NCBI GenBank assembly: GCA_027488375.1
Contig: JAIYBW010000004.1
Span: 310,001-374,000, forward strand
From: Pseudomonadota bacterium
GTDB taxonomy: Bacteria; Bdellovibrionota; Bacteriovoracia; Bacteriovoracales; Bacteriovoracaceae
Direction: 5' to 3'
Length of the DNA stretch: 64,000 bases
Part shown: positions 1-64,000 of the stretch, one piece after another
How the letters are laid out: each line of letters opens with the position of its first letter
Position numbering within the stretch: the stretch's first letter is position 1
Program-made: the position numbers and the translations under genes
The notes under the pieces: model-generated
What the model saw: only the letters and a program-made list of their open reading frames with translations
Databases searched by the model: none
What the model was told of the DNA's origin: nothing

Positions 1-146
1 CTAATTTTCAAGGGAGGATGAGCAATTTCAGAAATTTTTGAGTCTCGAGAAAGCCTGATCGCCAAAAGGATAAGATGAAGCAAAATAAATACAGCGAGGA
101 GTGTGTAATAAAACCCATTTTGGAAAAACCATGAGCGATTTTCCAT
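1..146 (-). CDS. Partial membrane protein, N-terminus only
   Basis: An open frame on the minus strand starts at ATG 144-146 and runs off the left edge, giving 48 residues. The first residues (MENRSWFFQNGFYY) are followed by one strongly hydrophobic segment (LLAVFILLHLILLAI), then a basic and polar stretch. A short cytoplasmic N-terminus, one transmembrane helix and a periplasmic continuation resemble TonB/TolA-type or small inner-membrane proteins, but too little is visible to assign a family. A purine-rich GGGGGAG lies just upstream of the ATG. The end is outside the window. Confidence 0.55.
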   Translation of the reverse strand, partial: MENRSWFFQNGFYYTLLAVFILLHLILLAIRLSRDSKISEIAHPPLKI

Positions 147-213
147 GTACTCCCCCTGACTAGAGGTAAGCTATCATAAATGGATTTAAAAAAAATTAAA
201 CCTGGCCCAAGAA

Positions 214-1965
214 TTAAAAGGCCGGTGTGGAATTCACAATATCCTTAGCAAATTCTCTTAATGACTCATCGGCCAGTTTTTTATCTAAGCAAATTAGTGT
301 GGATTCATGATTACGGTGAGAATAGGTGTCTAAGTTGAAGCTCCCGGTTGATGTCATAATCTGATCAAACTCCATCTGTTTTGAATGAATATGATTAAAG
401 TAAAACCAAACATCGACAGTGGTATCACTCAAGGCCGCCATAAGGTTTTTTCTTTGACTGCGTCCGGTAAAGGGAGCGAGCGTTTTCTCAAGTTGAAGGA
501 CTCCGCTCGCCGCTAACTTTTGACCTTTCTGATTAAATTTTTTAGCGAGCTCTCTTAATTGGAAACCGGCTTCACCAAAACCTGCATCAACACCATTCGT
601 GACAAGATCAATGGTAACATTCCGCTTGGAAGCTTCACTCAGAGTTTTAATAATTTTTGTATTACTAAATTCAGATTGATCATTTTTTTTGAAGTTAAAA
701 GAGAGAGTATTAAGAAGCATCTGGTGCTTCACATTTTTCATGATTTCAATATAGGCCTTCGCAATGATATTTTCCTGCCCGGCCGATTTGGTTCCTTGAA
801 CGAGCACCCGGCAGACTCCAGGAATATCCGAAACATTGGGTTGATTCAGCCATTTTTGATAAAATTCTCTTCCTCTCAAACCAAGACTTTTTTCATGAGC
901 TTCTTTCTCTTCTACTAATCTCAAATAAGTCTTCATTGAATCATCAGGCTTTTCTTGTTCGTGATTCCAGATTCGAACATACTGCCTCATCATGTCTGTA
1001 ACGGCGGGCCCCATGACATGCACATCCTTATCCCGAGTGTGATTATTAAAACCATTGGAGGCATTTTCAAAATCATGCATATTCATGCCACCCATAATCG
1101 CCTCTTCACCATCTCTTATCCAAAACTTTGAATGATAAACGGTAAAAAGTGTTTGCGGATTTAAAAATCCCTTCCCTAGGGTGACTTTAACTCCTCCGCG
1201 AGTGAGTTTATTTAGACATTTTTTTAAAATGAGACGAGTCCATGCCTCTTCGAGTATGAGCCTGACATCAACACCAGATTGGGCCCGCTCGATCAGAGCA
1301 TCTACCATTTCACTACTTCTCTCATCACAATACTGAACCATCACCACCGCATGAAAAAAGTGTTTTGTTTCTCTCACCATCCTAAGCTTTTCTTGAAAAG
1401 ACTGTTCCCCATTACTTAAAAGTCTTAGTTTATTTCCTGCAGTCATTTGAGTTTGAGTGACTTGATCTAGACCCAATTGAAATTTTTCAGTAATCAGGGG
1501 ACTTTGTTGAATTTTTTCTGAACCCAATGATTCAAATTGTTTCCCATAGAGATCTAGAGGAAGATCCAGAGTCCTTAGAGGATTATGATTGAGTGATTTC
1601 CAATCTGAAAGATAAGGATAAGGTCTTGAGTATTGCTGAGTAAGGGAATTAAATTTTTGTTTTTGATAGAACTTCTTTTTGGCCCTTAAAAAATCTTTCG
1701 CCTTATATTGATCTATAAACTTTAAGATATTAGTTTTAAAAAGAGATTGAATAAGATCAGGATTCGGATTTTCTAAGACTGCAAACACCCGCTGAGTTTT
1801 AGGGTTAAGCTTAAACTCAATGGAACTCTCGCGAGCTGCACTGACCACCCCATTTGAAGCCCCAAAAAGTCTTTGACTAAATTCTTCAAAGGATATGATT
1901 TCACTTCTTGCCTCGGCAAAATTTGAAAAGAAAAAAAGCAAAATGATGGAAATGAGACCCTTCAC
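214..1965 (-). CDS. Secreted phospholipase D-like (HKD) protein
   Basis: The 583-aa product starts best at GTG 1965: GGAGG sits 7 nt upstream, and the frame then opens directly into a signal peptide (VKGLISIILLFFFSNFAEA). Upstream in-frame codons would bury that signal peptide. Two phospholipase-D HKD motifs are visible, HSKFWIRD followed by GGMN and HSKQMEFD followed by GSFN. That is the paired active site of cardiolipin synthase and PLD-type phosphodiesterases. The long N-terminal region (about 200 residues) before the first catalytic half is not recognised. Known members cut or transfer phosphodiester bonds in lipids or nucleic acids; the export signal suggests a periplasmic or secreted enzyme. 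The substrate cannot be told from sequence. Confidence 0.85.
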   Translation of the reverse strand: MKGLISIILLFFFSNFAEARSEIISFEEFSQRLFGASNGVVSAARESSIEFKLNPKTQRVFAVLENPNPDLIQSLFKTNILKFIDQYKAKDFLRAKKKFYQKQKFNSLTQQYSRPYPYLSDWKSLNHNPLRTLDLPLDLYGKQFESLGSEKIQQSPLITEKFQLGLDQVTQTQMTAGNKLRLLSNGEQSFQEKLRMVRETKHFFHAVVMVQYCDERSSEMVDALIERAQSGVDVRLILEEAWTRLILKKCLNKLTRGGVKVTLGKGFLNPQTLFTVYHSKFWIRDGEEAIMGGMNMHDFENASNGFNNHTRDKDVHVMGPAVTDMMRQYVRIWNHEQEKPDDSMKTYLRLVEEKEAHEKSLGLRGREFYQKWLNQPNVSDIPGVCRVLVQGTKSAGQENIIAKAYIEIMKNVKHQMLLNTLSFNFKKNDQSEFSNTKIIKTLSEASKRNVTIDLVTNGVDAGFGEAGFQLRELAKKFNQKGQKLAASGVLQLEKTLAPFTGRSQRKNLMAALSDTTVDVWFYFNHIHSKQMEFDQIMTSTGSFNLDTYSHRNHESTLICLDKKLADESLREFAKDIVNSTPAF

Positions 1966-2171
1966 CTTGCACCCTCCATGGTGTTCGATTGTTGGACTCC
2001 TTAAATAATAACTGATGAATCTCACATGACTTAAAGCATTAAGTAGTTGAAATAAAAAACTCACTCAATCTTAAAGATGATCTGACTTGACCTTTTTTTG
2101 ATTTCTTGAACGTAGTAAAAAAAAACATCACGTGATAAGACTGCCATCTAAAAACAATTCAAGAAAGGTCT

Positions 2172-3392
2172 ATGAAAAGCTACAAACAACCACTCATTTT
2201 TGTGACAATCCTTTTTTTTCTTTTTGGTTTTATCACCTGCCTCAATGATATTTTAATTCCTCACCTCAAGGCACTCTTCACCTTGAATTTCACCCAGGCC
2301 ATGCTGGTGCAGGTTTGTTTTTTCTCGGCCTACTTTTTTATGTCTATTCCGTCTGGGCGCTTAACTCAGAAAAAAGGCTACCGTTTTGGTATCGTAGCTG
2401 GTCTCATAACAGCTGGAATCGGGACTCTCGGTTTTATTCCGGCCGCTCAATTGTCATCTTATGGAATCTTTCTTCTTTCACTCTTTGTTCTGGCTTCAGG
2501 TATCACTCTTCTGCAGGTTGCTGTTAATCCTTATGTGACTTTATTGGGTGATCCAGAAAAAGCAGCTTTCAGACTCAATTTAGTTCAGGCCTTCAATTCA
2601 CTGGGAACAACTCTTGCTCCCCTCATTGGAAGTCTTTTGATTTTAGAATCAACTGATAAGGTGAAGGCCATTCAAGTCCCTTACCTTATTTTAACTCTTA
2701 CGCTAATGGCGGTCGCCCTCGTATTTAGGAAAATTCCGCTCCCATCCCTGGCGAATTTCTCCAATGAAGAAGTGCCTGAGGGAAATGAAAGCCTGAGTGA
2801 ATCCTTAAAAAATTACCTCAAAACTATTAAAGATTATCCCCACTTGATCTTTGGCATGCTCGCGATTTTTTTCTATGTCGGAGCTGAAGTTTCTATTGGA
2901 AGCTTTCTCGTTTCATGGCTTGGTGATACTCAAGTCGCTGGACTCTCTCATGAAGAGGCCGGCCGTTATGTTTCTTTCTACTGGGGTGGGGCCATGGTGG
3001 GACGCTTTTTGGGAAGTGTTCTCACGGCCAAATTTAAACCGGTAAATATACTTCGCTTCTCTGTCTTTAGTATTCTTATTCTTATTCTCCTCGCCATCAT
3101 CTTTTATGGCCCTGGTGTTTCCATGTGGGCGATTATCCTCGTGGGACTTTTCAACTCAGTTCTATTTCCCATTATTTTTTCTATATCTGTGGCCGGAATG
3201 GGAAAGGCCACGGCCTATGCTTCAGGCCTTCTCTGTACATGTATCGTGGGTGGGGCCCTCGTGCCTCTCCTTCAGGCCCTGATGGCCGATAACATAAATC
3301 TACGTTTTTCATTTTTCATTCCTTTTGTTTGCTATGTTTATATTCTTGCTTCGGCCTCAAAAATGAGCCTCCCATCAAAGGATGCAAAATGA
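2172..3392 (+). CDS. FHS-family sugar permease (NagP/FucP/GluP-like)
   Basis: This 406-aa protein has about 12 hydrophobic segments and typical FucP/GluP-family features: an N-terminal FGFITCLNDILIPHLK segment and a QVAVNPYVTLLG motif in the first half. The family (fucose:H+ symporter branch of MFS) imports fucose, glucose/galactose or, in NagP, N-acetylglucosamine. The stop overlaps the start of a BadF-type sugar kinase by ATGA, so the two are translationally coupled. That pairing favours uptake followed by phosphorylation of an amino sugar such as GlcNAc. This is inferred from context, not from substrate residues. Confidence 0.85.
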   Translation: MKSYKQPLIFVTILFFLFGFITCLNDILIPHLKALFTLNFTQAMLVQVCFFSAYFFMSIPSGRLTQKKGYRFGIVAGLITAGIGTLGFIPAAQLSSYGIFLLSLFVLASGITLLQVAVNPYVTLLGDPEKAAFRLNLVQAFNSLGTTLAPLIGSLLILESTDKVKAIQVPYLILTLTLMAVALVFRKIPLPSLANFSNEEVPEGNESLSESLKNYLKTIKDYPHLIFGMLAIFFYVGAEVSIGSFLVSWLGDTQVAGLSHEEAGRYVSFYWGGAMVGRFLGSVLTAKFKPVNILRFSVFSILILILLAIIFYGPGVSMWAIILVGLFNSVLFPIIFSISVAGMGKATAYASGLLCTCIVGGALVPLLQALMADNINLRFSFFIPFVCYVYILASASKMSLPSKDAK

Positions 3393-4240
3393 TTATTATT
3401 GCAGATAGCGGATCCACAAAAGCTGATTGGGCCCTCGTCAATGATAAGGGCGAAGTCACTCTCACTCATACCATGGGTCTTAATCCCTATTTTCATGATG
3501 CTGACAAAGTCTTTAGCGAACTTACAAAGAAAGAATTTCTGAATATTGTTCCTGTAGAAAAAATCACTCATGTCTATTTTTACGGGGCCGGCTGCCCTGA
3601 TGATTTTTATCGCAATAAAATGAAAGCAGGACTTGAAAAAGTTTTTACCAACGCCAAGATTGAAGTCCATCATGATCTACTTGGAGCAGCCCGGGCCACT
3701 TGCGGACACAACTCAGGTCTCTCTGGTATTCTTGGAACAGGGTCAAACTCATGCGCCTATGATGGGAAAAATGTCATCGATAATGTACCGGCCCTGGCCC
3801 ATGTACTAGGCGATGAAGGAGGAGGAGTTCACCTTGGAAAACTTATTCTTCAGGCCTACTTTTATCGGGAACTACCGCTTGATCTTAAACTTGAATTTGA
3901 AAAAAAATACCCTGAAGGGCCAGATGCCATCATCCATAGAATTTATGGCGAAGGTCAGAACGTTCATATCGCTAGCTTTGCAGAATTTGTGATCACTCAC
4001 AAAACTCACCCGTTCACGGCAGAACTTATTAAGAAAGCCTTCAGAGACTTTGCTCAAAGACACTTGAAAAAGTATCAAAACTGGCAAAATCTCGAAGTAA
4101 ATTTGGTGGGCTCCATTGCTGGACTGCTCTCCGAAGAACTCAGTGTTGTCTTTAAAGAAGAGGGACTCAATCTCGGTCGAGTGATTAGAAAACCAATTGA
4201 TGAGTTAGTGAAGTATCACTTATCAGAAACGCGGTTATAA
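3389..4240 (+). CDS. BadF/BadG-type N-acetylglucosamine kinase-like protein
   Basis: The 283-aa reading from ATG 3389 begins IIIADSGSTKADWALV, the ATPase phosphate-1 motif (DSGSTKADW) of the BadF/BadG/BcrA/BcrD sugar-kinase family at the very N-terminus. A longer in-frame opening exists upstream but would overlap the permease. LGTGSNSCAYDG and GDEGGGVHLG are the phosphate-2/adenosine-type motifs. The family includes eukaryotic-type NagK and MurK, which phosphorylate GlcNAc or MurNAc at O-6. Coupling to the FHS permease (4-nt overlap) supports amino-sugar uptake and salvage. The 3' end overlaps a converging cupin gene by 25 nt. Confidence 0.85.
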   Translation: MIIIADSGSTKADWALVNDKGEVTLTHTMGLNPYFHDADKVFSELTKKEFLNIVPVEKITHVYFYGAGCPDDFYRNKMKAGLEKVFTNAKIEVHHDLLGAARATCGHNSGLSGILGTGSNSCAYDGKNVIDNVPALAHVLGDEGGGVHLGKLILQAYFYRELPLDLKLEFEKKYPEGPDAIIHRIYGEGQNVHIASFAEFVITHKTHPFTAELIKKAFRDFAQRHLKKYQNWQNLEVNLVGSIAGLLSEELSVVFKEEGLNLGRVIRKPIDELVKYHLSETRL

Positions 4241-4575
4241 TCATCTTGGTAGCGTTTGATATCATCTTCACCAAGATATGCACCAAGCTGCACTTCAACT
4301 AAAATAAGATCGTCTTGACCTAGGTTTTGCAGACGGTGAACACTGCCTTTAGGGATATAAATATATTCATCTCTCTGGCGTGGAATTTCCTTATCATCTA
4401 AAGTGACGAGAGCACTGCCTTGAACCACGACCCAATGCTCACTTCGGTGCTCATGACTTTGGAGTGAAAGTCTCGAATTTGGCTTCACCACAATTTTTTT
4501 TATTTTGAATCCAGGCTCTTCAAGAGCGTTAAAGTAGGTTCCCCAAGGTCTTTCAAATAGATTTTCATTATTCAT
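4216..4575 (-). CDS. Mannose-6-phosphate isomerase-type cupin
   Basis: This 119-aa single-domain cupin matches the C-terminal isomerase domain of bifunctional ManC/type II phosphomannose isomerases: RPWGTYFNALEEPGFKIKKIVV, then the metal-binding SLQSHEHRSEHW stretch, then IPKGSVHRLQN and LVEVQLG. The first cupin motif (H-x-H...E) and the downstream H are present, so metal binding is likely. It is free-standing without the nucleotidyltransferase half. Its position between an amino-sugar kinase and a mannanase suggests a role in hexose-phosphate metabolism, although free-standing members are often of unknown substrate. Confidence 0.8.
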   Translation of the reverse strand: MNNENLFERPWGTYFNALEEPGFKIKKIVVKPNSRLSLQSHEHRSEHWVVVQGSALVTLDDKEIPRQRDEYIYIPKGSVHRLQNLGQDDLILVEVQLGAYLGEDDIKRYQDDYNRVSDK

Positions 4576-4638
4576 TTCAGCAACTTAACATAAACATAGG
4601 TTAAGGACAATCCAAACTTCTTATGCTAGGTATAAATC

Positions 4639-5973
4639 ATGAAAAAAATATTACTCCTCACCCTCTTAGGTTTTAACTTAATAACCTCTATGGCCTTTGC
4701 CCGCCGTAAGGATTTTGTGACCATTAAAAATGGCCATTTCCAAAAAGGAAATCGCTCTTACTTTTTTATGGGGACTAATTTCTGGCAGGGTATGAATCTT
4801 GGGGCCGAAGCTCCTTATGGTGATCGAGCGCAACTTGAGCGTGAACTTGATCACATGAAAAAACTTGGGATCACTCAACTTCGTATCCTGGCCCTAAGTG
4901 AAGGTCCAGGCACAGAGCCTTATCGAATTGTGCCGGCCAACCAAAATAAACCTGGTGTACTGGATGAAAAGCTCCTCAAAGGTTTAGATTATCTTTTACA
5001 TGAAATGAAAAAGCGTCAGATGACGGCCGTCATGGTCTTAAGTAATTTCTGGCCATGGTCTGGTGGCTTTGCTCAATGGGTGAGCTGGAGTGAAGGAAGC
5101 TCAATTCCTTATCCACCTCCTCATCCTGGTGGGAGCTGGGGCACCTTTCAGGAGTACTCTTCAAAATTTTACACTCTTCCATCGGCCGTGAAGGCCCAAC
5201 AGGAAGTGGTGAGAAAAATTATCACCCGCACGAATACTTTTTCTAAAATTAAATACTCTGAAGATCCAACCATTATGTCTTGGCAATTGGCCAATGAGCC
5301 TCGTGGTGGGAAGTACCGTAAAGAATTTTTGGACTGGATCAAGTCCTCAGCGAAGATGATTAAATCCCTGGATAAAAATCACCTTGTCACCATTGGTAGC
5401 GAAGGTGAAACACTTTCAGCAGAAGGTGCAGGCAATCATTTTATTGAAGACCACTCTATTGCAGAGATTGATTACACTACCATCCACATTTGGGTTGAGA
5501 ACTGGGGTGTGTATAATCCGAATGATTCCGCTTCAACTTTAGCGACAGCAAAAACGGTGCTTAAAAACTACATTCAAGATCATGTGAACAAAGCAAAGAT
5601 TTTACGTAAACCTCTGGTGCTTGAAGAATTTGGCATGGCCCGGGATGCACGATCTATGGACCCAGCAAGCTCAACTAAAGACCGCGACAGCTATTATGAA
5701 ACAGCTTTTGCAGAAACTTTGCGCTTCATTCAGCTTGATGGCTCTATTACTGGTGTAAACTTTTGGGCCTGGTCGGGTGAAGGTCGTCCGAGCAAGCCTT
5801 ATGGTGGACTTTGGAAACCAGGTGATAAGTGGATCGGCGATCCTCCTCATGAAGAGCAAGGCTGGTATGGAGTTTATAATACTGATGCCTCTACATTGGA
5901 TGTGATCTCTCGTTACGCGAAAGAGATTTCAAAAACAACCAAACGTAAATTCAAATTCAAAATACAACCATGA
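4639..5973 (+). CDS. Secreted GH5 endo-beta-mannanase-like glycoside hydrolase
   Basis: The 444-aa protein has a signal peptide (MKKILLLTLLGFNLITSMAFA). The core resembles GH5 mannanases: YFFMGTNFWQGMNLG near the start, SWQLANEPRGG with the acid/base Glu at residue 220, HIWVENWG with the conserved His, and LVLEEFGMARD with the nucleophile Glu at residue 330. Family enzymes cut beta-1,4-mannan or glucomannan by a retaining mechanism. The final ATGA overlaps the next gene, an SGNH esterase, so the pair could deacetylate and cleave acetylated mannan outside the cell. Both catalytic Glu residues are intact, so activity is likely; mannan specificity is inferred. Confidence 0.87.
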   Translation: MKKILLLTLLGFNLITSMAFARRKDFVTIKNGHFQKGNRSYFFMGTNFWQGMNLGAEAPYGDRAQLERELDHMKKLGITQLRILALSEGPGTEPYRIVPANQNKPGVLDEKLLKGLDYLLHEMKKRQMTAVMVLSNFWPWSGGFAQWVSWSEGSSIPYPPPHPGGSWGTFQEYSSKFYTLPSAVKAQQEVVRKIITRTNTFSKIKYSEDPTIMSWQLANEPRGGKYRKEFLDWIKSSAKMIKSLDKNHLVTIGSEGETLSAEGAGNHFIEDHSIAEIDYTTIHIWVENWGVYNPNDSASTLATAKTVLKNYIQDHVNKAKILRKPLVLEEFGMARDARSMDPASSTKDRDSYYETAFAETLRFIQLDGSITGVNFWAWSGEGRPSKPYGGLWKPGDKWIGDPPHEEQGWYGVYNTDASTLDVISRYAKEISKTTKRKFKFKIQP

Positions 5974-6620
5974 AATTTTTATTTCTCACTCTCCTTCTTA
6001 CTCAACTCGCAAGTGCGAAAGTTTTAGTCGTCACTGATTCCCATGGGGAAGGCGCCTTTGGAACTCGCCTGGTTGAGCTCTTTGAAAAAGAGGGAGAAGA
6101 GATTTCCTTCTATGGGGTTGGCGGAAGCACCCCTAAAGATTGGATGCTAGGTTTAGAGCAAATTTGGGGCTATTGGGAGTATCATACTGGCGGGGCCAAT
6201 ATCCGCTCACAAAAACCCAAGACTCCAGAATTTAAAAATTTACTCACAAAGCTTTCTCCTCATAAAGTCATCATCGAACTTGGAACAAACTTAATCTGGA
6301 GAGATCTCTCAGCTGATGACACAAAATTTATTCAAGATATGATCCGTCTCGCTTCCGAATTTAAGGCAGAGTGTTTTTGGGTCGGGCCACCAGATTTAAG
6401 ACCAAAAAGTAGCGAACAAAAAAGAAGAGTTCTTGAAATCCATGAACTTCTCAAAAAAGAAATTGAAGCCTCAGGTTGCCAGTTAATCAAAAGCTGGGAA
6501 CTCACACAGTTTCCAACAACAGGTGGTGATGGGATTCATTATGACTCTATCCCAGACCTTGGTGAGGGCCTTGCGAGAAAATGGGCCGAGAGCATTTTTT
6601 CTGAGCTAACTCCCCAATAA
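5970..6620 (+). CDS. Secreted SGNH/GDSL-type hydrolase
   Basis: This 216-aa protein has a short signal peptide (MKFLFLTLLLTQLASA) followed directly by the block I nucleophile motif VTDSHGEGAFG (Ser24). Block II is YGVGGSTPKDW, block III ELGTNLIW, and the block V Asp-His pair lies in GGDGIHYDS. That is the full set of SGNH esterase blocks. It starts at an ATGA overlap with the GH5 gene, suggesting co-translation and a carbohydrate acetylesterase role. A related protein is encoded at 10192-10854 on the other strand; they share block layout (GGSTS/P, GDGIH) and look like paralogues. Confidence 0.8.
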   Translation: MKFLFLTLLLTQLASAKVLVVTDSHGEGAFGTRLVELFEKEGEEISFYGVGGSTPKDWMLGLEQIWGYWEYHTGGANIRSQKPKTPEFKNLLTKLSPHKVIIELGTNLIWRDLSADDTKFIQDMIRLASEFKAECFWVGPPDLRPKSSEQKRRVLEIHELLKKEIEASGCQLIKSWELTQFPTTGGDGIHYDSIPDLGEGLARKWAESIFSELTPQ

Positions 6621-6678
6621 AATTACGATCTAAACCTTTTTAATCAAGTTAGGACATCAACTCTCCGAAAAGGAGACT

Positions 6679-7893
6679 ATGAAAAACCTGCTTTATTTTT
6701 TTCTCTCAGTTTCATTATACGTTCCTCAATCGACATCTGCTCAAGATGGGCCCACAGCAACTGCGGTTGAAGTCATCCCTTTTGAGAAACTGGCCTCTCA
6801 TCAACTCGGAGATGCCAAAGTTGATGAACTTGCTGATCTTTCAAAAAGCCATGTGGTGAAAAGTTCTGAGAGTCAAATTACAGCTGAAGAAATTGAGCTC
6901 CTTGACGTTGAGCTCGTTTATGAATCTGATCCGATTCCCCTCGTTGATAAATCGCCGGCCACAGATAATAAAGCAGTTTCCATCGACACTCCCCTTTGTT
7001 TTCCGCAAAACTCTGATCCTATAAATAAACTGTCGCACCAAATTGATGATATTTTAAAAACCGATCCACCCAAGAAAAAGCGCTACATTTATTTTACCTG
7101 GGGCTACAATCGTGGATTTCATTCGAAATCGGATGCCACCTTTACCACCAAAGATGGGACCTTCACGATTCATGATGCCATTGGATACGATAGACCTTCT
7201 AAAGATTGGAAAGACTACGTTTATCCAAGTAGGATTCCGATTCCTCAATACAATTTAAGAATTGGTTATCAGCTCAATGAAAAATGGGATATCGTCGCTG
7301 GTCTCGATCATATGAAATGGGTTTTTGATAACAGCCTTAAATATGAAATTTCTGGAGACTACAATCACACCCTTTTTGTCCCTGACCCTTCAGGTGATCC
7401 AGCTCTCCTTATGGGGAAAACATTTGATCAAGTTAAGCAAACAGGTGATGCTCGCTGGCTCAGTTTTGAACATACCAATGGTTATAACTATGCTCACCTG
7501 GGTGCCGTCTATAAGACAAACCTCTTCACTTCAAGAAATGGTGATTTTAAACTTGAAACTGGTTTAGGAGCTGGGGCCGGACTTATGATTCCTCAAACCA
7601 CTGTGAAGTATCATCAAGACAGTTGGTGGAACTGGCAGGGTGTGGACAATAACTTTCATATCGCCGGTTTTGGGGCCCATGCTGAGGCCAAGGTTCAATT
7701 GGGTTATAAAAACTTTTTCCTTGAACCCGTCGTCCGAGGAACCTACATTAAAGTTAGCAATGCCCTTGTTCAAAACAGTGGAGAGAGACTGGAGCATACT
7801 CCGATTGGATCAATCCAGTTTATCGTTCAGGGCGGGTATAAAATTCCCATAAAGGAGCGGAAAAAGCGCGTTCCCAGTTCGGTAGTTCCTTAG
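6679..7893 (+). CDS. Outer-membrane beta-barrel-like protein
   Basis: The 404-aa protein has a signal peptide ending near TSAQD, a roughly 110-residue acidic N-terminal region, and then a series of amphipathic strands with many aromatic residues (YIYFTWGYNRGF, YNLRIGYQLNEKWDIVAGLDH, FKLETGLGAGAGLMIPQ, FFLEPVVRGTYIK). This alternating pattern is typical of outer-membrane barrels. It resembles the product at 43077-44198 in layout: a similar first strand (KFSFGYSRSKYY) and a lysine-rich C-terminus after the last strand. No enzymatic motif is visible. An AAAAGGAG ribosome-binding site precedes the ATG. Confidence 0.65.
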   Translation: MKNLLYFFLSVSLYVPQSTSAQDGPTATAVEVIPFEKLASHQLGDAKVDELADLSKSHVVKSSESQITAEEIELLDVELVYESDPIPLVDKSPATDNKAVSIDTPLCFPQNSDPINKLSHQIDDILKTDPPKKKRYIYFTWGYNRGFHSKSDATFTTKDGTFTIHDAIGYDRPSKDWKDYVYPSRIPIPQYNLRIGYQLNEKWDIVAGLDHMKWVFDNSLKYEISGDYNHTLFVPDPSGDPALLMGKTFDQVKQTGDARWLSFEHTNGYNYAHLGAVYKTNLFTSRNGDFKLETGLGAGAGLMIPQTTVKYHQDSWWNWQGVDNNFHIAGFGAHAEAKVQLGYKNFFLEPVVRGTYIKVSNALVQNSGERLEHTPIGSIQFIVQGGYKIPIKERKKRVPSSVVP

Positions 7894-7958
7894 ATTTTTA
7901 TCAAGATCATTTTTTATAGTTCTTTAAGACCTTTTATTTATTTGCTAATGTCCTGGTC

Positions 7959-9380
7959 ATGAAAAACGACCATTCAACCCTCGCCTCATGGCTTAAAAAA
8001 ACTGAGCTTCTTGTCGCGCGTTATTTAGCGCAAAATGAATCTTTAGAGACACCGGTCGTTAAATACTCTCCACCGCTTGAACTTAAAGAAGCCCTCGATT
8101 TTTCCTTAGGGGCCCCATTGAATGAAGATTCCCTCTGGCAGGCGGTTGAAAAAGTCCTGGATAAAAGTGTGAGAACCACTCACCCGCTTTTTTTAAACCA
8201 ACTTTTTGGGGGACTTCAGCCAGAATCAATTAGTGCAGAATGGTTAAGCACCATTCTTAATCCCACGATGGCGACTTTTGAAATTGCGCCGATGATGACC
8301 ATTTTAGAAAAAGAAGTGGCCAGAAAACTCTCCAATCTCATGGGTCTAAAATTAGGCGAAGGCATCATGGTAACAGGTGGGAGTAACGCCAACCTTGTCG
8401 GTCTTTTGTGTGCCAGACAGTTTAAAGTTCCTGATGTGAAAAAACGCGGTTACCAAGGGAAAAAATATACGATCTATGTCTCTACTGAGGCCCATTATTC
8501 TTATGAAAAAGCCGTCCATATTTCTGGTCTTGGCATTGATCATATGCGTGCCGTTCGAGTAGATGCAAACGGCGCTATGGATCCAAAAATATTGCGCGAG
8601 ATGGTCCGTCAGGATATGGCCCAAGGTTTTACTCCCCTCATGATTGGGGCCACGGCCGGAACCACTGTCCTTGGGGCCTTTGATCCCATTGCAGAAATAA
8701 ACAAAGTCGCCCGAGAATATAATCTTTGGCTCCATGTGGATGCGGCCTGGGGAGGAGGAGCTATCCTTTCTCCAACTCATCGCCATCTTTTAAAAGGTAT
8801 TCACCTCGCTGACTCCGTCACTTTTGATGCTCATAAAACTCTTAATACAGGTCTCATCGCCTCATTCATTCTGTGCAAACATCCGGGCATGCTTAAACAA
8901 ACAAATCAGGGTGGCGGGAGTGAGTATATTTTCCACGACTATGATAATTCTGACTGGGATACCGGAACCTACTCTCTTCAATGCGGAAGAAGACCAGATA
9001 TTTTTAAACTTTGGCTCTTATGGAAATCTCGGGGAGATGAGGGCATGGCCAAGATTATCGATCACCTCTTCGATCTTGCGATTTATGCCAAAAATAAAAT
9101 TGAAACCCATTCTCGTTTCAAGCTCATTTCATCTCAATATCTCAACAATTGTTTTCAAATTCTTCCCCCAAATGAATTTATAGATATTAACCAGTACACT
9201 CTCAAAGTCCGCACGAATCTTGTTCAACGGGGTAAAGCCCTTGTGAACTATGTTGAACTTCCTAATAAAACCATTTTCTTTAGATTAGTCGCGGCCAATA
9301 ATCAAACCACACGAGAAGACATTGATCATCTTTTTAAAGAGATTCAAGAGTCCATGGAGCTAGTGGATAAAATTTGTTAG
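7959..9380 (+). CDS. Group II PLP-dependent decarboxylase
   Basis: The 473-aa protein matches the glutamate/aspartate/cysteine-sulfinate decarboxylase family: GEGIMVTGGSNANL for phosphate binding, TEAHYS with the ring-stacking His, IGATAGTTVLGAFDPI, LHVDAAWGGG with the Asp that pairs with PLP nitrogen, and DAHKTLNTG with the Schiff-base Lys. Length and motif order are full. Members make GABA, beta-alanine, hypotaurine or other amines; which acid is used here cannot be judged. The gene stands alone, 65 nt after the barrel gene, and its end overlaps a converging membrane-protein gene by 4 nt. Confidence 0.88.
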   Translation: MKNDHSTLASWLKKTELLVARYLAQNESLETPVVKYSPPLELKEALDFSLGAPLNEDSLWQAVEKVLDKSVRTTHPLFLNQLFGGLQPESISAEWLSTILNPTMATFEIAPMMTILEKEVARKLSNLMGLKLGEGIMVTGGSNANLVGLLCARQFKVPDVKKRGYQGKKYTIYVSTEAHYSYEKAVHISGLGIDHMRAVRVDANGAMDPKILREMVRQDMAQGFTPLMIGATAGTTVLGAFDPIAEINKVAREYNLWLHVDAAWGGGAILSPTHRHLLKGIHLADSVTFDAHKTLNTGLIASFILCKHPGMLKQTNQGGGSEYIFHDYDNSDWDTGTYSLQCGRRPDIFKLWLLWKSRGDEGMAKIIDHLFDLAIYAKNKIETHSRFKLISSQYLNNCFQILPPNEFIDINQYTLKVRTNLVQRGKALVNYVELPNKTIFFRLVAANNQTTREDIDHLFKEIQESMELVDKIC

Positions 9381-9949
9381 GCGGCTTTGCGTTTTTCCAA
9401 TGCAAGATTCTGAGGCATGGATCTTTCAAGCCACAAAGAGAGTGCTGCGACTTGAGTAAAATCTACGGGGAGTAAATCAAAACTCACTTCATCCTGTAAG
9501 GTTTCTAAAACTAAGCGGTAACGAATAAGCGTATCTCCATTTGATGTCATCGTGACAAAATCTTGAAGCTGAATATGTTTTAAGTTCTCAAGCAAGAGTC
9601 GAGTTTCTAGTTTTCTCCACAAAAAGGGCCCGTGATAAAAAACAAAATGCTCCTTCTCTACATGCAGTCGTTGCTGATTAAAGATAACACCCATCAATTG
9701 ATAAATGAGAAAGAGCCCCAGTACCGGAAATAAAATGAGACTTGATAAATAGGGGTAAGCAAAAACAGCTTCCGTGAAAGTGGAGTATCCCTTGCCATTA
9801 ATCAGAATATCACTTTGCTTAAAAGAAAATAAAATTCCCCAAGAAAGAAAGTTCCATAAAGACACAAAGATAATTTGACGCCGGATTTTACCTAACTGAT
9901 AAGGAGTAAGAACAGGTTTAAGGACACAAGGATCCTTAGGAGCACTCAT
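9377..9949 (-). CDS. Membrane protein with PH-like C-terminal domain, unknown
   Basis: The 190-aa product from ATG 9949 has a basic N-terminus, two hydrophobic segments (IIFVSLWNFLSWGILF and LSSLILFPVLGLFLIYQLMGVIF), then a soluble beta-rich half (QRLHVEKEHFVFYHGPF..., LVLETLQDEVSFDLLPV). This two-helix plus beta-domain layout recalls bacterial PH-domain membrane proteins, but no diagnostic motif is visible. A TTG further upstream (9976) would add nine residues and is less convincing than the ATG. Not recognised beyond this. Confidence 0.6.
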   Translation of the reverse strand: MSAPKDPCVLKPVLTPYQLGKIRRQIIFVSLWNFLSWGILFSFKQSDILINGKGYSTFTEAVFAYPYLSSLILFPVLGLFLIYQLMGVIFNQQRLHVEKEHFVFYHGPFLWRKLETRLLLENLKHIQLQDFVTMTSNGDTLIRYRLVLETLQDEVSFDLLPVDFTQVAALSLWLERSMPQNLALEKRKAA

Positions 9950-9994
9950 AATGGTCTTATCGGGCAAAGACCTCAAAAAAATTTAATGAGGGTC

Positions 9995-10195
9995 TTAGGA
10001 CTCCAGGAGCTCTTTAAGCCCTTCAATGAAAACATCGGTTTTACCTGTGCGCCTACGCTTATAGAGGGCCCAAAGACGCTCAAATTCCCGGTCATCGGCC
10101 ATGAGGCGGCGGGAGAGTCGCTCAAGCTCCTGAGAGGTGAGTTTATAGTCATCCTGGATCATTTTAAGGGCCAGGTTAAATTCATTCAGGTTCAT
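9995..10195 (-). CDS. Small charged helical protein, unknown
   Basis: The 66-aa protein starts at ATG 10195, overlapping the stop of the upstream SGNH esterase gene by ATGA, which argues for real coupled translation and for this start rather than GTG or ATG codons slightly upstream. The sequence is rich in Arg, Glu and Leu (ELERLSRRLMADDREFERL) and predicted mostly helical. It has no cysteine, no signal peptide and no motif I recognise. The opposite strand also has a 71-codon frame here, which I treat as a shadow. Confidence 0.6.
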   Translation of the reverse strand: MNLNEFNLALKMIQDDYKLTSQELERLSRRLMADDREFERLWALYKRRRTGKTDVFIEGLKELLES

Positions 10196-10854
10196 GGGTG
10201 AATCCAAGGATGCATCTCATCCCAAAGACCCCTCACCCATTTTTTCACGAGTATTCGCCCTTTAAATCCCAAGCTATCAAAATGAATCCCATCCCCTTTT
10301 CCCTCAGGATAAGTGGTGTGGTTCCTCGAATCAAAAAAAGTACAACCTTCTTCTCTAACGAGCTCTTTAAGAACAGGATAAAATTCAGAAAAACGAGGCT
10401 CCGGGCGAGCGTGTCCATTCGGAGGCGCAATCCAAAGGCAGCGAGTAGATTTTTCTTTAATTTGTGAAATAAGTTCTTTGACCGAGAGACGAATCGATTC
10501 ATCACTCCAACGGACCATATTCCCCCCAAGCTGAATGATCACCACATCAGGAGTATAGGCCGATAATAAATCCTTGAGGGCCGGCATGCTCGATCGTTTG
10601 ATCCGAGAGCTTTTTCCCTTGATATCAATTTTTCTAAAATCACCTTCAAGAGTCTCGTAGTGAAGCCAACTCTCAGAAGTCGATCCCCCTCGAGCAAAAA
10701 GAGTTAATTTGATTTCTTGATTTGAAGAGAGCTTATCATGCCAGTAAGACCCAAAAATTCCCGCCGATTGGGAATCTCCTATCTGAAGGATTTGAACCTC
10801 GGCCTGGGCCCCCAAAGCAAAAAATAAGACGAGTAAGAAACCAAAAATTTTCAT
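10192..10854 (-). CDS. Secreted SGNH/GDSL-type hydrolase (second copy)
   Basis: This 220-aa protein has a signal peptide (MKIFGFLLVLFFALGAQA) and the SGNH blocks: ILQIGDSQSAGIFG with the nucleophile Ser, ARGGSTSESW, IIQLGGNMVRW with the oxyanion-hole Gly/Asn, and GKGDGIHFDSLG with the Asp-His pair. It is related to the mannanase-coupled esterase at 5970-6620. Likely a periplasmic or secreted carbohydrate or peptidoglycan esterase; the substrate is not defined. A 66-aa unknown protein follows with a 4-nt overlap. Confidence 0.8.
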   Translation of the reverse strand: MKIFGFLLVLFFALGAQAEVQILQIGDSQSAGIFGSYWHDKLSSNQEIKLTLFARGGSTSESWLHYETLEGDFRKIDIKGKSSRIKRSSMPALKDLLSAYTPDVVIIQLGGNMVRWSDESIRLSVKELISQIKEKSTRCLWIAPPNGHARPEPRFSEFYPVLKELVREEGCTFFDSRNHTTYPEGKGDGIHFDSLGFKGRILVKKWVRGLWDEMHPWIHP

Positions 10855-11004
10855 AGTGGGATCTTCTATTGCTCGTTACAGCTTTTCAAGTTTTTATTCT
10901 GAATGCTAATAAAAAATCAATCATTTAGCTTAAGAATCTTGGCCATTTAAATTTTTGCAGCAGGAGTGTCGATTAAATCTTGTGAGATGAAGCAGGAGGC
11001 ATTC

Positions 11005-11598
11005 ATGAATAACAAGGCAGGAGCGCCTTTTAAAATTCTTCAATTCAGACCACTATGGATTGAGGGTAAGTCTTGGACACCAGAGTTCTCCAATAGTTCT
11101 ATCCTCTATCTTTTCAGGAGAAAATTACCGAAGTCCGTCTCCTTTCGTCGGGCCTACACCGGATGGAGAGCTTCGGGGGCCAAAGAAGAAAAAGAACTTG
11201 GTGAATCGAGGGCCTTTATCAGATGGCTTCAAAAACATCACCTTTCTGTTGAATGGAGTCACAAAGATTTTTACCTTCACCCTCTTTTTCAGCATCCAAA
11301 TTCACCCTCTCACGAACCAGATGATGAAATGTCCCGTGGGCTCTCTTTTGCGATAAGTCCAGTCATTGTTCAGGATAGAAAAATCAAACTCTATGTTAAA
11401 GACGAGGATATCTTGGGTCTCATCAATCTCTCTCATGGGGAAGATGAAGATTTTCTCGATCTGGTTTCTCGCTATATCTCCTATCGCTTTAAATGGGAAA
11501 AATGGCGGGCCCCGGCCCCCACATTTTATGACTGGGTCATGGCCCAGGGCAGACGACCTGTTCTTGCTCCTGGCCAGATTGGATTTCTAACACCTTAG
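11005..11598 (+). CDS. Hypothetical cytoplasmic protein
   Basis: The 197-aa product is read from ATG 11005, which has AGGAGG 5 nt upstream; an earlier in-frame opening has no such site. The protein is basic and rich in Trp, Phe and Tyr (RRAYTGWRASGAKEEKELGES, FIRWLQKHHLSVEW, YISYRFKWEKWRAPAP). It has no signal peptide, transmembrane segment or motif I recognise. It stands alone between divergent and downstream genes. A lineage-specific protein is likely. Confidence 0.6.
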   Translation: MNNKAGAPFKILQFRPLWIEGKSWTPEFSNSSILYLFRRKLPKSVSFRRAYTGWRASGAKEEKELGESRAFIRWLQKHHLSVEWSHKDFYLHPLFQHPNSPSHEPDDEMSRGLSFAISPVIVQDRKIKLYVKDEDILGLINLSHGEDEDFLDLVSRYISYRFKWEKWRAPAPTFYDWVMAQGRRPVLAPGQIGFLTP

Positions 11599-11685
11599 AG
11601 CGATAACTGAGTCATAAAATTGGGAAAAAATTTCAATTTATTTATCTTCGTTGATCCTCGGGATTTCAGTCGGTATGATGAGTGC

Positions 11686-12324
11686 ATGAAAATAAAAATC
11701 CTTACACTTCTTAGTTTATTATCCCTCTCACCTCTTAGTTACTCACTTGAAACAGTGACCACCGGTGAAGAACAAGAGCTCACTCAATCCAGTATGGTGA
11801 GAAAAGTGAATTGGAAAGAAGGCTATATTTGGCCTGAAGTGAGGATTCTTACAGTGCTTGACCACCTTCCCCAAGATAATCTTAATGAGTTTTTAAATTT
11901 TGAAACTCACAAGACCTATATTCCAGATATGCTTGAATCAAAAGTTATCAAAAAAATTTCACCCAATGAACTTAACGTTTATTTTGAAATGGAAATGCCT
12001 TGGCCCGTTAAGAAGACCACTCACGTAACTCATAACCTCATCACAAAAAATACCGATGGAAGCTATACTTTAAAGTGGAATCTGGTGAAGGCTGACATGT
12101 TGTCTGCGACTGATGGTTTTATGCGTTTTTATCCTTATAAAGGAAAAACCCTTCTTGAGTACGTTTCCCATATCGTTCCCAACTCTTCTCTTGCCAGCAT
12201 GTTTAAAAATCGCGTGGCCGATGATGTGGAAAAATCTGTTAAGAAAATCGTGAAACATTTAAATAATACTTTAAATAAACGCGAAAATTTGAGTGCCACA
12301 AATCAAAAAACCAATAACCTCTAA
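11686..12324 (+). CDS. Exported START/SRPBCC-like protein
   Basis: The 212-aa protein from ATG 11686 starts with a signal peptide (MKIKILTLLSLLSLSPLSYS); earlier in-frame codons would hide it. The mature part (VRILTVLDHLPQDNLNEF, YIPDMLESKVIKKISPNELNVYFEM, TLKWNLVKADMLSATDGFMRFYPYKGKTLLEYVSH) has the strand-rich pattern, central DGFMRFYP and C-terminal long helix of polyketide-cyclase/START (SRPBCC) folds. These bind hydrophobic ligands. The family call rests on pattern only; ligand and partners are unknown. Confidence 0.55.
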   Translation: MKIKILTLLSLLSLSPLSYSLETVTTGEEQELTQSSMVRKVNWKEGYIWPEVRILTVLDHLPQDNLNEFLNFETHKTYIPDMLESKVIKKISPNELNVYFEMEMPWPVKKTTHVTHNLITKNTDGSYTLKWNLVKADMLSATDGFMRFYPYKGKTLLEYVSHIVPNSSLASMFKNRVADDVEKSVKKIVKHLNNTLNKRENLSATNQKTNNL

Positions 12325-12436
12325 TTCAACTCGGTCATTAAAAGAGAATCACTCCAGCTTAAAGTCAGTTGAGTTCATTGACTGAAATTTTTCGCTTGTC
12401 TATGATGAACTATCGTTTCAATTAAAGGAGAAACAT

Positions 12437-13552
12437 ATGAAATCATGGAAGAAGCTAGGAGCTTTGGCCGCTTTGGGTTTATCAACCCTCGCCAGCGCTC
12501 AAGAAATCAATCTCAGTGGGTTTGCCTCGGCCCATATGACTCAAAAACTCGGTGGTAACTCAGCTCCTGAGTATCACTCAAACAGAACAAACTTTTACAA
12601 CTTCACGAAGTTTGGTTTGAATGTGGCCTCAAAAATTGATGAGCAGTGGTCTGTTCAGTCTCAGCTTCTTGTTTCAGGAAAAAGAATTGATGTTGGTTCT
12701 GAAGATCCTCAGTTCAATATGTACGCAAACTGGCTCTTTCTTGCTTACCGTCCAACAGATAACTTTCGTCTAAAAATTGGTCGCCAATTATTTCCAGCTT
12801 GGTTAGTGTCTGAGTACATTGATGTTGGTTATATGTACCCGTGGACAGAAACTCCGCACGCTGTGTACGAGCTGAGCCCATTTAAATCTCTTAATGGTTT
12901 AGCTGCTGACTATTCTTTCCCTCTAACAAGCACTCATAAAATGTCTGTAACTGTCTTCGGTGGACAAGAAAATGTAGACATCCCGCTTGCTCAAGGTGGA
13001 ACTGAAAATAATAAATACGGAAGCATCATCGGTTCAGAACTTGCGATTCAATCAAGCTCTTATCGCTTTCGTGTGATGGGGTCGAATTATAAAATTGAGT
13101 CTAATGATGGCGCCACACCAACACCAAATGAATACAAAAACTCAAGTGTGACAACTGTTACAACAGGTTTCAAGTACGAGAAGAACGGTCTCTTAGTATT
13201 CACTGAATACGGCTATAGAGAAGGTTCTAAAAATGGATCTGAAGTAACTGATACTCCATATGCAGGAGTTACTTCTCGTGCATTCAATAAGCGCGCTCAA
13301 GCGGGTTACCTCACTGTAGGTTACTGGTTCAACAAGACTCTCCCTCACCTAACTGCTTCAACTTCGAAGTATGAAACAGGTCTCATTGAAGGGACGCAAG
13401 ATCTTTACTCACTTGGTGTAAACCACAAAGTAAATGACAATATTATTTTAAAAACAAACGTTGGTTACTCTGTTTCTAGACAGGGCCCGGCCCACATGGA
13501 AGTGCAAGGAGATGCTACAACGGCTTCTGCTGGCCTTGACATGATTTTCTAA
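12437..13552 (+). CDS. Porin-like outer-membrane beta-barrel
   Basis: The 371-aa protein has a signal peptide ending LASAQEINLSGFASAHMTQ. The mature chain looks like a 16-strand porin: alternating strands with Tyr/Phe/Trp girdles (FRLKIGRQLFPAWLVSEYIDVGYMY), glycine-rich turns and a terminal strand ending in Phe (SAGLDMIF), the usual BAM-recognition C-terminus. An AAAGGAG site precedes the ATG. Codon use is rich in optimal codons compared with neighbours, as expected for an abundant porin. The next gene, a small exported Cys-rich protein, starts 12 nt downstream and probably shares the transcript. Confidence 0.82.
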   Translation: MKSWKKLGALAALGLSTLASAQEINLSGFASAHMTQKLGGNSAPEYHSNRTNFYNFTKFGLNVASKIDEQWSVQSQLLVSGKRIDVGSEDPQFNMYANWLFLAYRPTDNFRLKIGRQLFPAWLVSEYIDVGYMYPWTETPHAVYELSPFKSLNGLAADYSFPLTSTHKMSVTVFGGQENVDIPLAQGGTENNKYGSIIGSELAIQSSSYRFRVMGSNYKIESNDGATPTPNEYKNSSVTTVTTGFKYEKNGLLVFTEYGYREGSKNGSEVTDTPYAGVTSRAFNKRAQAGYLTVGYWFNKTLPHLTASTSKYETGLIEGTQDLYSLGVNHKVNDNIILKTNVGYSVSRQGPAHMEVQGDATTASAGLDMIF

Positions 13553-13563
13553 GGAGAAAAGCC

Positions 13564-13818
13564 ATGAAAAAATTTCTTTGCCTAGCTCTTATGATGACTT
13601 CAGTTGCTGCTTTTGCAGCAGATGCTGAATGCCAATACTTTGATGCTGAAGGAAAAGCATCAAAGCTTGATGCTTCTAAAGTTCCAGATGGGGCTTCAGT
13701 TGAAGCAAAATCTGTGAATATGATTCCAGGTGACTTAAAGCAAAAGCTTTATGATGGAAGTATGACAAAATGTGTGACTTGCGAAAAAAACTATATCAAG
13801 TGCACAGCTGCTAAGTAA
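13564..13818 (+). CDS. Small exported cysteine-containing protein
   Basis: The 84-aa protein has a clear signal peptide (MKKFLCLALMMTSVAAFAAD) and a 65-residue mature part with four Cys (AECQYF, TKCVTCEKNYIKC) that could make two disulphides. It follows the porin by 12 nt with its own AAGGAG site and is followed by a strong hairpin terminator. It may be a periplasmic or surface partner of the porin, but no family is recognised. Confidence 0.7.
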   Translation: MKKFLCLALMMTSVAAFAADAECQYFDAEGKASKLDASKVPDGASVEAKSVNMIPGDLKQKLYDGSMTKCVTCEKNYIKCTAAK

Positions 13819-13825
13819 TCTGATG

Positions 13826-13857
13826 GTCCCCTTCTCTATTGAGAAGGGGACTTTTTT
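13826..13857 (+). terminator. Rho-independent terminator
   Basis: An 11-bp perfect stem (left arm ending CCCCTTCTC, right arm starting GAGAAGGGG) with a TATT loop is followed by TTTTTT. It ends the porin/small-protein transcript. The tract also touches the stop of the converging cheR/cheB gene and may work both ways. Confidence 0.9.
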
Positions 13858-15310
13858 AACTCGCTTTAACTAGACCAACTTTTTTAATCACAAAATCCTT
13901 CACGACCTGAGAAAGATATTTTGCACTTCCGATCATATGAGCGGCCCCTAAATCAATCGCTTCTTTTGGCATTCCAAAGACAACTGAAGTTTCTTGATTT
14001 TGCGCCATCGTGAGGCAGCGGCGGGATTGCTTCATTTTTAAGAGACCTTCGGCTCCATCACGCCCCATTCCTGTAAGAAGAACCCCAATAGAACGAGCGC
14101 GCACTTTAGAAAGTGATTCAAACAAGACATCCACACTCGGCCTGTGACCATTGCGTTGGGTTTCAGTTGAGGGCTGAATATAGAAAAGATTATTTTCTTC
14201 CGTCACTGTCAGGTGATAATCACCCCAAGCAATATAAATACCATCGGGAGTGAGGGGAATTTTTTTGCGAGTATCTCGGCATTCAAGACCTGAGATCGCT
14301 GCCATTCTCTTAGCGAAAGATTCACAAAAAGAAGTGTTAATATGCTGAACGATAATCACAGGAGGACAAGGCTTTGGAAAATCTCTTAAAAAAACTTCCA
14401 GAGTCTCAGGTCCACCGGTACTGGCCCCAATAGCAATGATCTGAGGATGAGAGAAAACTTTAAGAAATGGCTCTTCACTTTTTCGCTCAAAACTAGATTC
14501 TTTAATTCTTTTCTTATAACAAGAGTTTCCGACGAGCTCAAATTCAGTCTTAGAAGTTTCAAAATTTTCACTATGCCCTAAGACCAGAAGTCCCGTGGGA
14601 TTAAGGTAGCGCTTAAATGAATGCACGGCCTCAAGTGTAGATTGGGCACTAAAATAAATCAGAACGTTTCGACAAAAAATAAAATCCAAACTTTCTTGAA
14701 AGCGAGAGTGATGATCATCGAGTAAGGATCCTGTAAAAAAGATCATTTTCTTTTTAATTTTCTCTTTAACAGCAAAAGTTGCGCCTTTAACGACAACTGA
14801 ATTCTGAAACTGATTAGGGATTGATTTTAACTGGGCCTCTGGGTATTCACCCTCTTTGGCCGTATTCACACTCACAGGATCAATATCAGAAGCATAGATC
14901 TCGTAACTCAATTGAGGATATAAAGTGCAAATAGTTTCTAAAACAAAAGCGATAGAATAAGCTTCTTGTCCAGTACTACAGGCCGCAGACCAAAGTTTGA
15001 GTTTAACGGGCCCAGTGGCGGCCATCATCCTTTTTAAGACTTCATCCTCGAGTTTTTTAAAATGCGGATTCTCTCTAAACCAATACGTGGTATGAATCGT
15101 AATGAGCGAGAGAAACTGCTGGTACTCGTAGTCATCCTCAGATAAAAGCTTCAAATAAGTCGCAAAGGATGAAAATCCTAAGGAGTTTATTCTACGCTCA
15201 ACATTTGAAGACAAAACATCTTTCTTGAAACTCCCCTCCTGACATGTTCCTGTCAATCCCTGGATGAGTTCATATAAGGCTTCCTGTTCAGAATCATCTA
15301 AACGGAACAT
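13856..15310 (-). CDS. CheR-CheB fusion without receiver domain
   Basis: The 484-aa protein is a methyltransferase fused to a methylesterase. Residues 1-265 are CheR: N-terminal helical domain, the SAM-binding WSAACSTGQEAYS (about 107-119) and IFCRNVLIYF (about 211-220). Residues 290-475 are the CheB catalytic domain with the complete triad: GASTGG (Ser297), VQHI (His323) and TGMGRDG (Asp418). The linker is only about 20 residues and there is no receiver domain, so esterase activity is not gated by phosphorylation in the usual way. The common published fusion order is CheB-CheR; here it is reversed. Its ATG overlaps the TAA of the receptor gene, so one protein could set methylation of that receptor. 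Confidence 0.92.
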   Translation of the reverse strand: MFRLDDSEQEALYELIQGLTGTCQEGSFKKDVLSSNVERRINSLGFSSFATYLKLLSEDDYEYQQFLSLITIHTTYWFRENPHFKKLEDEVLKRMMAATGPVKLKLWSAACSTGQEAYSIAFVLETICTLYPQLSYEIYASDIDPVSVNTAKEGEYPEAQLKSIPNQFQNSVVVKGATFAVKEKIKKKMIFFTGSLLDDHHSRFQESLDFIFCRNVLIYFSAQSTLEAVHSFKRYLNPTGLLVLGHSENFETSKTEFELVGNSCYKKRIKESSFERKSEEPFLKVFSHPQIIAIGASTGGPETLEVFLRDFPKPCPPVIIVQHINTSFCESFAKRMAAISGLECRDTRKKIPLTPDGIYIAWGDYHLTVTEENNLFYIQPSTETQRNGHRPSVDVLFESLSKVRARSIGVLLTGMGRDGAEGLLKMKQSRRCLTMAQNQETSVVFGMPKEAIDLGAAHMIGSAKYLSQVVKDFVIKKVGLVKAS

Positions 15311-17358
15311 TAAGAAGCCTTATGTGTTTGCTTTGGGTCTTTAGACCCTCGCTTGGTTAATAAATTTTTCATAGAATCCTCTAGGTTAACTACAGAATTT
15401 CCATCCCCGCCGGATTGGGGCTTTTGGGGAATATGTTCAACTTTCTTGGCCTGAAAATCTCCACCGTTAATGAGAGCGTAAATGCTAGAGGAAATATCTT
15501 TTAACTTCGTATTTTCATCAGCAAGGCGCTTCGCCGCTCCGAGTGTTTCTTGGGCGGTAGAGGAGTTCTTTTGAGTCGCAATATCAATCTGACTCATGGC
15601 CGTAGATGTTTGCTGCACACCGAGTTCTTGTTGAGCACAGGCATCAGTAATACCTCGAATTTGAGACACAATAACTTCAATTTCTTGTGAGATGTCTTTA
15701 AAGTTAGTCACAGCTTGGTTAGAAACTGTTGAGCTTTTTTCAATCTTCTCATGTAAGCTATCAAGAATTTCTTGAACTTGCTTTTGAGAATCCTGAAGCA
15801 TCATTTCAATATCCTTCGCCGCACTACCACTCACCTTGGCCAGGTTACCGACCTCTTCAGCAACAACTGCAAATCCTTTACCATGCTGACCTGCTCTGGC
15901 CGCTTCGATTGAGGCGTTAAAAGAAAGAAGTTGAGTTTTAAAAACGATATCATTAATAATGTTGGTCTTTTTGGAAACTTCTTGGATGATGGAAGAAATT
16001 TTTTGAAGTTGTTGGTTAGCTTCTTGAATGGAGCGGAATGAATACATCATTTCTTCCATAATGTGCTCACCTTCTTTGGCCTTATTATTCATTTTCTGGG
16101 CCGAGTCCATCGAAGTCTTTGCTGAGGTCGCCGTCTGAGAAATCATACTCCCCATTTCTGAGAGAGCGGAAACGGATTCCTGAATCCCCGCTGACTGCTC
16201 AACTGTCGCCGAAGCCACAGAGTCTGAAGACTCAAAAAGAACTTTTGAGAGTTGGTGGGAAGTGACTGAAGAATCTGTAAGTTTTGAAGACTCTGCAATA
16301 AAAGATCGTCCAATAAATTTTGCAATAATAAAGGCAATAGTCAAACAAACCACGAGAGAAACAAGGAGTCCAAAGAGAAAGTTCCTTTCATTTGATTGGA
16401 TATTACCGAGGGCCATAGTTTTTGGAAGACGAACAAGTAATCCCCAGTTTAATCCATCTAAAAAGTGAGCACTATCAAAGGAAGAATACCCCACTAGCTG
16501 CTCAACTTTCTTTCTCGTGTGGTAAATATATTCTGCACCTTTTGATCCACGAATCACTTTACTAACGGCCAAATTATCATTTATAAGATCTAGCTTGCCT
16601 AAAACTTGTTCATCATACTTAAACTTATCACTCTTATGAAGTTCAGGGTCATATTCAAAAAGAAGTTTTCCATTGCCATCCACAAGGGTTAATTCTGTTG
16701 AATATCCTTGGGCAAGAACTGTTTTATGGAAACTAGCAAATAAATTTGCAATCCATTTAAAATTCGCGCGTGCCGTAATGACACCAACAACCTGACCTTT
16801 GTCATTTTTAATTTGAGTTGAGAAAGAAGTTCCATAAATAGGTCTATCTCCTGCCTTTGAAGAAACTGGGTCAAACTGCGGGGCCTCCATATAAGTTCCC
16901 GTATAGAGCTTACCTGTAGTAAACTCACCGGCCATGGCTTTTTTGAACCAAGTTGTCTCAGCATAATTTTTTTGAAGCTTTGTTGTATCAATATCAATTC
17001 CAAAAGAATCAATATTACTTGAAGAAACATAGTTTCCTTTAGCATCAACCACCATGAGCACATCATAAACACCGTAAAGATTAACCAGGGAATTTAGCCC
17101 CGTGGCAATCTCTTCTTTGCTTTGAAACTGACTCATCACCTTATTTGAGGCGAACGCCTGGACGTCGTAGTAGCGCTCAAAAAGGACAGTCGAGATACTA
17201 TTACCTAGTATTTCCGCATCTGTTTGAAATTTCTCATGGACTTTCTTGATCAAACTATCATTGGTCCATTTAAACTGAACATAAGCAATGACACCTGTCA
17301 GGAGTATCACTAAAAATGAGAGGCCATTAATTTTGGCACTTAATGAGATTTTTTTCAT
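15310..17358 (-). CDS. Methyl-accepting chemotaxis receptor, dCache type
   Basis: The 682-aa receptor has TM1 at about residues 9-27, a roughly 290-residue periplasmic sensor resembling dCache_1 ([35 protein letters not shown]), TM2 near 330-350 ([20 protein letters not shown]), and a cytoplasmic coiled-coil signalling domain. The highly conserved hairpin tip is intact ([20 protein letters not shown], then [12 protein letters not shown]). I see no HAMP domain after TM2; the helix enters the signalling coiled coil almost directly. Encoded between cheW (ATGA overlap) and the cheR/cheB fusion (TAATG), it is the dedicated receptor of this operon. The dCache family binds small ligands such as amino acids; the ligand here is unknown. 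Confidence 0.92.
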
Positions 17359-17825
17359 GCTGCTTTCTCCTGCTCAACAAAACTTTTATTTTCAATTGAA
17401 GATACAAATTTTTTAATATCAATAATGGTAATGAGATTGTCTTGATGCTGAAGGAAACCTTTCAGGCAATCAATTTGAACTTTTCCCTCAATCTTGAGAT
17501 CCTGAATGTCTGAAGGAGTCACGTAAACGACAAACTCGACCTTATCTATGACGGCAGCGAGAGGTCCCACTTCCGTTTCGCAAATAAGCATACTTGATTT
17601 TAGAGGATTGACCTCATGAACACCCAGCTTTAATCTCAAATCAATCACACCCATGATGAGCCCTCTGAGATTGATCATGCCTGAAAAGCAACTCGGCATA
17701 TTGGGGACAAGCTTAGGCTTAATGTATTCGATAACTTCTTTAAAATCGAGTAAAGGTGAAGCATACAGTTCATCCTTGATTCGATAGACGAGATATCTTT
17801 CCTTGTCTTCGTATAATTCGCTCAT
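17355..17825 (-). CDS. cheW: CheW-like adaptor
   Basis: The 156-aa protein is a single CheW domain ([66 protein letters not shown]). The NLRG...VIDLR stretch is the receptor/kinase-binding core. It links CheA to the receptor encoded immediately downstream. It overlaps both neighbours by 4 nt, fitting a single transcript with fixed stoichiometry. Confidence 0.9.
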
Positions 17826-19549
17826 GCTGCTACCTCTTTTGATGTCTGAAGATATTTGAAATATTTTTCACAAATTGACGTAATATTTAAGATGAGTCCC
17901 GGTTCACCAGAAGGAAGAATCGTCCCTCCCGAAATCGCAAATGATTTTTCAAAGTATGAACTTAAAGTCCTGACCACACTTTGATGCTGACCAAGAACTT
18001 GGTCAATACCTAGGGCCATTCTCTTACCTTGCACTTTAGTCACAATAATCGGAAAAATCCCGCGGTGATGCTCTTGTTTTTCCCCCTCAAAGACATCTCT
18101 CAGGTGAAGAAATGGAATCACTTTCCCACGATAAACATAAACGGAATCATCCACTTTCATCTGTGATGCATCCACATCCACAACCTCTTCAAGTGAATGA
18201 ATAGGAATCACATACTGATCAGAATTTACAGACACAATGAGTGAGTCCACAATCGATAATGAAGTTGGAATCATAATCTTAAACTTCGTTCCACGCCCTT
18301 CTTCAGAAGCAACGAGTATTTTCCCATTAACTTCTTCTAGGGTTTTCATCACCACATCCATGCCGACGCCACGACCAGACACACTCGTAACTTTTTCCGC
18401 GGTTGAAAATCCAGGTAAGAAGATAAGACTAAAGATTTCTTCTTTGCTGAGGTTGGCATTGGCCGCAACAAGACCTTTTTCAATCGCTTTTTCAAGAATT
18501 CTTTTTTGATCTAAACCCTTTCCATCATCTTTTACCACCACTTCAACACCATCATCTAGTTTAGTGGCGCTAATCGTGATCTGGCCTTTATAGGGCTTCC
18601 CTTTCTCTTCACGGTCTCCATTTTTCTCAAGACCATGATCTACCGAATTTCGAACAATATGAGTGAGTGGGTCAATGAGTTTATCTAAAATTGTTTTTTC
18701 AATTTCAACTTCATTACCATGAAAAGTAATATCCACTTCTTTACTAAGATCTCTTCCAAGGTCTTTAATAGCTCTTTCGAGTCGCTGAAAGATTCCTCCA
18801 ATCGGAGTCATTCTGAGACCAAAAGCCATGGAATAAATTTCTTTAGTTATTTTACGGCTTAAGTTCAGCGATGATTGAATAAGAGCTTCATTATCCTTAT
18901 GTGTACTCTGTTGGATTGAATTCTCCAGGATCGATTGCTGAATAGAGAGCTCTCCAATAAGATTCAAAAGACCATCAATTTTTTTCGTAGAGACCCTAAG
19001 GACCTCATCTTTAACTTCTTTTTTGAGTGGGATGACCTTCGCCTCCTCACTCACTTTATGAGCAGCTGGTGCTGGCGATGGTGCTGCTGGAGTTGGTGCT
19101 GCCGCTGGTGCCTTAACTTCAGTTGTGTCTACTATCTGTATCGGTGCAGTGATCTCATCTTCAACAAATTGAAAAGTGTCAGAAAAATAGGTCTTTAAAA
19201 AATCTTCTGGCCAGAATTTATAAGAAGATTCAACAGCAAGAACAGCAAACCAATCTTGCATAATACTTTGAGCTTCAAGAAACATTGTAAGCTTTCTTTT
19301 AGTCAGCGTACATTTTCCTTCTTTAAGAGCAACGATAACATCTTCAATGATATGAATGAATTTACCAACTTCTGCAAGACCTACGGCCCGAGAAGAACCT
19401 TTAATATTATGAGCAATTCGAAAGAGTGCATTGAGTGTTTCTGCATTAACTTCTTTTTCAAGTTTTAAACACAGACCTTCCCACTGGCCCAAAAGATCAG
19501 TGGCCTCTTCTAAAAAACTTTTTACTAATTCTTCATCAAGTTCAGACAT
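17822..19549 (-). CDS. cheA: CheA-type histidine kinase lacking the CheY-binding P2 domain
   Basis: The 575-aa kinase has a P1/Hpt domain (RIAHNIKGSSRAVGL, phosphoacceptor His47), then a low-complexity Ala/Pro linker (about 145-168), P3 dimerisation helices, a P4 ATPase (HIVRNSVDHGLE N-box, KDDGKGLD G1 box, SGRGVGMDVV G2 box) and a P5 CheW-like domain. The region between P1 and P3 is only the Ala/Pro linker and a short charged stretch, so no P2 response-regulator-binding domain fits. It heads a four-gene operon with cheW, receptor and cheR/cheB fusion and no cheY. The phosphate target must be encoded elsewhere. AGGAGACATG provides the ribosome-binding site. Confidence 0.92.
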   Translation of the reverse strand: MSELDEELVKSFLEEATDLLGQWEGLCLKLEKEVNAETLNALFRIAHNIKGSSRAVGLAEVGKFIHIIEDVIVALKEGKCTLTKRKLTMFLEAQSIMQDWFAVLAVESSYKFWPEDFLKTYFSDTFQFVEDEITAPIQIVDTTEVKAPAAAPTPAAPSPAPAAHKVSEEAKVIPLKKEVKDEVLRVSTKKIDGLLNLIGELSIQQSILENSIQQSTHKDNEALIQSSLNLSRKITKEIYSMAFGLRMTPIGGIFQRLERAIKDLGRDLSKEVDITFHGNEVEIEKTILDKLIDPLTHIVRNSVDHGLEKNGDREEKGKPYKGQITISATKLDDGVEVVVKDDGKGLDQKRILEKAIEKGLVAANANLSKEEIFSLIFLPGFSTAEKVTSVSGRGVGMDVVMKTLEEVNGKILVASEEGRGTKFKIMIPTSLSIVDSLIVSVNSDQYVIPIHSLEEVVDVDASQMKVDDSVYVYRGKVIPFLHLRDVFEGEKQEHHRGIFPIIVTKVQGKRMALGIDQVLGQHQSVVRTLSSYFEKSFAISGGTILPSGEPGLILNITSICEKYFKYLQTSKEVAA

Positions 19550-19702
19550 ACATGTCTCCTTACATAGAGACTTTTCGTCTAAATAGAGGAAATCATGAGA
19601 AATGAAATAAATTTTATTATTAAGCTAATCTTAATCATGAACAAAAGTTAAAATCAGGGACTTAGCTGCAAAAATGAGGCTTAAGTTTGCAATAGAAATG
19701 AA

Positions 19703-20533
19703 TCACTCAAGATTATTCAAGTGAATTTCATGTTGTTGACAAAGATAATCAACATCAAGTTCGTATTTATTCATGACTTGATGACACAGATCTTTTCTGA
19801 ATTTAAGAAAAGTTACCCCTTGTGACTGATGGTGATAAGTCTGAGTCAGGAAATGGATGGATTCATCAAGACTAAGATCAATTTCTGAAAGAGTAATTTC
19901 TGATAAAAACAATGAACGGTAGATTCTTTCTACCTTTTGAATCAGATCAGGATGCTTAATCGTTTTAAGACCTGAAAAAAGGTAATCGGAAAGATAAGAA
20001 CCTGGTTGGTCATGGGTCCTTAAACAGAGGTTAATTGTGAGTTCATCGTCATGAAGATTTTGGTGAATAAAATCTTCCTGCCATTTTATGGGAACAACAT
20101 CGCCTGGATAAAGGGAATGCTGAGACTTTAAAATAAGATGACCCAGGGAGTGATAATCCCCTAATCTTTTAGTTTCCCTGAATTCATAGCTCCAATCCAA
20201 ATTCTGACCACGCATGCATTGAAAGGCGCCTACAAAATGATGATGATGAATACTAGTAGGTCGTCGACGCCAACAATACATATCTAAAAAACAATGCTCC
20301 CCACTTGCAAGGGTTAATGGGAAATCACTAAATTCAAAATGGGGGTATTTTTGAGAGGTAGAAAAGTTCTTATCTAATGCAAATTTCAAAATAGGCTTCA
20401 AATCAAAATGCTGATGGAGACCAGCACCTTTTAAAAGAGACTCGGCTTTTTGGGGAAAGCCAAGATGTCCATGGTGATTAAGATATTCATCAGCAAGAAA
20501 AACAACCTCTGCTACTTTTTCAAAAAAAATCAC
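19703..20533 (-). CDS. Cysteine-dioxygenase-like cupin protein (third paralogue)
   Basis: The 276-aa protein shares its core with two proteins encoded at 37407-38297 and 38559-39533: FSDFPLTLASGEHCFLDMYCW, then TSIHHHHFVGAFQCMRG, then DFIHQNLHDDELTINLCLRT. TSIHxHxFxGAFK is close to the SSIHDHxxSHCFxK metal motif of cysteine dioxygenases, and the later FIH gives the third His. A thiol-dioxygenase-type 3-His iron cupin is therefore likely; the substrate is unknown. It starts at GTG in a GTGA overlap with the exported protein upstream. No Pro-rich precursor-like gene is visible next to this copy. Confidence 0.65.
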   Translation of the reverse strand: MIFFEKVAEVVFLADEYLNHHGHLGFPQKAESLLKGAGLHQHFDLKPILKFALDKNFSTSQKYPHFEFSDFPLTLASGEHCFLDMYCWRRRPTSIHHHHFVGAFQCMRGQNLDWSYEFRETKRLGDYHSLGHLILKSQHSLYPGDVVPIKWQEDFIHQNLHDDELTINLCLRTHDQPGSYLSDYLFSGLKTIKHPDLIQKVERIYRSLFLSEITLSEIDLSLDESIHFLTQTYHHQSQGVTFLKFRKDLCHQVMNKYELDVDYLCQQHEIHLNNLE

Positions 20534-20976
20534 TCCTCATTATCCAGCTGACATTTAACTGTAGAGTATCTTAAAACAGGGTAATAAATCGTCGCTCCTG
20601 ATTCTCGAGTCTTTATTTTCACGGATGTCACTACATCATCGACTTCATCAATGATCAATCTAGTGACAAATTTTTTCTGAGAAAATATAACATTCTGGAA
20701 CCACGTTGTTGTGAAAATAGTTGTTAATTTACTGTCTTTAACTTTTTGCTCTTTAAGTGTGATGATACTGTGAATATTTAAAGCATCAGATTTTTTCTTG
20801 GATCTTAACTCAACAAAGATATTATCTTTAAAGTTTTTAAGCTTCATGGAGCAGTCACTGCCCTGAAGAGCTTCTTGGGCCTTTAAAATGAGGGGCAGAT
20901 CTCTTTGAAAATTAAACGCGTCTTGGGCAAAGACCATTTGAGAAATAAAAAATGATAAAAAAAGGTAAACTTTCAT
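20530..20976 (-). CDS. Small exported protein, unknown
   Basis: The 148-aa protein has a signal peptide (MKVYLFLSFFISQMVFAQD). The mature part is strand-rich (NIFVELRSKKKSDALNIHSIITLKE, TIFTTTWFQNVIFSQKKFVTRLIIDEVDDVVTSVKIKTRE) and has two Cys that could pair. No family is recognised. Its stop overlaps the start of a cytoplasmic cupin gene, so the two are co-translated although one product is exported. Confidence 0.65.
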   Translation of the reverse strand: MKVYLFLSFFISQMVFAQDAFNFQRDLPLILKAQEALQGSDCSMKLKNFKDNIFVELRSKKKSDALNIHSIITLKEQKVKDSKLTTIFTTTWFQNVIFSQKKFVTRLIIDEVDDVVTSVKIKTRESGATIYYPVLRYSTVKCQLDNEE

Positions 20977-21181
20977 CTAAGACTCCTTGTGTAGCCATTA
21001 TTTCATAGATTAATACTTACCTGATTAAGTCTTGTTATATTTATAGAGTGTCTAATTTTGTGACAGAAAAATAGATTATTAAGAAATCCTTAACATACTG
21101 AAAATAATGACATTTATCCTACAATAAAACTTTTGGTTCATGTTAAAATAGGAATATTCAGTTTAGAAAATTGGGGAAAAT

Positions 21182-21613
21182 ATGAAAATGAGCTACGAAG
21201 TTTCCTTTATCACTGATGAAGCTGCTGAACTCATAGTAAAAGCGGCATCAGAAGAGGCCAAAAAAATTAATCTTCCGGCCTCAATTGCTATCGTTGATCC
21301 ATCAGGGAGGCTCAAAGCCTTCAAGTCTTTAAATAATGCACCTCATGTGAGCCTTGAAACGGCCATTAAAAAAGCAAAAACGGCAATTGGTTTTGGCTTT
21401 CCCACTGGGAACGCCTGGCATGAATTTAAAAAAAATGACCCCATATTAAATGAAGGTGCAGGTCAGCTTCCAGATTTTATTCTTCTTGGAGGAGGCTCCC
21501 CGATTATGTTTCAGGGAAAAATGATAGGGGCCATTGGAGTCAGTGGAGGTCATTACGAACAAGATGAAAAATGCGTCAAAGCAGCTCTAGAGGCCTTATC
21601 TAAATATGAATGA
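21182..21613 (+). CDS. GlcG/HbpS-family protein
   Basis: The 143-aa protein matches the GlcG/HbpS (DUF336) family: ASIAIVDPSGRLKAFKSLNNAP, SLETAIKKAKTAIGFGFPTG, LGGGSPIMFQGKMIGAIGVSGG. It is the usual family length. Some members (HbpS of Streptomyces) bind heme and modulate a sensor kinase; others are of unknown role. Here there is no signal peptide, so it is probably cytoplasmic. Its last 8 nt overlap the start of a cytoplasmic GAF-PAS histidine kinase, suggesting that it acts as an accessory sensor for that kinase. Confidence 0.85.
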   Translation: MKMSYEVSFITDEAAELIVKAASEEAKKINLPASIAIVDPSGRLKAFKSLNNAPHVSLETAIKKAKTAIGFGFPTGNAWHEFKKNDPILNEGAGQLPDFILLGGGSPIMFQGKMIGAIGVSGGHYEQDEKCVKAALEALSKYE

Positions 21614-23210
21614 CAGAGCATCTGAGAGAAGTTTTAATTCAATTGCTTCGACACTCAAACAAATTCAACCGCTCCTGGGGAAAATCACTCAGGCCAGTTC
21701 ACTTGCTGAACTCATGGAAGCCATTTATGAGGTTTTAAAGAGAGACTTTGATTTTATTTCTACTGGATTTTATTTCATCAATCCAAAGACAAAGAAATTA
21801 GAGCTTCTATATGCTAAGGGGCTTACTGAAGAAGAAATAAAAAATGCAGAAGAAACGGCCATGGATAGACACCCTGGATGGGTGATTAAAAATAAAAAAA
21901 TATTCCTGGCGCAAAATGAGGCTGAGGATCAACAAACAAACTTTCAGAAACGACTCCACTTAGTTTCACGACTCTATTGTCCCGTTCTTTTTAAAGGAGA
22001 ATGCGTTGGCACCATAGGTGTCGCCTCAAATATACCAAATGCCTTTAGTGAAAATCATATCGCCTTCATCGAATTTCTTTGCCAAATATCTGCTATTACT
22101 TACGAAAACATCATTCATCTTGAAGAAATGAAATTGAGTAAAGAAAGACTCGATTTATCAATTGAGTCCCTCAAATATGGGATTTGGGACTGGAATTTTG
22201 AAAAAAACATCCTCTTTTGGGATGACTATATGTATTCGCTTTATGAGATTAATAAAAAGGACTTTTCAGGGGCCTATGACGCTTTTGAAAAAACGCTTCA
22301 TCCAGATGATGCCCCAAGAGTTCGAGAAGAACTTGATTCATGTGTAAAAAATAAAACGAACTTTCAGTCTGAATTTAGGGTAACAACTCCAGATGGACGA
22401 ATGAAAAGAATTGCGGCTTCCGGGAAAAGTATTTTTAACAATCAAGGTCAACTCATTAGGATCGTAGGTACAAACTCCGATGTGACAGAAAAAAGAGAAA
22501 ATGAGCTCAAGCTTATTCAAGCATCAAAAATGTCTACACTAGGTGAAATGTCATCGGGTATTGCCCATGAAATTAATAACCCTCTCGCTATTATTTCAGG
22601 CAAAATCTACAAGACAAAAATGCTCCTGTCAGAACAAGATTTTGATGTTAAAGAAATCATTACTAACCTAGAAAACATTGAAAAAACGAATCAAAGAATT
22701 GTCAAAATCATTCAAGGACTAAGAAGTTTTTCAAGAGATGATAGCGCTGATCCGTTTGAATCAAGAACTATACGCTCTCTGGTTGAAGAAACACTCACCT
22801 TCTGTACTTCTCGTTTTAATGGCAAAAATATCAAAATTGAATGGGAAAATATATCACCCGAAATTCAGATTGAATGCAGGCCTAGTCAAATCCAGCAAGT
22901 CCTTTTAAATCTCTTAAATAATTCCTACGATGCGATTTTAAATCAAAGCGATAAATGGATACGTATTAAAGCATGTAATGAAGGGACTCTTGTCAGTCTA
23001 GAAATTATTGATAGTGGGCCTGGAATTTCACCCCATGTACGAGAAAAGATTTTTGAACCATTTTTTACAACAAAGCCCACAGGTCAGGGTACTGGACTAG
23101 GGATGAGTATTTCCCACGGAATCATCAAAGCGCACAAAGGGGATTTGATGATTGATGAAAGAAGTAATAATACATGTTTTAAATTAACACTTCCTAAATA
23201 TCAAAAGTAA
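21606..23210 (+). CDS. GAF-PAS histidine kinase
   Basis: The 534-aa kinase has no transmembrane segment. An N-terminal GAF domain (about 25-170; FDFISTGFYFINPKTKKLELLYA) is followed by a PAS domain with PAC-like end (about 185-300; YGIWDWNFEKNILFWDDYMY, TPDGRMKRIAASGK). The HisKA phosphoacceptor region is GEMSSGIAHEINNPLAIISG, and the ATPase domain has QVLLNLLNNSYDA (N box), DSGPGIS (G1), FEPFFTTK (F) and GTGLGMSIS (G2). All catalytic boxes are intact. It overlaps the GlcG/HbpS-like gene and has no response regulator beside it; the following gene is on the other strand. Confidence 0.9.
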   Translation: MNDRASERSFNSIASTLKQIQPLLGKITQASSLAELMEAIYEVLKRDFDFISTGFYFINPKTKKLELLYAKGLTEEEIKNAEETAMDRHPGWVIKNKKIFLAQNEAEDQQTNFQKRLHLVSRLYCPVLFKGECVGTIGVASNIPNAFSENHIAFIEFLCQISAITYENIIHLEEMKLSKERLDLSIESLKYGIWDWNFEKNILFWDDYMYSLYEINKKDFSGAYDAFEKTLHPDDAPRVREELDSCVKNKTNFQSEFRVTTPDGRMKRIAASGKSIFNNQGQLIRIVGTNSDVTEKRENELKLIQASKMSTLGEMSSGIAHEINNPLAIISGKIYKTKMLLSEQDFDVKEIITNLENIEKTNQRIVKIIQGLRSFSRDDSADPFESRTIRSLVEETLTFCTSRFNGKNIKIEWENISPEIQIECRPSQIQQVLLNLLNNSYDAILNQSDKWIRIKACNEGTLVSLEIIDSGPGISPHVREKIFEPFFTTKPTGQGTGLGMSISHGIIKAHKGDLMIDERSNNTCFKLTLPKYQK

Positions 23211-23215
23211 AAGTT

Positions 23216-24547
23216 TTAAATTGTAAGTTCATTAAGGGCGCTAATTATTTCTTGGAACATCATGCCCTTGTATTTATTCTTTATAATACTCAAACTTTCG
23301 GCCCGAGTGAGAGGAAGCTTTCTCTTTTCAGCTTTTAAAATGAGAGTCACCCATTCATCACTAATGATATACACAAGGGCAAGGGGTGAAATCGTCGAAG
23401 GATTTTGAGCAAAATCATTCCCGTAACGATTCCCATGGTGCTGCTTCACAATTGTTTCTACACCAAAAGGAAGAGAGTTATAGTACTTACTCATAATCTT
23501 TGCTGCATTAATGGGGTGATTAACGATATTCTCCCTCTCAGCTTCAGAAAGATTCATGAGATCCATATCTTCTTTCGTATGAACAAGAATATGGTCATCT
23601 TGATTGAGTAAAAGATTCGAGAAAAAACAGACAAAGGCAATCTTCACCTTCTGGTCATTCGTCCCCCACTCCATTTTATCAATGATATGACTTGCCACAA
23701 AACATGTGAGAAGAGAATGTTTAAATACAAAATTAACTTTCGACGTTGTCATTTTTAAGAATTGATTTAACTTAGGAATCTTACCTGTAATAGACATCAT
23801 CGTATTAATATTGGCTTCAGTTGCCTGAATCGTAACAGGAGAAATCATCATCCTACGTGCCGAATCTCGAACAATATTATAGGAATTATTTGAAAGCATG
23901 ATGGTATCTTCAAGGCTCAAGCGATCATCGGCCATCATTTCAGCGAGAAACATGGAAATACTATTCACAAACTTTAAGCGATGAGCGGCCTGAACATAAA
24001 TTTCTTTTTCACCGGATGATTGTAGAATCGTGAGAATTTCAGGATGGATCTTACTTTCAACATCTAAAAACTTTACGTACTCTCCATCAGCGTTCTTTTT
24101 AAAAACAGGGCAAACAAGCGAAAGGTTTGGGCATAGAAGTGTTAAGCGGATAGGATAATACTCACCCACATTTTTTTCGGCCATGGCCTTGGCAGTGACC
24201 CCAAGGAGGGAGGCACATTTTTTGATGATATCCCGCACCTCTACATTTTCATCATAAATAGTTGCTTGGTGGATTGAAACCTTGGTCTGACCAATGACAA
24301 TGAGATGTATTTTAAGGTTTCCGCTTTCGATCATCTGAGCAAATTTGACACCAGCATCCCGCTGATCAAAAAGACCTCGGGTAATAATAACCGCCGGAGA
24401 GTTTGAAGAAAGAAATTCAACCGCTTCCTCAATGAGACCAAACTCCACCACTGTGGCGCCCACATAGGCTTCGAGACCAACAGAATATAGTTGACCTGAT
24501 CTTTTATGGTTATCGACAATCAGGATCAGAGGATTTTGTTCAGACAT
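23216..24547 (-). CDS. Degenerate receiver plus degenerate HD-GYP-like protein
   Basis: The 443-aa protein begins like a receiver domain (LILIVDNHKRSGQLY), but the strand that should carry the phosphoacceptor Asp reads AVIITRG, so it cannot be phosphorylated normally. After a middle region comes an HD-GYP-like half (KHSLLTCFVASHIIDKM, FFSNLLLNQDD, HPINAAKIMSKYY, VKQHHGNRYGNDFA). The HD pair and the GYP motif are replaced (FSNLLL and RYG), so cyclic-di-GMP hydrolysis is unlikely. It may act as a binding or scaffold protein. It converges on the HbpS/kinase pair, ending 6 nt from it. Confidence 0.7.
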   Translation of the reverse strand: MSEQNPLILIVDNHKRSGQLYSVGLEAYVGATVVEFGLIEEAVEFLSSNSPAVIITRGLFDQRDAGVKFAQMIESGNLKIHLIVIGQTKVSIHQATIYDENVEVRDIIKKCASLLGVTAKAMAEKNVGEYYPIRLTLLCPNLSLVCPVFKKNADGEYVKFLDVESKIHPEILTILQSSGEKEIYVQAAHRLKFVNSISMFLAEMMADDRLSLEDTIMLSNNSYNIVRDSARRMMISPVTIQATEANINTMMSITGKIPKLNQFLKMTTSKVNFVFKHSLLTCFVASHIIDKMEWGTNDQKVKIAFVCFFSNLLLNQDDHILVHTKEDMDLMNLSEAERENIVNHPINAAKIMSKYYNSLPFGVETIVKQHHGNRYGNDFAQNPSTISPLALVYIISDEWVTLILKAEKRKLPLTRAESLSIIKNKYKGMMFQEIISALNELTI

Positions 24548-24560
24548 ATTTTATGTACCT

Positions 24561-27500
24561 TTAGATATCATCAAACCAACTCTTAGTTGCTCTTAATTCG
24601 ATTTCACCGCTTTCAGGTCTCAGAATCCAGACTGAAGAAGCTTCATTAGGATTTTCATTAAAGCTAAAACTAAAATCTGATAACGTTTTTAATCTTGAAG
24701 TAGGATAAGTACTGTCCTCAAAAATGATAGAACTTCCTGAAGTTGTTAAACTCAATGGTAATGTTAAACACTGATCACTAGGATAGGTTAACGATGAATA
24801 GCTTATATTTAGATCTGATTCTTGAGCGCACATATTATTTGACACAAAATAAGAATTTACAGCAGTTATAAGATTATTTCCAACTACCCCACCAACAGCA
24901 GATGAGTTATTTGTATCAACCATACTTAGATAAGAAATCGACTTTTTCACTTTACCTGTCTCAGTATTCCTACCAACAATTCCACCTGCATATGAATGAA
25001 ATAAAGATTGAGAACCAGAGATAAATATAAATTTAGCAACGCTACTAAGACTATTCTCAATGAGTCCTGCATTTTTCCCAGCAATTCCACCGTAAGAATA
25101 CACACCTTTATTACTAATATTGGCCGAATTTGTAATGTCTAATCTAAATTCGGCTTCAGATTCTGTAATAGAGCCATCTTCATCATTTAAGCCTACGATA
25201 CCACCTAAGTTAACTGTATCAACGGATTCATCCATTATAAAATCAGAAGTGGCAGAAAAAGATTTGACTTCAAATTCAAAACGTCCAGATGATTGGGTGA
25301 TCAATCCTTTATTTATACCTGAAATTGAGCCAACCGAGAGATTATCATAATGTTTTAAATCATTATTTACTTCATCAAAAAAATCTAAACGTCCCCCAAC
25401 TCTTGATCCAGAGATGGTCCCATCATTAATGCCGACCAAACTTCCTAAATTAACTTTTGTGATAACGTTTTCATTATCGATATTATGCGATGAAAAGATC
25501 CATCCTCTGATATCAATTCTGGAACTTTCGAATAAGACATTATCAATAACGCCATAATTAACTTTTGCCAAAAATCCAAAATTATTTTCTTCTAAAGCAT
25601 CAGCCGCTACAACAGAAGGACTTGCCATAAGATGAGAATGCCTAATTTTGAGATTTTTAAGAACCCCATCAGAGGATATTGTTTGCCAGAGACCTCGAGG
25701 AGAATCAACCTGAATGACAATATTTTTGAAACTGAAATTATTACCATTGAAATTAGCACCAAGCTCACCGCTATCACCTAATTCAGGTCCAGTACCTTCA
25801 AAATCTAAATCTCTCATCAATTTAAAATACTTTGAACTATCTCCCCAAAGCTCACCCTGTAGTTGATCAACTGAGCAAATGATATAGGGATTAGTCTCGG
25901 TCCCCTGTCCCTCAGCATCTGGTGAATCATAACCAAGCTTACCTGAACATTTTCTTTCCAGGAAAGGAATCTTGTAACCGAGTATTGATTCAATTTGAGA
26001 TTCCCATTTATGGCGTGGGTACTCATTCTTATCATCAACCTCTAATATTTCAAACGCAGCAGATGTTGTATTAACAAAATTTCCGCCGAGATTAGTATTA
26101 AGCCAAGAAATATCTTTAAAATCAGAGGAATTTGCTAAACACTCTTCATTTGCAGATGTGCAAGGAGCGGATGAATATGATGGAGAAGCCTGAGCTGAGT
26201 AAACATATTCTACACCAGTATTACTTCCATAAAGACCCTTAGGATCATTATTAGAAAATGCTTTTCCTACGGCATGATAACTTCTGGTAATAGGCAATAA
26301 ACTGTCTACACATATTGCGACGAGAGCACCGGCAACTGGAGTCCCGCCTTCCTGTCGAGCAAAGACATAAGCATGGGAAAAAGAATTTGTGACTTCTGAT
26401 GTAAATTGAAAACCAAAACCATAGTTGTTGAATACAAAAGTACCTGCAAGCCCACCAGTATAATTAGTTCCACTAATTTCACCAAATGAAGAACTATTTG
26501 TTATTTTTGTATTTATTGCATTTCCGACTAGACCTCCAACCCCACTTAACCCCTCACTATGAATAGAAATTTTAGCAGAGGAATTAGAAATATCTGTCAA
26601 AGTGCTTTCACCTACAAAACCGCCATAATTGTAACATGTTGAAGTGGGACACTTACTATCAATAATGACTTCTACAAATGAATTTTCAATCTTACTAATA
26701 GATGTATTAGAGCTAAATGAAATTTTACCAGCAATCCCCCCTGAGTAGTCAGCCCCCACGAGGTGGCCTTTAATGTAGAGATTTTTAAATGTGGTATTAA
26801 GAGCTTCCCCAACCAATATCCCTGTATTGCTACATTTCTTTTCATATGTATCAGAACGACACACAACAGATGTATTATCAACTCTTAGATCAAGAATTTT
26901 CGCACCGTCGACCTGACGAAATAAACCAAAATCACTATAGGCTGAGTCAAAGTCTTTAGTATCTACTATTAAAAAGATATTTTCTAATTTGTGTTTGTTT
27001 CCATCGAAAACACCAGAAAACTTAGTTGAATTACTATTTGGGCTTAGTAAACTCGCTCCAATTGGAGCAAACTCATTATCATTAATGCCAAATTGAAAAT
27101 CTAAATCACTTACAAGTCTATAGGAAGAGACCAGGTCATCACTTATTAAATTTAACTGAGTATTATTACAGATTAAGTAAGGTAGCCCTGCAGAACCATT
27201 GCCACCTGAGAATGGATTAATGCTTGGATTTTCCGGATAGTTCAGTTGCTCTAAAGACTGAAGAAAGTTTAAATTAAAGCTTGAGGCACAAACATCTGAA
27301 TCAGATGCCGTTAAATAAATTCTCCATCCAGTTGGTTGTGTCGCAGGAGGGGCTAACATTACAGGTTGAATAGCCTTCACTGCAGCACTATTTTCTTGCC
27401 GTCCATTCAAAAGAGTAAATTCTTTAAATCCTTTTGCATCGATTGCGCATTCATTATTACCGTAGAAACCTCGAACCTTAAAAGGAAAGGGTGTAGCCAT

Positions 27501-28223
27501 TGTTCCTACCGGAAGATTTAGAGACGCTATTTTAGACGCATCACCTACTCCACCAGCTTGAGTATGACTTATAGGTAAACAAATTGAAGTCAACTCTTCA
27601 TCATTTGAAAAAGAAGGAGATGCTGAAGAAGATGATTTCATAAAGCTCGGAACGATCACTTGCAATGATGAAAAGTAACCTTTCAGGCGGGGGATAGAAA
27701 GATTACTCATATTATAAGAACAAAGATTCGATGGATCCCCTCCATTACCTGGTGTCGCAGGAAAAGCCTTACAAGACTCAAACAATACTTTGGGGAAAAC
27801 ATGCTTACCGACGATAGTAGGATGAGGATTCATGCCAGCATTATTTGTAAAATCCGCTTCACCACAATTTGTATTACTGATAGTCAAACTCAAATTAACT
27901 TCGGAACCATTAAGCTTCACATTTTTAGAACTTCCACATCGGGTCAGACCAGCTAATTGATTAGCTCCACCGGCCCACCCCACAACATAAAATGACCACG
28001 TTCCATTTGGTAAGGTTTCATTGAATGAATTTTCACTCAATACTTTTCCAAAACGTGCCCCATTAGACCCAAACCCATAGATATAGAGACCGCCAGCTGT
28101 CTGTTCAGCAACATTGCCAACGAGAGCCACACTTGAAACCTGTATTTTCGTTGGAGTTGTACCTTGCTTGGTGCAACTAGAAAAAATAAGAAGTGATAAA
28201 ATGATGAGTAATACTCTATCCAT
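24561..28223 (-). CDS. Large GLUG-repeat lipoprotein, probable surface protein
   Basis: This 1220-aa lipoprotein has a lipobox (LLIFSSC, Cys17). It carries roughly ten GLUG-type repeats of the form GG-hydrophobic-VG-N...I.NS (GGFVGESTLTDISNSS, GVGGLVGNAINTKITNSS, GGIVGLNDEDGSITES, GGIVGRNTETGKVKKS, GGVVGNNLITAVNS). Two segments resemble the lead-in seen in such proteins (NPYIICSVDQLQ..., LPYLICNNTQLNLI...). These repeats usually build a right-handed beta-helix on the cell surface of adhesins and M26-type proteases; no protease motif is visible here. Asn/Ser richness and length suggest an adhesin or matrix-binding role, which is inference. It stands alone, divergent from the FecR gene. Confidence 0.8.
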   Translation of the reverse strand: MDRVLLIILSLLIFSSCTKQGTTPTKIQVSSVALVGNVAEQTAGGLYIYGFGSNGARFGKVLSENSFNETLPNGTWSFYVVGWAGGANQLAGLTRCGSSKNVKLNGSEVNLSLTISNTNCGEADFTNNAGMNPHPTIVGKHVFPKVLFESCKAFPATPGNGGDPSNLCSYNMSNLSIPRLKGYFSSLQVIVPSFMKSSSSASPSFSNDEELTSICLPISHTQAGGVGDASKIASLNLPVGTMATPFPFKVRGFYGNNECAIDAKGFKEFTLLNGRQENSAAVKAIQPVMLAPPATQPTGWRIYLTASDSDVCASSFNLNFLQSLEQLNYPENPSINPFSGGNGSAGLPYLICNNTQLNLISDDLVSSYRLVSDLDFQFGINDNEFAPIGASLLSPNSNSTKFSGVFDGNKHKLENIFLIVDTKDFDSAYSDFGLFRQVDGAKILDLRVDNTSVVCRSDTYEKKCSNTGILVGEALNTTFKNLYIKGHLVGADYSGGIAGKISFSSNTSISKIENSFVEVIIDSKCPTSTCYNYGGFVGESTLTDISNSSAKISIHSEGLSGVGGLVGNAINTKITNSSSFGEISGTNYTGGLAGTFVFNNYGFGFQFTSEVTNSFSHAYVFARQEGGTPVAGALVAICVDSLLPITRSYHAVGKAFSNNDPKGLYGSNTGVEYVYSAQASPSYSSAPCTSANEECLANSSDFKDISWLNTNLGGNFVNTTSAAFEILEVDDKNEYPRHKWESQIESILGYKIPFLERKCSGKLGYDSPDAEGQGTETNPYIICSVDQLQGELWGDSSKYFKLMRDLDFEGTGPELGDSGELGANFNGNNFSFKNIVIQVDSPRGLWQTISSDGVLKNLKIRHSHLMASPSVVAADALEENNFGFLAKVNYGVIDNVLFESSRIDIRGWIFSSHNIDNENVITKVNLGSLVGINDGTISGSRVGGRLDFFDEVNNDLKHYDNLSVGSISGINKGLITQSSGRFEFEVKSFSATSDFIMDESVDTVNLGGIVGLNDEDGSITESEAEFRLDITNSANISNKGVYSYGGIAGKNAGLIENSLSSVAKFIFISGSQSLFHSYAGGIVGRNTETGKVKKSISYLSMVDTNNSSAVGGVVGNNLITAVNSYFVSNNMCAQESDLNISYSSLTYPSDQCLTLPLSLTTSGSSIIFEDSTYPTSRLKTLSDFSFSFNENPNEASSVWILRPESGEIELRATKSWFDDI

Positions 28224-28409
28224 GTATTTTCTTAACTTTTAATATCCAAAATCATTTTTGGATTAACTTGTACCTTATCGGAGCCTAAAAAATGATCTTA
28301 AAAGCTAAATATACCCAACTCAAATCGTCAGAATCTTAAGTTAAAAAAAATTCAATTTAAAAGTCAGATCACCGAAAAAGACTTGTAGATTTGTACCTGC
28401 GAGGTCTTT

Positions 28410-29882
28410 ATTAAAATAATTTTTGCGCTCACCCTCCTTGTAGTCACTTTAGATGTCTATGCCCAAAATAAGGCAGCCGTCGTGAAGCTTATCCGCGGAG
28501 AAGTTGTTTCAATTGAGGCAGGCAAACAATCAACACTAAAATTTGGGGACTGGGTCTCCTCAGGTGCCGTTATTAAGACAGCGGATAAAAGTTTTGTGAA
28601 GCTCATCTTCTTAGATAAGTCGAGTATCAACATCGGGCCAAATTCTCAAATGAACATTGAGAAATTCTCTGGCTCCGAAGCTGGATTAATTAATGTGGTT
28701 AAAGGAATGATACGCTCTCAGGTGACTAAAGATCACTTGCAAAGATCAAAAGAGGGATCAAAACTCTTTATCAAAACTCCCAACGCTGTTATGGGTATTC
28801 GAGGAACAGAATTTACTGTTGGTGTCTCTCAAAAACCAGGCTTTGAACCAGTCACATCCGTTGTTATGATTGAGGGCGAAGTCAAATTTAATGATATACC
28901 TAAAGGCCAGGAGCTCTCCCAAAATCCGGCCGACATGGATCGCTTCTTAAAAGATGGTGTTGCTGTTCATGGTGGTGAAGCCACGGCCGTGAATTCTAAT
29001 AATCCCGGTCAGCCATTAGTAGAACCTTTCAAACTTAGTCTTGAGCAGCTTAATAAAGTGGAGAAAACAGAAATTCCTGGCATGACTTCTGCCGAAGCAA
29101 AAACTGAAAATCATAAAAGTATTTTACCTACTGGCCTTGAAGCCACTGTGGTGGCCAGCAAGCCTGATCTTAAAGAAACAAATTCACCAGAAAAACCAGA
29201 GCCAAATAAAACTCTCCCCGGCTCTATGATGGATCTGGCCACTGGAATTGTTCTTCCCCCAAAAGAAGGCGCACAATATGATGCCGTGACTGGCACATTC
29301 GTCTCAACGGGAAATGCTGTGGCCAAGGTTAATCCCGATGGAAGCTTAGTGACTCCACCAGGAATGGAATTCTCACCGAAAGGAAAAATTATTATTACGG
29401 TTGAAGCTCCAGAATCGGATACTCAAAATAAAGGAAAGGTGGTTCAGGTAGAAATCACTCCACCTCCTGCTTCACAACCATCTAAAGCTTCCGTGGAAGC
29501 CATTGGACAAGTTTTTCAACAAAACCCACAACTCGCTGTGCAAGTGGTTCAATCGGGAAATGCTTTCACACTTAATCAACTGGCCCCAGTGGTTGCAGTG
29601 GCAGCAGCCTCTCAGGTACAAGGACCAAAACCTGCAAGTGAAGGTCAAGTTCAAGCAGCACCTTCCCCTGCTCCGGCCATCAACTTGGCTACCATTCAGC
29701 CACCAACGACTCCAGTCAATGAGGTATACAATCCTCAATTTGTCGGGAATCAAGGATTGAGTGATTTAGTTAACAACTCAACTAGCTACAATGCGCAAAC
29801 CGGAACAGGCACTTCAAGCCAAATCATCCAACAGAATATGAATACCACTGATGTGAATATCAGTATTGGCGTTGGAGACTAA
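28410..29882 (+). CDS. Exported FecR-domain protein with an apparent ATT start
   Basis: The FecR domain is clear: KLIRGEVVSIEAGKQSTLKFGDWV, IKTADKSFVKLIFLDKSSINIGPNS and IKTPNAVMGIRGTEFTV. A GTG at 28482 would start inside this domain. The frame continues upstream to ATT 28410, encoding a near-perfect signal peptide (IKIIFALTLLVVTLDVYAQ). GAGG lies 5 nt before the ATT, and the nearest upstream in-frame stop is TAG 28386, with no ATG, GTG or TTG before 28482. The C-terminal half is Pro/Ala/Gln-rich and disordered-looking. A TPR/barrel gene follows after 46 nt; in other bacteria FecR-domain exported proteins often pair with such partners. Confidence 0.8.
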   Translation: MKIIFALTLLVVTLDVYAQNKAAVVKLIRGEVVSIEAGKQSTLKFGDWVSSGAVIKTADKSFVKLIFLDKSSINIGPNSQMNIEKFSGSEAGLINVVKGMIRSQVTKDHLQRSKEGSKLFIKTPNAVMGIRGTEFTVGVSQKPGFEPVTSVVMIEGEVKFNDIPKGQELSQNPADMDRFLKDGVAVHGGEATAVNSNNPGQPLVEPFKLSLEQLNKVEKTEIPGMTSAEAKTENHKSILPTGLEATVVASKPDLKETNSPEKPEPNKTLPGSMMDLATGIVLPPKEGAQYDAVTGTFVSTGNAVAKVNPDGSLVTPPGMEFSPKGKIIITVEAPESDTQNKGKVVQVEITPPPASQPSKASVEAIGQVFQQNPQLAVQVVQSGNAFTLNQLAPVVAVAAASQVQGPKPASEGQVQAAPSPAPAINLATIQPPTTPVNEVYNPQFVGNQGLSDLVNNSTSYNAQTGTGTSSQIIQQNMNTTDVNISIGVGD

Positions 29883-29928
29883 TTTTTTTCTGATACAATA
29901 AGCTTATAACAAGAAATTAAGGATCACC

Positions 29929-32019
29929 ATGGTTCGCGTGATAATCATTGTCATAAGCTTTTGTCTTTTCTCAAATCTTTTTGCCGCTATTGATACAAAA
30001 AAAGATCTAGAGTCCCTTTATCTATCTTTCAATGAAGCTGACTATGAAGAGGCCATTAAACAATCGAATAATTTAATTTTGACTCTTGATATGCTCTCAC
30101 CTGCACCCGAAGCTCAACTAGGTCTTATTTATTACTGGAGAGGTTTAAGTTTTAATCGAAAAAAAGATTACAAAAAAGCAGCTGAAAGTTTAGAGAAATC
30201 AATTCTGCACAAATTTAGTGCCCAAGATCTTATTTATGAGTACGCTAAAGCTCTTTACGGCATGGGAGATTTAAAAAACGCCCAAAAACAATTTAATCTC
30301 TCGGTTGAAAAGAAACTTAATATCTCTTTATGTGAAGTTTATTTAAACCTTATTGCTGAGGAATTAAGAAACCAAGAATTAGTCATTGAAGAAAAAAAAG
30401 AAGTTGTCATAACTCCTAAACCTCTTCCCATAAAAAAACCTGACCCTAAAATTCTGTCTGAAATTGATAAAGACCTTTTAAAGGCGCGAATAAAGCTTGG
30501 AATGGAAAAAGTTTACGAAGCTTTTAAAACAGGTCTCTATGCCCGCGCCTCTCGTCTGATGGAAAATTTAGAGCAGGAAATGAAGCCTCTCTCCAATGAA
30601 AACAAAGAACTTGAAGGCCTTGTCGCCTACTGGAAAGGTTTAGCATTCAACCGCCAATTTGAATTCTCTGAATCTACAAAGGCTTTTGAAAAGGCTATTA
30701 GTCATGACTTCAAGGCTTCTGATCTTTACTACGAGTATGCCCAGGCCCTCTATGGGTCTGAAAAAATACCCGAAGCCCTCAGCGCTTTTAAGAATTCTTA
30801 TGATCAAAAATACAAAGCAGGTGTTTGCCTCTATTATCTCGGTTTCCTTAATCAAGAAGAGGGAAAAACTCATGAGGCGAATACTTATTATCAAATGATC
30901 TCGTCTCTTCCAACAGAGGAAAGGAAAGATGTTGAGCAGGCCGCTCAGATGCAAATAGCAGACATGCAACTCGCCCTCATTGAAAGCAGGCCTGATGCAA
31001 TTAGAGGTGTTGAACTAGTCGTTATTCCGCAATACAAAAAAGCTGTGAAGCTCAATTCAGATTCAAACCTCGCCGGAGAAATGAATAAAAAGATCCGTGA
31101 GCTTCAACAGAAATATGAACTGGTCCTCTTTAAGATGAGAAACAACCGACCGACTCAGGTTCCGCCTTATTTTTTGAGATTCTCATTAGATAACGCCTTC
31201 GATAATAATGTTGTCTACTCCGCCGATGAGACGAATCTTGCACAATCAGAAAAGGCTTCTGGGTTCACTAAAGCCGATTTAATGGGACGCTATAGTCTTT
31301 ATTATAAAAATATCATGAGCTTTTCACCTGAATTAAGGATGAATCGAACAGAATACTATAATTCAAAAGATACCATCAAAGCGAATAATAACTATGCCCT
31401 TGTTCCGGCCTTGAGAACGGCCTACGAGCATACCCTCTTTGAAAAACCGGCTTCTCACTTACTTGATTACGAATACAACTATGCTCATCGAGATTTAAAT
31501 TCCGATGACAAGCTTATTTTTTCATCTCGCACACACACCTATATGATTGGAGAAAGATTTAATGTCCTCAGTCTTGGTGAATCTATACTTCGCTATCGTC
31601 AAAGGCATTTTGAAAGTTATAATACAAGTTCTAACTCTATCACTAAAAGTTTTGTCCTTGAGCAGATTCTAAGTTTTAAGACAGGTCATATGCTCATTTT
31701 AGTGGGAAGCTTTGATCAATCCAATAATGAAAATGATCTCTTTGATACAAAGGCCGTGATGACAAGAGGCGACCTTATTTTCCCTAAATACAAAGACTGG
31801 TTTACTCCTACAATTGGGCTAGGTCTTACTTTTACAGATCCTTATAATTCAGACCGAGGATTAGAGAAACAAATCAATCCATCACTTAAGATGACAAGAA
31901 CCTTTGGGCCAAGACTTAGAGGGACTCTTAGATTCGAATATTGGAAAAACACGTCAAATGTTGAAAGCTTTCAATATACAAAAGCTGCCACAGGAGCAGA
32001 GTTGGAGTATGTTTTTTAA
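29929..32019 (+). CDS. TPR-repeat protein with C-terminal outer-membrane barrel
   Basis: The 696-aa protein has a signal peptide (VRVIIIVISFCLFSNLFAA). Two homologous TPR blocks of about 120 residues follow: YYWRGLSFNRKKDYKKAAESLEKSI...LIYEYAKALYGMGDLKNAQKQF and AYWKGLAFNRQFEFSESTKAFEKAI...LYYEYAQALYGSEKIPEALSAF. A helical linker leads to about 300 residues of beta-strand pattern (FLRFSLDNAFDNNVVYSADE..., ending ATGAELEYVF with a terminal Phe), typical of an outer-membrane barrel. TPR-barrel proteins often act in secretion or surface assembly. It probably works with the FecR protein encoded just upstream. Confidence 0.78.
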   Translation: MVRVIIIVISFCLFSNLFAAIDTKKDLESLYLSFNEADYEEAIKQSNNLILTLDMLSPAPEAQLGLIYYWRGLSFNRKKDYKKAAESLEKSILHKFSAQDLIYEYAKALYGMGDLKNAQKQFNLSVEKKLNISLCEVYLNLIAEELRNQELVIEEKKEVVITPKPLPIKKPDPKILSEIDKDLLKARIKLGMEKVYEAFKTGLYARASRLMENLEQEMKPLSNENKELEGLVAYWKGLAFNRQFEFSESTKAFEKAISHDFKASDLYYEYAQALYGSEKIPEALSAFKNSYDQKYKAGVCLYYLGFLNQEEGKTHEANTYYQMISSLPTEERKDVEQAAQMQIADMQLALIESRPDAIRGVELVVIPQYKKAVKLNSDSNLAGEMNKKIRELQQKYELVLFKMRNNRPTQVPPYFLRFSLDNAFDNNVVYSADETNLAQSEKASGFTKADLMGRYSLYYKNIMSFSPELRMNRTEYYNSKDTIKANNNYALVPALRTAYEHTLFEKPASHLLDYEYNYAHRDLNSDDKLIFSSRTHTYMIGERFNVLSLGESILRYRQRHFESYNTSSNSITKSFVLEQILSFKTGHMLILVGSFDQSNNENDLFDTKAVMTRGDLIFPKYKDWFTPTIGLGLTFTDPYNSDRGLEKQINPSLKMTRTFGPRLRGTLRFEYWKNTSNVESFQYTKAATGAELEYVF

Positions 32020-32834
32020 TTGGGAACAGTTAAAAATGCATCTCTATAGGCCCTATCAATTTCTGACTTAAAAAAGAACTCTTTTCCTTCTCCATAAAGC
32101 TCAAGTTTCTCAAGATCTCGGGGGATCACTTGATACATGGATGACTGATGGAGATAACAGTGCTCACTTTCTTGATGGAGTGAATAATCTGAAAACTTAT
32201 CAATGAGTGAACAAGTACGTTTAGATTTTATAAAAATATCCGTCCACGTTTTTATTGTGAGAGGTCCTAAGCTGTATCGTCTATCTAAAACCCGGGGAAA
32301 TTTACCAACATAAGTCAAAGGTGAGACATGAAACCACCAATGGAAGCGATAGAGTCGAATATAACGATTCGTAAAAAAAATAAATATCTTCTCTAGCTTT
32401 GTTTTGTATTTTCTAAATTCTTCAAAGGTCCAAACATGAGCGCGATTAAAACACTGCCCATCTTTTGTATAATTTCTCCTCATACGAAGAAAGATATTCT
32501 TCGCTTGCACACTATCTTTAAGGATGGTCGGCGAAAATGGTTTAGGCATAAATTCATAGCCTCTCTTTGAGTTTTCACTATTGTTTACATTTTTCACCTT
32601 TCTAAAATTAACTAAATAGTTATTTTTATCCGTCATGAACTCATATAAAGTGTCCGTTTTTAGAAATTTCTGCTTAGCATCCTTGTTCTTCAAAAAAATA
32701 ACACGACCTAAATTTAATTTGAGAAGATGATCTTCACCACAGCATCCAAGGTCTAAGCTCATGATATGGTCACGCACGACCTCTCCTGTTGCTATTTGAG
32801 TAAGAAATAAAATGAAAAAGAAATAAACCTTCAT
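32016..32834 (-). CDS. Exported protein-glutaminase-like deamidase
   Basis: The 272-aa protein has a signal peptide (MKVYFFFILFLTQIATG). The core resembles the protein-glutaminase (Gln deamidase) fold: DGQCFNRAHVWTFEEFRKY with the candidate nucleophile Cys, WWFHVSPLTYV with the candidate His, and RVLDRRYSLGPLTIKTWTDIF with the candidate Asp. Spacing and the C-x-RA, HV-P and vLD...W signatures fit. Such enzymes deamidate protein glutamines. As an exported enzyme in a possible predator it could modify prey or envelope proteins; that role is inference. Additional Cys residues (LGCCGED, RTCSLID, EHCYLH) may form disulphides. Confidence 0.6.
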   Translation of the reverse strand: MKVYFFFILFLTQIATGEVVRDHIMSLDLGCCGEDHLLKLNLGRVIFLKNKDAKQKFLKTDTLYEFMTDKNNYLVNFRKVKNVNNSENSKRGYEFMPKPFSPTILKDSVQAKNIFLRMRRNYTKDGQCFNRAHVWTFEEFRKYKTKLEKIFIFFTNRYIRLYRFHWWFHVSPLTYVGKFPRVLDRRYSLGPLTIKTWTDIFIKSKRTCSLIDKFSDYSLHQESEHCYLHQSSMYQVIPRDLEKLELYGEGKEFFFKSEIDRAYRDAFLTVPN

Positions 32835-32981
32835 ATCTCCTCCCGTTATGGAAAAATACCTTAGGGCAGCATGGCCACAATCAAAACTTTTTTCTTACTT
32901 AAGATTATTTGAGGCATCTTTACATGTTCATAGAAAGTCATTTTACTAGCGTTCGTGGATAACTTTTTAAAAGGAGATTTT

Positions 32982-33359
32982 ATGAAATTCTTTTTTGCTC
33001 TCAGCTTCTTTGTGACATCAATGGCTTTTGCTCAATCAAATGGATATCAAATAAAATGCTATGAATCCGCTCAACAAAGTGGTGGCTCTCACCTTGCTTA
33101 CGTTTTAAGAGTGTTTGGAAATGAAAACAATATCAAACTTGAGTGGCCCAATGAACCTCATATCTCTGGAAATTTAAAAATGCATCATGGCTGCCTTGAA
33201 GGTAATAAAGGAAATGATACGGTATGGAAGGCGTGTCTAGGTGAAGGCCAGAATGTTTATGGTCTTGTCCCAGTTGAAGTGAGAGATATAAGTTTTCAAT
33301 ACGAAAGAACTGTCTACTGTCAGAGAGCGATTAAAGATTGGCTACATCATGATATCTAA
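32982..33359 (+). CDS. Small exported protein, unknown
   Basis: The 125-aa protein is read from ATG 32982, with AAGGAG upstream and a signal peptide immediately after (MKFFFALSFFVTSMAFAQS). The mature part is about 106 residues with four Cys (IKCYES, HHGCLEG, KACLGEG, VYCQRA), perhaps two disulphides. No family is recognised. A hairpin terminator follows. Confidence 0.7.
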   Translation: MKFFFALSFFVTSMAFAQSNGYQIKCYESAQQSGGSHLAYVLRVFGNENNIKLEWPNEPHISGNLKMHHGCLEGNKGNDTVWKACLGEGQNVYGLVPVEVRDISFQYERTVYCQRAIKDWLHHDI

Positions 33360-33374
33360 TTAATTTTCTCAATG

Positions 33375-33412
33375 GGGAGTAGGAACATGGAATTTCCTGC
33401 TCCCTATTTTTT
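33375..33412. terminator. Probable bidirectional terminator
   Basis: An 11-bp stem with one G-T wobble (GGGAGTAGGAA against TTCCTGCTCCC) is followed on the plus strand by TATTTTTTC. It lies between converging genes and overlaps the stop of the minus-strand gene ending at 33404, so it could serve both transcripts. Confidence 0.75.
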
Positions 33413-34675
33413 CTTTTTAAGTCTAATTTTTTTTGGTAGTTCAGTTTGAATATTTAAATAATCAGTAGAATCGATTTCAGAAGAAAGTCCTTCACAGAAT
33501 TTCTTAAAGTCATCATCATTTTTAATTTTTTTAATTTGTCGTCTTAGTTTTGCACCGACACCACCACCAGCAATCATGAAACTTTCTTGTTTATCATTAT
33601 ACTCATTATAAAAAAGAGCTGTTCCCATTTCTATTTTGCCCATGAGAGTTGCCTTAAAACCACTTCCATCAGCATAACCGTAAAGTAACATTCCAAAAAG
33701 ATGATACCAAGGCCCAAAGAGATCAAACTCACCGCCTGTATGATTAATAATTTTTTCTAACTTCGTTGAAACAGTCAATTTCTCGCGGTTCGGCCCACCC
33801 AGATAAAAATTTTCGGACAAAACATTTTCAATCGTCAAAAATGCATCATAAACATTGCCCTCAGAAAGTTCATAGGCCTTATGAAACATTTCATGGATGG
33901 ATAATGACCGAGTCTCCTGCTTAAGAATCCAATCACTTAATTTATCCTCATGACCTGTCGGCATAATTCGTCTAGTATCCCCATTAGCAAGGGCCACAAG
34001 TAATTTTGAAAATGGAGGATTGATACGACCTTTTAGAAACTCAGAATTCCATTGGTGAGGCTCACCTACTTTAGGTTTAATCCCTGAGCGACAAATGACT
34101 TTTTGAAACATTTGCTGAAAATCTTTTTTCTTTAGAGGATTAACCTTACTTTCAACCCCTGGAAGGTCCGGCAAGCAGGAAAGACTATCTGGATGATTCT
34201 CTTCATTAAACTTCTCAATTGATTTTAATCCAGCTTCGATCAATTCAAGGCTTTGCTTCCCCTCACCCTTTTTCTGCTCCTCAATGAGTTGATGGAAAAG
34301 ATTATCAATCCTTTTTGCATCGTCTTTATCTAATAATGGGATTCGCTCTTCTTTTTTATTTTCTGTATGCCGCTTAAGTTCAAAATTTTCACCATGAAAG
34401 CACTTTAGGATTTTTTCTTTTTCTTCCAGGCCAATCCTTCGTACACTTTGATTCTCATTCATGACTGAACGATCACCAAAAAGAGCGGGCAACTTTTCGC
34501 TGAATTTCATCTGAAAACTTTTCCATAGTGCGAGATCGGCCATAGGGTCGTTTCGAGCTTCTGAGGCAGTGGTTTCATAGATTAATAGTATTTTTGGATC
34601 TCGACGGATTTCTTCACAATTAATTTGGGAATAAGAATTCTGTAAGAAACAGAGGATTAAAAATAAAATCTTCAT
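33404..34675 (-). CDS. Exported protein of an unknown paralogous pair (second member)
   Basis: The 423-aa protein has a short signal peptide (MKILFLILCFLQNSYSQ). It shares several blocks with the gene immediately upstream: GEPHQWNSEFLKGR against GEIHRWSKEFKSQR; FHKAYELSEGNVYDAFLTIENVLSE against FRKSYQLNQGNIYLSLLTIENVLSE; FGPWYHLFGMLLYGYADG against FGHWYHLFGMIYYAYAEG. The C-terminus is very basic (KKIRLKKKK). The shared YHLFGM core may be the functional part. No catalytic motif is recognised. It overlaps its paralogue by ATGA and may be the last gene of the Pro-rich-peptide gene set. Confidence 0.65.
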   Translation of the reverse strand: MKILFLILCFLQNSYSQINCEEIRRDPKILLIYETTASEARNDPMADLALWKSFQMKFSEKLPALFGDRSVMNENQSVRRIGLEEKEKILKCFHGENFELKRHTENKKEERIPLLDKDDAKRIDNLFHQLIEEQKKGEGKQSLELIEAGLKSIEKFNEENHPDSLSCLPDLPGVESKVNPLKKKDFQQMFQKVICRSGIKPKVGEPHQWNSEFLKGRINPPFSKLLVALANGDTRRIMPTGHEDKLSDWILKQETRSLSIHEMFHKAYELSEGNVYDAFLTIENVLSENFYLGGPNREKLTVSTKLEKIINHTGGEFDLFGPWYHLFGMLLYGYADGSGFKATLMGKIEMGTALFYNEYNDKQESFMIAGGGVGAKLRRQIKKIKNDDDFKKFCEGLSSEIDSTDYLNIQTELPKKIRLKKKK

Positions 34676-35901
34676 TTTTTCCTTAAAATATTTTTAATCT
34701 TTTTTGTTAACCTTTTTTCAAAATCCTCAGGTTGAAATTTTTTGTGAACTTTAATTTCAAAAATCTCACCCTTTTCTCGGGCCAGCATAAATTTTCTCAA
34801 CAGGACTCCGACCTCAGCCCCAAGCATATTCATCCGATTTTCCTGGGCTTCACCTTTAAAGCCTGACAAGACGAGACTCCCTAAGGCCTCCGTCTTACCG
34901 CTTAATTTCGCCATAAAAGCACCCTCTGCGTAGGCGTAGTAAATCATGCCAAAGAGATGGTACCAATGACCAAAGACATCTCCATGAGAACCAAAGAGTT
35001 TTCCAATAGGTTTTAATTTATTAGTCTGCTTCAGTTGGTGACGCTTTGGATGTAGCCAATACTCGGAGAGGACATTTTCGATCGTGAGCAAGGATAGATA
35101 GATGTTTCCTTGATTGAGTTGATAACTTTTTCTAAAAAGTTCTTTTGGAACTAGACTTAAATCATCTTGATCTAAAATGAATTGTCTTAATTCTTCTTCA
35201 GGCCCAGCCTTCAGAAGAGCAGCACTTTTGCCCCCTGACAAAACGGTCAAAATTTTTGAAGGGATTGACTTAAAATGTTCTTTAAAACCAGACCTCTGGG
35301 ATTTGAATTCCTTTGACCAACGATGAATCTCACCAAAACGAGGAGTAACCCCTTTTTTTTCTTCTTCTAAAATCACATTAAAAAGTTTCTGGCCTAAATC
35401 TTTTGCATCAAAAGGATCTTTTCTTCCTTCAATGACAATTTCACTTTTATCAAAAAGATTGAGGACTTTTTTCTTATCCACATCACTAAACTCACTTAAG
35501 ACTTCTATAAGAAGTTTACGATCATTTTCAAAGGCTTCACTCTGAGTATATAAATGAGAGTGCCCAAGATCAGGCAAGATATCAGGCCCAAACTTAAATA
35601 AATCCGAGGCACATTCTTTTGCCGCATTAAGTTTACTTTTATCAAGAGGTTTAATTTTTAATTTTAAAAGAGACCTTAGGGCGTCATTGAAATTTGACGA
35701 AGAGACTTTCACGAGGGCCATATCACCAATTGGATCTTCAAGCTTAAAAGATTTTTGACGATAAAAACTCAAGACTTCAGGAGGAATTTCTGAGGGGCGC
35801 TCAATAATCCCCTGATCAATATTTTTGAATTGGTCACATTGTGCACTTGCCTCATGGGACAAGGCCATAACAGCAATTATTATAGCTATAGAAGGCTTCA
35901 A
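34672..35901 (-). CDS. Exported protein of an unknown paralogous pair (first member)
   Basis: The 409-aa protein starts at TTG 35901 with a strong GGGGGAGG site 4 nt upstream and a signal peptide (KPSIAIIIAVMALSHEASAQ). It is related to the downstream product over most of its length (see blocks WHxLFGM and NVLSE). Its C-terminus is basic (KKIKNILRKK). The start is 85 nt downstream of the 2OG-oxygenase-like gene on the same strand, with no clear terminator between, so co-transcription with that cluster is possible. Function unknown. Confidence 0.65.
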   Translation of the reverse strand: MKPSIAIIIAVMALSHEASAQCDQFKNIDQGIIERPSEIPPEVLSFYRQKSFKLEDPIGDMALVKVSSSNFNDALRSLLKLKIKPLDKSKLNAAKECASDLFKFGPDILPDLGHSHLYTQSEAFENDRKLLIEVLSEFSDVDKKKVLNLFDKSEIVIEGRKDPFDAKDLGQKLFNVILEEEKKGVTPRFGEIHRWSKEFKSQRSGFKEHFKSIPSKILTVLSGGKSAALLKAGPEEELRQFILDQDDLSLVPKELFRKSYQLNQGNIYLSLLTIENVLSEYWLHPKRHQLKQTNKLKPIGKLFGSHGDVFGHWYHLFGMIYYAYAEGAFMAKLSGKTEALGSLVLSGFKGEAQENRMNMLGAEVGVLLRKFMLAREKGEIFEIKVHKKFQPEDFEKRLTKKIKNILRKK

Positions 35902-35986
35902 TGCACCTCCCCCTTGGAAAGATTAGAACTAGGGTCTTATCGGTAAAACGGGAGAAAACCTGAGTAAAACAATTCACCAGATAGGA

Positions 35987-36484
35987 TCAGTTTAAATCAC
36001 CTTCAAAATCAGGGTCAACAAAGTGGAAAAACGCTAATGAAACGTAGTTATCTGGTTGAATTTTATTGCGGTAGTGAGGATGCTCAATGCCTGAGTAAAA
36101 GAGGGCCTCATTGGGTTGCAGGATATATTCAACGTTATTAATAAAGATGGGCCAAGGGTTTATTTGATCCAAACATAGATCAATCGAATAACGGCATTGG
36201 GGCCTGTCGGTGTGTAGGGGGCAGATTCCTATTCCTTTATTATACATACTCAAAAAAGAGTAACTTATTTTAAGCTCAGTCTTAAATTTCTCTTGGGCCA
36301 GTGGAAGAAGTTTTTTATGCATAACTTTCAAGAAACTTGGATTATGCAAGTAATAGCGATAAAACATATCATTATCAAAAGACATCAGTTGATTTCGACT
36401 TTTCCAAAATCTATTAATACAGCTTAAAGTATAGTTAAAATCTTCTTCCGCTAAAATATGACTTAATTTTAAAACAGGAATCAT
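35987..36484 (-). CDS. Small 2OG-Fe(II)-oxygenase-like protein
   Basis: The 165-aa protein has the pattern of a compact 2-oxoglutarate/Fe(II) hydroxylase: YSFLSMYNKGIGICPLHTDRPQCRYSIDLCL contains the H-x-D metal pair, and LFYSGIEHPHYRNKIQ the distal His followed by a basic residue that could bind 2OG. Length is small but similar to minimal Asp/prolyl-hydroxylase-like proteins. It follows the JmjC-like gene by 2 nt on the same strand. Within this gene set it could hydroxylate the Pro-rich peptide. The substrate is inferred only. Confidence 0.6.
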   Translation of the reverse strand: MIPVLKLSHILAEEDFNYTLSCINRFWKSRNQLMSFDNDMFYRYYLHNPSFLKVMHKKLLPLAQEKFKTELKISYSFLSMYNKGIGICPLHTDRPQCRYSIDLCLDQINPWPIFINNVEYILQPNEALFYSGIEHPHYRNKIQPDNYVSLAFFHFVDPDFEGDLN

Positions 36485-36486
36485 AT

Positions 36487-37404
36487 CTATCCCTTCTTTG
36501 AACGGATGATGTTATAAGCATCAGAATTTTTCAAAAAAGATTTTAAAACTTCTTGATGTTTAAATTTCTCAGTAAATATTTTCAATTTCGACTCAAAGGT
36601 TTTTAAATCATGTTCAAAAGATTCAAGATGATCTCTCAATTCATAAGGGCTTTGATTGTCAAAAAGCTCCTTCCTTAAAAGCATATTAAGATAATTATTA
36701 AGCTGCATCTTAAAATTTCTAGTAATTCCCAAAACGATATGAACTGATGGTTCGTTTCCAACTTGCTCCACAAAATGAGTCATCTGGAAAGGCACAAACA
36801 AGACATCGCCAGGACTAACAGTAAACTCAGTAAACTTTTGGTCCGAGTCGAGAGGATCATAAGGGATACCAGGTTCCACTGGACAATAAGGCTTTCCTTC
36901 AGGATCAAGGGCAAACTTCCAACGTTTAGTGCCGTAAAGTTGGATCGCAAATAAATCCATGGGATCACTATGGTGACCAAATGAAGAAACAGGCACATTA
37001 TGAGAAAGAACCATGTAGGACTGGCCACCAAAAGGTGTGTATTTAAAAAGATCAAGACTCAATGTTTTTAGCTCAGGCCAGAATTCAAAAATATTTTGAA
37101 AATGAATTGAGGAGTCATTTTTTGTTATTGCTCTCCACAGATCAGCTCCATGAAAGGGAGCAATCATTTGATAGAAAGACTCTTCTTGAACGCCATGGGG
37201 AACAAGAGGGAAAAACTGACCTTGATATGTCCGAGATAAAGAATTCTTATGAGCAGGATTCTTAATATAATCTTCTAATTTCTCCAAGGGGATAATCCAC
37301 TCAGGCCTAAACGATTGAGAAAAAAATTTAAGTGTCCCAGGTAACAATAATTCTGGGACAAATTGAGAAGGATCCATGCCGCCTAAAATATCTTTTAAAC
37401 GCAT
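36487..37404 (-). CDS. JmjC/cupin_8-family oxygenase
   Basis: The 305-aa protein resembles ribosomal-oxygenase-type JmjC proteins (RoxA/MINA53): MRLKDILGGMDPSQFVPELLLPG start, SSFGHHSDPMDLFAIQLYGTKRWKF with the H-x-D pair, and SPGDVLFVPFQMTHFVEQVG with the distal His. The facial triad is complete. Known family members hydroxylate Arg or His side chains of proteins, and others act on peptides. A helical C-terminal tail (about 70 residues) is present. It sits 2 nt after one CDO-like cupin and 2 nt before the small oxygenase, so it is part of the same transcript. Confidence 0.8.
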   Translation of the reverse strand: MRLKDILGGMDPSQFVPELLLPGTLKFFSQSFRPEWIIPLEKLEDYIKNPAHKNSLSRTYQGQFFPLVPHGVQEESFYQMIAPFHGADLWRAITKNDSSIHFQNIFEFWPELKTLSLDLFKYTPFGGQSYMVLSHNVPVSSFGHHSDPMDLFAIQLYGTKRWKFALDPEGKPYCPVEPGIPYDPLDSDQKFTEFTVSPGDVLFVPFQMTHFVEQVGNEPSVHIVLGITRNFKMQLNNYLNMLLRKELFDNQSPYELRDHLESFEHDLKTFESKLKIFTEKFKHQEVLKSFLKNSDAYNIIRSKKG

Positions 37405-37406
37405 TT

Positions 37407-38297
37407 TTATGCCCTTGTGACGTACTTTAAAAATAATAATTTATGAATCATTTTCTGCTCATTGTTTACTGAACTTAACATCAATTCATAGTCAGATGCT
37501 AAAGGAGATTTTAAAGCATAGTCTTTGATCATTTTATGAACTGGTTCAGAGACAAATAACCTCATCCTCTGAAGACATGCCGCCATTTCAACCACAGTAA
37601 ACTGATCTAAAATAGGATAAATGAGTTTCTCTACAAAACTCTGATCTTGATCATCTTGATGGAAAACGAGAATGGAATCAAAAAAATCAAGTGTCTTTAT
37701 CATTCTTGGATGATCATAGTTAAATTTCAAACGTAAACCTGATGACCAATAAGAATATAAATTATCTTTAAGATCTGGGGTCCTTAAAATAAAAGTCACC
37801 GTGGGAAAATCTAAATGGATCACCCGATGAATAAATTTTTCACCTAATTGGATTTCTTGAACATCACCTTGATTAAGATAGCGGGTGCTGATCTTGGTTA
37901 AAGTCCCCACATCCACCAGTGGAGAAACATTTCTCCCTTCTTCAAAATGATAAGTCACTTGAAGTGACTGACCTGCGAGGAGCTTAAAAGCACCACAGAA
38001 ATGGTGATCATGTATGGAGGTTTCATTATTATTCCAGACATAAATATCTAGGTGAAACTTCTCATGCTGAAAAAGGGTAAAAGGCAATTCTCCAAACTCA
38101 TCCCTTGCAAAACTTTGACGAGGAAGCGGGCCAAGGGAATCGAGGTAGTCTTGAAATTCAAGATGATTGAAATTCCAGTCGAAAGTCCTTAAAAGTTCGG
38201 TGGCCAAGGATGGAAAATCTTGAACATTAAAATTGGGATCATTGACCCTTGATTCAACTCTTTCGATGAGATTTTTTATTTCTAACTGAAGTGTCAT
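37407..38297 (-). CDS. Cysteine-dioxygenase-like cupin protein (first paralogue)
   Basis: The 296-aa protein starts at ATG 38297, one base after the stop of the Pro-rich peptide gene; an open frame continuing upstream is only the antisense-like reading of that gene. Core: GELPFTLFQHEKFHLDIYVW, TSIHDHHFCGAFKLLAGQS, then KFIHRVIHLDFPTVTFILRT. SIHDH...FK...G and the later FIHRV match the three metal His of cysteine dioxygenase, so a 3-His iron thiol-dioxygenase-like centre is likely. Because the neighbouring peptide has no Cys, it probably acts on something other than a peptide thiol, or the reaction differs. It is homologous to the products of 38559-39533 and 19703-20533. Confidence 0.7.
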   Translation of the reverse strand: MTLQLEIKNLIERVESRVNDPNFNVQDFPSLATELLRTFDWNFNHLEFQDYLDSLGPLPRQSFARDEFGELPFTLFQHEKFHLDIYVWNNNETSIHDHHFCGAFKLLAGQSLQVTYHFEEGRNVSPLVDVGTLTKISTRYLNQGDVQEIQLGEKFIHRVIHLDFPTVTFILRTPDLKDNLYSYWSSGLRLKFNYDHPRMIKTLDFFDSILVFHQDDQDQSFVEKLIYPILDQFTVVEMAACLQRMRLFVSEPVHKMIKDYALKSPLASDYELMLSSVNNEQKMIHKLLFLKYVTRA

Positions 38298-38298
38298 C

Positions 38299-38562
38299 TC
38301 AATACATAGGTGCCGGTCTAAAGGGACCAGGAGCACTAGAACCAGGACCAGGACCATTAGGACCAGGACTACCAGGACCAGGAGAAGGAGCGACCATCAC
38401 AGGTAGTGTGGGACCTAAAGGATAGCCTAGGGGCATTCTTCCAGGACTTGGTGCAGCGATAATAGAAAAAACACCCGCAGTATCATCTTCAGAAAGCTCA
38501 ATTTTTTTAAGCTCACCAAAAAAATAATCCTGCTCTTGAATTAATTTTGAATTATCACTCAC
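38299..38562 (-). CDS. Candidate RiPP precursor: Pro/Gly-rich 87-aa peptide
   Basis: The 87-aa protein starts at GTG 38562, overlapping the upstream cupin stop by GTGA; the following cupin starts one base after its stop. It has no signal peptide and no Cys. Residues 1-37 are acidic and amphipathic (YFFGELKKIELSEDD) with no Pro: a leader-like region. Residues 38-87 hold 17 Pro and 10 Gly, with APSPG twice (37-41 and 58-62) and a Pro-Gly run near residues 59-74, ending in PAPMY. A sharp leader/core boundary beside a PqqD-like protein and several oxygenases suggests a modified peptide. Alternatives: a Pro-rich scaffold or linker protein. No processing protease or exporter gene is visible nearby. 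Confidence 0.65.
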   Translation of the reverse strand: MSDNSKLIQEQDYFFGELKKIELSEDDTAGVFSIIAAPSPGRMPLGYPLGPTLPVMVAPSPGPGSPGPNGPGPGSSAPGPFRPAPMY

Positions 38563-39533
38563 AGTACCTTCCCCATTAATGAACTCATTTCATTAATATA
38601 ATTTAAATGCTTCACACGTTCTTGGCACACATCATTATACCAATGAAAGCGCTTTAAGTCTTGCGAAAAAAGCCTTTCTAGAGCTTCCTCGAACTTAGAG
38701 CTAGGATATAAAGGCTTATAATTATAAGACATTAAAAAAAGATCTTTAGCCGACAGCTGCTCAAATGTCTTTTCCAGCAGTAGCTGACAATTTTTTGAGT
38801 CAGAATCGTAGTGAAACTGGAAATAACTCGAAACTAAGGACATTTTTTTATAAGCATCCTCATGAGGTCGAACATCAACCCATGCGTACCCAGGATAGAT
38901 ATAATCAAAAAAATCACGAACTCGATTTGATTTGACGATAAGAGTAACAGAGGGCCTATCAAGATGCAGAACTTGATGAATATAGGAGTGCCCTAAAGTT
39001 ACTTTCTGGACATGATTTTTTTGAATCACTTCATCATTTCTAACCACAAGCTCCCCTTTAAGAAGCCAACTCTCTAACTCTTTCACATGGTTAAAATCGT
39101 ACTCTAAATGCCTCGAAGACCCATGCAGGATCTTAAAAGCCCCTACAAAAGGATGATCATGAATAGAGGTATGGGCATGAAGCCACACAAAAAGATCAAT
39201 ACTGAAATGCTCGTTTTTAACCAGAGTAAATGGCAGATCAGCAAACACCCCTCGGGAGTGATTCTGACTTCTAAAAGGCATATCAAATAATGATTCTTGA
39301 AGGAGAAGCATGGGATCTGGAAAATGAGTTTCTTTAAGAAGCTCTGCAGAAAGATCTGGAAAAAGACCTAGATCAAAGCCCTTCTGGGACCACGCATTTA
39401 ATAAATTTTCTTCGAATTTTTTGATTATGCTCACCTCATCATCGTATAATGAAGGCGTAGGAAAATAAACAGCTGAAATCGGAGAATTTGTGTCAGGCCA
39501 GAATTTTAACTTTAAAGTCAGTGAGGAAGTCAT
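38559..39533 (-). CDS. Cysteine-dioxygenase-like cupin protein (second paralogue)
   Basis: The protein is 324 aa from ATG 39533 or 291 aa from GTG 39434. The shorter start fits the N-terminus of its paralogue better and leaves a 55-nt divergent gap to the PqqD-like gene, whereas the longer one overlaps that gene's start. Core: ADLPFTLVKNEHFSIDLFVW, TSIHDHPFVGAFKILHG, then SYIHQVLHLDRPSVTLIVKS, giving the three cysteine-dioxygenase-type metal His. It ends in a GTGA overlap with the Pro-rich peptide gene, so translation of enzyme and peptide is coupled. Confidence 0.7.
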   Translation of the reverse strand: MTSSLTLKLKFWPDTNSPISAVYFPTPSLYDDEVSIIKKFEENLLNAWSQKGFDLGLFPDLSAELLKETHFPDPMLLLQESLFDMPFRSQNHSRGVFADLPFTLVKNEHFSIDLFVWLHAHTSIHDHPFVGAFKILHGSSRHLEYDFNHVKELESWLLKGELVVRNDEVIQKNHVQKVTLGHSYIHQVLHLDRPSVTLIVKSNRVRDFFDYIYPGYAWVDVRPHEDAYKKMSLVSSYFQFHYDSDSKNCQLLLEKTFEQLSAKDLFLMSYNYKPLYPSSKFEEALERLFSQDLKRFHWYNDVCQERVKHLNYINEMSSLMGKVL

Positions 39534-39786
39534 ATTTAAAACAAACTTAGAAGGAACAGAGATCTTTATTGTTTTCCTAAATGAAGATAATCACTATTTT
39601 AAAATTAATGGTCTCGCTGCAAAAATCTGGAAGATGATTGACGAGAAAGGTGCCGAAAAAATAAGTTCTGTAACTCTTTACCAAGAATGCCTAGAAAAAC
39701 TTAAGCCAAATCATGATAAGTTTGAAAATGATTTCAATAACTTCATCAATCAACTTAAAGAAGAAAAAATTATTTTCTTAGAATAA
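39490..39786 (+). CDS. PqqD-like protein (RiPP recognition element)
   Basis: The 98-aa protein starts at GTG 39490 with GGAG 5 nt upstream. It has the PqqD pattern: an N-terminal strand region (FNFKVSEEVIFKTNLEGTEIFIVFLN), then HYFKINGLAAKIWKMIDEKG, where NGLAAKIW is the typical yxLNxxAaxIW core, and a helical end (FENDFNNFINQLKEEKIIFLE). PqqD-type domains bind leader peptides of RiPPs and present the core to modifying enzymes. It is the only plus-strand gene in the cluster, divergent from a cupin and convergent with (17-nt overlap) an unknown gene. Confidence 0.75.
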   Translation: MSGQNFNFKVSEEVIFKTNLEGTEIFIVFLNEDNHYFKINGLAAKIWKMIDEKGAEKISSVTLYQECLEKLKPNHDKFENDFNNFINQLKEEKIIFLE

Positions 39787-40657
39787 ACTCTTTCTCAAAA
39801 AGTTCACGATATCTTTTAAGACACATTGGTTCTCTAAAAAAAAGATCATGGGAACTATTCCAGATTCTTAAAAAATCTTTAAAAGTATCTCCGAAGTCCC
39901 GGGGAGGCATGAATGAAATATGAACTTCGTGAAAAAGAGATAGATCATATATTTCATCTACGCTCATAGAGATTAAAGGTGTCATCACTTGAGCATTTTT
40001 TGACATCAAGGCATGAATTAAAAAATGATCATAAACGACGAAGGGCTCAATTGGAAAAAAGACATAATGTCCTTTAAGATCAATCCTTGAAAGTAAATCC
40101 TCAAGGGGAACAGATCTAGCTTTAAAATCAAAAGAGTCAATGTGATCCTGTGAATAAAAATGAGGTAGATTTAAATTCACTTTCGAAAAATCTTGAAAAT
40201 CATTATCTTGAACTAGCCCCTCGATTTTATTTAATTGTCTCGTATTTCCAAATCCGTAATCTAAATCAGGTAATGGGAAAATTGTCAAAAATTGACTAGG
40301 ACCAGATTTTTTTAATTTGAACTGATAAAAATAAATATGTTCTCTCCAAGATTTTGGGACCACAGAAGCTAGATAGGCCGGGACACCGATAAAAGTTCGA
40401 AAGTTCTTTGGAGGGAGTGGGAAACGAGAAAAAAAACAGCCTAAACCTAAAAAGCCATCTCGAAAAGAAACAACCTTGTACTGTGACAAGACTGAAAGAT
40501 CATCAATACAGATTGAAAACATTGGGTTTAGAAGAGAAAAATAATCATCTGATAAAATCCCTACCTGCTCAGAAAAACCCTGAAAGCTTCTAAAAAGAGG
40601 CGCCCGATGAGAGATGAAGTCCTTAGTTAAATTAAAATCAAATAAATCACTCAGCAT
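39770..40657 (-). CDS. Unknown protein linked to a glycosyltransferase
   Basis: The 295-aa product starts at ATG 40657, overlapping the glycosyltransferase stop by 11 nt; a start further upstream would overlap more. It is rich in Phe and Asp (FSICIDDLSVLSQYKVVSFRDGFLGLGCFF, LDLKGHYVFFPIEPFVVYDHFLIHALMSKNAQV). PEPFVVYDHFLIHALMSKNAQVMTP resembles the donor-binding end of GT-B-like folds but I cannot confirm it. Translation coupling to the GT4 gene suggests a joint function. Not recognised. Confidence 0.6.
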   Translation of the reverse strand: MLSDLFDFNLTKDFISHRAPLFRSFQGFSEQVGILSDDYFSLLNPMFSICIDDLSVLSQYKVVSFRDGFLGLGCFFSRFPLPPKNFRTFIGVPAYLASVVPKSWREHIYFYQFKLKKSGPSQFLTIFPLPDLDYGFGNTRQLNKIEGLVQDNDFQDFSKVNLNLPHFYSQDHIDSFDFKARSVPLEDLLSRIDLKGHYVFFPIEPFVVYDHFLIHALMSKNAQVMTPLISMSVDEIYDLSLFHEVHISFMPPRDFGDTFKDFLRIWNSSHDLFFREPMCLKRYRELFEKEFILRK

Positions 40658-41891
40658 AATTTTTAAAAACCTCAAGTGAGTATTTGTCATTTTCTGAAGC
40701 TCTCACTTTGAGCATCAAATCATGTGAATTAGTTAAAACTTGAGGGATACTAGGCTTACAGACCAAGAAATAACTCATGTATAAGTCTGCAATATGTTTT
40801 TGATTAAGGACTGAATGGTAAATTTTAGATTCATAATTTGAAACTGTTTCTAAAAGAACTTTTTTGAAATCATCAAATCTCAATTCAAAGCCAGAGGATG
40901 AAGGCACCAAATCAATCAGACTAACTCTTTCGGGATAAAGATTTTTAAAAGATGAATGCCCCCCCCATCTAGTTAAGATGGCATAGAGACCTGATTCTAA
41001 AGCCTCAGCAGCGGCCAGACCAAAATCTTCATGACTAAAAGTACTTAAAGAAATAAAAATATCACAGATTCCAAATTCTTGAGCTAATTCTTGTGTTGAA
41101 AGTGAACCCAAAAACTGAACGTGATTTTCAAAAAAATCAGCCCCCACTTCCCTTTTTAGAGCATAAAAAATTTCATGAAAATAAGTTCCAAGAGGGGCAG
41201 AGGAATCAGAAAATGGAAGGTAGAGGTCATCAAAATGGCCAATAAGTTTTAGCTTAAAATCCTTGCCTAGAACGTTTTCATCTTTAGCTTTTGCAAAAAA
41301 CTTTATCAAAGAATAAATGTTTTTCTGATGAGAAAGCCTACCGGCAAAAACAAAAATTAATTCATTTCCATTTTTCCTATGACTACGATTGTTTTGATGA
41401 AAAACAGATGAGTCCACAGGGAATGGTATGACATGAATGTCAGCTAAAAAAAACTGCTCCAATAATTTCTTCTGGGCATCAGAGGCAACAATAAGACTCA
41501 TTTCATTTTGATTAGATATTAAAAAAGTGTGCCACTTGATAAAATCCTTTAGAAAATTTCCATAAACAACCACACTCAACTTTATATTATTTAAGCTTGA
41601 GATGCTGAAAAATTTTTCAAAAAAATTTGAAGGGTGATGGTAAGGATCTAAATATACAAGATGTTCAAAATGAGAAGATTGATGGGAATTTAGTATTGAG
41701 CTCATGAATTCTTGTGTGGTCTCTCCACTAAATCTAAAAAACTCAAATTCAAGTTTGTCATTTAAAGAATGAAACACCGAAATCAAATTATTAAGAATAT
41801 TTTGACAACTCGGCCAGTACCCATCCTCTAAGGGTAAAATAACTGCTATTTTTCTCTTGGAGGAGAGGAACCCATTCACCAAACTAGACAT
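40647..41891 (-). CDS. GT4-family glycosyltransferase
   Basis: The 414-aa protein is a GT-B fold glycosyltransferase: N-terminal acceptor domain, then PFPVDSSVF, FVFAGRLSHQKNIYSLIKFF (donor-domain start), and DIFISLSTFSHEDFGLAAAEALESGLYAILTRWGGHSS with the E(x7)E-type sugar-nucleotide motif (EDFGLAAAEALE). The motif is intact. The family transfers sugars from nucleotide donors with retention. It lies at the head of the minus-strand genes of the Pro-rich-peptide region, separated from them only by the plus-strand PqqD-like gene, so it could glycosylate the peptide after hydroxylation. That link is inferred from position. Confidence 0.85.
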   Translation of the reverse strand: MSSLVNGFLSSKRKIAVILPLEDGYWPSCQNILNNLISVFHSLNDKLEFEFFRFSGETTQEFMSSILNSHQSSHFEHLVYLDPYHHPSNFFEKFFSISSLNNIKLSVVVYGNFLKDFIKWHTFLISNQNEMSLIVASDAQKKLLEQFFLADIHVIPFPVDSSVFHQNNRSHRKNGNELIFVFAGRLSHQKNIYSLIKFFAKAKDENVLGKDFKLKLIGHFDDLYLPFSDSSAPLGTYFHEIFYALKREVGADFFENHVQFLGSLSTQELAQEFGICDIFISLSTFSHEDFGLAAAEALESGLYAILTRWGGHSSFKNLYPERVSLIDLVPSSSGFELRFDDFKKVLLETVSNYESKIYHSVLNQKHIADLYMSYFLVCKPSIPQVLTNSHDLMLKVRASENDKYSLEVFKNYAE

Positions 41892-41975
41892 AATATAAAT
41901 AATTTACATCAAAATACTCAAAAGCTTTCAAGAAAATCACTAAAAAGCCGAAAAAATCATAAAAAAGAGGATCTC

Positions 41976-43064
41976 ATGACAACGAGTCAGAAAAGAATTG
42001 TTTTAGTTGATGATATGACTACAAATCATTTGATTTTTAAATCTCAGCTTAAAAATTGCAATTACCAAATTGATGCCTTTAAAGAACCACTCCAATTTTT
42101 AAAAGAATTAGAGCAGATACCTATGCCCGATCTGTTTGTTTTTGATATTGAAATGCCAGAGCTTAATGGTCTTGAACTCGCTAAGATCATTAAGGAAAAA
42201 TCTCATTATAAGAATATCCCTATCATTTTTTTCACGTCTCTAGATGATGAAGAGATGATGACTAAAGCCTATAACTCAGGTGCTGTCGAATTCATCTCAA
42301 AATTAATGAAGGGAACAGAATTAAGATTGAGAATCGAAAACATCCTCCACTTGGAAGAATTAAAGAAAAAGACGATCAGTTTAAACGAAGAATTAACAAA
42401 AAAACTAAAAATTAATCAGATCCTTTTTAGAGTCCTATTCCACGATCTGGCGAACCTCATTTCAATTATTGATGCCAACACCACCCTCGCCCAGGCCGTT
42501 CTTGAAAATCATCCGGCCATGAAGAGAATTGAGAAAACGGCAAAATCAGTTCACAACCTAAAGGAAATACTAACCTCCATTCGAAGCCTCACTGATGCTT
42601 CACCAGAGGTTCAGAGTTGCTCTGTTTCAGATTCATTCCAAATTCTAGAATTCCTTTTCACAGAAAGACTTAATCAAAAGAAATTAAAGCTTGAATACGT
42701 TTGTGATGAGCATTTGAAAGTCAATGTCCCAAAATCATTTCTCGTGCATCAAGTCTTGGCGAATTTCTTAACCAATGCCATCAAATTCTCTCCCGAAGGT
42801 GGCCTAATCAAATTATGGGCGCAAAAAGATCAGTCTGGAGTGGTCATTAATATTAATGATGCTGGGCCTGGTATAAGTGACGACGTTAAAGTTAAAATTC
42901 TTAGTGAAGACCAATTCTACACCACAGAAGGAACCGAGCAAGAAAAAGGCACTGGATCAGGAATTAAGATAGCCCAGTTTTTCATTCAAAAATACCATGG
43001 AAGCCTTGAGATACAGCAAGGTGAAACCCAAGGTGCAGTCATTAAAATTAGATTTAATGACTAA
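41976..43064 (+). CDS. Receiver-histidine kinase hybrid
   Basis: The 362-aa cytoplasmic protein starts with an intact receiver domain (IVLVDDMTTNHLIF, phosphoacceptor in LFVFDIEMPELNG, Lys in FISKLMKG). A HisKA-like helix (RVLFHDLANLISIIDANT, candidate phospho-His in FHDLAN) and an ATPase domain (QVLANFLTNAIKFSP, NDAGPGIS, GTGSGIKIAQFF) follow. This N-terminal REC then kinase order suggests that input phosphorylation controls kinase output. No partner is encoded alongside. GAGG precedes the ATG. Confidence 0.87.
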   Translation: MTTSQKRIVLVDDMTTNHLIFKSQLKNCNYQIDAFKEPLQFLKELEQIPMPDLFVFDIEMPELNGLELAKIIKEKSHYKNIPIIFFTSLDDEEMMTKAYNSGAVEFISKLMKGTELRLRIENILHLEELKKKTISLNEELTKKLKINQILFRVLFHDLANLISIIDANTTLAQAVLENHPAMKRIEKTAKSVHNLKEILTSIRSLTDASPEVQSCSVSDSFQILEFLFTERLNQKKLKLEYVCDEHLKVNVPKSFLVHQVLANFLTNAIKFSPEGGLIKLWAQKDQSGVVININDAGPGISDDVKVKILSEDQFYTTEGTEQEKGTGSGIKIAQFFIQKYHGSLEIQQGETQGAVIKIRFND

Positions 43065-43076
43065 ACCAAGATAAAG

Positions 43077-44198
43077 CTAATCTTTTTTTATTTCTTTCTT
43101 CTTTTTAGTGGGTATTTCAACGCCGACACCAAAAGTCACCGGAGCAAAATAAAGATTATACTTCGCCCTTCCATCAAGGAATGGCTGATCAATTTTAGCC
43201 GCAGAAAATTTTTGATCAACAAAAACTGAAACGATGCCTTTTTGATAATCAACCCGCTGGCCGGCGGAAGCAGATACTCCCTTCACCTGGAGCTTTTGAT
43301 CATACCCATCAGTCGCCCAGTAATCTTGATCATTTTTATAAGCGGTAAATCCGGTTCCGGCCATGAAGCCGCCCTGAGCATAGGGCGTATAAGTCAGCTT
43401 GCCCGTTTTTTCATTGCCCGCAACATTGATCTTATACCCATAGCCAATTTGGGGATTGATATTCCAATAAGTATTCTCAAAACGGCGCAGGTACATTTGG
43501 GATGGATCGAGGTTATAGTTTCCGTCAAAGGGCTTATTTTCTGTGACAATACCATTCACGCCCTGACCATTAATGGTCCCATCAAACTGAGTCGATTGAT
43601 GATTCTGCTTTAAATATTTTAAATGAAAAACAGAGACCATGATCACATGGTGACCCTTGTCTAAGGTCAAACCAAATGTGCTCGTTGGTTCATCTAGAAA
43701 GCGAAAGGTATTACCAGGCTTTTTAATTTCATCGAGTTTGAAATATTCATAACTGTGCCTTTCTTGCCATTTAAAATCGGTAAAAGTTCCATTAACCTTT
43801 GAACTCTCTACATGGACGTCACTGTTATAATATTTGGAACGGCTATAACCGAATGAAAACTTAATATGCCATTTTTCTTTATCCTCATCTTCAACTTCAA
43901 GCACCAAATTTTTATCTTTATATTTTGGATCTTGAAACAAAGTCCCTAATCGCTCACAGGCCTTCTTTCTTTCAAGCTCATCCTCATCAAGCACTTTGGC
44001 CATATCTACACTTAAACGCTCTACCGGAGAAAGAACTAAGCAATCTTCAGGTGCTTCTTGAATTTGCATTTTGGGTTCAGGACAAAATTGCTTGAGATCA
44101 ACGAACAGAGTATAGGGCTCTTTGTCTTGAGCAAAAGATGAAATACTGATTGAACTCACAAGTAAGACAAGTGTTGGGTACAAATTTTTCATACTCAT
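43077..44198 (-). CDS. Outer-membrane beta-barrel-like protein (related to 6679-7893)
   Basis: The 373-aa protein has a signal peptide (KNLYPTLVLLVSSISISSFAQD), a roughly 100-residue N-terminal region with Cys and many charged residues, then strand patterns (WHIKFSFGYSRSKYYNSD, STFGLTLDKGHHVIMVSVFHLKYLK, YWNINPQIGYGYKINVAG, FAPVTFGVGVEIPTKKKKE). Layout and Lys-rich tail match the product at 6679-7893. A perfect 12-bp dyad lies just upstream of the start. ATG 44198 or the ATG two codons later could be used. Confidence 0.65.
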   Translation of the reverse strand: MSMKNLYPTLVLLVSSISISSFAQDKEPYTLFVDLKQFCPEPKMQIQEAPEDCLVLSPVERLSVDMAKVLDEDELERKKACERLGTLFQDPKYKDKNLVLEVEDEDKEKWHIKFSFGYSRSKYYNSDVHVESSKVNGTFTDFKWQERHSYEYFKLDEIKKPGNTFRFLDEPTSTFGLTLDKGHHVIMVSVFHLKYLKQNHQSTQFDGTINGQGVNGIVTENKPFDGNYNLDPSQMYLRRFENTYWNINPQIGYGYKINVAGNEKTGKLTYTPYAQGGFMAGTGFTAYKNDQDYWATDGYDQKLQVKGVSASAGQRVDYQKGIVSVFVDQKFSAAKIDQPFLDGRAKYNLYFAPVTFGVGVEIPTKKKKEIKKD

Positions 44199-44208
44199 CT
44201 TATCGGAA

Positions 44209-44237
44209 ATACTAGAAATTTCTTGAATTTCTAGTAT
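44209..44237 (-). promoter_or_regulatory. 12-bp perfect dyad upstream of a barrel gene
   Basis: ATACTAGAAATT and AATTTCTAGTAT form a perfect 12-bp inverted repeat around a 5-nt centre, ending 11 nt before the ATG of the barrel gene at 44198. It could be an operator or a leader RNA hairpin. There is no U tract, so a terminator is less likely. Confidence 0.55.
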
Positions 44238-44263
44238 CTTAGCTTAGATGAGGGCAAATTAAT

Positions 44264-44291
44264 AATGAGCAGGTGTTCTCCCCTGCTCATT
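44264..44291 (-). terminator. Hairpin after the 44306-44842 gene
   Basis: A perfect 10-bp stem (AATGAGCAGG with CCTGCTCATT) and 8-nt loop lies 15 nt past the stop of the minus-strand gene, followed on that strand by an AT-rich ATTATTAATTT. A weak-tail intrinsic terminator is likely. Confidence 0.6.
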
Positions 44292-44305
44292 TAAACCTCA
44301 AAACC

Positions 44306-44842
44306 TTATTTTAAATTCTCATTCAAATAATTACTAAGAAATTTAACCACTGCCTTTCTAGAAAAAGCCGCCTTCTTTTCTTCACCCTTGCGATTAATAC
44401 CAACAACAGGGCAAAGGACATCATTTTCAAAGGCTTCGACCATAACATTTTTGAGTTGAGAAGCCTGGTCATCGCTGATTTCAACATCTGATTCTCTTGA
44501 TACCATTCTTAAAATTTTTGACAATGATTTATTCTCTTTACCAGATTTAGCGGCATCAACTGCAGACACAACTCTGTCAAAATTTGTCTTAAGATCAAGC
44601 GGCATCGAATTCGTTGCTGTTATAATACCAGCAAAGTAAGCAGCGACACTCAAATGAGAGGGTATGGCCGCTGTGGCAAGAATGGTGTAAGAAAAAGGTC
44701 CCATTAAAGCAGCACTCGCCGTAACAATAATCACTGAATTCCGTGTATTTCTGTTTTTAGCAGCTCTTTCGTACTCAGAAGTACAATCGGCAAAAGCAGA
44801 AACTGTGGTAAGAAGCATTAGACCTAAAATAAATTTTCTCAT
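44306..44842 (-). CDS. Small exported protein, unknown
   Basis: The 178-aa protein has a signal peptide (MRKFILGLMLLTTVSAFAD) similar to that of the protein encoded at 49016-49411. The mature part starts CTSEYERAAKNR, then has a hydrophobic region (SVIIVTASAALMGPFSYTILATAA) and a charged helical C-terminus with one more Cys. It may have one or two membrane-associated helices. No family recognised. Confidence 0.65.
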   Translation of the reverse strand: MRKFILGLMLLTTVSAFADCTSEYERAAKNRNTRNSVIIVTASAALMGPFSYTILATAAIPSHLSVAAYFAGIITATNSMPLDLKTNFDRVVSAVDAAKSGKENKSLSKILRMVSRESDVEISDDQASQLKNVMVEAFENDVLCPVVGINRKGEEKKAAFSRKAVVKFLSNYLNENLK

Positions 44843-45281
44843 TTTTTAGTTTCTCCTGTTATGAGTTCCGTTAAGAATAGAAAAAATTTTTGGTAAAAAT
44901 GAGAAAAAATTGTTCCCTGAGGAAAGCTTCTAAAATTTGAATTTAAAAAACTGACATTATGACAAGTATTTTTGGCAACCGCAAAAGCTAGTCGTTTAAT
45001 CAGGCGAACGGTCATTGCTAAACTTATAAAAATAACGTCAAATTATTCTCGTTTCACCTTCATTTTCGACATAAATTTATTGATGATTTTAACATTTTTA
45101 AAGTTAATAATTAATTTGCTCATATTAGCACCTTAAATACCAGCAGATCACTTTGACCAAGAAGATATGTACAAATCAAAGATCAAAACGCAGATAAATC
45201 TAATAAATTACAGTCACTAGTTCAAAAAAGATGCATTTTTCATTTTTTGAAACATAATTTCTCATATAAGTAATTTGCTTT
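44843..45281. other. Gene-free AT-rich stretch
   Basis: No convincing gene is seen in this 439-bp stretch. An imperfect dyad (TTCAAAAAA ... TTTTTTGAA, about 45222-45251) lies just upstream of the RHH antitoxin gene and may be its operator. Confidence 0.5.
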
Positions 45282-45512
45282 ATGAGCAAGGCATGGACAG
45301 TGCGTTTTGAAGATGAAATCGATCCCGCTGTAGATCGTTTTATGGAAAAGAACGATATTAACTTTAATAAACTTGTGAATCTTGCTGTTAAGGAATTCAT
45401 TAGCAAGCCCCACACCATTGAGTTACAACCAGTTGATGAAGCCGAATGGGATAAGATGATGAAAAAATCTCATAAAAAGTATAAGAAAACTTTGGATGAA
45501 CTTGCGAAATGA
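45282..45512 (+). CDS. Orphan RHH antitoxin-like protein
   Basis: The 76-aa protein is homologous along its length to the antitoxin at 51291-51518: TVRFEDEIDPAVDRFMEKNDINFNKLVNLAVKEFIS against TVRFEEDLEHKVEEYLEANGVKFSQLVNMAVAKFIS. The N-terminal strand (TVRFE) and two helices fit a ribbon-helix-helix DNA-binding fold, with a C-terminal Lys-rich toxin-binding tail. The intact copy is followed by a Doc toxin at an ATGA overlap. Here the corresponding frame stops after eight codons, so the antitoxin is solitary. Confidence 0.75.
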   Translation: MSKAWTVRFEDEIDPAVDRFMEKNDINFNKLVNLAVKEFISKPHTIELQPVDEAEWDKMMKKSHKKYKKTLDELAK

Positions 45513-45535
45513 AGATCATCATACCACGCCAATAA
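45509..45535 (+). pseudogene. Probable Doc-toxin remnant after the orphan antitoxin
   Basis: An ATG overlapping the antitoxin stop (AAATGA) opens only MKIIIPRQ before TAA. At the intact locus the same position starts MRLVVQP, so the pattern basic-hydrophobic-hydrophobic-hydrophobic-Pro is shared. This suggests an eroded toxin start. The evidence is short and the downstream DNA has no further toxin frame. Confidence 0.4.
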
Positions 45536-45595
45536 GTTTTGCAGAGACATGAAGCTACAAAATTTAATCGTTAAAGCTAAAGGAAAAAAATCAAA

Positions 45596-46078
45596 CTATT
45601 CTTTAAGTTTTTTTATCTTGAGTAACTCATCCAGCACTATTTTGTCTTTCATTCTTGGCATGGCCTCTTTTGATTTAATGAGATCATCGAGGGACATAAC
45701 TAGACAATTTTTGCCAAACAGTGGAACACTGATGGCATTTTTTTTCAAATCATCGAAGCTCCCCACCGCTGTCACATGGGAGAGTACATCCAATATACCT
45801 GCATCTGTTTGCAGATAAAGATTGTGAACTTCTTCATCAGGCAATGGTCGCTCATTGAATGAGACATTTGCTTTGAGATTCATCCGATGCACAGGATGGA
45901 GATCCTCTAAGGCCTTCCTTAGCTTTAATAATTGGTTTTGCGAAAGAATCGCACAAATATCTAAGTCCTGAGTCACATGGTTTGAACCATGGATGACAGA
46001 GGCAAAGCCACCGATAAGAACAAATTCAACATCGTTCTCTAAAAGAGTTTTAATGAGATAATTAAGATCTTTGTCCAT
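45596..46078 (-). CDS. Nucleotidyltransferase-fold protein
   Basis: The 160-aa protein has a nucleotidyltransferase signature: VEFVLIGGFASVIHGSNHVTQDLDICA, with GG and the D-x-D pair, and a later Asp in ILDVLSHV. It resembles MNT/AbiEii-type nucleotidyltransferases found in antitoxin or toxin modules. It overlaps a 57-aa upstream gene by 17 nt. It sits just outside the left end of the integrated element. Whether the two form a toxin-antitoxin module is unproven. Confidence 0.7.
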   Translation of the reverse strand: MDKDLNYLIKTLLENDVEFVLIGGFASVIHGSNHVTQDLDICAILSQNQLLKLRKALEDLHPVHRMNLKANVSFNERPLPDEEVHNLYLQTDAGILDVLSHVTAVGSFDDLKKNAISVPLFGKNCLVMSLDDLIKSKEAMPRMKDKIVLDELLKIKKLKE

Positions 46079-46235
46079 CTTGTTCTTTACGAACGTTTTG
46101 AAGCGTTCTCATCAAGTTAAGAGCTTTTTGATGATTTATTAGTCTTTGCTCTGGAGTCAGAGATAAGTTATTAATGAGAGTTTTTGTCTCTGAATTTTCA
46201 ATTGATTGGGGATTGATTTGGTCTTGTGGTTTCAT
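46062..46235 (-). CDS. Small protein coupled to nucleotidyltransferase
   Basis: The 57-aa product from ATG 46235 (KPQDQINPQSIENSETKTLI, then LTPEQRLINHQKALNLMRTLQ) is charged and helical at its C-terminus. The LTPEQRL...L motif occurs in short partners of nucleotidyltransferases. The 17-nt overlap with the next gene supports expression. An upstream in-frame opening would run through the attachment repeat and is rejected. Confidence 0.55.
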   Translation of the reverse strand: MKPQDQINPQSIENSETKTLINNLSLTPEQRLINHQKALNLMRTLQNVRKEQDGQRS

Positions 46236-46262
46236 AGCTTGGAGACTCAAAACCTTTAAAAA

Positions 46263-46281
46263 AATGGTGCCCAGGACTGGA
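46263..46281. repeat. Left attachment repeat (attL core) of integrative element
   Basis: The 19-bp sequence AATGGTGCCCAGGACTGGA is repeated exactly at 55077-55095, where it is the 3' end of tRNA-Leu. Here only this end is present and it diverges directly after. It is the displaced tRNA tail left by site-specific integration. Confidence 0.85.
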
Positions 46282-46413
46282 GCCCAGAGACCCAATGGTT
46301 GTTAGTCTAGTGATTCTAGTAAATTAGTTAATGATTGCCAACAGTTAGTTTAACTTTGAGCCTTCGCCTGTAATCGTCCGTTTTCGTCTTTTTTTGCCTA
46401 TTTTCGGCTAAAA

Positions 46414-46434
46414 TAGCGCCAATATAGCGCCAAG
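46414..46434 (+). repeat. Left copy of a paired AGCGCCAA site
   Basis: Two tandem AGCGCCAA units separated by a short spacer (TAGCGCCAATATAGCGCCAA) lie 133 bp inside the left attachment repeat. The same arrangement with one mismatch is at 55010-55030. Arm-type integrase- or excisionase-binding sites are the likely meaning. Confidence 0.65.
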
Positions 46435-46471
46435 TTTTCACTTTGAAATATGAGTTACCGAAGAGCAATCA

Positions 46472-46508
46472 TTGACTAATACATAGTATTATGTAATACT
46501 ATGTATTA
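46472..46508 (+). promoter_or_regulatory. Operator palindrome and promoter of HigBA-like module
   Basis: A perfect 15-bp inverted repeat with a 2-bp centre covers 46477-46508 (left arm TAATACATAGTATTA). A TTGACT -35 at 46472-46477 and a TAATAC -10 at 46494-46499 are spaced by 16 bp, so the dyad covers the core promoter. The right arm ends on the A of the toxin start codon, and no ribosome-binding site fits, so the transcript is probably leaderless. This fits autorepression by the HTH antitoxin. Confidence 0.7.
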
Positions 46509-46846
46509 TGATCAGGACTTTTAAAGAGACCCCCACATTTACAAAAAAAGTTGAGTTAATAGGAAGTCCAGAACTTTTAAAATCCATTCAAGAAGCCATT
46601 ATGGAGAATCCAATTATTGGAGACACTATCGCAGGCACTGGAGGGTTGAAAAAATTTCGAATGCCTGACGCTTCACGAGGTAAAGGAAAGCGAGGCGGAC
46701 TTAGAGTCATATATTTGGATTTACCGGATAAAGAAACCACTTACCTACTTTTCATATATGGAAAAGATGAAGCCGATGATTTAACTGCTACCGAAAAGAA
46801 AATTTTTAAAGAATTGGTTAGCAGGATCAAGGGAGAGAACAAATGA
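46508..46846 (+). CDS. HigB/RelE-type toxin
   Basis: The 112-aa protein resembles HigB2/RelE mRNA interferases: FTKKVELIG start, then GDTIAGTGGLKKFRMPDASRGKGKRGGLRVIYLDL, then YLLFIYGKDEADDLTATEKK. The GTGGLKKFR and GGLRVIY motifs are characteristic, with basic residues for RNA binding. Toxins of this family cut mRNA on the ribosome. Its stop overlaps the antitoxin start by ATGA, the toxin-first order typical of higBA. Likely stabilises the element. Confidence 0.87.
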   Translation: MIRTFKETPTFTKKVELIGSPELLKSIQEAIMENPIIGDTIAGTGGLKKFRMPDASRGKGKRGGLRVIYLDLPDKETTYLLFIYGKDEADDLTATEKKIFKELVSRIKGENK

Positions 46847-47160
46847 AAAAGAAACGTATTGCGGATGAATTATTGCAAAGCCTTGAAGAAGCTGTTGCCA
46901 TGGAAAAAGGCGAACTTAAAGGTCGTGAGACAACTCGAAAACTTTCAAGACCCGCGCCTAAATGGTCCAAGAAAGAAATTAAAAAGCTGCGTGAAGAAGT
47001 CTTTCATATGAGCCAACCTCTTTTTGCATCACTTCTTAACGTAAAGCCGGCAACAATCCGTGCCTGGGAACAAGGGCAAAGAACCCCTGATGGAGCAGCA
47101 GCAAGGCTCCTAGAAGTTCTTTCTAGAGAAACTCATATTGCGGATGATTTAGCCTCATAA
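46843..47160 (+). CDS. HigA-type antitoxin
   Basis: The 105-aa protein has a C-terminal Xre-type helix-turn-helix (MSQPLFASLLNVKPATIRAWEQGQRTPDGAAARLLEVL) following a helical N-terminus that would bind the toxin. It is coupled to the toxin gene by a 4-nt overlap. It should neutralise HigB and repress the palindromic promoter in front of the pair. Confidence 0.87.
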   Translation: MKKKRIADELLQSLEEAVAMEKGELKGRETTRKLSRPAPKWSKKEIKKLREEVFHMSQPLFASLLNVKPATIRAWEQGQRTPDGAAARLLEVLSRETHIADDLAS

Positions 47161-47179
47161 AAAAAAGACAATAGAAAAA

Positions 47180-48376
47180 TTAAGAGGCTTTCTTGTCGAT
47201 CTGATAGGTTGACTGGTACGCTTTAATTTTTTTGTGAAACTTTTTAGAATAATCAGCAATGAGTCGTCTTAATTTTGTTTTACCTGATTCTGAGACCTCT
47301 TCATTCCAGATAAGCTTTATGATCTCTGCCTGAGACATGGGTAACTGGGCATGAGTTAAAATATAATCAAGTTTCGCAAGGTTCGTAGCGAACTTCGCTA
47401 AGTCTTCGGCCTGCATTTTAACTTTGTTCGAATTTGGAACATGAAGTTTCAAAGCTTGAAAAAAAAGAGATTCCTCACCCTGGAAGTCAAATTCAGGTCT
47501 GTATAATTCTGTATTATGTTTTGTGAGCATACTCCAAAACTTCTTAGCTGTTTCAGTATCCCCTATTTTCAAATTTTTAATAACTTCTAATTGATGATAC
47601 AGCTCTGGGCATTCATCAAAATCTTTAGCATAGACATACAAAGGACTATCATGAACGATGAGATCGAGAAGGGACTTATTATATGTATAATTCACTTTTA
47701 CAACATGCTCATTTAATTTTGCATATTCTCCTAAGATTTCATAACACTTATTATAATTTTTCTCACGGGCATAAAACATGAAAAACAAAATCATAAAATA
47801 AGGTTTAAATGCTTTAAATTCAGGAAGGTTTTCTTTTGTTACAAGCGAGTAAAGCTTTTTTGCCTTTTGAAACTGGTTAGACAAATAGAAATAACTAAAC
47901 TCCGAATATTGAATCTGAAGTTTCCTTAGGGAAGTTTTAGGATCAAACTCTTTGAGTTTATCAATGATCTCGGCCATTTTGATTTCTTCTCTCCTATTGC
48001 AATAGACGATAGAAAGCACCGAAATTGGATTAAGGATAAAATCAACTTCATTTGATTCCTCAAAACTCGCGATAGACTTCTCTAGGTTTTCGATGGCGTA
48101 ATGGTAGTGTCCAAATTGATTATAGGTTAGACCTATCAGATAGTACCGAAAACCTTCAAGAAAAGGGTCATCACTCATTTTCGCTTTAATGAGATCGAGA
48201 CATTCATTCTTTTTGTTTTTTTTGTAATGGTAAAAAGCCTTCAAAAGGCGGGATTCAGGGATGGAAAGTTCGCCTTTCTCAATCCAATATTTGAACATGC
48301 GAATGTTATTGTGGACGAGCCCCCAGATTTCTATGAACTTTCTCTGATAGTCCTTTGGACTATGGTGACTCTTCAT
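47180..48376 (-). CDS. TPR-like protein with possible C-terminal winged helix
   Basis: The 398-aa protein is mostly helical with TPR-like pairs (EGFRYYLIGLTYNQFGHYHYAIENLEKSI, QIQYSEFSYFYLSNQFQKAKKLYSLV). The last 70 residues (DYILTHAQLPMSQAEIIKLIWNEEVSESGKTKLRRLIADYSKKFHKKI) have the spacing of an OmpR/SARP-like winged helix. It may be a TPR-sensing regulator. It overlaps an exported-protein gene upstream by 17 nt. Function unknown; the DNA-binding call is tentative. Confidence 0.6.
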   Translation of the reverse strand: MKSHHSPKDYQRKFIEIWGLVHNNIRMFKYWIEKGELSIPESRLLKAFYHYKKNKKNECLDLIKAKMSDDPFLEGFRYYLIGLTYNQFGHYHYAIENLEKSIASFEESNEVDFILNPISVLSIVYCNRREEIKMAEIIDKLKEFDPKTSLRKLQIQYSEFSYFYLSNQFQKAKKLYSLVTKENLPEFKAFKPYFMILFFMFYAREKNYNKCYEILGEYAKLNEHVVKVNYTYNKSLLDLIVHDSPLYVYAKDFDECPELYHQLEVIKNLKIGDTETAKKFWSMLTKHNTELYRPEFDFQGEESLFFQALKLHVPNSNKVKMQAEDLAKFATNLAKLDYILTHAQLPMSQAEIIKLIWNEEVSESGKTKLRRLIADYSKKFHKKIKAYQSTYQIDKKAS

Positions 48377-48881
48377 ACAATTTGATTATTTTCTTGAGAT
48401 GATCTACATATTTTTTACGAGGACCAAAATTCGTCTCACAATTATTTTTTTCTTGAATACCTTTTACTCCTTCTTCCCAAATCTTAAGAATATCTTTGAG
48501 TAAGGCGAGTTCTTTATCATGATCTTTTCTTTTCTTTAAATCAAAGATATCGTTCACAACTTCACTCTCGCAACCATACTGCTGAGGTGCCGGGGGTGAA
48601 ATATAAAAACCAATCTCTTTAAAAGTGACACCGAATAAGATCATGTCTATTAGGTTAAACGTATCTGATTCAGTTACATAGTTGCGGCCCCAGGCCTTTA
48701 AAAAATCACCTTCAAGAGCCTTGGTCTTACTTGATTGCATAAAACATAACCACTGCTCCTTAGACAATCCAGAACTGGAGTTGTAAACAAAGATATCAAT
48801 CCCACCTCCAGGGTTTCCCACCACCTGAGCATGAATACTAAAACCAAATAACAACATTGAGATAGTTAGTAGCTTAAACAT
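48360..48881 (-). CDS. Exported protein, unknown
   Basis: The 173-aa protein has a signal peptide (MFKLLTISMLLFGFSIHAQ) and a mature start VVGNPGGGIDIFVYNSS. It is Lys/Glu-rich towards the end with several Cys (LCFMQ, YGCESE, NNCETN). AAAAGGAAC precedes the ATG. It is part of the mobile element's set of small exported proteins, translationally overlapped with the TPR-like gene. Confidence 0.65.
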   Translation of the reverse strand: MFKLLTISMLLFGFSIHAQVVGNPGGGIDIFVYNSSSGLSKEQWLCFMQSSKTKALEGDFLKAWGRNYVTESDTFNLIDMILFGVTFKEIGFYISPPAPQQYGCESEVVNDIFDLKKRKDHDKELALLKDILKIWEEGVKGIQEKNNCETNFGPRKKYVDHLKKIIKLYEESP

Positions 48882-48980
48882 GAGTTCCTTTTCGGAAATT
48901 TGATTAAAACACTTTAGCTTTTTATCGGACGGTTAAATGCCAATAAAAACAGAGGCTTACTGTGTACTTATTAATGATAG

Positions 48981-49004
48981 CCCTTGGCCTTTAGGACCAA
49001 GGCC
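48981..49004 (-). terminator. Hairpin downstream of 49016-49411
   Basis: On the minus strand, GGCCTTGG pairs with CCAAGGGC (one mismatch) around a 9-nt loop 11 nt past the stop, followed by ATCATTAATAAG. It could terminate that gene; the U tract is poor. Confidence 0.45.
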
Positions 49005-49015
49005 GAGATTAGAAA

Positions 49016-49411
49016 TTAGTGATTTAGTTCTAACTCTTCACAGTTTGGTAACGACTTAGCAGCTTTTTTTGCGTGACCAACAGTGCCTTTACCGAAGATC
49101 GTATGTGATACGCTTCCGGATCTTGCCAATTCATTGCCAGATAAATTAGTAATTGAAACAATTGATTGAGTTACTGACGATTCAAGTGGATTTGCACCAA
49201 ACTGCCCGAAGGTTTCAATTTTGACAATCAGATCAGCTTTATCACCAGTCAGGCTATAGCCTTTGCTTTCCAAAACCTTGCTAACGACAGCAACATGATC
49301 ATTTTCAGAGAGTACTGCATTATTTGGTTGAACAAATTCATACTTAATCTTGCAATCCGCAAAAGCTGAAATTGAAGTTAATGCCATCATACCAATAATA
49401 ATTTTTTTCAT
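49016..49411 (-). CDS. Small exported protein, unknown
   Basis: The 131-aa reading from ATG 49411 begins directly with a signal peptide (MKKIIIGMMALTSISAFAD); a start 15 nt upstream would add five residues. The mature protein (CKIKYEFVQPNNAVLSEND, ADLIVKIETFGQFGANPLESSVTQSIVSITNLSGNELARSG) has two Cys at its ends that may pair. Function unknown. It shares a 23-bp motif in its upstream region with the next gene on the same strand. Confidence 0.65.
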   Translation of the reverse strand: MKKIIIGMMALTSISAFADCKIKYEFVQPNNAVLSENDHVAVVSKVLESKGYSLTGDKADLIVKIETFGQFGANPLESSVTQSIVSITNLSGNELARSGSVSHTIFGKGTVGHAKKAAKSLPNCEELELNH

Positions 49412-49444
49412 AAATAACTCGTTCATTTATATAACTCTTTAAAT

Positions 49445-49467
49445 CCATTTGTTGTTAATATTTTCTT
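49445..49467 (-). repeat. Shared upstream motif, copy 1
   Basis: The sequence CCATTTGTTGTTAATATTTT and the next three bases match 49816-49838 at 22 of 23 positions. Each copy lies upstream of a small exported-protein gene on the minus strand. It is probably a shared regulatory element or a duplicated leader. Confidence 0.55.
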
Positions 49468-49473
49468 GCTTCT

Positions 49474-49502
49474 GAGGTGAGCAAGAAAATCTTGCTCACC
49501 TC
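49474..49502 (-). terminator. Perfect 13-bp hairpin after 49517-49771
   Basis: GAGGTGAGCAAGA and TCTTGCTCACCTC form a perfect 13-bp stem with an AAA loop, 15 nt downstream of the stop on the minus strand. No U tract follows on that strand. It may be a terminator or a processing/stability hairpin. Confidence 0.55.
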
Positions 49503-49516
49503 TCAATATCTTTAAA

Positions 49517-49771
49517 CTAGATGCCTCTTTTCTTAAATTTTACAACTTTTCTAAATTTCCCATCGAGTCCTTTATTACATGCTGATATTTCTTTAATATA
49601 AACACCGGCCTGGTTCAGATCAGATTCAACATTTCCTTCAAAAACTGAATTAGATGTTAACTGACAAAGTTCTTTTGTGTCGGCCTTGATGACAATAGAA
49701 ACCTTTTCTTTAGTTGCAGCAAATGCTGACATAGAACCTAGAACTAAAATAACAGCTAAAAACTTTTTCAT
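49517..49771 (-). CDS. Small exported protein, unknown
   Basis: The 84-aa protein has a signal peptide (MKKFLAVILVLGSMSAFAA) and a 65-residue mature part with two Cys (ELCQLTSNS, SACNKGL) and a basic C-terminus (KFRKVVKFKKRGI). GAGAGGA precedes the ATG. Part of the small exported protein set in the element. Confidence 0.6.
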   Translation of the reverse strand: MKKFLAVILVLGSMSAFAATKEKVSIVIKADTKELCQLTSNSVFEGNVESDLNQAGVYIKEISACNKGLDGKFRKVVKFKKRGI

Positions 49772-49802
49772 AAAATCCTCTCAAGCTAGTCGCTCATTTT
49801 GT

Positions 49803-49838
49803 TAATGGTTTAAAACCATTAGTTGTTAATATTTTCTT
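49803..49838 (-). repeat. Shared upstream motif, copy 2, with 19-bp palindrome
   Basis: Positions 49803-49821 form a perfect dyad (TAATGGTTT A AAACCATTA). They run into the second copy of the 23-bp motif (49816-49838) also seen at 49445-49467. A related sequence lies at about 51007-51043. A regulator-binding site upstream of the exported-protein gene at 49771 is likely. Confidence 0.55.
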
Positions 49839-50230
49839 TATTCAGTTAGCTGACATCCCATTGCGGTCGAGTTTTCAAACCCGGATTTGCCATATGTTAG
49901 TACGGAGTAATTGCGATCATCATTTTCTGCATCAGCGATTTCTTGGGAAACCAGTTCTGAAACGATTGTTAGGTTGTAGACGGTATTGTTGTACTTGAAT
50001 AAATAGTTTGCTATTGAACCATCCGATTCGAGTTTTTTGAGTTTTATCGTCTTGCTGATTTCTTCACCAAAATTGAATTTGGCAGTTAGGCTTTTTGGAT
50101 TGATGCTAATGCTTAGCTCAGCTTGGGCACCTAGTTCGGCACACTCAATTGTATTTCTCTTTGTCTGATCTGCTCCTGCAGAGGCAGAGAAAGAACTCAG
50201 AACTAACAATACTAAAAATACCTTTTTCAT
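49838..50230 (-). CDS. Small exported protein, unknown
   Basis: The 130-aa protein has a signal peptide (MKKVFLVLLVLSSFSASAG) and a strand-rich mature part (AELSISINPKSLTAKFNFGEEISKTIKLKKLESDGSIANYLFKYNNTVYNLTIVSEL) with two Cys at its ends. AAGGAG lies before the ATG. It may be an Ig-like or lipocalin-like small periplasmic protein, but no family is recognised. Confidence 0.6.
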   Translation of the reverse strand: MKKVFLVLLVLSSFSASAGADQTKRNTIECAELGAQAELSISINPKSLTAKFNFGEEISKTIKLKKLESDGSIANYLFKYNNTVYNLTIVSELVSQEIADAENDDRNYSVLTYGKSGFENSTAMGCQLTE

Positions 50231-50266
50231 AAAATCTCCTTCTATTTAATTAATGATTTCTTTTTA

Positions 50267-50746
50267 TTATTTTCTAATCTTAAAAGTGCCTTTCAGATTT
50301 AATACTTGGTCATTGATCTTGATATTGATCTTGTCGTTTTTCTCGGCAAGATCATAGGCCTTTGCCAAACACTCAAGAGCATTGAGGTCTGAGCGCTCAG
50401 CTTTTACCCATGAAGAAAGAATTGCTGGTTGTAAATTTAAAAAGGTATCAATTCGACAAGCATCATGAAGAGCAGGCAATACTGAGTTGGTTCTGATTTG
50501 AAACTTCCCCTTAATATTTAATTCATCATCTGCCACGACTGCTTTAACAGTTTCATTCTTTTCAGATAGACTTACGGCTTCAAGGACACATTCCACAACA
50601 TTCTTATCAGATCTCTCAACTCTGACATCTGTTGAGAAGATCGCTGGATAAAGTTTCACGTGAGTATCGATCGAACATTTTGATTGAGTTGCCGCAAAGC
50701 TTGTACCTGCAGCAGTCATAAGTAATCCAACAAGTAAGTGTTTCAT
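50267..50746 (-). CDS. Exported protein with two tandem homologous domains
   Basis: The 159-aa protein has a signal peptide (MKHLLVGLLMTAAGTSFAA) and two repeats of about 65 residues. Each starts C-x-IDT-x-x-x-L-x-PAI-x-S, continues with V-x-x-ERSD-x-N-x-x-EC, then A...L.EKN, and ends LN-x-KG-x-F-x-IR. Each repeat has two Cys, likely one disulphide per domain. An internal duplication is clear; its function is not. AAGGAG precedes the ATG. Confidence 0.7.
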   Translation of the reverse strand: MKHLLVGLLMTAAGTSFAATQSKCSIDTHVKLYPAIFSTDVRVERSDKNVVECVLEAVSLSEKNETVKAVVADDELNIKGKFQIRTNSVLPALHDACRIDTFLNLQPAILSSWVKAERSDLNALECLAKAYDLAEKNDKINIKINDQVLNLKGTFKIRK

Positions 50747-51290
50747 AAAGTCTCCTTAATATTTCCGACTTCGTTATTGAGTCGAGTTTCTTTACGTTAA
50801 TTTTTAATTGATCAATATCCGTGATTCGAAACTCTGATCTTCATAATCAGATTGCAGAATTTCTTACTTTCGTAAGTCTCTTCTGCTTTCTGACCATAAT
50901 TTACCAATGACTTATGTCGATTTGAGATAAAAGTTGTGAGGTAGTTTTTTAAGTGTATTTAAGTGGTTGTCATGGAAACTAGATAGCTATCTTGAAGAAT
51001 TGAGTAATGGTTTCGAACCATCTGTTGTTTATAAATATTTCGTTTATCATCGTAGAAAATGGAGCATTGAGAATACGAACTGAATATCTTGCAATGGCAC
51101 GTATAAATCTTGGACAGAGAGCCACTTCAAATATTCTTTTAATAAGTTAGGTGCTTTACCAGATAACTCTCTTAGAGAAGGATTTGACTGTATATAAATT
51201 ATCTGAATAACTTCAAAGCCTTACAGTTCTAAATATTTCGTGATTGCACCTTGTATTCTTTTGTATTATTATAAATACAAAGGAGCTTTT
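50747..51290. other. Gene-free stretch before the Doc module
   Basis: No convincing gene is seen. It contains a dyad at 51007-51021 (ATGGTT/AACCAT) with a flank like the 23-bp motif upstream of two exported-protein genes. The antitoxin operator lies at its right end. Confidence 0.5.
51260..51281 (+). promoter_or_regulatory. Operator-like dyad of the RHH/Doc module
   Basis: TTTGTATT and AATACAAA form a perfect 8-bp inverted repeat around 6 bp, ending 9 nt before the antitoxin ATG and overlapping its AAGGAG. Binding of the RHH antitoxin here would autorepress the module. Confidence 0.6.
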
Positions 51291-51518
51291 ATGGGTTTAC
51301 CTAAAACAGTTCGATTTGAAGAAGATCTAGAACATAAAGTTGAAGAATATCTTGAGGCTAACGGGGTTAAGTTCTCTCAGCTCGTTAATATGGCCGTTGC
51401 AAAATTTATTTCTGAACCTCAAACAATTCACCTTGCTCCTGTTAATACGAAAGCCTTTGCTGATCAGGCAAAAAAAGCGTTTCAGAAGCATAAAAATGCG
51501 ATGGATAAACTCAAATGA
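51291..51518 (+). CDS. RHH antitoxin of Doc module
   Basis: The 75-aa protein from ATG 51291 (AAGGAG upstream) has a ribbon-helix-helix N-terminus (LPKTVRFEEDLEHKVEEYLEANGVKFSQLVNMAV) and a Lys-rich C-terminal helix (KKAFQKHKNAMDKLK) that would bind the toxin. An upstream in-frame ATG would add 17 residues with no ribosome-binding site. It overlaps the Doc gene by ATGA. The orphan copy at 45282-45512 is a close homologue. Confidence 0.85.
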   Translation: MGLPKTVRFEEDLEHKVEEYLEANGVKFSQLVNMAVAKFISEPQTIHLAPVNTKAFADQAKKAFQKHKNAMDKLK

Positions 51519-51931
51519 GATTAGTCGTTCAGCCAACTCTCGAAGCCGTTATTGAAGCTAATAAAATTGTCTGTGAAGCCGGTGGTAATCCTCATCAGTG
51601 CCTAAGCACGGATAAAATTGAAAGTGCTATCGCTTCAGCCTTCTATCCTGGATCATATCCTTTTGCTCACGGTGGATTTGCAAAGGTAGCAGGTGCCCTC
51701 TGCTTTTATCTCGTGAAGGCCCATGCCTTTATAGATGGAAATAAAAGAACTGGTGCCTTAACTGCAATAACTTTTTTGAATATGCACGGACTTGACCTTG
51801 AGTATCCAATAGACATTGATCAAGATATCAACGGACTGGCCGAAGTCATTGATGGTTGTGCTGGTTCCACTGTTAATAAGGATGAACTTAAGGAATGGTT
51901 TGAGAGACATAAAGTTTATCTCGAAGACTAG
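51515..51931 (+). CDS. Doc/Fic-family toxin
   Basis: The 138-aa protein has the Doc-type Fic motif AHAFIDGNKRTGALTA (HxFxDGNKRTG), with the catalytic His intact, preceded by KIESAIASAFYPGSYPFAHGGF, which resembles the N-terminal part of Doc. Doc toxins phosphorylate EF-Tu, while other Fic proteins AMPylate; the Doc length and short motif fit the former. It is encoded directly after an RHH antitoxin at a 4-nt overlap. Confidence 0.88.
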   Translation: MRLVVQPTLEAVIEANKIVCEAGGNPHQCLSTDKIESAIASAFYPGSYPFAHGGFAKVAGALCFYLVKAHAFIDGNKRTGALTAITFLNMHGLDLEYPIDIDQDINGLAEVIDGCAGSTVNKDELKEWFERHKVYLED

Positions 51932-51985
51932 ACTGTAAACTTCCTACAGATTCAACTGCCCCCCAAGCCCATTTTCCAAATAGTT

Positions 51986-52029
51986 TTGTTTTCAAACTTT
52001 GAAACGATTGTTTCAAAGTTTGAAAACAA
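51986..52029. repeat. Perfect 20-bp inverted repeat with 4-nt loop
   Basis: TTGTTTTCAAACTTTGAAAC (51986-52005) and its exact complement (52010-52029) flank GATT. It lies between the Doc gene and the membrane-protein gene, 119 nt upstream of the latter. There is no U tract, so a classic terminator is doubtful; it may be a structured origin or binding site for the mobility module. Confidence 0.75.
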
Positions 52030-52148
52030 TCCTGCTATTTAAATTCATAAATCATGATCTAACCAATCACATTTACAGCGTCCATAATAAAATCCTATTT
52101 GGCATGATTATTGAAAACCCAAATTGAAAACAATTCAGCGGAGAACAT

Positions 52149-52568
52149 ATGAACGAAAAGATTGAAAGAATAGTTGGTGCCAGCTTTAGCTTTGGAGCTA
52201 TTTTTACATTATACCTTTACCTGAAAATTACAGGGCAAATCCCTGGCCCAGGTTGGGGGATTCTGAATCTAATTGACTCCTACATGGTTAAGGCTTTTCA
52301 CATCCTTAAAATAGGAGTTCCCGTTCTCATCCTTGTCACATTTGTTTATTTGTATATTAAAAAACTCAGAGAACGACAGGAAAACGAGAGGCAAGAAAAA
52401 GAAAGGCAATACGAAATTTATCATCATGAAGAACGAAAAAAAGAAGAAGGGATTCTTGCCCGCTTTCAAAGTATTGAAGCGAAGCTTCAAAAACTTAATG
52501 ATGAGTTCCACCAAATGAACAGAAGCTCCACTGATATCACTGAATCAGTCTTGCAAGATTTTCTATGA
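52149..52568 (+). CDS. Membrane coiled-coil protein in mobility module
   Basis: The 139-aa protein has two hydrophobic segments (ASFSFGAIFTLYLYLKIT and ILKIGVPVLILVTFVYLYI) followed by a long charged coiled coil (RERQENERQEKERQ...KKEEGILARFQSIEAKLQKLNDE). It overlaps the replication-relaxation-type gene by 4 nt. A membrane anchor or accessory for mobilisation is possible from context; no family is recognised. Confidence 0.7.
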   Translation: MNEKIERIVGASFSFGAIFTLYLYLKITGQIPGPGWGILNLIDSYMVKAFHILKIGVPVLILVTFVYLYIKKLRERQENERQEKERQYEIYHHEERKKEEGILARFQSIEAKLQKLNDEFHQMNRSSTDITESVLQDFL

Positions 52569-53446
52569 TGATTACTAAAAGGGATAACCAGCTTTTCCAA
52601 AAACTGTCGACTCATGGGATGCTCTCTACCAAACAAGTTACATCCTTTATTTTTAATTCTATAGCCCGGACCACAGCTTTAAGACGACTAAGAATTCTGG
52701 AAGCAAACCACTATCTAAAAAGGATTACAGGCCTAGATGGCCATGACGTTTTATGGGTATTAACAGATAAGGGAGCCAATGCTGCTGGTGTTTCAACCCC
52801 CAAGAAAAGTTGGAGTAAAAATATACTACAACATGACTACAAGCTTATAAGCCTGAGACTTGAACTTGAAAAATCTGGCATCGCACAAACGTGGATTCCA
52901 GAACATGAAATCCGGTCACTCATTTACAAAAAATATGGGCTATTAAAAGGCAAACAAAAACTTATCCCTGATGGTTTAATGGGTATAGAAGTCATGGGAA
53001 AATTTGGCTCAGTGGCCATTGAGCTAGAACTGACCCTTAAGAATAAAAACCGTATTAAAGATATAGTAACTCGTTATCAGGAAAAAAAAGATTTATCTGC
53101 CGTTTGGTATATTGCCTCCAGTCAGACTATTCTCAATAGCTTCTTCCGCGAGTGGAGAAATCACCAAGGGTTTAATAAGACTATAAAGTTATATGGTTCA
53201 CTTTTTGAGGAAGTAATAAAAAATCCTGTTGAAGCAACAGTCTTTAGCGAAGGAAATGCTTGCAAGATAAAAGACATTTGGAGGATTAAACCTGCTCATA
53301 CTCCTGCTCATGGGGTGAGCAGGCAACAGGTTACAAACACTGATACAGAAAACCGATTAACTCATGAAAATCAGACGAATAAAATGGATTATTTATTTCA
53401 ACATAAGGCCGTCGTTATCACTGACCTCACCCTCCCCACGTTGTAG
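52565..53446 (+). CDS. Replication-relaxation-like DNA-binding protein
   Basis: The 293-aa protein has a winged-helix start (KRDNQLFQKLSTHGMLSTKQVTSFIF, TTALRRLRILEANHYLKRI), WVLTDKGANAAG, an HDYKLISLRLELEKSGI region and a nuclease-like core (KLIPDGLMGIEVMGKFGSVAIELELTLKNKNRIKDIVTRY). That pattern fits the replication-relaxation family found on plasmids and mobile elements. The PDG...ELE..K spacing resembles a PD-(D/E)xK-type site, which is my inference. The last codons pass through the left arm of a perfect 23-bp inverted repeat, and the stop lies in its loop. Confidence 0.75.
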   Translation: MMITKRDNQLFQKLSTHGMLSTKQVTSFIFNSIARTTALRRLRILEANHYLKRITGLDGHDVLWVLTDKGANAAGVSTPKKSWSKNILQHDYKLISLRLELEKSGIAQTWIPEHEIRSLIYKKYGLLKGKQKLIPDGLMGIEVMGKFGSVAIELELTLKNKNRIKDIVTRYQEKKDLSAVWYIASSQTILNSFFREWRNHQGFNKTIKLYGSLFEEVIKNPVEATVFSEGNACKIKDIWRIKPAHTPAHGVSRQQVTNTDTENRLTHENQTNKMDYLFQHKAVVITDLTLPTL

Positions 53447-53474
53447 CTAGAGTGAGGTCAGTGATAACGACGGC
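53408..53474. repeat. Perfect 23-bp inverted repeat at end of replication-relaxation gene
   Basis: Arms 53408-53430 and 53452-53474 are exact complements (GCCGTCGTTATC...) around a 21-nt loop that contains the gene's TAG stop. Perfect length this great inside a coding end is unexpected. Without a U tract it is not a classic terminator. A transfer or replication origin (oriT/ssDNA origin) or operator is possible. Confidence 0.8.
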
Positions 53475-53515
53475 AGGGTCAAATATATAATAGAAAGGTA
53501 TGAGGGAGAGAAGGT

Positions 53516-53794
53516 GTGGAAAAAGAATTAATAGGTGCAATGGTACCGATGATGATGTTTAAGAAGGAGATTTATGAATTTGTTGATGGGTTGATAAGAG
53601 AGAAGTTCAATGAAAACAAAGATCGTTTATTCACGGTTCAAGAAGCATCAATCAAATTAAACATAAAGGTTTCAAGATTAAGACAGGCAGTTTTCAGACG
53701 TGAAATCTCATATGTCAAATTAGGGGCATTAGTGCGTTTTCGTGAAGAAGACTTGAGTCAATTCATTGAGAAGAACCTTAGAAAGGTTAATTAG
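53516..53794 (+). CDS. Excisionase-like HTH protein
   Basis: The 92-aa protein starts at GTG 53516 with GAGAAGG close upstream. The C-terminal 55 residues (DRLFTVQEASIKLNIKVSRLRQAVFRREISYVKLGALVRFREEDLSQFI) have the MerR-like/HTH_17 pattern of excisionases and recombination directionality factors: helix-turn-helix, then a strand with VRF. It sits directly upstream of the integrase gene. A helical N-terminus (about 35 residues) is additional. Confidence 0.75.
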   Translation: MEKELIGAMVPMMMFKKEIYEFVDGLIREKFNENKDRLFTVQEASIKLNIKVSRLRQAVFRREISYVKLGALVRFREEDLSQFIEKNLRKVN

Positions 53795-53827
53795 AATAAG
53801 GGTTTTGTGAACGATAGCAACAATGTT

Positions 53828-53855
53828 ATATTATTTCTCGGTTTTGAAATAATAT
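53828..53855 (+). promoter_or_regulatory. Inverted repeat between excisionase and integrase genes
   Basis: ATATTATTTC and GAAATAATAT form a perfect 10-bp inverted repeat with an 8-nt loop, 76 nt before the integrase start. It may be an attenuator or operator for integrase expression. No U tract follows. Confidence 0.5.
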
Positions 53856-53930
53856 TCAATACCAGCTCTTTGACAATTAAAGATGGGAACGGACGATACT
53901 CGCGAAGACTCTTTTATCAAAAGGAGTTTT

Positions 53931-55049
53931 ATGCAAGTAATTAAAAATAAGAAGGGAACTTTCTATCGTGAGAAAGTTTATGTCGATGGAAAGGCGATCC
54001 ACTCTCCTCGCTTTCACAGAAAGAGTGATGCTCTAAACTGGAAAGCTAGAATGAGAAATGATAAAGCCGTTTTTCAATCTACCGGTATTCTTCCCAAATC
54101 CTTTTTAAAGGAAGAAGATACTACGCTTTCAGAATATGCAACCATCTGGCTAGAAACTCGGGTGAAGCCTCAACTCTCCCCTAGAACCTATGACCATTAC
54201 TTGCATTCTCTTAAACGCCATATTCTTCCAAGGTTTGGTAAACTTTATCTGAACGAATTAAAACTTCATCATTCAGATCATTTCATCAAAGAGCTTTCTG
54301 AGGCAGGACATAACGCACGCGGGATTAATTTAATTATAGGGATTTTTAAGAGAGTTTTGATTGAGGCGGTTAAAGAGAATCGAATTGAGAAAAACCCTTT
54401 TCAGTACCTCAAAGAATTAAAAGAACCTCCAAGGCCCGATGTCTATCTGACCGGCACAGAGATTAATCAAGTCCTCGAAGCGAGTAAGGGACACTACTTC
54501 CACTCACTTTTCTTGGTAAGTTTAAATACCGGTCTACGTCGAGGAGAACTGGCAGGACTTTGCTGGGATAAGGTCAATTTTCAAACCAGTTTAATGGAGA
54601 TCTGCCGCATACGAGATCGTAATGGCCTTGGTGACCGAACTAAGACGGTTAAAAGCCGCAGATTTATTCCGATGAATGCCGTGGTGAGGAGTCATCTTTT
54701 GGAGCTTAAAAAGAGCTCTCAAAGTGATTACGTCTTTGTGGATGAAGAGAACCAACCATTCGATGTGGATCACCTCTACCGAGAATTAAGACACTTTTTA
54801 AAGAAGGCAGAGATTTCAATTCTCATACGCTTTCATGATCTGAGGCATACCTTTGCTTCACACTTCATGATGAACGGAGGGAACATCTACGATCTGCAAA
54901 AAATCTTGGGACACACTAGTTTAGAAATGACTCAGAGATACGCTCATCTCGCTCCAGAACACTTAGTCCAAGCTTCAAACGTTGTGAGTTTTGGCGCTAA
55001 AACAAGTAGTAGCGCCAATACAGCGCCAAGCTTAGTTTCTTCTCTGTAA
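53931..55049 (+). CDS. Tyrosine integrase
   Basis: The 372-aa integrase starts at ATG 53931 (AAAAGGAG upstream); an in-frame ATG 48 nt earlier lacks a site. It has an N-terminal arm-binding part, a SAM-like core-binding domain (LSEYATIWLETRVKPQLSPRTYDHYLHSL) and the catalytic domain with TGLRRGEL (Arg), KTVKSRR (Lys), FHDLRHTFASHF (His-x-x-Arg), LGHTS (His) and MTQRYAHL (nucleophile Tyr). All catalytic residues are present. It lies 29 bp from the attachment repeat in tRNA-Leu. Its final codons overlap an AGCGCCAA pair seen also at the left end. Confidence 0.92.
   Translation: MQVIKNKKGTFYREKVYVDGKAIHSPRFHRKSDALNWKARMRNDKAVFQSTGILPKSFLKEEDTTLSEYATIWLETRVKPQLSPRTYDHYLHSLKRHILPRFGKLYLNELKLHHSDHFIKELSEAGHNARGINLIIGIFKRVLIEAVKENRIEKNPFQYLKELKEPPRPDVYLTGTEINQVLEASKGHYFHSLFLVSLNTGLRRGELAGLCWDKVNFQTSLMEICRIRDRNGLGDRTKTVKSRRFIPMNAVVRSHLLELKKSSQSDYVFVDEENQPFDVDHLYRELRHFLKKAEISILIRFHDLRHTFASHFMMNGGNIYDLQKILGHTSLEMTQRYAHLAPEHLVQASNVVSFGAKTSSSANTAPSLVSSL
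55010..55030 (+). repeat. Right copy of a paired AGCGCCAA site
   Basis: The tandem AGCGCCAA pair seen near the left end recurs here with one mismatch, inside the integrase 3' end. An inverted unit (TGGCGCT) lies at 54992-54998. The paired arrangement at both ends fits arm-type binding sites. Confidence 0.65.
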
Positions 55050-55076
55050 GTACTTAATTTTAATTGGGATTTTTTT

Positions 55077-55095
55077 AATGGTGCCCAGGACTGGA
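55077..55095. repeat. Right attachment repeat (attR core)
   Basis: The exact 19-bp partner of 46263-46281. It covers the 3' 17 nt of tRNA-Leu including CCA plus 2 nt downstream. Confidence 0.87.
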
Positions 55096-55162
55096 CTTGA
55101 ACCAGCATGCCTCGCAGCGCTACCACCTCAAGGTAGTGTGTCTGCCATTCCACCACCTGGGC
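55079..55162 (-). tRNA. tRNA-Leu (anticodon GAG)
   Basis: The 84-nt minus-strand sequence folds as a class II tRNA: acceptor GCCCAGG pairs with CCTGGGC, anticodon stem CTACC/GGTAG encloses loop TTGAGGT (anticodon GAG), the T arm has GTTCAAG, and CCA is encoded. It is intact; the integrated element sits directly after its 3' end. Confidence 0.93.
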
Positions 55163-55215
55163 ACAGGAAATATGGAAAAGGAGTGTATAAGTTAAGGGAA
55201 TGTCGCCATGTTTGT

Positions 55216-55533
55216 CTAGTTCATTTTAACGGGCAAAATATCATCAAGGTCACTTAGATAAAATTTTAGGCGACCGAGGCTTACATTTAACTGAGAAAGC
55301 TGCTGCTCAAGAGTATAAAGTGACTGGTCTGGAAATTGTGTCTCAGAGACTAAAAGGCGCTTTCTAGTCTCCTCAGGCCGATCATCCTCACTCTCCGCAA
55401 AGGCTTCAATCTCAGCCTCTCTTAAAAGCTCCTGGAGAGGATCAAGCATGGTCTCGCTAGAAAGTTCAGGTCGTGCAAAAAGCGAGAGGACATTCGAGTT
55501 TTCCAAATTTTCTGATTGACCTAAAACGTTCAT
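55216..55533 (-). CDS. Hypothetical acidic protein
   Basis: The 105-aa protein has AAAGG ahead of the ATG. It is acidic (LQELLREAEIEAFAESEDDRPEE) with a helical C-terminal half (LYTLEQQLSQLNVSLGRLKFYLSDLDD). No signal peptide, Cys or known motif. It stands alone between the tRNA and the downstream genes. Confidence 0.55.
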   Translation of the reverse strand: MNVLGQSENLENSNVLSLFARPELSSETMLDPLQELLREAEIEAFAESEDDRPEETRKRLLVSETQFPDQSLYTLEQQLSQLNVSLGRLKFYLSDLDDILPVKMN

Positions 55534-55731
55534 AGCAGCCTTTTAAATAAGTGAGTCAACTTCTCACCGTGCGTTATAGGGCTATTAAAATTCATTTTCG
55601 AATTTTCTGCTTAAATTTCAGGTCCAACATGTAAACCTTATAAACCTGTTAAAAAATGGTCAGTCAGTGGCTTCAGACTAGGTGATTTCTACCCGGTGGT
55701 TAAGGAGGCCAAGATTCAATAAAATAAAGCT

Positions 55732-55947
55732 ATGAGTAAGCCTCAATGTATGCAATGTAAGTACTTCTATGTGACCTGGGATCCAAAGATTCCAAATGGT
55801 TGCAAACGTTTTGGAATCCAGTGCCGGGATTTGCCTTCAAAGGTTGTGGCCCAAGCAGGAATGGGTGAATGCGCTGGATTTGAGGCCAAAAAAAAGACTG
55901 AACAAAAAAGCGACAAGTTGGACTTAAACCGAAAGGACCTCTGGTAA
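55732..55947 (+). CDS. Small Cys-rich, likely zinc-binding protein
   Basis: The 71-aa protein has CMQCKYFYVTW, GCKRFGIQC and MGECAGF, giving a Cys pattern that could bind a metal. The pattern resembles short CxxC...C zinc-ribbon-like proteins, but no family is certain. The C-terminus is Lys-rich. It converges with mnmA and overlaps its 3' end by 24 nt. Confidence 0.65.
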   Translation: MSKPQCMQCKYFYVTWDPKIPNGCKRFGIQCRDLPSKVVAQAGMGECAGFEAKKKTEQKSDKLDLNRKDLW

Positions 55948-57099
55948 GGCCTTACCGAGTTCATGATAACTTGGACTCACCTCTGTGATGATCCCGCCTC
56001 CTAAGCAAAGATCCCCTAGATAAAATACTATAGACTGACGAAGTGTGATCGCCCTTTGAGGTCGATCAAAGATCACACTGACCTTATCCCCTTCTATTTT
56101 AACTCTGCAATCCTGCTCCGGCTGGCGGTAGCGAACCTTGGCCTTACACGGAAATTCATGACCTGGAAGATTTGTAAGCCAATTAAGCTCTCTCGCCACT
56201 AGTCCATCTGCATAGAGGGCCGGATGGTCATCGCCTTGAGCGAGAATCACTTCATGGCGCTCTAGATTTTTTCCCACCACAAACCATGGCTCCCCAGGAC
56301 CACCAATCCCCATACCTTTACGCTGCCCCAGAGTATAGAAACAAACACCATCATGCTGACCTAGGATTTTGCCTTGAAGATCTACAAAGTTTCCTTTCTG
56401 AGATTCAATATAATGCGAGAGAAAACTCTTAAAATTTCTCTCTCCAATAAAACAAATGCCCGTCGAATCTTTTTTGGTTTTAGTGGCAAGGTCAAATAAA
56501 TTGGCCAGCTCCCTCACCTTCGGTTTTGGTAAATGCCCAATCGGGAATAAGACATGCTGGAAAACATTCTTATCAACGGCATAGAGAAAATAAGTTTGAT
56601 CTTTATTCTGATCAATGGCCTTGGCGAGTTTTGAATCTTGAAGTTGACAGTAATGTCCCGTGGCCAAGAAATCGGCCCCCAAGAGTCTTGCCCGCTGATA
56701 AAAAACTTTAAATTTTATTTCACGGTTACAGAGGATATCCGGATTAGGGGTATGCCCTTGACGATAATCTTCTAAAAATTCAGCAAAGACTCCATCCCAA
56801 TACTCTTTAACAAAATTAACTGAGTAATAAGGAATATCTAATCTTTCACAAACTTTAATCACATCTTGATAATCAAGATCTGCGGTACAGCGACCATCAG
56901 GCAGAGTCTCATCCCAATTTTTCATGAATAGACCCACCACCTTATAGCCCTGAAGCTTAACCAAAAGGGCCGTGACAGAAGAATCCACTCCACCCGACAT
57001 CCCCACCACCACTGTTTTAGTGGCGTTTTCGAGGTACTGCTCATGGGAAAGCTCAATACCAAAAGATTTAAGGAGGTCTGGATTATAATCAAAATTCAT
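55924..57099 (-). CDS. mnmA: tRNA-specific 2-thiouridylase MnmA
   Basis: The 391-aa enzyme thiolates U34 of tRNA Lys/Glu/Gln. It has the PP-loop VVGMSGGVDSS (about 31-41), then LFMKNWD, the catalytic ILCNREIKF Cys, the second Cys in STGICFIGERNF, and the C-terminal FYTLGQRKGMGIGG and ARELNW...CKAKVRYRQP domains. Length and motif set are complete. An N-terminal extension of about 28 residues precedes the PP-loop, and I see no clear ribosome-binding site. A diverged paralogue lies two genes upstream on the same strand. Confidence 0.95.
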   Translation of the reverse strand: MNFDYNPDLLKSFGIELSHEQYLENATKTVVVGMSGGVDSSVTALLVKLQGYKVVGLFMKNWDETLPDGRCTADLDYQDVIKVCERLDIPYYSVNFVKEYWDGVFAEFLEDYRQGHTPNPDILCNREIKFKVFYQRARLLGADFLATGHYCQLQDSKLAKAIDQNKDQTYFLYAVDKNVFQHVLFPIGHLPKPKVRELANLFDLATKTKKDSTGICFIGERNFKSFLSHYIESQKGNFVDLQGKILGQHDGVCFYTLGQRKGMGIGGPGEPWFVVGKNLERHEVILAQGDDHPALYADGLVARELNWLTNLPGHEFPCKAKVRYRQPEQDCRVKIEGDKVSVIFDRPQRAITLRQSIVFYLGDLCLGGGIITEVSPSYHELGKALPEVLSV

Positions 57100-57118
57100 G
57101 GGGCGTTTATAGCGCTTT

Positions 57119-58219
57119 TTACTTGGTCAAATCAAGTAAAATACCGCCTACTCCTCCGGCCAGGAACTCATAAGAAGCATATAAAGTTTGATGGTTAAGA
57201 GTCTCAGGGGTATCTTGAGGAGTTTGGAAAAATTTGGGATTAAAATCGTCCTCCCAATTCTGAGAATAGGTCCCACCGATGATTCCATTTTCCCAAAATC
57301 TAAAATTATCCGAATTTTCGAAACCAATTGGTTTCACTTCAAATTTAACCAGGCCCGTGATGCGGGCACCATGAGTGTTAACAGCTTGGATAAATTTTTC
57401 ATCTTGAGGACGACAATAGACACTCATGTTTCCTGTTTTTTTTGTTTTATCAAAAAAACGACTATCTTGCCCGAGCATTTCTAGATTTATAAACCCTAAA
57501 AAATTCTTGCCTGTTTTTTTCAACTCTTGAGCGTATCGGTGAGAGCCCAAAAATCCAATGCCTTGCCAATCAAGAAAAGTAACTTGCACAGTATAATTAA
57601 GATCAATTTGAGACAGCAGTTTAATCAGTCCTAAAGCAACGGCCACACCAGAACCATTATAATTGGCCCCTGGCATGGAGTCCCTCTCAGAAATAAGAAG
57701 GGACTTTGTATCAAGTGAGATCGTGTCGTAATGAGCACTCACCACCAGGACCTTCGATGAATCAAGACCTGATTTTTCCCAGGTGATATTTGATCCCTGA
57801 TTCACTTTTAGTTTTTCGGCTGTCTGTTTCATATGATTCGTAAAACGTAACCATTTTTGATAATTAGGATCAGACGGTGGAAATTGTCCCAGAACTTTTT
57901 GATCAAAATCTGCCTGATAAAACCTCTGAGCTTCATTAATGTCGGGTGAAAAAGTATCAACAATGACTTTACCAGATTTTTTTGAATCGAATTGAGCTAT
58001 TGTCTTTAAAATAAAGTCCCTGGCCTTATCATGCCCCTCTCTGCCGACCATTCTTGAAGGTGCACTTTCATTGACAAAGTCACTCACAAGCGAAACTAAT
58101 TCTTTTTGACTCATTTTTTGAACATCATATTTTAATTGCCCAGAAGAAGAAGGTGCCTTCCCCCAAACAGTTAAGGTCTGACTAATAATCCCGAGAATAA
58201 TCCACTTTAGCACGTTCAT
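57119..58219 (-). CDS. M28-like pseudo-peptidase, exported
   Basis: The 366-aa protein has a signal peptide (MNVLKWIILGIISQTLTVWG) and an M28 aminopeptidase fold: VVSAHYDTISL (first metal His and Asp kept), then GANYNGSGVAVAL where the bridging Asp of the usual D-N-x-S-G motif is Tyr/Asn, LDWQGIGFLGS where the catalytic EE pair is QG, NLEMLGQ, and SDNFRFWENGI where the usual metal His is Asn. Several metal and catalytic residues are lost, so peptidase activity is doubtful; a binding role is possible. It follows the MnmA paralogue on the same strand, overlapping by 38 nt. Confidence 0.75.
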   Translation of the reverse strand: MNVLKWIILGIISQTLTVWGKAPSSSGQLKYDVQKMSQKELVSLVSDFVNESAPSRMVGREGHDKARDFILKTIAQFDSKKSGKVIVDTFSPDINEAQRFYQADFDQKVLGQFPPSDPNYQKWLRFTNHMKQTAEKLKVNQGSNITWEKSGLDSSKVLVVSAHYDTISLDTKSLLISERDSMPGANYNGSGVAVALGLIKLLSQIDLNYTVQVTFLDWQGIGFLGSHRYAQELKKTGKNFLGFINLEMLGQDSRFFDKTKKTGNMSVYCRPQDEKFIQAVNTHGARITGLVKFEVKPIGFENSDNFRFWENGIIGGTYSQNWEDDFNPKFFQTPQDTPETLNHQTLYASYEFLAGGVGGILLDLTK

Positions 58220-59387
58220 TTCCTTCTTCTAATTGGGGTTCTTCTTGTACATATCTGACTTGCCCAGTGAGAAAAACTTTCGCGTTTTTCCCTTTTTTCC
58301 TAAAGAGAGTCACTATCTCCCCTTCTAAAATATATTCCGGCCTCTCTAATTCAACCAATGCACTCGAATTATTTTTTGGGTAGATGAAACAAGATACAAA
58401 ATCGCCAGAATCTAATTTAATAAAACCTGATAGGGGTTCATGCCAAGGTGTCTCATCCGAAAGCCTACAGTGATTGAGAAATATTTTTTTTCTTTGGAAG
58501 AAATCACTTTTTAAAACTTCAATCTTCTTTTCTTTAAAGTGATATTTAGTCAGTTTAAACACTTCGTTTTGTCTTTGACCCTGGACCGGCAAGTCTTGAG
58601 CATAGGTAAATTGGTAGACACCCTGGTGATCACCCGCAGGAGCTTTATCTACACCTGCGACGACTTCACCGGAATCTTTATATCGCTTGGGCACATTTAA
58701 TTCGAGGTAATTTAATGAATCTTTGTCACTATCAATGCAACTTAAAAAGTTAACTTTTTTCAATTGGTGGGAAATACCAAAATTTTCCGCTAACTTATCT
58801 ATTTCTTTTTGCTGAAGATCAGACAGAGGGAGAATCAATTTGTTCAAAATATCATGTGGAAGTCGTGAAAGAAGAGTCGACTGATCACTTGCTTCATCAT
58901 TAGAGCTATGAACATAAACAGAGCCATGGGCTTCATGCTTAAATATTTTTGCCATATGGCCTGTCGCAAGTCCTTGGGCCTCTAGCTCTACCATCTTTTG
59001 ATAGAGAAGTTTCATCCTCAATTCATGACAGTTCAAACAATGATTAGATTTTGTCCCTGTAAGCCTAGAACTCATCCACGAATCGATAACAACATCTTTA
59101 AATTCATCACTCCCCTTAACAACAAAATGTGGGATACCTAGTTGATGACAAAAATCTTTAATCTTATCAATCTGAATCGTTGATAAATGACATGAAAGTG
59201 AATTTTCAACTTGTCCGGGATAATTATCCCAATTCATCGAAATGGTTACACCCATAAGATCGTACTTCTGAATTTTTAATAAGTACGCCACGACCATTGA
59301 ATTTAGACCACCTGAAAGGCCAATCACAATTCGAGATTTCCGACTCTCTCGCTCAGGCAAATAGGTTTCTTGAATTTTTTTAGACAT
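58182..59387 (-). CDS. MnmA paralogue with altered PP-loop
   Basis: The 401-aa product from ATG 59387 (AGGGG 6 nt upstream) is related to MnmA throughout: IVIGLSGGLNSM, NHCLNCHELRMKLL (equivalent of the first Cys), FLSCIDSDKDSLNYL (possible second Cys), and a C-terminal beta-domain (VFLTGQVRYVQEEP). The PP-loop SGGVDSS is changed to SGGLNSM, replacing the Asp and second Ser. Cys residues are kept. It may act on another tRNA or thiolate a different substrate, or be inactive; the sequence alone does not decide. Confidence 0.75.
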   Translation of the reverse strand: MSKKIQETYLPERESRKSRIVIGLSGGLNSMVVAYLLKIQKYDLMGVTISMNWDNYPGQVENSLSCHLSTIQIDKIKDFCHQLGIPHFVVKGSDEFKDVVIDSWMSSRLTGTKSNHCLNCHELRMKLLYQKMVELEAQGLATGHMAKIFKHEAHGSVYVHSSNDEASDQSTLLSRLPHDILNKLILPLSDLQQKEIDKLAENFGISHQLKKVNFLSCIDSDKDSLNYLELNVPKRYKDSGEVVAGVDKAPAGDHQGVYQFTYAQDLPVQGQRQNEVFKLTKYHFKEKKIEVLKSDFFQRKKIFLNHCRLSDETPWHEPLSGFIKLDSGDFVSCFIYPKNNSSALVELERPEYILEGEIVTLFRKKGKNAKVFLTGQVRYVQEEPQLEEGNERAKVDYSRDY

Positions 59388-59474
59388 GTCCATCCCCTTA
59401 TTATAAGGGAGATTTAAAAAATCAGGAGGGGAATTTCTTAAGGTCTAAGGTGTTTTCAACCGAAGAACTCACTG

Positions 59475-60041
59475 ATGATCTCGTATAATCAAAAAGGTTA
59501 TTTTATTTATCATACTTCTCAAGGTCCTTCAGTGGCCTTGAAGGACATGTTGCAATTTATTAGGAGCCAATCAAAATCAAAGGCACCTCAGTTTGCTCAT
59601 GTGGAAGGCGAAACCTCTCTTATCCCTCATTTAAGCCTCTGGGAAAATCTCCACGTTGTGACTGGTGGCCATAGCTGGAGTGAAATAGTTTCTTCCATTG
59701 AGACTGAACTACAGCCACTTTTTAATCTGATACAGAATCCAAATATTCAAAGTCAAAAGGCTTCAGCTTGGGAGAGGTTAACCGTTGGCCTGATTAAAGC
59801 AAGTTTGATGAAGACTCCGAATATACTTATTGAGATTTGTGAAGAAGAACATAGTGAAATGAATCTGATGAACTTTAAAAAAGTTCTGAATCAACTGGCC
59901 CAAAATAAAGTCATCTTTTTGGCGACGAAAAAACCCGATGAATGGGTGAATGATGCCCAGTACCTCGTTCGAAGGTCTGGTTATGAATTTGTGGTTGAAA
60001 ATCTGATCGAAAATAAAATCAAAAAATCTAAGATTGCTTAG
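59475..60041 (+). CDS. Degenerate ABC-ATPase-like protein without Walker A
   Basis: The 188-aa protein resembles the second half of an ABC ATPase: LIPHLSLWENLHVVTGG (Q-loop region), ASAWERLTVGLIKASLMKTPNILIEICEE (signature-helix and Walker-B region with LIEICEE), then LNQLAQNKVIFLATKKPDEW (His-loop-like region). No Walker A GxxGxGKST is found. It may be a pseudo-ATPase or an ATP-independent regulator. No transporter partner is adjacent. The 3' end overlaps the converging gene by 14 nt. Confidence 0.6.
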   Translation: MISYNQKGYFIYHTSQGPSVALKDMLQFIRSQSKSKAPQFAHVEGETSLIPHLSLWENLHVVTGGHSWSEIVSSIETELQPLFNLIQNPNIQSQKASAWERLTVGLIKASLMKTPNILIEICEEEHSEMNLMNFKKVLNQLAQNKVIFLATKKPDEWVNDAQYLVRRSGYEFVVENLIENKIKKSKIA

Positions 60042-61008
60042 TCCTAACTGAACAGTTTATTTTAATCGCTGTTGTCGTGAATTTATTCATAGGCTTGACC
60101 CTAATCTGAAGATCAAGAGCACCAATTTTTATTTCAACAGAAGATGTCTGATGAAACTCAAGAAGTTTAACATCCTGAAGATGAGGAATAACATCAGAGT
60201 AAGAATGGATCTCTACAATTGAAGAACCTTGAGTCTTGAATTGATGAAAACAAATCACTTGTAAAATATCTGGATGACTAAAACCAAGAAGAGGTGCCAA
60301 AGAATCTATGAATTTTTCCTTATCTTGATTTAAGGCCATTGAGAGGATTTGATGCATTTGAGAAGCAACTCTTGCGTAAAAGGTCTTTAAACAATCTCGC
60401 TCAGATTCATTGAGCTCACCTGGTAGCTCTGATTTTCCTTTTGAAACCCAAAAGGAAAAATGACCAGGATATTCCCAATCATTAAGTGCATGGAGCTCAT
60501 GGCCTAACCGCTCAAATTCAAGATCAACAAATTTATTAAAATTCTCTTGATGCTCTTGGGATAAAAATGAAAAATAAGTCAAAAAGAAACTTTTAATCCC
60601 CCCACTTTTTGTATTCACAAAAGAATTCATTTTATTCAACTTCAGGCTTAATGCTTTAGGTCCTTGTGACGTTTCAATCAGAATATCTGCTTCTGAGAAA
60701 TCTTGGGATAGAGTAGATTGAGAAAACTTCCCTCTTAAACGAGGAGCTCGAGGGATCTCATTAAAATAGCTGCTAAGCTTCTCTACTGTAAAATCAGCAG
60801 AGGCAAATAAAAAAGAAAGCATTTCAGGGTAAAACTGCCTGACTAATTGATCTTGTTGCCCCAAAACTTTGAGATAATTTTGATCAATCGTTGTTAAGAA
60901 TTGAAGTTCTTCCTGATTGAGCGATGCTAATTTTTTTGAAACAAGAAATTCAAAAAGGGAGCCTTTAATTTCATTAAAAAGAGCTTCTTTTGAAATTTTT
61001 TGCGACAT
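60028..61008 (-). CDS. Unknown protein, possible nuclease-like fold
   Basis: The 326-aa protein has DFSEADILIETSQGPKALSLKLNKMNSFVNTKSGGIKSFF, where AD...SLK spacing resembles the D...(S)xK site of some PD-(D/E)xK nucleases (HaeIII-type restriction enzymes); the match is weak. The rest is helical with no further motif. It begins 3 nt after gsk on the same strand and may share its transcript. Confidence 0.5.
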   Translation of the reverse strand: MSQKISKEALFNEIKGSLFEFLVSKKLASLNQEELQFLTTIDQNYLKVLGQQDQLVRQFYPEMLSFLFASADFTVEKLSSYFNEIPRAPRLRGKFSQSTLSQDFSEADILIETSQGPKALSLKLNKMNSFVNTKSGGIKSFFLTYFSFLSQEHQENFNKFVDLEFERLGHELHALNDWEYPGHFSFWVSKGKSELPGELNESERDCLKTFYARVASQMHQILSMALNQDKEKFIDSLAPLLGFSHPDILQVICFHQFKTQGSSIVEIHSYSDVIPHLQDVKLLEFHQTSSVEIKIGALDLQIRVKPMNKFTTTAIKINCSVRTKQS

Positions 61009-61011
61009 AGG

Positions 61012-62310
61012 TTATTTGGCCCAATAGGCTTCTTCTAGGCCATCTTCTCTTTCTGGTAATCCTCTAAGTAAACGGGGAGAGTTTTGACTGAGTACTTCAA
61101 ATGAAACCCTATTCGCATATTTACTAATCTGAGAGATGGAAGAATAAGACAAAAACCGAGCAGCGTGCTTAGGTGAATTTGGTATTTTTTGGCGATGATA
61201 CAGATTGGCCGCTAAGTCGTGTAAAACGGCTGCAAGAGCTGCATCCCCCGCTCCATTCGTATTTTTGATGGTCATAGGGCCACCGCGGAATGGATTAATA
61301 TGAGTGTAGACCTTAGTTGGATCACTACAGTCTTGCCTCATCATGGCCCGGGAATATTCAAACTTATTATATTCAACGATAGATTTTGTATGAAGTGGCT
61401 CTTTTGTAGGCCTTGCCACTGAAGAATCAGTCAAAGCGCCTATATATAAACCTCGTGCACCAACTGTTAAAAGCACCATATCACAAATATCTAAGACTTT
61501 TTCAGCGGCCAGGAGTGGATCTTTGATACCGGTAAAAGTGAGAGCTTCAGCTTCATTCATGGCCACGACAGAAACGTATTTTGGGATAAAATCGAGAAGC
61601 ATTTCTTTTTTTTCTTCAACTAAACCACTCGTGCCTAGTGATAAAACAACTGGAACATTGGCCGCTTTAGCAATTTCGACAGCTCGAAAAGTGGATTTGG
61701 CCAAAGGAGCATTCTCATCTCTAAAAGTATAGGCAGAAACCAGAAGGGCCGCAGACTTTTGAATGATTTCTACAGGTAAATAATCTGGAGAAAGGTCATT
61801 CATGCAACCTTTAGATATAGCAAAAGTTCTTTCTCCATCTGGGGAGACAAAACACAGGGCCCGCCCCATCGGACGTGGGCATGGCTGTAAATAAGTGAGG
61901 TTCACTTTTGAGCTGGTATTACAGATATACTTAAAGGCGTAGTCACCAACTTCAATATTTTTATTGATTGTTCCAAGAGCAACTGAAGGAGAATCTGAAA
62001 GGATTGAAAAATTATGAAGTGTATTACCAACAGCTCCACCAGGAAACTCTCCTGTGATACGAGAAGCCTTCTTTTGCTCCCAGTAAATTGATTCAGCAAG
62101 ATCATCATCAATAATAAAGGATTCACCTTTTTTGAAATGATGCTTTTCTAAAAACTCATCACTCACAGGAATCTCAATATCGACTAAGAGCTGATCGATA
62201 CCCACAACATAAACATTCCCAGGACGATTAATTTCACCATCAAATGAACTCCGGTGCTTTTCTTCAACTGGGAAATAGTGCTTAGTGTTGCGACGTCCGG
62301 GGAATTTCAT
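61012..62310 (-). CDS. gsk: Inosine-guanosine kinase
   Basis: The 432-aa PfkB-family kinase aligns with enterobacterial Gsk through its length: MKFPGRRNTKHYFPV, VVGIDQLLVDIE, GEFPGGAVGNTLHNFSIL, CNTSSKVNLTYLQ, AMNEAEALTFTGIKDPLLA, the catalytic NTNGAGDAALAAVLHD (anion hole and base Asp) and LPEREDGLEEAYWAK at the end. It phosphorylates guanosine and inosine in purine salvage. GAGG precedes ATG 62310; an earlier TTG is only part of that site. Confidence 0.93.
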   Translation of the reverse strand: MKFPGRRNTKHYFPVEEKHRSSFDGEINRPGNVYVVGIDQLLVDIEIPVSDEFLEKHHFKKGESFIIDDDLAESIYWEQKKASRITGEFPGGAVGNTLHNFSILSDSPSVALGTINKNIEVGDYAFKYICNTSSKVNLTYLQPCPRPMGRALCFVSPDGERTFAISKGCMNDLSPDYLPVEIIQKSAALLVSAYTFRDENAPLAKSTFRAVEIAKAANVPVVLSLGTSGLVEEKKEMLLDFIPKYVSVVAMNEAEALTFTGIKDPLLAAEKVLDICDMVLLTVGARGLYIGALTDSSVARPTKEPLHTKSIVEYNKFEYSRAMMRQDCSDPTKVYTHINPFRGGPMTIKNTNGAGDAALAAVLHDLAANLYHRQKIPNSPKHAARFLSYSSISQISKYANRVSFEVLSQNSPRLLRGLPEREDGLEEAYWAK

Positions 62311-62412
62311 GATCTTAAACCTCAATTTTTAGATGAAGTCTTATAGCGAATTGGGATGATTTTAGGAAGAGATCCATGGACTGAATTAGATGTTTTATGG
62401 TAATTTTTTCAT

Positions 62413-63228
62413 ATGTTTAAGCTTGATCACCCCCAAAAAAATCCTATTTTTGATTATTATGCCCCCCTAGGGACTGAATTTCGAGGCCTGATTTCTATTC
62501 CTCACTCTGGAGAGATCATTCCTTCAGAATTTATCTCTTACCTTAGTTCTGATGAGAGGGCCTACAAAGAGGACGTGGACTTTAAAGTTAATGAGCTCAT
62601 CGATATAAAAAAAATCCAAGAAGCTGGCATCGGTGTACTCGTCGCCCATGTTCATCGAATTTGTGTTGATTTGAATAGATCAGAAAATAATTCAATTCTT
62701 TTTTGGAAAGATAATACCCAGGGAAAAAAACTCGTCATCAAAGACCCGGCCCAAGATTTTATTGAAGAAATGATCACCACTTATCACAGACCTTATTTTG
62801 AAATAATGAAGGCGATTATCAAAGATCTTGAAGCGAAGAAATCGGGACTGGTTTCTATGATCGATCTTCATAGTATGCCTTCAAAACCAACCGAATATCA
62901 CATGAAGCAAAATCCAAAACAAAAAACTCACCGGCCGGATTTTTGTTTAAGTGATCGCCATGGCAAGACATGCCGACCTGAATTTATTGAATTTTTCCAT
63001 CATAATCTGACCCAGTCAGATTATGAGTGCACATTTAATGACCCCTATATCGGTGGCTATGTGACAGAATATGTGGACCAATTCAGAACAAATAATATTC
63101 AAATTGAAATTAATCGCTCCATATACATGGATGAAAATAAAAAAGTATTAAGTGAACTGAAAGTAGAACAACTAAAGCCCAATTTAACATCTACTTTAAT
63201 AAAAGGTTTTGAGAAGTTTGATACTTAA
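62413..63228 (+). CDS. N-formylglutamate amidohydrolase-family protein
   Basis: The 271-aa protein matches the FGase family: GLISIPHSGEIIPSEFI (first His), DFKVNELID, VHRICVDLNRSE, MIDLHSMPSKP (Asp-x-His pair), FSL-like CLSDRHGKTC, and the late IQIEINRSIYMDE. The conserved metal His and DLH residues are present. Members hydrolyse N-formylglutamate or other N-acyl amides; role here unknown. It is adjacent to and divergent from gsk. Confidence 0.82.
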   Translation: MFKLDHPQKNPIFDYYAPLGTEFRGLISIPHSGEIIPSEFISYLSSDERAYKEDVDFKVNELIDIKKIQEAGIGVLVAHVHRICVDLNRSENNSILFWKDNTQGKKLVIKDPAQDFIEEMITTYHRPYFEIMKAIIKDLEAKKSGLVSMIDLHSMPSKPTEYHMKQNPKQKTHRPDFCLSDRHGKTCRPEFIEFFHHNLTQSDYECTFNDPYIGGYVTEYVDQFRTNNIQIEINRSIYMDENKKVLSELKVEQLKPNLTSTLIKGFEKFDT

Positions 63229-63920
63229 TGGACAATCATTTCATCTGACTGATCAAGCTTCTTTTCTTTAGCCTTTTTTAAATACATCTCCATTTTCTCA
63301 TCTGGAGTTAATTCTTTTTTTACTGGCGGCTTTTTACTCTCTTCATTGGCCTTTAAGAGATTATCTCTTTGCTCGATTTCAATATTTCGTTGAAGAAGAA
63401 TTTCAGGATCGTCACTCTCCATGACATCCTTTCTCGTGGTAAATGTTTTACCATATTTTTTGAAGGCATATTGATAAAGAGTCCTCAATTGCTTTTTGGT
63501 ATTTTGTCCCCTCTCGAGGTAATAAATCATTTCCTTAATCAGTTCAACATTGCTCGTATTCTGTGACCAAGCCGAAAAAAGATAAAGCATCCCCTCTTGA
63601 TCAACCTGACGAGCATAATTTAATTGTTTAAATTCAGTATACAATAAGCGACCTACTGATTCATCCTTTGAACTAAAACTTATGCTTTGAAGAAATTTAG
63701 ATCGCAATTTCATGGATTCTGGATTTCTGATTTCAGATTTTAATACATATGAAAAGAGATTCCCTCTATTTTGCAGGATAACCAGCTCAACTTTATAATC
63801 TTTATCATTAGAAACCAGCTCGATGAGCGCCAATTTGCCATCCTTGAGTAAACCATATCTCAGAGTTTCTTTAGGTAAGAGCTTAGATCTCAAATGTAAA
63901 ATATATAAATCATAAATCAT
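63225..63920 (-). CDS. Hypothetical charged protein
   Basis: The 231-aa protein has a strand-rich N-terminal part (RYGLLKDGKLALIELVSNDKDYKVELVILQNRGNLF) and a long charged C-terminal helix (PPVKKELTPDEKMEMYLKKAKEKKLDQSDE). The centre is helical (LIKEMIYYLERGQNTKKQLRTLYQYAFKKYG). No signal peptide or known motif. Function unknown; it converges with the amidohydrolase gene by a 4-nt overlap. Confidence 0.55.
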   Translation of the reverse strand: MIYDLYILHLRSKLLPKETLRYGLLKDGKLALIELVSNDKDYKVELVILQNRGNLFSYVLKSEIRNPESMKLRSKFLQSISFSSKDESVGRLLYTEFKQLNYARQVDQEGMLYLFSAWSQNTSNVELIKEMIYYLERGQNTKKQLRTLYQYAFKKYGKTFTTRKDVMESDDPEILLQRNIEIEQRDNLLKANEESKKPPVKKELTPDEKMEMYLKKAKEKKLDQSDEMIVH

Positions 63921-63973
63921 GTCGTCGTGACTCTTCGTCCCTGGTATAATTTTAAATTGAAATAGATCTTTCC

Positions 63974-64000
63974 ATGTCTCATCACGACTCTTTTTTCTTA
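63974..64000 (+). CDS. Possible start of a truncated plus-strand gene
   Basis: An ATG opens MSHHDSFFL up to the window edge, with TATAAT at 63945-63950 about 24 nt upstream but no good -35. Too little is visible for a function, and it may not be a gene. Confidence 0.3.

Follow-up and report, generated by a model that had tools for sequence, protein, structure and literature searches.

A candidate RiPP-type gene cluster built around a proline-rich peptide in the Bacteriovoracaceae

Genes and features of the cluster

The window, by which we mean the whole 64,000-nucleotide stretch of DNA that was analysed, contains eight adjacent genes grouped around a short gene for an 87-aa candidate precursor peptide (38299..38562, minus strand), delimited from its open reading frame and by comparison with a sister copy in another genome. 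Its GTG start is preceded by GGGGAAGG at a spacing of 4 nt. The peptide gene overlaps by 4 nt with the gene for a 324-aa three-histidine cupin (cupin 1; 38559..39533, minus) and is followed, at gaps of 1-2 nt, by genes for a second three-histidine cupin of 296 aa (cupin 2; 37407..38297, minus), a 305-aa JmjC_2 (ROX-type) oxygenase (36487..37404, minus) and a 165-aa protein resembling small 2OG-Fe(II) oxygenases (35987..36484, minus), a spacing that bears out the tight minus-strand run described in a previous sequence-only reading. A 316-aa open reading frame for cupin 2 runs into the peptide gene only because it was extended mechanically, and the 296-aa form was adopted. On the plus strand, the gene for a 98-aa PqqD-type RiPP recognition element (39490..39786) overlaps its neighbours on both sides. 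Beyond it lie genes for a 306-aa protein of unassigned family (39770..40690, minus), which in relatives is usually encoded directly downstream of a GT4 gene, and for a 414-aa GT4-type glycosyltransferase (40647..41891, minus). The true start of the 306-aa protein may be internal, since the sister copy begins 11 residues later.

The peptide can be divided into a predicted leader (residues 1-33; 38464..38562, minus), with YFFGEL at 38509-38526 and GVFS as its last residues, and a Pro/Gly-rich core without cysteine (residues 34-87; 38302..38463, minus). As previously noted, residues 1-37 contain no proline and residues 38-87 contain 17. By motif the leader is of a YxFG type with a [VIA][FY][AGS] boundary; by score alone the peptide ranks 33 of 14,338. 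Among the called short genes of the scanned loci, at least 11 prolines in 35 residues were found only in the sister peptide and at one other locus (L080, which is the same as L188).

Pfam searches confirmed three of the protein families proposed earlier: the PqqD-like protein (PF05402, E 7.1e-8, 33.1 bits against a cut-off of 23.4), the glycosyltransferase (PF00534, 2.1e-17) and the JmjC-type oxygenase (PF08007, 1.5e-13). At the family level, a putative leader-recognition domain is thus encoded in the cluster. Its best NCBIfam match was to a lasso-type PqqD model, at 19.8 of 80 bits and far under the cut-off. The two cupins, the small oxygenase, the peptide and the 306-aa protein had no Pfam match up to E 1. 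The cupins had been called cysteine-dioxygenase-like, and this holds by motif, with HxH...H invariant across 12 aligned sequences; the profile match to the solved cysteine dioxygenase 4qma was not significant (E 0.8). Oxidation of cysteine within the peptide by these cupins is ruled out, because the peptide contains none. The small oxygenase likewise retains its label by motif, with HxD...HxR invariant across 10 aligned sequences, but not by a Pfam match of its own. Its relative in L186 had a 2OG match below the cut-off (E 4e-4), and those in L038, L184 and L190 had no Pfam 2OG match. It also matched 35 phage records; two of the 20 listed are annotated as 2OG-Fe(II) oxygenases, and the others as hypothetical, ferrochelatase, gp54 or without annotation.

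Exchange between genomes and evolution of the peptide

When the window was compared with a second Bacteriovoracaceae genome (locus L032; blastn, E <= 1e-10), only positions 35708..42164 aligned, at 96.0% identity over 6459 bp; one housekeeping-type gene used as a control was 73% identical between the two genomes. This suggests that the aligned segment is a recently exchanged unit. Gene order and reading frame persist in the second genome despite a two-codon in-frame indel, which argues that the cluster is more than a chance arrangement. The sequence-only reading had held that homologues of the peptide without its neighbours would speak against a joint system. None were found, and the sole close copy retains all seven neighbours. 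As this is the one close copy found, the comparison is between two copies and the co-conservation covers a short time only.

The peptide is the fastest-changing member of the unit. Between the two copies 22 of its 85 compared residues differ, mostly past residue 33, as against 25 of 1189 in the PqqD protein and the four oxygenase-like proteins combined. Synonymous and nonsynonymous rates follow the proposed division, with dN 0.066 and dS 0.110 in the leader and dN 0.280 and dS 0.146 in the core; dN in the seven other genes ranges from 0.005 to 0.034. A short ribosomal precursor with a conserved leader and a variable core, as in RiPPs, is therefore found in these two copies, and similar leaders precede other cores elsewhere.

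The leader, PqqD and glycosyltransferase in other loci

Nine other loci, the sister copy among them, combine a YxFG-type leader with a PqqD-like protein and a glycosyltransferase, so that co-occurrence across genomes extends to these three elements, but to the full cluster in just one close copy. Enzymes of other kinds are found in some of these nine: one has a YcaO protein (L038, 6.1e-12) and two have a LanM-dehydratase-like DUF4135 match, above the cut-off of 29 bits in L151 (2e-7, 31.0 bits) and just below it in L201 (1.3e-6, 28.3 bits). Radical SAM proteins are present in L229 and L201, and the PqqD-like proteins of L038 and L051 fall under the Pfam cut-off. The motif was found in 23/5541 short open reading frames within 5 kb of PqqD, compared with 7/2352 farther away in the same loci, 5/5063 in loci without PqqD and an average of 1.95 in a shuffled near-PqqD set.

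The leader is also found at the N-terminus of proteins with an S74 domain, which are either encoded next to PqqD or fused to it. These make up the majority of leader-bearing proteins, several of them in loci resembling glycan clusters. By Pfam, L307 and L309 each have PqqD, leader and S74 in a single open reading frame; so does L308, where PqqD was seen solely by a custom model. Neighbours of S74 genes with leader and PqqD were read as an ABC-2 transporter, a twitch-type radical SAM protein (in L135 scoring just below the Pfam cut-off), a nucleotidyltransferase and a carbamoyltransferase. Against a first leader model, built from 19 S74-protein leaders alone, the window peptide scored E 3.2 and ranked after a few unrelated open reading frames. 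A second model is not fully independent, as four of its members (L214, L201, L151 and L184) had been selected for motif and context among low-scoring matches to the first (E 0.057-9.7). Left out of it, the sister and window peptides ranked 32 and 33 of 14,338; the left-out E values of the window peptide were 0.59, at rank 33, and 0.069, so that the window leader match is not significant.

In the window the glycosyltransferase gene lies 861 bp from PqqD. PqqD had a glycosyltransferase no more than 3 kb away in 10/10 loci with a short-peptide YxFG-type leader versus 15/61, a comparison biased by the fetching of five of the ten loci for having PqqD and by glycosyltransferase queries drawn from these same clusters; part of the co-occurrence of leader, PqqD and glycosyltransferase is due to this selection of loci. 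The oxygenases vary among the ten. The glycosyltransferase hence looks more central than previously held. The earlier reading would also have been weakened by neighbours occurring independently of each other, and this was found in part: pairs of GT4 and 306-aa-type proteins occur without PqqD, as do small oxygenases (e.g., L176-L178 and L180), and cupin homologues stand alone in nine loci.

A proposed pathway and its alternatives

Our combined findings make it probable that the eight genes form a self-contained RiPP-type pathway, based on leader and PqqD, oxidation and a sugar, and are transferred between species as a whole. The RiPP-like system proposed earlier stands at the system level (leader-core peptide, PqqD, oxygenases, glycosyltransferase); its chemistry is a prediction, and cysteine of the peptide drops out as a substrate of the cupins. 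Residues 1-33 would be the leader, bound by the PqqD protein, which would present the peptide; this binding is suggested by homology, by co-occurrence and by fused genes in relatives. The JmjC protein, the small 2OG-type oxygenase and both cupins would oxidise the core, most likely by proline hydroxylation and perhaps also on arginine or other residues. The GT4 protein, probably with the 306-aa protein, would then glycosylate core hydroxyls, a peptidase would cut near VFS|IIAAP and a system outside the cluster would export the product. In agreement with the earlier reading, Pfam recognised no protease or exporter among the eight genes. One C39 peptidase domain is encoded elsewhere in the window's own genome and none matched in the second genome; this missing counterpart is a point against the proposed pathway. 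To assign the cluster a function in competition or predation would be speculative.

Several other explanations must be weighed. PqqD, GT4 and the 306-aa protein could belong to a glycoconjugate pathway building a glycan on an S74-type leader protein, in which case the Pro-rich window peptide would prime or anchor a glycan instead of being secreted as a small product. The transporter, radical SAM, nucleotidyltransferase and carbamoyltransferase-like genes around leader-bearing S74 proteins near PqqD are consistent with this, as is the fact that L305 and L306 have the GT4 and 306-aa families as well as S74 and PqqD. However, no transporter, nucleotidyltransferase or polymerase was recognised in the exchanged unit, short leader precursors adjoin YcaO and LanM-dehydratase-like proteins, and such fast variation is not expected of a primer; we regard this explanation as unlikely. 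Considerably less likely is that the enzymes act on a cellular target, such as a ribosomal protein, with the small Pro-rich gene incidental or structural. ROX-type JmjC enzymes act on ribosomal proteins, and the best solved relatives of the JmjC protein are ribosomal-protein hydroxylases, foremost the L16 arginine hydroxylase 4nub (4.8e-8); the solitary cupin homologues fit as well. Yet the peptide gene overlaps cupin 1, has stayed in frame with its leader largely intact and differs from its neighbours in how it evolves, and leaders of this kind also accompany other sets of enzymes.

Slightly more improbable still is that the cluster represents a divergent form of a named class, although the best NCBIfam match of PqqD is lasso-type, YcaO or DUF4135 occurs in related loci, and a single YcaO is encoded some 360 kb away in the window's own genome (G000) and has an equivalent in the second genome (G011). 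Among the eight genes we found no Pfam or NCBIfam match to the asparagine-synthetase-like cyclase and transglutaminase-like protease of lasso peptides, no Lan enzymes and no YcaO, and the peptide lacks the cysteine of lanthipeptides. Glycocins are ribosomal peptides S-glycosylated on cysteine by GT2 enzymes; the window peptide would share the glycosylation, but its enzyme is GT4-type (PF00534) and its sequence free of cysteine. No class that we could name matches the combination, as the earlier reading had maintained.

The RiPP-type pathway favoured here resembles other RRE-dependent RiPPs that have a discrete PqqD (PF05402), in that the PqqD-family protein stands alone and is encoded next to modifying enzymes and a short peptide with leader and core. 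The text of section 7 of PMC12710340 names the leader motifs YxxP, Lx4F, HIxxI, FxLD and W/Y/LxxP/L/I, out of 13 in its figure, and the YxFG type is none of those named. RRE-glycosyltransferase fusions occur in predicted RiPP clusters, according to the parts of PMC7470986 and PMC12710340 that treat them, the latter naming PF00535. Recognition domain and glycosyltransferase are linked in both cases, fused there, whereas here a discrete PqqD is found together with a glycosyltransferase of the GT4 or GT2 type, further enzymes and putative precursors. As far as the accounts drawn on describe them, plant hydroxyproline-rich glycopeptides have a Pro/Ser/Gly-rich backbone in common with the window peptide, and their hydroxylation followed by O-glycosylation is the order suggested here. 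The plant peptides are products of the eukaryotic secretory pathway, with other enzymes and no known PqqD.

The cluster appears to be part of a little-explored family of such clusters. We only tentatively suggest, at somewhat less than even chances, a new class of RiPPs with its centre in Bdellovibrionota, with a YxFG leader read by PqqD, a glycosyltransferase at its core and Pro-rich peptides hydroxylated and then O-glycosylated in the plant manner; the same leader-PqqD pair would serve S74-domain proteins, in which the S74 domain itself may cut free the modified N-terminal part. If the pathway proposed above is correct, RiPPs would gain an oxidised and glycosylated Pro-rich type, the leader motif would help find precursors in a phylum known for bacterial predators, and natural PqqD-leader fusions would make leader recognition directly testable. 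At L188, in the same genus, neither a YxFG leader on the Pro-rich peptide nor a PqqD was found; the peptide is accompanied by two 2OG oxygenases, both confirmed by Pfam, and by a GT2 protein that matches the profile of the small oxygenase in its C-terminal part (E 1.6e-7).

The eight-gene cluster and its copy in a second genome

Re-examination of ORFs and spacing upheld the gene list of the sequence-only reading in content, coordinates and spacing: within 35708-42164 lie genes for a GT4 glycosyltransferase, a 306-aa protein, PqqD (a PF05402-type RiPP recognition protein), cupin 1, the 87-aa peptide, cupin 2, a JmjC protein and a small oxygenase. Three of the encoded proteins had Pfam matches, to JmjC_2, PqqD and Glycos_transf_1. 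Among solved structures, the JmjC protein, which carries an HxD pattern, is closest to arginine hydroxylases acting on ribosomal protein L16 (4.8e-8). Both cupins have HxH...H, invariant across 12 aligned sequences, and neither Pfam nor profile comparison gave a significant match to a named family. The small oxygenase has HxD...HxR, invariant across 10 aligned sequences; two of its 20 listed phage matches are annotated as 2OG-Fe(II) oxygenases (2e-8, 6e-10), and its profile matched in 17 of 368 phylum genomes (E ≤ 1e-5). Elsewhere in the window, a third cupin-family protein (19703-20533) is represented throughout the genus by relatives that stood alone wherever they were examined, and adjoining short genes at 46508-47160 resemble, by eye, a HigB/HigA-type toxin-antitoxin pair.

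Among 58 genomes searched, that of the window (G000) included, close copies of cupin 1 (98%), the 306-aa protein (92%) and the peptide (73%) were found only in G011, a second Bacteriovoracaceae genome; cupin 1 reached at most 36% identity elsewhere. G011 has all eight genes in unchanged order and orientation, and alignment of the window with 14.2 kb of this sister contig was limited to 35708-42164, at 96.0%. For one control gene, a probable mnmA at 55924-57099, identity between G000 and G011 was 73%. The simplest reading of these sequence identities, based on one control gene, is that the block was recently transferred; alternatively, the sister contig may be mis-binned. We take the eight genes as the unit, because the flanking 409-aa gene is not kept in frame in the sister and the neighbours on the GT4 side differ. 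Beside the cluster, 33404-34675 and 34672-35901 encode a pair of paralogues, both of which appear to have signal peptides and lack a Pfam match; the former contains HEMFH (an HExxH pattern), which is absent from the latter, whose sister copy is not kept in frame.

Between window and sister, 22 of 85 aligned peptide residues differ, plus a two-codon in-frame indel, as compared to 25 of 1189 in PqqD, both cupins, the JmjC protein and the small oxygenase (a count that includes one codon before the cupin 2 ATG), 23 of 295 in the 306-aa protein and 30 of 414 in GT4. This excess is significant against the five proteins (Fisher p 3.5e-15) and against all seven (2.8e-11). In the leader (residues 1-33) dN was 0.066 and dS 0.110, with 4 non-synonymous and 1 synonymous codon differences, versus dN 0.280 and dS 0.146 (18 and 5) in the core; the leader also changes faster than the enzymes, and its contrast with the core is one of degree. 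Judged by this divergence, the peptide behaves as a precursor would. Positive selection is only suggested, because the numbers are small and come from one sequence pair.

A leader motif shared by short-peptide loci

PqqD was detected in 68 of 129 family genomes at E ≤ 0.001, 65 of them above the cut-off. Short peptides with a YxFG-type leader were found at ten loci in nine genomes: the window and fetched loci L033, L038, L051, L267, L184, L214, L201, L151 and L229, of which five were reached via PqqD, three via cupin and one via oxygenase. L038 and L051, both from the cupin search, share Y[FYI]FG[EG][LI] with the window peptide. In L038 (G011), the peptide (5527-5697) is accompanied by GT2, YcaO (6.1e-12), a small oxygenase, a cupin and a PqqD-like protein scoring 18.4 bits, under the cut-off of 23.4. 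In L051 (G020), the peptide (1612-1782) lies with a TylF-type methyltransferase, JmjC_2, GT4, a 305-aa protein, a PqqD-like protein (14 bits, same cut-off) and two cupins, one truncated at the contig end. L267, from another genus, combines PqqD, JmjC_2, GT4 and a cupin with two leader-bearing peptides, one with FKD instead of FGE.

GT4 or GT2 lay within 3 kb of PqqD in all ten leader loci, a count biased upwards by GT queries drawn from these very clusters; at the other PqqD loci the figure was 15 of 61, for distances up to 5 kb. The remaining enzymes vary, comprising JmjC_2, cupins, small oxygenase, YcaO, radical SAM, methyltransferase and DUF4135 (above the Pfam cut-off in L151, just below it in L201). 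YcaO and LanM dehydratase are established RiPP enzymes, which argues that the YxFG-type leader marks RiPP precursors. Tandem precursor-like genes were seen in L214 (4371-4894; two Cys-rich peptides beside GT2 and PqqD) and L184 (3603-3963; two short peptides).

Of 5541 short ORFs lying no more than 5 kb from PqqD, 23 carried the motif (window and duplicates counted, with at least two apparent chance matches). Farther away in the same loci the count was 7 of 2352, and loci lacking PqqD gave 5 of 5063; shuffling the near-PqqD set gave an average of 1.95.

S74 proteins and PqqD-leader fusions

Near PqqD in many family genomes is a protein of ~150 aa that combines a YxFGG leader at its N-terminus with YLDVFAG and a domain of the S74 endosialidase chaperone type (PF13884, 9.3e-17 in L139), its PqqD adjoining or fused (L305 8965-9755, L306 9364-10158, L307 9239-10039, L309 9366-10130, L139 7549-8413). 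An 18-row leader profile matched in 46 of 368 phylum genomes (E ≤ 0.05). Ten matched places were taken without PqqD as a criterion, seven at E < 1e-8 and three weak. Among the seven, PqqD adjoins the leader gene in L305 and L306, a single ORF holds leader, S74 and PqqD-like domain in L307, L308 and L309, and PqqD was not found in L310 and L311, nor in the weak places L312-L314. Pfam recognised both domains in L307 and L309, and S74 alone in L308. It is these fusions, from the S74 branch, that speak most strongly for PqqD and the YxFG leader working together. S74 domains self-cleave, which in the leader proteins would free a leader-bearing piece.

A model of 19 S74-protein leaders, built with peptides of the window type excluded, was used to score 14,338 ORFs, a set with some overlap between loci. 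After the S74 rows came L051, L198/L267 (the same gene represented twice), L038, L229 and L184 (E 0.015-0.057), then one unrelated ORF (0.11) and the sister peptide (0.18); lower, among unrelated ORFs, were both tandem peptides of L214, the window peptide (3.2), and L201 and L151 (2.7-9.7). Left out of the 18-row alignment, window and sister ranked 33 and 32 of 14,338 (E 0.59, 0.097); a model of nine short-peptide leaders only gave E 0.069 for the window and 0.015 for the sister. In both runs the rows ranking higher were training rows, S74 proteins, L229 or a second tandem peptide of L184. This left-out test is not fully independent, since motif and context had guided the choice of L214, L201, L151 and L184 from the weak end of the 19-leader search.

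Proposed pathway and related systems

We consider a RiPP-type pathway a fairly probable explanation of the eight genes as a whole, our confidence being tempered by the weak and partly non-independent match of the window leader itself. PqqD would bind the YFFGEL leader, the oxygenases would hydroxylate the core, GT4, perhaps with the 306-aa protein, would glycosylate it, and a peptidase would cut near VFS|IIAAP before export. Arg 42 and Arg 82, kept in both peptide copies, are possible JmjC targets by analogy. A C39 domain in G000 is no consistent partner, because no match to it was found in G011. The one YcaO gene of G000 lies ~360 kb away and does not belong to the cluster; G011 has a counterpart of it.

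Another Pro-rich locus, L188 (G017, same genus), encodes a peptide of 78 aa in which one stretch of 35 residues has 16 Pro. On one side of it is a protein of the 306-aa family, on the other a protein of 815 aa whose N-terminus is a GT2 domain and whose C-terminus matches the small-oxygenase profile (E 1.6e-7); two further 2OG-Fe(II) oxygenases are Pfam-confirmed. We regard the locus as an analogue, because its peptide lacks the YxFG leader and PqqD was not found in the stretch, which runs to the contig end. By its predicted gene content, L188 is an independent case in which 2OG oxygenases and a glycosyltransferase are linked with a Pro-rich core, one pair in a single protein.

No description of this kind of cluster was found in the literature searched. 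Fusions of an RRE to a glycosyltransferase appear in PMC7470986 and PMC12710340, and the leader motifs named in the section 7 text of the latter do not include YxFG. We class the cluster as a RiPP-like system whose group is probably new.

Other precursor-like systems were also seen. A second PqqD-linked peptide family, a cluster of 14 with two doubtful members (L149, L155), has a nearly fixed C-terminus, CNG..GGRK.....FCN..KLNS (L116 10859-11032, L122 4966-5151, L128 10990-11175, L193 8145-8327 and others). A precursor-like pair beside PqqD and GT4 (L150 8694-8873, L179 6922-7107) shares a front part (KQKTL) unlike YxFG and differs at the ends. An unannotated stretch of a Hyphomicrobiales plasmid (L190 8608-14762, CP131057.1) holds PqqD, a small oxygenase with an additional N-terminal region, and genes read as asparagine synthetase, sulfotransferase and HprK-like. 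In L140 (7992-10582), PqqD, YcaO-like (3e-9) and JmjC-like (8e-6) genes adjoin, without a motif-bearing peptide.
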